Assembly: GCA_002887195.1 (NCBI GenBank)
Contig: PJAB01002074.1
Span: forward strand, 1 to 10,623
Length of the DNA: 10,623 nucleotides
Origin: Chrysochromulina parva
Taxonomy: Eukaryota > Haptophyta > Prymnesiales > Chrysochromulinaceae
Direction: 5' to 3'
Numbering within the stretch: position 1 is the stretch's first letter; each line of letters opens with the position of its first letter. Positions 1 through 10,623 of this stretch are shown here, in pieces. Below the pieces are notes generated by a model that worked only from the letters and a program-made list of their open reading frames with translations, did not search any database and was not told the origin of the DNA. A program made the position numbers and the translations under genes.

Positions 1-176
1 TGTGAACCACGAAGCTGGTTCATACCACTTATTTCTGGTTTGTACCGGCAAAGTGGTTCAAACCACTAAACAGTGGTACGAACCGTCGGTGGTCCAAACC
101 ACTTTGGGCTGGTCCGGACCACTTTTCCTGGTTCAAACCACGAAAACCTGGTCCATCCCTAGTTTTTTCCGGTTGC
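1..176. repeat. Tandem array of palindromic 12-bp cores, about 20-bp period
   Basis: Cores TGGT N4 ACC(A/G) start at 16, 36, 54, 74, 90, 110 and 129. A truncated copy lies at 1-10, a decayed copy starts at 149 (TGGTCCATCCCT), and a doubtful one sits near 168. Spacing is 16-20 bp. Outer arms TGGT and ACC are constant in the seven good units while the central four bases vary. TGGTCCGGACCA at 110-121 is a perfect palindrome, and TGGTTCAAACCA occurs at 54 and 129. Copies degrade to the right, and the array probably continues beyond the left edge. Confidence 0.85.
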
Positions 177-448
177 TAAGGCGCGGGCCGCCGGTTCATG
201 TGTTTTCAGAATGTGGCCCTGATTTGAAGGGGATGTCGGCGTGAGAGTATGGCACATGCGACATGCGAACCGTGGGGTACAATCATCACCTCATCCGAGC
301 GATCAGGCATCACGATTAGCCCCGTCCCTCCCCCTCCGCTCATCTTATGACCGTTTGATTACTGAGATCAAGACTTAATCAAGACTCGCGAGGACCCGCT
401 CTTTCGGTTATGGTCCGTCTTGCCCTTGGGCACTGGGGCTTTCGGCTT
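177..448. other. 3' flank of the large gene, no gene seen
   Basis: This stretch lies downstream of the large gene's TGA and must hold its 3' UTR and polyadenylation site. I see no AATAAA or TGTAA signal on the minus strand. The only structure noted is a 9-bp direct repeat ATCAAGACT at 367-375 and 378-386, and a short CATGCGA duplication near 253-267. No RNA gene is evident. Confidence 0.55.
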
Positions 449-3400
449 TCACAGCTCTTCTGGATCGATGGCCGGCAGCTCTTCCTCGAGTGCGGACGCG
501 ATCTTTTTCATCGTCCTGTCCAGCTTTGCTTGCTCTGCCGCGGAGAGCTCCTTGTCCGCGGCGAGCTTCGGCGTCACCGTGAAGGACACCTGGCGCTTGA
601 TGATGAACTCTGCGCGCTGGCGTGCGCGCTGGCGGCGGCGCTTGTCGAGCTCTTTCTTGTCGATCCTGCCGTCGTGGTTTGAGTCGAGCCGATCGAGGAT
701 GAGGCTTAGAAGCATTTCGAGCCATGGCGCAAGAGGCTGATCTGAGGTCTCCTCACGGTCAAAGGACATTTCGGTGCCGCGCTTCTCAATCAGCACGCCG
801 CCCTCGTGCTTGCCAGCCGCGATCTCGTCGAAGAACTGCTTGGCGGTGCGCGAGCCATACTTGGCGAGGATCTCGGTCGTCGGCAGCGGATGGCGAGTGC
901 ACACCCGGCCGAGCGCCTCACAAAAGTCGATGTACGTGAGCCTCGTGAGCTTATGGCGCCGCTTCAGCTCGTCGGACACAAAGGTCTGCGACCAGACGAA
1001 GCAGAGGCGCTCGTCGAGCCGTGAGAGGTAGCCCATCCACATGCTCGCTCCTTCGTCGGGGCTGTCGCGCGTGTCGAGCAGCCCCGCGTCGAGGCAGAAG
1101 CCATGCCACTCGTCGAGCGACATCGTGGGCTCGGGGGTCTTCAAGTCTAATTGCAGCGGATCGCCTTCGATGGTCGCGTAGTACTCAAAGAAAGTACGGA
1201 GCACAGGCTCGAAGCGCTTGAGGACGTCCGCCGACGGCTTGGTGTAGAGCCGCTTGCGACGGAAGACCTCGGGGTCGTGTGTGGCGCCCTTGGGCAGGTT
1301 GGGCAGCAGGTCACGCTGCAGGAAAGTCTCGAGCGCCTCGGACACATCGGGGATCGTGCCGTCACGCACGTACTTGGAGATCGAGATGCGCACGAGGCAC
1401 TGCATGAACTCGAAGCGCAGCAACGCAGCGTCCGGGTTGAGGCGCTCGATTTCGCGGTCCTCGAGAGTCTTGGAGGCCGCCTCATAATTGGCCGAGGCAA
1501 AGATGCGTGTGAGCTCCTGAACGTTCAAGTAGGCGGAGTCGATGTCAACGACGCGCACGTCGCGCAGCAACTCGAAGAAGGTGGACAACCCCATCGCGTA
1601 CCCATCGTGCGCGTCGCCCGTGGCGCAGTAGTACGCGTGGCACGCGTAGATGGCAGTCGCGTGCTGCGCGAGCACCTCGCGGATCTTGCCGATCTCGGCG
1701 TCCACGCCCGCGAGCCCGAGCCCCTCGTGGTCCTCCCGCGCGATCAATCTGCGGAAGCGATCGGTGTTGCAGCGGCTCCAATCGATCTGGAAGGCGCGGC
1801 TCCTGACTTGGCTCGTATTGTAAAACGAGTGCGCGTCGGAATGAGTCCTGCGCGGCGCGAAGACGGAGCGGTCGAGTTCGAGAGAACCATCCTTGGCAGA
1901 CTTGCTCGGCTCCTCGCCCGACTCGTCCTTTGGCACACAGTGGAAGAGGATGGGCTCGGATACAATCTCGCCAAACATGGGTGGGAACGTGCAGTCCTCG
2001 AGCAGCGACTTACGGGGCTGCGGGGGTGAGAGGACCGGCGATTGGGTGAGCTTGGGCACGTCTCGCTCCGTCAGCATCGGCGGCATCGGCGGCGCCGGCA
2101 GGGTCGTCGAGCTCTCACCACACTTGAGCTGCCCGAGCGACGTCGGCAGTTGACCGACCGGTTCTCGCTCGGGCACGCGGCAGTTGCGCGGGTGGCTCGT
2201 ATGGTACAGCCGCAGCACCTTGCCCTCGGTACCCTCGAGAGGGTACGACGAGAAGTTGTCGTTGCCGATCCTCGAGCCTGCCACACCAATCCAGCTGAAG
2301 AGCTTCGCCTGCGGGCCCGAGCGCTCGGCGCGGCCCTCGGGGTTCCCGGAAAAGGAGAAGCGCGGTGTGTACTGCTCAGCCTCGGGCAGGATGACCTTGT
2401 AATCAGGGCGCGCCTCGTTCCCTTTTTGGAGGTACGCCTTCTCCCATGGCTCTAGCGTTGCAGCGAGCTCCGGCTTGATGGAAGGCACCCCCTTTTGAGT
2501 GATCTTGATCTCAACCACGGGCGGCCTCCACTGGTTGCCCACCCGGGCCGTCTCCTCCGCCTCCGCCTGCTTGGCCAGCGCAGCCGCCTTCGCTATTCCG
2601 AAAAGACCGCCCTGCACAGCCCCAAGCCCGGCCTGCACCGCCGCAGACGCCGCCAGCTCCGCCTTCTGGCGCACCGGCGCGGGACCTTCATATCGCTTGG
2701 GCTTCGTCTTCGCGCCGCCCACCGCACCCGCTGCCGTCGCGGGGCGCGCCGCCTCCGCCGCCGCCTTCTCGTCGGCATCCTTTGCAAATGACTGCCTCCG
2801 CTTCAGATCATCGAGGCGCGCGGCGCTCCCTGCTGCCTCTTTCTCGGCGTCCGAGAGCTCATCGCTGCCACCGCCCTTCCCCTTCTTCTTCCCCTTCTTC
2901 TCCTTCTTCTCCTTCTCGATCACAATCTCGCTCTCGAGCTCCTTCATCCTCGCTTCCAAGCGCTTCAGCTCCTCCTCCTCCCCGGCCGTGAGATGCCCTT
3001 CTGCGGCTGCGCCGAGGCCGAGGCGAAGAAGGCTGCCCATCGCGGGCTTTCGCAGGATCGGCATCGACGCGGAGAGGCCAAGGCCAGGCGCTGCCACGGG
3101 CGCCGCCACGAGCGCCGCCTCGGTCGCCGCGACGGATTGGCTGCGAGGCGCCATGTCGGGCGCCGTGTCGGTCCCGGCACCGCCCTTGGCTGCTAAGATG
3201 TGCCCAAACCTTTTGGTCGTCGCCGGCGGCGGTGTCGCCGACGGCTTGAGTGGCAGTGCCGGCCCACTGCCCCCCTTGGAGACACCGCCAGGCGCGCCCC
3301 CGGCCTTGGCCCCCGCACCACCCGGCGTCTTAGGACGAGCGTCGTGTTGGGCACCACCCGGCGTCTTCAGGCGAGCGTCACCCGCCTGACTAGCGCCGTG

Positions 3401-6400
3401 TTGGGCGCCAGGCGCGGGCGTGCCCGGCTTGCTGATTGGCGTGAGCGGGACAACGGGCCGCTTGGGCGCGCCAGGAGGCACTCCCATCGGAGGCTCGAGT
3501 GGCCTGCGCCAGACGTCGAGAAAGTTTCGACGCATCAGCTCCTGCAGTCCGGCACTACTGGTGCTCGGGCGCAGCGCCTTGCCCGCCGCGCCCGCCGGCA
3601 GTGCGCCCTGCTCCTCCGGGGGCGGCGCCAGGAGCGAATAGTCGACCTTGGGCTTCAGGAGGCGACGGCGCGAGGCGGCACCGCCGCGCAGCTTGTCGGG
3701 GCCTTTGGCCTTCTCGAGCAGCTCGAAGAAGGTCTCGAACTCCTGTCGCGAGACGGCGTCGGAGCCGTCCGAGTCCATGACCTTGAACAACTCATCGAAG
3801 GCGTTGATCTGCTCCTGCAGGTCGACGCCCGTGACCGAGTTCTTCGCCGTGCCGCTCAGCGGGAGGAGAGGGAGGAGCAGCTCACGCACCTGTGGGGAGA
3901 GAAGGGCGCCGTGGTGAGCACTTGCATGCACCCGACGGGAGAGGGAGGAGCAGCTCACGCACCCGCTCGTCCTGACGAAACGCCCGAATCATCTCGAGGC
4001 GGGTGAGATCGCCGTCGTCGTTCGCATCCATGAGCGCGAACGCCGCACGTGCCAGAAGCACCTGCTGCGGCTCCTCCCCTGCATTGAGCTCGGCGAGGCC
4101 CTCGATGTCCTCGCCCTCGGCCGCCTGCTGCTCGGCCTTCTCAGTCTCCTCCATGGAAGCGATCCAGTCGAGGTAGCGCTGGCGAGCGTCGGGCGGCGCC
4201 GCCTTCTCAGCCGGCGCGACGGAGGCAGTGCTTGGCTTGCGTCCCAGGCCACCGCCCGGCGAACCGGGTGCTGACGGAGTCGCACCCTCTGGCACGGCGG
4301 CGGCGGGCGCAGGCGCGGCGGCGGAGAGAGGCGGCGGCTTGAGGAGCGGCTTGCTCGGCGCGTTCGCGAGACCGTCTATCCTAAGCGGGCCCCCAGACCA
4401 CACCGCCGTCTTGAGCGAGAGCTCAGCCACGTACATAGGGTTACGGTTGGCCGGGTGCGTGGCGAGGTTGTAGAGCGTCTCTCCCGCCATCTCGCCCAGC
4501 GGCCGCAGCGCCCCTTCCCAGCCGAACTTTTCGCTCGTGTGCCGGATCTCGAGCAGCGAGCTCAGCCCGTGCACTTGCACCGCCACCTGGGCGCAGCGGG
4601 CGCCCGACAGATTGAGCACCGCATTGAGCGCATCGCGTAGCAGCTCGGGAGCGTGCCCTTCATAATGCGCTTGCGCTGCGCGCGCGTGCGCCGGCCGCTG
4701 ATCGTGCTCCTCGAGCACGTCTTCACTAACGGCCGTCGTCATCGTAGGAGGAGGGGGCGCACCGCTCGGCACCAGTGAAGCGCCGGCTTCGGACGGCACG
4801 TCATACGGCGGCACGCTGAGCACGGTGAGGAGCGCGGCTGCCTCGGTCCGCAGCACGGCGCATACCTTCTCGGCCGTCTTAATCGACATGAGCTGCTGCT
4901 GGTTGCCGTACTGCGCCGAGCGCGCTATCCCTCGGCAACCGACAGCGCGCAGCTTGGGCGACGCGTCTGAGAGCAGATGGACCATCAGCACATCCAGCCC
5001 GCTGGCCGGCGCATGGCGGGGGCTGCTCTCAGCTGCCGGCTGCTTGGGCGACGCGTGTGCCTTGTACGCTGGGTGGGACGAGTCGAGATCCTCAGGATGA
5101 TGAACGATGGTCTCTACCTGGTGGAGGGTGCACGCCGCCGTGATCCGGTCGGCGGTGGCACCCATGTCGACTTCACCGCGAGCGAGCGTATGCAGCGCTT
5201 GCGTCACACCAAACTGCGCGAGCTGCCCGATGAGGGCGGAGCCGCTGGTGAGCATGATCGAGATGGTGCCGAGTGAGGCCTTGCGCAGCTGCTCGTGAGC
5301 CGTCTGCTGCACCGCGCTGATCAGCGCGGCGGACGCGAGGCCCAGGGCCACCGTGGCGCTCGCCGGGCGCACGCATAGCTGCCAGAGTGCGATCGCGCAC
5401 CACGTGGCCAGAGGCGCGTGCGCGCCCTCGAGCTTCGCCTCGCTCACCTGTGGGAACAAGAGGGGTGGGGGCGCCGTGGTGAGCACTTGCATGCGAGCCA
5501 ATCGGAAGGGAAGCGCCCTCGAGCTTCGCCTCGCTCACCGCGTGCGCGAACGCCCGGCTCAGCGCGTCGGTCACCCCGATCTCGAAGAGGAGATCGCAGA
5601 GCGCGTTGCTCAGCTGCCCCTTGGAGGGCCCTTGGTTCGCATGCAGCCAGAAGAGCGCCGCGAGGCTCATGCCTCCTGTGGGCGAGAGAGGCAACTCGGT
5701 GACCAGCCGCGACAGAAGCACGCGGCTCAGGGGTGTGAAGGTTGCCGTGCTGGAGGGGCCGACGCCGGACGTGGACGGTCGCTTCGTGGCGAGATGGGAG
5801 ACGGGCCGAGAGACTGGTTGAGGAGGGGGCTGCGAGGCGGCGGCGGCGGCCGCTCGCGTGGCGTCGTCTGCGAGCGCCTCGTGCCCGTGCGCGACGAGAG
5901 TGAGGAGGGCGGCGGCCAGGTGGCCATGTAGCGCGCGCACGCTCCCGGTCAACTCGACGGTGCAAGGGAAGGGCTCCTCGGTGGAAGGAGTGCCTTCCTT
6001 TGCGCTGCTACCCTTGGCGCCACTGCCGCCCGTGACGGCGCTGCCGCCCGTGACGGCGCTGCCAGGCCTGGCCGCACTACCGGCAAGGGCTGAGGGCACC
6101 GCTTCCCGGCTCGCAGGCCGGCTATCGGGCTTCGGATGATAGTGCGCCTGCCGGTCAGCCTCCATGCGCACCACGCCCATCAACTCGATGATGCGCGCGA
6201 TACCGTTGGCGCGGCGCAGGGCGAGGACCGCCACCTTGCTCAGCGCCACGAGCGACGCGCCATACACCTCGCACGCGCGCCAGCCTGCCGCGGGGTCCGT
6301 TGGCTTGACCCGCTCGACGGTGTTTCGTTTGAATTGGGCCAATTCGTCAATCGGCTTCGGAGGCGCGGGCTTGATCGCCGCCTCGAGGGAGCTGAGCAGG

Positions 6401-8508
6401 TCGATCGCCACCGTCTTGGCCGCATACAGCGACACGCCACGCAGCGCGCCGTGGATTTCGAGCTTCGTCGGCTCGTCGCCCGTTGGGTTGGCTTCGGCCG
6501 CCTTGACCTGCGAGCGCCGCTTTTGCGCGCCGGCGCCCGGTAAGGGGATCCCGGGTGACGACGGCGCGGGGATCTGCACGGGGGCGTCGTCCGGCTCGCC
6601 CGGCGGCATCAGGTGTGCCTCCGCACATGCCTCCACAAAGGCGCGGTATTCGAGCACACTCGGTGGCTCCACCACGCCCGGCGACGCCTCCACCGGCGCC
6701 TCGGCCGGCGCGGCCGCCGCTGCGGCCACGTCGCCGGCCTCGGCCTCGCCCTCTGGCGACGGCGCGGTCTCAGCAGCCGTAGGCGGCGGCGGAGGAGGTG
6801 GTGGAGGATAGATCGCCTCGAGCAACGCGAGGCCGTCGTGGCCCTGCTCACCAGTGGGGGCTTGCAGCGACGCGAGCATTCCAAGCGCCGTCGTGCGCAG
6901 CTTGGCGCCGTGCTTGGTCACCAGTTTCGTCAAGCATGCATTCATCTCGAGCACGGTCGAGGGCACGTCCGCAGGCGTCGGTGCGGCCCGTGAGGCGCCG
7001 GGCGCGGCGACCCCTACAGAGGACGCGCCGTCGGGCTTGTACCCTACCGGCAGCAGCACGTTGGTAGAGAGGATACCCGCCCTCTTGGGCTTCTGTGTGT
7101 CGGCATCCCACTCGTCCGTGGCGTGGGCGTGGCAGCCTCGCTCCGGGGAGAGCTCCAGGAGCGCGCGCGTGAGCCACAGCCAGCCCGAGCTCAGGAGCAG
7201 CGGCGTGTGTCGGTGCAGATGGCCGAGCATGGACCAGATACAGCCGATGAGACTGCGCAGCAGCCGACAGCTAGCGTCCGCGCCACCAAAGCCCTCGGCC
7301 GGCGCACCCGCGCGCACGTAGCGCTGCACCGTGAGCAGCAGAGGGATCGAAGCGGCGCGCAGCGCGCCCACCAGCTTTGGCAGCCCCTCGAGAATGCGAA
7401 GGTCGCTCGCGCGCGCGGGATGCAGCCTTACGCGTGCGAGCGCAAAACACACCAGGTCAGCAGCTTGCTGGCGCGTGCTCGCGTCGGTGAGGCCACTCGT
7501 GCATGCCAGTCGCACGAGCTGCTCGAGGCCGCCCTCAAGCAGCGACTTGCACACGGGCGGCGACACCTCGGCCGCACGCGTGAGCAGCGCCGCGCACGCG
7601 GCCTTGAGCGGCGCCGGGCTGTGCTCGGCATGTGCCTCGAGCACAGGCAGGAGGCGCAACGCGACGCTCGTGCGCTGGAAGGCGCGCTTGCCAGTCTCGC
7701 ACGCGAGGAGGGCCAGGAGACCGCCCGCATGCCACACGCGCTGCACGAGGATCGCGTACCCAGTGCATGCCACCGCGCGCGCCGCCTGCAGGTCGTTTGG
7801 GCTCGGCTCGCTCGGCTCAGCCGCCTCGTCCTCGTCGTCGAGCGCCGCCTGGGGCGGCAGCAGCACCTTGTACGGCGCCGAGTGGGTGTTCGACCGGCGC
7901 AGCCGCCGCGAATTCCCGCCGGCACCCTCGGCGGCCGCCGCCGCGTCACGCGCCGCTTCGACGCAAAGCTCCGCCGAGCGCGGCTCAGGAAGGCTGTTGG
8001 GCAGCAGCGCCTGCAGGAGCGCTGGCACCAGGTCGCCCACGTTCATGCGCGCGAGCGTCGGCTCGTGTTCGGCGAGTCGCCAGATGGCCGCGGCCGCGAT
8101 ACTCTGCACGCGCAGCTCTGGCGAGCGCAACGCTGCCGCCGCCGCCTCGAAGAGCGAGTACGTCATGTACCGGTGGTTGAACGGTTGGCACGCGAGCTCC
8201 CACAGGCCATGAATCGCCTGGTACTTGAGCTCGACGTCGGAGGAGGCCAGCCCGCAGCGAATGCTCTCGATGGCCGCCTCCAGCACGTCCACACGCCGAG
8301 CCGTATCGGCCACTTTGTGCGCCTCGAAGGCCGCGAGCACCTCATCCGAGGTTCGCAGCGGCACGTTCTCGAGCAGGATCGTCATCTCCGTGCCAAAGAG
8401 TCGTGAGACCACGTCGCGCAACTGCGGGAGCGTCGGCGGATTCGTGCCCGCCATCGTGTGCTCGATCAAGCCTGCTTCCTTCGACTCGAAGCGGAGCGCG
8501 AGCGACAT
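449..8508 (-). CDS. Giant ARM-repeat / EF-hand protein, three exons (2631 aa after splicing)
   Basis: Exons on the minus strand are 8508-5539, 5447-3963 and 3889-449 (990, 495 and 1147 codons, the last including TGA). All joins are phase 0, and the three frames link only if both introns are removed. Residues about 85-160, 250-400 and 1270-1340 are Leu/Ala-rich helical repeats of ARM/HEAT type, e.g. LKYQAIHGLWELA and RVQSIAAAAIWRLAEHEP. Nine prolines lie at 568-576. EF-hand loops are D1464-E1475 (DANDDGDLTRLE, canonical), D1524-E1535 (DSDGSDAVSRQE, Asp where Gly is usual at loop position 6) and D2554-E2565 (DSNHDGRIDKKE, canonical). Residues about 1612-1782 are Pro/Gly/Ala-rich linker, 1787-1862 a Lys/Glu-rich coiled coil, 2180-2497 a globular aromatic-rich block, and 2563-2584 a strongly basic segment. 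ATG at 8508 is chosen for its ACC-ATG context and because composition changes upstream; ATG at 8454 is an alternative. The architecture suggests a Ca2+-responsive scaffold (inference). I do not recognise a named family. Confidence 0.88.
3315..3380 (-). repeat. 36-bp coding duplication in the large gene's linker
   Basis: Positions 3315-3331 repeat at 3351-3367, followed by a near match, giving two 12-residue units ARLKTPGGAQHD and ARPKTPGGAGAK. This is a small in-frame expansion in a disordered linker. Confidence 0.75.
3865..3890 (-). repeat. 26-bp direct repeat at intron 2, exon-side copy
   Basis: Positions 3865-3890 are identical to 3938-3963, offset 73 bp, exactly the intron length. This copy crosses the 3' splice site and encodes VRELLLPL at the start of exon 3. 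Identity breaks at both ends. Confidence 0.92.
3890..3962 (-). mobile_element. Intron 2 (73 nt), introner-like
   Basis: The GT-AG intron starts GTGCGTGAGC at 3962 and ends TCCCCACAG at 3890, between codons for Arg1485 and Val1486. Its first 25 nt repeat the start of exon 3 exactly; with the preceding G, the repeat is 26 bp. The body between repeats is only 47 nt and contains the same 26-nt block (3904-3929) as intron 1, then a short pyrimidine tract. The candidate branch-point A is at 3915, 25 nt from the 3' end. The insertion lies in the linker between the first and second EF-hand loops. Retention would add about 26 codons and then stop, leaving one EF-hand. Confidence 0.87.
3904..3929 (-). 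repeat. Introner core block, copy in intron 2
   Basis: This is a perfect 26-nt match to 5469-5494, in the same orientation relative to splicing. A chance 26-nt identity between two introns of one gene is not credible, so the two copies share a recent origin. Confidence 0.93.
3938..3963 (-). repeat. 26-bp direct repeat at intron 2, donor-side copy
   Basis: This is the second copy of the 26-bp repeat, holding the last base of exon 2 and the first 25 bases of intron 2, with donor G|GTGCGT. Its sequence is unrelated to the intron 1 repeat apart from the initial GGTG. That is expected if the repeats are copies of the target rather than part of the element. Confidence 0.92.
5422..5448 (-). repeat. 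27-bp direct repeat at intron 1, exon-side copy
   Basis: Positions 5422-5448 are identical to 5513-5539, offset 91 bp, exactly the intron length. This copy crosses the 3' splice site and encodes the first residues of exon 2 (VSEAKLEG). Identity stops at both ends (5421 against 5512; 5449 against 5540). It reads as a target-site duplication or duplicated exon start. Confidence 0.92.
5448..5538 (-). mobile_element. Intron 1 (91 nt), introner-like
   Basis: The GT-AG intron starts GTGAGCGAGG at 5538 and ends TTCCCACAG at 5448, between codons for Ala990 and Val991. Its first 26 nt are a perfect copy of the first 26 nt of exon 2; with the preceding G, the repeat is 27 bp. The 64-nt body between the repeats carries a 26-nt block (5469-5494) identical to one in intron 2, followed by a pyrimidine-rich tract. 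A candidate branch point is TGCTCAC with its A at 5480, 32 nt from the 3' end. Length is not a multiple of three, so retention would shift the frame and end the protein near residue 1111. An element inserted with target-site duplication is inferred; a plain tandem duplication is less likely because the body is shared with intron 2. Confidence 0.87.
5469..5494 (-). repeat. Introner core block, copy in intron 1
   Basis: This 26-nt block, starting GCATGCAAGTGCTCACC on the minus strand, is identical to 3904-3929 in the other intron. It includes the SphI-type palindrome GCATGC and the branch-point-like CTCAC. Flanking body sequence differs between the introns, so this is the shared part of the element. 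Confidence 0.93.
5513..5539 (-). repeat. 27-bp direct repeat at intron 1, donor-side copy
   Basis: This is the second copy of the 27-bp repeat, spanning the last base of exon 1 and the first 26 bases of intron 1. It contains the 5' splice site G|GTGAGC. The exon-side copy has the same GGTGAGC, so the donor motif was probably already present in the target exon. Confidence 0.92.
6025..6060 (-). repeat. Perfect 18-bp tandem duplication in exon 1
   Basis: The 18-bp unit GCCGCCCGTGACGGCGCT occurs twice without a gap. It encodes a repeated Ser-Ala-Val-Thr-Gly-Gly type unit in a Ser/Gly-rich linker near residues 815-830. Confidence 0.85.
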
Positions 8509-8610
8509 GGTCCTTGCCTTTGGCCGGGAAGAGCGGAGGGCACCCGTCCTGCGAAGCCTCGCGACGCCCGAAACTGCATCCCGAAACGGCAATTTCCGCG
8601 TAAAGGTCCT

Positions 8611-8660
8611 TTCTGTCACGGTAAAAAGACACCGGGGTTCTGTCACGGTACGATTGTACC
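8611..8660 (-). promoter_or_regulatory. Paired 13-bp direct repeats with an adjoining 14-bp palindrome upstream of the large gene
   Basis: TTCTGTCACGGTA (plus strand) occurs at 8611-8623 and 8638-8650, 27 bp apart. The second copy runs into the palindrome GGTACGATTGTACC at 8647-8660 (5-bp arms, 4-bp centre). The set lies about 100-150 bp upstream of the ATG at 8508. Position and symmetry suggest a transcription-factor site cluster or 5' UTR structure (inference). Confidence 0.5.
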
Positions 8661-8681
8661 ATGAAAAACATGCTGTGAGTC

Positions 8682-8702
8682 TTCTATCGGTCAGTTCTAT
8701 CG
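8682..8702 (-). promoter_or_regulatory. Duplicated octamer CGATAGAA upstream of the large gene
   Basis: CGATAGAA on the minus strand occurs at 8702-8695 and 8689-8682, 13 bp apart, just upstream of the palindrome and 13-bp repeats. It is a second pair of repeated short motifs in the same presumptive promoter. Function is unknown. Confidence 0.35.
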
Positions 8703-8860
8703 CGATCCCCCCCACACTCACCCCACCGTCTCAAAGTACGGCTACGCCGCCCCCCGTCAAGCATGCCTTGGAAATACAACGTGCCGTCGTGAGCACGGTG
8801 ACAAAGAATCATGATCCATCCCGTCAAGATCGTATCGTACGCGGTAGCCGGCACGGCCGG

Positions 8861-8873
8861 TTATAATAATATC
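8861..8873 (-). promoter_or_regulatory. TATA-like AT-rich island
   Basis: The minus strand reads GATATTATTATAA here, a short AT-only run in an otherwise GC-rich window. It lies about 350 bp upstream of the large gene's ATG. It could be a core promoter or an AT-rich 3' element of the neighbouring gene; nothing in the sequence decides between these. Confidence 0.3.
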
Positions 8874-8968
8874 TCGTATGATTTGTATTCAGATCCATTC
8901 TTCTCGCGCGACAGCCGACATACAGCCGCGAGCCGGCACACTAACACCCTTCTACTGTGCTCGTGCAC

Positions 8969-9060
8969 ACGAGAGATCGAGAGATCGCGACGCGACACGA
9001 GAGTCAGAGAGCGCACACACACGCAACGGCACACGCACACGACGGCACGACGGCCCACGG
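8969..9060. repeat. GA- then CA-rich simple sequence
   Basis: A run of imperfect GAGA/GATC units is followed by CACACA, CACGCACACGACGG and similar units on the plus strand (UG-rich on the minus-strand transcript). It is low-complexity sequence inside the intergenic region, with no coding potential seen. Confidence 0.6.
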
Positions 9061-9303
9061 TTTGGCACGGCACAGCGACACAGCCCCCAAGGTCCCCATC
9101 CCGCAGCAGCTCATCCACAGGCTCCAGACGCCCATCATGGCGCTGCAGAGGGGACCTAGGGAGCGGGAGAGGGGAATTCCCCACAGAGCTTACCGCCGGC
9201 CTACCCCTCGCCCCCCACCTCAGTCCGGTACGACATCACTGCATGGTTTCCTCGGCACTAAAGCCCTTGTGCTCGTGCTGCGACGCTTTCGCCAAAAGAC
9301 GTT

Positions 9304-10623
9304 TCACATCTTCCAGCCCTGGCCGCCCATATTCATCCCGCCCATCTGGTTGGCGAGGTTGCCCATGCCGCCGCCCATGCCGCCACCCATGCCGCCGGGC
9401 ATGCCGCCACCCATCTGGCCTGGCATACCGCCCATGCCACCCATCTGGCCGGGCATGCCGCCGCCCATCTGGCCAGGCATGCCTCCGCCCATGCCGCCTC
9501 CCATGCCACCCATCTGGCCGGGCATGCCGCCACCCATCTGGCCGGGCATGCCGCCGCCCATCTGGCCGGGCATTCCGCCACCCATCTGGCCTGGCATACC
9601 GCCGCCCATGCCGCCGCCCATGCCGCCGCCCATCTGGCCAGGCATGCCCGGGCGAGGCGGCATCCCACCCATCTGGCCGGGCATGCCGCCGCCCATGCCG
9701 CCGCCCATGCCGCCGCCCATGCCGCCGCCCATGCCGCCCATGCCGCCCATCTGGCCGGGCATGCCGCCGCCCATGCCGCCGCCCATGCCGCCGCCCATGC
9801 CGCCACCCATCTGGCCGGGCATGCCGCCACCCATCTGGCCGGGCATGCCGCCGCCCATGCCGCCTCCCATGCCACCGCCCATGCCGCCACCCATCTGGCC
9901 GGGCATGCCGCCACCCATCTGGCCGGGCATTCCGCCGCCCATCTGGCCTGGCATCCCGCCGCCCATGCCGCCGGGCATGCCGCCGCCCATCTGGCCTGGC
10001 ATACCGCCGCCCATGCCGCCGCCCATCTGGCCAGGCATGCCCGGGCGAGGCGGCATCCCACCCATCTGGCCGGGCATGCCGCCGCCCATGCCGCCGCCCA
10101 TGCCGCCGCCCATGCCGCCACCCATCTGGCCGGGCATTCCGCCGCCCATCTGGCCGGGCATTCCGCCGCCCATCTGGCCGGGCATGCCGCCACCCATCTG
10201 GCCGGGCATTCCGCCGCCCATCTGGCCGGGCATTCCGCCGCCCATCTGGCCGGGCATCTGGCCGCCCATCTGGCCGGGCATCTGGCCGCCCATCTGGCCG
10301 GGCATGCCGCCACCCATCATACCGCCTTGCATCGGCATGCCGCCCATTTGGCCTCCCATGCCACCCATGCCACCCATGCCACCGGCAGGGGCATTGCCGA
10401 ACATCGACATGATGTCGTTCTTCTTGTCCACGGGCGGTGCCGGGGCCGGCGCCGGCGCGGCGCCGAAGTCGACACCTCCAAAGCCTGCCCCGAAGCCGGC
10501 GTTTGCCGCCGGGGCCGGCGCCGGCGCCGGCGCGGGCGCATCGAACGAGCCGAACATGTCGACACCCGCCGGCGCCTTCGCGGGCGCCGGCGCGGGCGCA
10601 TCGAACGAGCCGAACAGGTCGAC
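9304..10623 (-). CDS. Met/Gly/Pro/Gln-rich C-terminal part of a protein, 5' end outside the window
   Basis: The frame runs from the right edge to TGA at 9304-9306 (439 residues visible). The ATG at 10557 is internal, because the frame stays open upstream and encodes another copy of the same repeat. Order: two copies of a 20-residue unit (VDLFGSFDAP and VDMFGSFDAP plus Ala/Pro), a GFGAGFGGVDFG stretch, a charged segment KKNDIMSMFGNAP, then about 330 residues built from MPGQMGGG and MGGG units, and a tail ending NMGGQGWKM. The repetitive part should be disordered. DLFGSF and KNDIMSMFG resemble short motifs in the tails of endocytic adaptors and SMAP-type ArfGAPs, whose tails are also Met/Gly-rich. 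This is only a guess, as the catalytic or lipid-binding domain would lie outside the window. No intron is seen in this part. Confidence 0.8.
   Translation of the reverse strand, partial: VDLFGSFDAPAPAPAKAPAGVDMFGSFDAPAPAPAPAPAANAGFGAGFGGVDFGAAPAPAPAPPVDKKNDIMSMFGNAPAGGMGGMGGMGGQMGGMPMQGGMMGGGMPGQMGGQMPGQMGGQMPGQMGGGMPGQMGGGMPGQMGGGMPGQMGGGMPGQMGGGMPGQMGGGMGGGMGGGMGGGMPGQMGGMPPRPGMPGQMGGGMGGGMPGQMGGGMPGGMGGGMPGQMGGGMPGQMGGGMPGQMGGGMGGGMGGGMGGGMPGQMGGGMPGQMGGGMGGGMGGGMGGGMPGQMGGMGGMGGGMGGGMGGGMGGGMPGQMGGMPPRPGMPGQMGGGMGGGMGGGMPGQMGGGMPGQMGGGMPGQMGGGMPGQMGGMGGGMGGGMPGQMGGGMPGQMGGMGGMPGQMGGGMPGGMGGGMGGGMGNLANQMGGMNMGGQGWKM
9611..9726 (-). repeat. 116-bp identical block, copy 1 of a 393-bp offset duplication
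   Basis: This block is identical to 10004-10119. It contains the unique GMPPRPG interruption, so the identity is not just a product of the short repeats. It marks a recent larger duplication within the array (131 codons apart, frame preserved). Confidence 0.85.
10004..10119 (-). repeat. 116-bp identical block, copy 2 of a 393-bp offset duplication
   Basis: This is the second copy of the block at 9611-9726, again holding the PPRPG-coding interruption with the same codons. The flanks differ in the number of 12-bp units. Confidence 0.85.
10523..10623 (-). repeat. 60-bp tandem repeat encoding VD(L/M)FGSFDAPAPAPA
   Basis: Two copies at a 60-bp offset (e.g. TCGAACGAGC at 10541 and 10601) differ by one base over about 40 bp (ATG against CTG in the coding strand). 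More copies may lie beyond the right edge. The repeated peptide suggests a duplicated short linear binding motif. Confidence 0.85.

Follow-up and report, generated by a model that had tools for sequence, protein, structure and literature searches.

How new spliceosomal introns originate is a long-standing question, and one gene of the haptophyte Chrysochromulina parva poses it in concrete form. The window analysed here, the whole 10,623-nt stretch of contig PJAB01002074.1 (assembly GCA_002887195.1), contains a long coding region with two introns that have an internal block in common and lie between direct repeats of their own exon, from which an earlier note had proposed that both are copies of one introner-like element. 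Is this a coincidence of two old introns, or the trace of a process that makes introns? We consider it probable that both, here called introns A and B, belong to a large introner family and are recent copies, each produced by insertion of a cassette that duplicated its target.

Two introns built from the same parts

The host gene, which has EF-hand matches, lies on the minus strand at 449..8508, with its start at 8508 and its stop at 449. With 5448-5538 and 3890-3962 cut out, three different frames become a single open reading frame of 2,631 aa with both junctions in phase 0, which bears out both the reading of two introns in one long coding region and the exon ends proposed for them (5539/5447 and 3963/3889). 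Since the inserts are 73 and 91 nt long, neither a multiple of three, their removal is needed for the protein. When the exons were scanned separately against Pfam, two EF-hand models scored barely above the cut-off in the exon-3 product, and no EF-hand was recognised in the exon-1 product. Just past the 3' end of the gene, at 15-159, lie four copies of a TGGTTCAAACCAC-like dyad repeat; the adjacent minus-strand frame at 9304-10557 carries long GMPGQMGG-type repeats and gave no Pfam match.

Intron B (5448..5538, minus strand, 91 nt, GTGAGCGAG...TTCCCACAG, phase 0) opens within a 27-nt target copy (5513..5539), delimited by direct-repeat comparison, which is the source of its 5' splice site. A 5' segment (5495..5512) follows and then the 26-nt core (5469..5494), located by repeat comparison and genome matching, whose CTCAC, branch-point-like by the branch-point consensus, we take to mark the branch-point region. 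A pyrimidine tract with the acceptor (5449..5468; CACA, with its G at 5448) leads into the second target copy (5422..5448), identical to the first at 27 of 27 positions. Intron A (3890..3962, minus strand, 73 nt, GTGCGTGAG...CCCCACAG, phase 0) repeats this order on the same strand: a 26-nt target copy (3938..3963), again found by direct-repeat comparison and again the source of the 5' splice site, 8 nt of filler between target copy and core (3930..3937), the core (3904..3929; repeat comparison and genome match), tract and acceptor (3891..3903; CACA, with its G at 3890) and a second target copy (3865..3890), identical at 26 of 26 positions. The shared block agrees at 26 of 26 positions between 3904-3929 and 5469-5494, and the direct repeats at both introns are perfect, as had been described.

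The core marks a genome-wide family

A search with 25 nt of the core (up to 3 mismatches) returned 851 + 855 = 1,706 matches in the 45-Mb, 2,199-contig assembly and none in the reversed control; the shared block is therefore not due to chance. The family around it spans the genome and has several variants at its ends, and the possibility that the block is confined to the host gene, which would have counted against an introner, can be set aside. The exact 23-nt core occurs in no bacterial or archaeal genome searched. By its own protein content the assembly is probably that of a haptophyte: it has 58 light-harvesting matches, and of four such proteins compared, one (L136) shows a clear haptophyte-type order of hits, with 310 bits to 9jj8_A (whose chain sequence 9uen shares), 294 to 8z11_A and 259 to 9uh3_G before a fall to 179. 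The E. huxleyi photosystem I paper (PMC12716418) assigns 8Z11 to the haptophyte I. galbana and mentions 9UEN; for the other three proteins the multi-domain chain 9vfj_11 ranks first. A PsbO match was also located, and an 18S motif had no match at up to 1 mismatch. We analysed 165 copies from 128 loci and the window, including 108 with an exact core, which are a sample drawn mostly from the first 100 of the core matches listed. An acceptor is present in 88 of these 108, followed directly by GT in 70 of the 88. The first 14 nt of the exon are repeated upstream (up to 3 mismatches) in 63/88 acceptor copies, against 1.6% in a mismatched control. The introns are 57-121 nt long, and the 63 with a repeated exon start are split 23/23/17 over the residues modulo three.

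The expectation that core matches would be flanked by direct repeats held for 61 of the 108 exact-core copies, in which the repeat across the core exceeded the 99th percentile of 535 mismatched pairs, and not for the other 47. Among 71 resolved copies (non-tandem, repeat score of at least 15, core with up to 3 mismatches, so that duplications below 15 fall under the cut-off), the target duplication measures 15-46 nt, with a median of 25, and is identical over the aligned stretch in 37. The inserted cassette is 32-74 nt long in 70 of the 71 and 106 nt in one. In 36/90 exact non-tandem copies no repeat reaches the cut-off; in these it is shorter or has diverged, contains gaps, or is missing altogether. 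At four loci (L053, L031, L104, L004) the target copy and cassette recur in tandem, a pattern to be expected from later recombination or slippage of the duplications. At L028, L040 and L058 the acceptor reads CCCTAATTAG in place of CCCCACAG, which sets off a cassette sub-lineage.

Direct repeats of this kind recall intron gain in which exon segments bearing AGGT are simply duplicated in tandem and nothing mobile is involved. That route is documented (PMC3443670, in the text available) and likewise draws its splice signals from a duplicated AGGT-containing exon segment, and in the repeats here the start does coincide with AG|GT or adjoin it. The documented introns, however, are described without an inserted cassette, whereas in the resolved copies a cassette that is not target sequence separates the repeats, and it contains the shared core, matched 1,706 times in the genome. 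The shared core refutes plain tandem duplication as the sole explanation, and we give that explanation almost no credence.

Architecture of the cassette and its variants

A typical copy consists of a target copy beginning with GT, a variable piece, the core, a pyrimidine tract, CACAG and a second target copy; the variable piece measures 0-38 nt in 60 of 61 copies and 70 nt in one. From this order, the cassette is predicted to comprise the GCATGCAAGTGCTCACCACGGCGCC core with the branch-point region, the pyrimidine tract and the acceptor, the duplicated exon presumably serving as donor and 5' half of the intron. As far as sequence can establish it, the architecture is that of an introner made of an intron 3' half and a long target duplication, apparently a variant not previously described.

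Not every copy has this form. Copies of a GTACG class begin with GTACGTTGATTGCC... and take their AG from the target copy; their 5' module has 210 genome matches, and it is their 5' end that is fixed and their 3' side that varies. Core-only copies are without tract and acceptor, and where a repeat is readable their insertions measure 45 (L013), 42 (L017), 69 (L030), 78 (L049) and 45 nt (L095), all divisible by three; this count includes short repeats at L013, L017 and L095 (scores 12, 8 and 12) and leaves out L014, L043, L104, L116, L124 and one copy of L099, which are tandem or could not be resolved. Acceptor copies end in CACAG or a variant of it, core-only copies in GGCGCC and others in CCCCAC.

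These ends bear on whether the family spread like a SINE, by target-primed reverse transcription of an RNA ending in CACAG at a nicked site, which would leave truncated 5' ends, filler where the 5' end joins and target duplications of varying length. Acceptor copies look much as such a process would leave them: the 3' end is CACAG or a variant, the 5' end varies, and the duplications are long and differ in length. The genome does contain reverse-transcriptase frames. A fixed 3' end with a variable 5' end is true of acceptor copies, however, and not of core-only copies, with their GGCGCC or, in others, CCCCAC ends, nor of the GTACG class, fixed at the other side; moreover, selection for splicing could by itself fix a CACAG end. 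Five reverse-transcriptase stretches were recognised (L129-L133), with RVT_1 as the sole family; in the 2-3.7 kb examined around each, neither a further Pfam domain nor the core was found. We therefore regard SINE-like spread as unlikely, at roughly one chance in four.

A non-autonomous, MITE-like DNA transposon is a still poorer candidate, and we hold it to be improbable. Such an origin has been proposed for most introners, and target-site duplications (TSDs), terminal inverted repeats or both were recorded in 59.2% of 130 introner families scored in a 2022 survey (PMC9860276, in the text available). Our 71 resolved bodies, however, have no excess of terminal inverted repeats (mean longest match 2.99 nt versus 3.16 nt when shuffled, with a match of at least 6 nt in 1/71), and their duplications are long and variable instead of having a fixed short length.

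A second intron family with the same architecture

Repeat pairs without the core in the sampled loci led to a second family, whose bodies are decamer arrays (TGATGACCTC/TGATTGCCTC) that end in CCCTCATCAG and lie between long target duplications (for example L041, L102, L108 and L006). The TGATTGCCTCCCTCATCAG-type end followed by GT has 2,346 genome matches (up to 2 mismatches) and none in the control. At second-family acceptors in the sampled loci the exon start is repeated upstream in 21 of 38 cases, against 11% in the control. Two unrelated bodies thus have one architecture in common; at L089, a variant of the first core is joined to a second-family acceptor. A generic scan for core-free introns was noisy, with 55 pairs against 27-107 in controls, so that only the acceptor-anchored counts are used as evidence.

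Orientation, joins and the route of insertion

Strand was called with a retrained codon model, an earlier one having been too weak for the purpose. Among non-tandem resolved copies, insertions are in frame in all 8 called antisense (score < -10) and in 19/50 called sense (Fisher p 0.0012), figures to be read with the strand errors of the model, which called 10/63 solid copies antisense, and with three of the eight (L091, L097 and L120) bearing an acceptor and so possibly miscalled. With tandem copies included, 9/13 antisense and 25/72 sense copies are in frame (p 0.03); at a looser threshold of 5, tandems left out, the counts are 13/16 and 21/61. A strand-free version of the test gave 19/33 in frame among copies that are not precisely spliceable and 21/54 among those that are (p 0.12). 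Together these counts lend moderate support to the view that the cassette inserts in either orientation and that selection acts afterwards.

The copies called antisense speak against another origin, in which an excised intron is reverse-spliced into a different mRNA and returned to the genome by reverse transcription and recombination. Reverse splicing has been put forward for the introners of Micromonas (PMC3879977) and of fungi (PMC9860276), in the parts of those papers available, but it would yield sense copies only and no 26-nt target duplication, whereas some copies here look antisense and the core-only copies are not whole introns. We think it very improbable for this family.

In a set of seven copies in which core and target copy adjoin directly, all seven have microhomology of 1-5 nt, with a mean of 2.4 against a null of 0.53. 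The 5' segment of intron B, together with the adjoining GCATGC, matches the genome (up to 3 mismatches) in two places only, the window and C604, where the tract is similar as well. The 16-mer GAGGTGGAGTCTGATT, partly target-derived in L021, is found among the sampled loci only in L021 (twice) and beside the core of L096, and L002 and L007 have 96 aligned nt in common, which take in the intron together with roughly 17 nt of exon. From these three cases, existing introns seem to template new copies, with variable end points.

We therefore favour, tentatively and at a little under even odds, a route in which existing introns would serve as templates for the cassette, copied either in the repair of a staggered break or through template switching; the joins would carry microhomology, and selection would then sort the products. 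The inserted piece would consist of a variable 5' piece, the GCATGCAAGTGCTCACCACGGCGCC core with its branch point, a pyrimidine tract and CACAG, and insertion would leave a stretch of exon, of median length 25 bp, at both flanks. Where the target begins with GT, its upstream copy could become the donor and 5' half of the new intron, the cassette contributing branch point and acceptor. With the donor from the target and the acceptor from the cassette, we propose that splicing would remove exactly one target copy plus the cassette and leave the protein unchanged. Selection would then keep spliced copies or, in antisense orientation, those that preserve the frame. That the core introns are spliced we infer from frame and repeats.

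A more general formulation is possible, though we hold it with less conviction than the route itself: repair of staggered breaks may capture the 3' half of any spliceable repeat, be it the core cassette, the decamer arrays ending in CCCTCATCAG or chimeras, duplicate some 15-50 bp of exon and so build thousands of introns without a transposase, with selection turning sense copies into introns and antisense copies into in-frame peptides. Purely opportunistic repair alone, however, does not predict a single dominant core.

Presence and absence of introns A and B

How recent are the two introns? A public protein, P0001 (1,638 aa, 98% identical), has the exact spliced sequence and runs uninterrupted through site A. 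It starts with M at the exon-2 GTG, which suggests to us that the gene was called on unspliced DNA without regard to introns; as such a call, its continuity at site A points to a near-identical genome without intron A. On these grounds intron A appears to be a recent presence/absence difference, the direction of which is unproven, since its absence could also reflect loss by recombination between the repeats. Intron B, on the other hand, is read through by P0003, encoded on another contig and 99% identical, just as in the window; it is thus common to both contigs, and its recurrence at the same place makes it unlikely that the introns are an assembly artefact.

P0002, a distant homologue at about 35-37% identity that we assume to be another intron-unaware call, has no break in its alignment at either site, though at B the alignment is weak, and so does not appear to share both intron positions; P0004 (63% identity in its best segment) ends near site B and is uninformative. 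The supposition that the gene was intronless until recently is thus upheld for site A, by the 98%-identical protein, and only weakly for site B, where the 99%-identical contig has the intron. The reading of both introns as introner-like copies gains support from the genome-wide core and from the continuous alignment of P0002.

Comparison with known introners

The family resembles described introners in three respects: near-identical introns in many genes (1,706 core matches, with acceptors in 88/108 sampled exact-core copies), a splice site supplied by the target (63/88 copies and both window introns) and a new intron where the coding sequence is otherwise continuous (intron A against P0001, and P0002 over both sites). 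In the available text of a 2022 survey (Gozashti et al. 2022, PMC9860276), introners are likewise many similar introns at new positions that carry one splice site and obtain the other from a target duplication. Their TSDs, however, are 3-9 bp long, and 4 bp in Chrysochromulina sp., as opposed to a median of 25 bp here. The survey pipeline moreover looks for similarity near both splice boundaries, which is a criterion of the pipeline and not a definition of introners; the window class is similar largely in its 3' half, and such two-sided similarity is absent from it, the 5' half being target sequence.

For the other systems we again rely on the parts of the papers available. The introner elements of Amoebophrya (PMC7789003) are repeated introns with direct repeats at the exon/intron boundaries, as here, but with direct repeats of 3-5 nt, inverted repeats of 8-20 nt and mostly non-canonical introns. 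Those of Micromonas (PMC3879977) are also repeat introns that invaded novel positions massively, but reverse splicing is proposed for them and the main text does not use the terms 'direct repeat' or 'target site'. New introns of Daphnia pulex have been attributed to staggered double-strand breaks (PMC4202315); their repeats are shorter, at 4-12 bp, and the text describes no shared family core. A 2025 survey of mixed introns gives repeats of 4-30 bp, with a mean of 11.4 and a similarity of 71-100%. The direct repeats reported here exceed the published lengths for the introners that the earlier note cited. Among freely accessible papers, searched by title and the opening lines of abstracts, we found no description of this family; the genome may be part of the 2022 survey.

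A single genome with some 1,700 core matches and 2,300 second-family end matches, in which two unrelated bodies have one architecture, the target duplication is still visible in over half of the sampled acceptor copies and near-identical assemblies differ in at least one intron, opens the birth of introns to direct study in this alga. Introners with short duplications hardly allow integration to be told apart from selection for splicing; with abundant copies and long duplications the two become separable, integration being read from duplication length, microhomology and orientation.

One further occurrence of the core lies on a phage-like IMG/VR contig (L134:4371-4545; primase and terminase matches), where an exact core with acceptor stands at the contig end and adjoins (ACGAACCCTG)n lying between 36-nt imperfect repeats. 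This contig is perhaps a chimeric assembly, transfer being the alternative.
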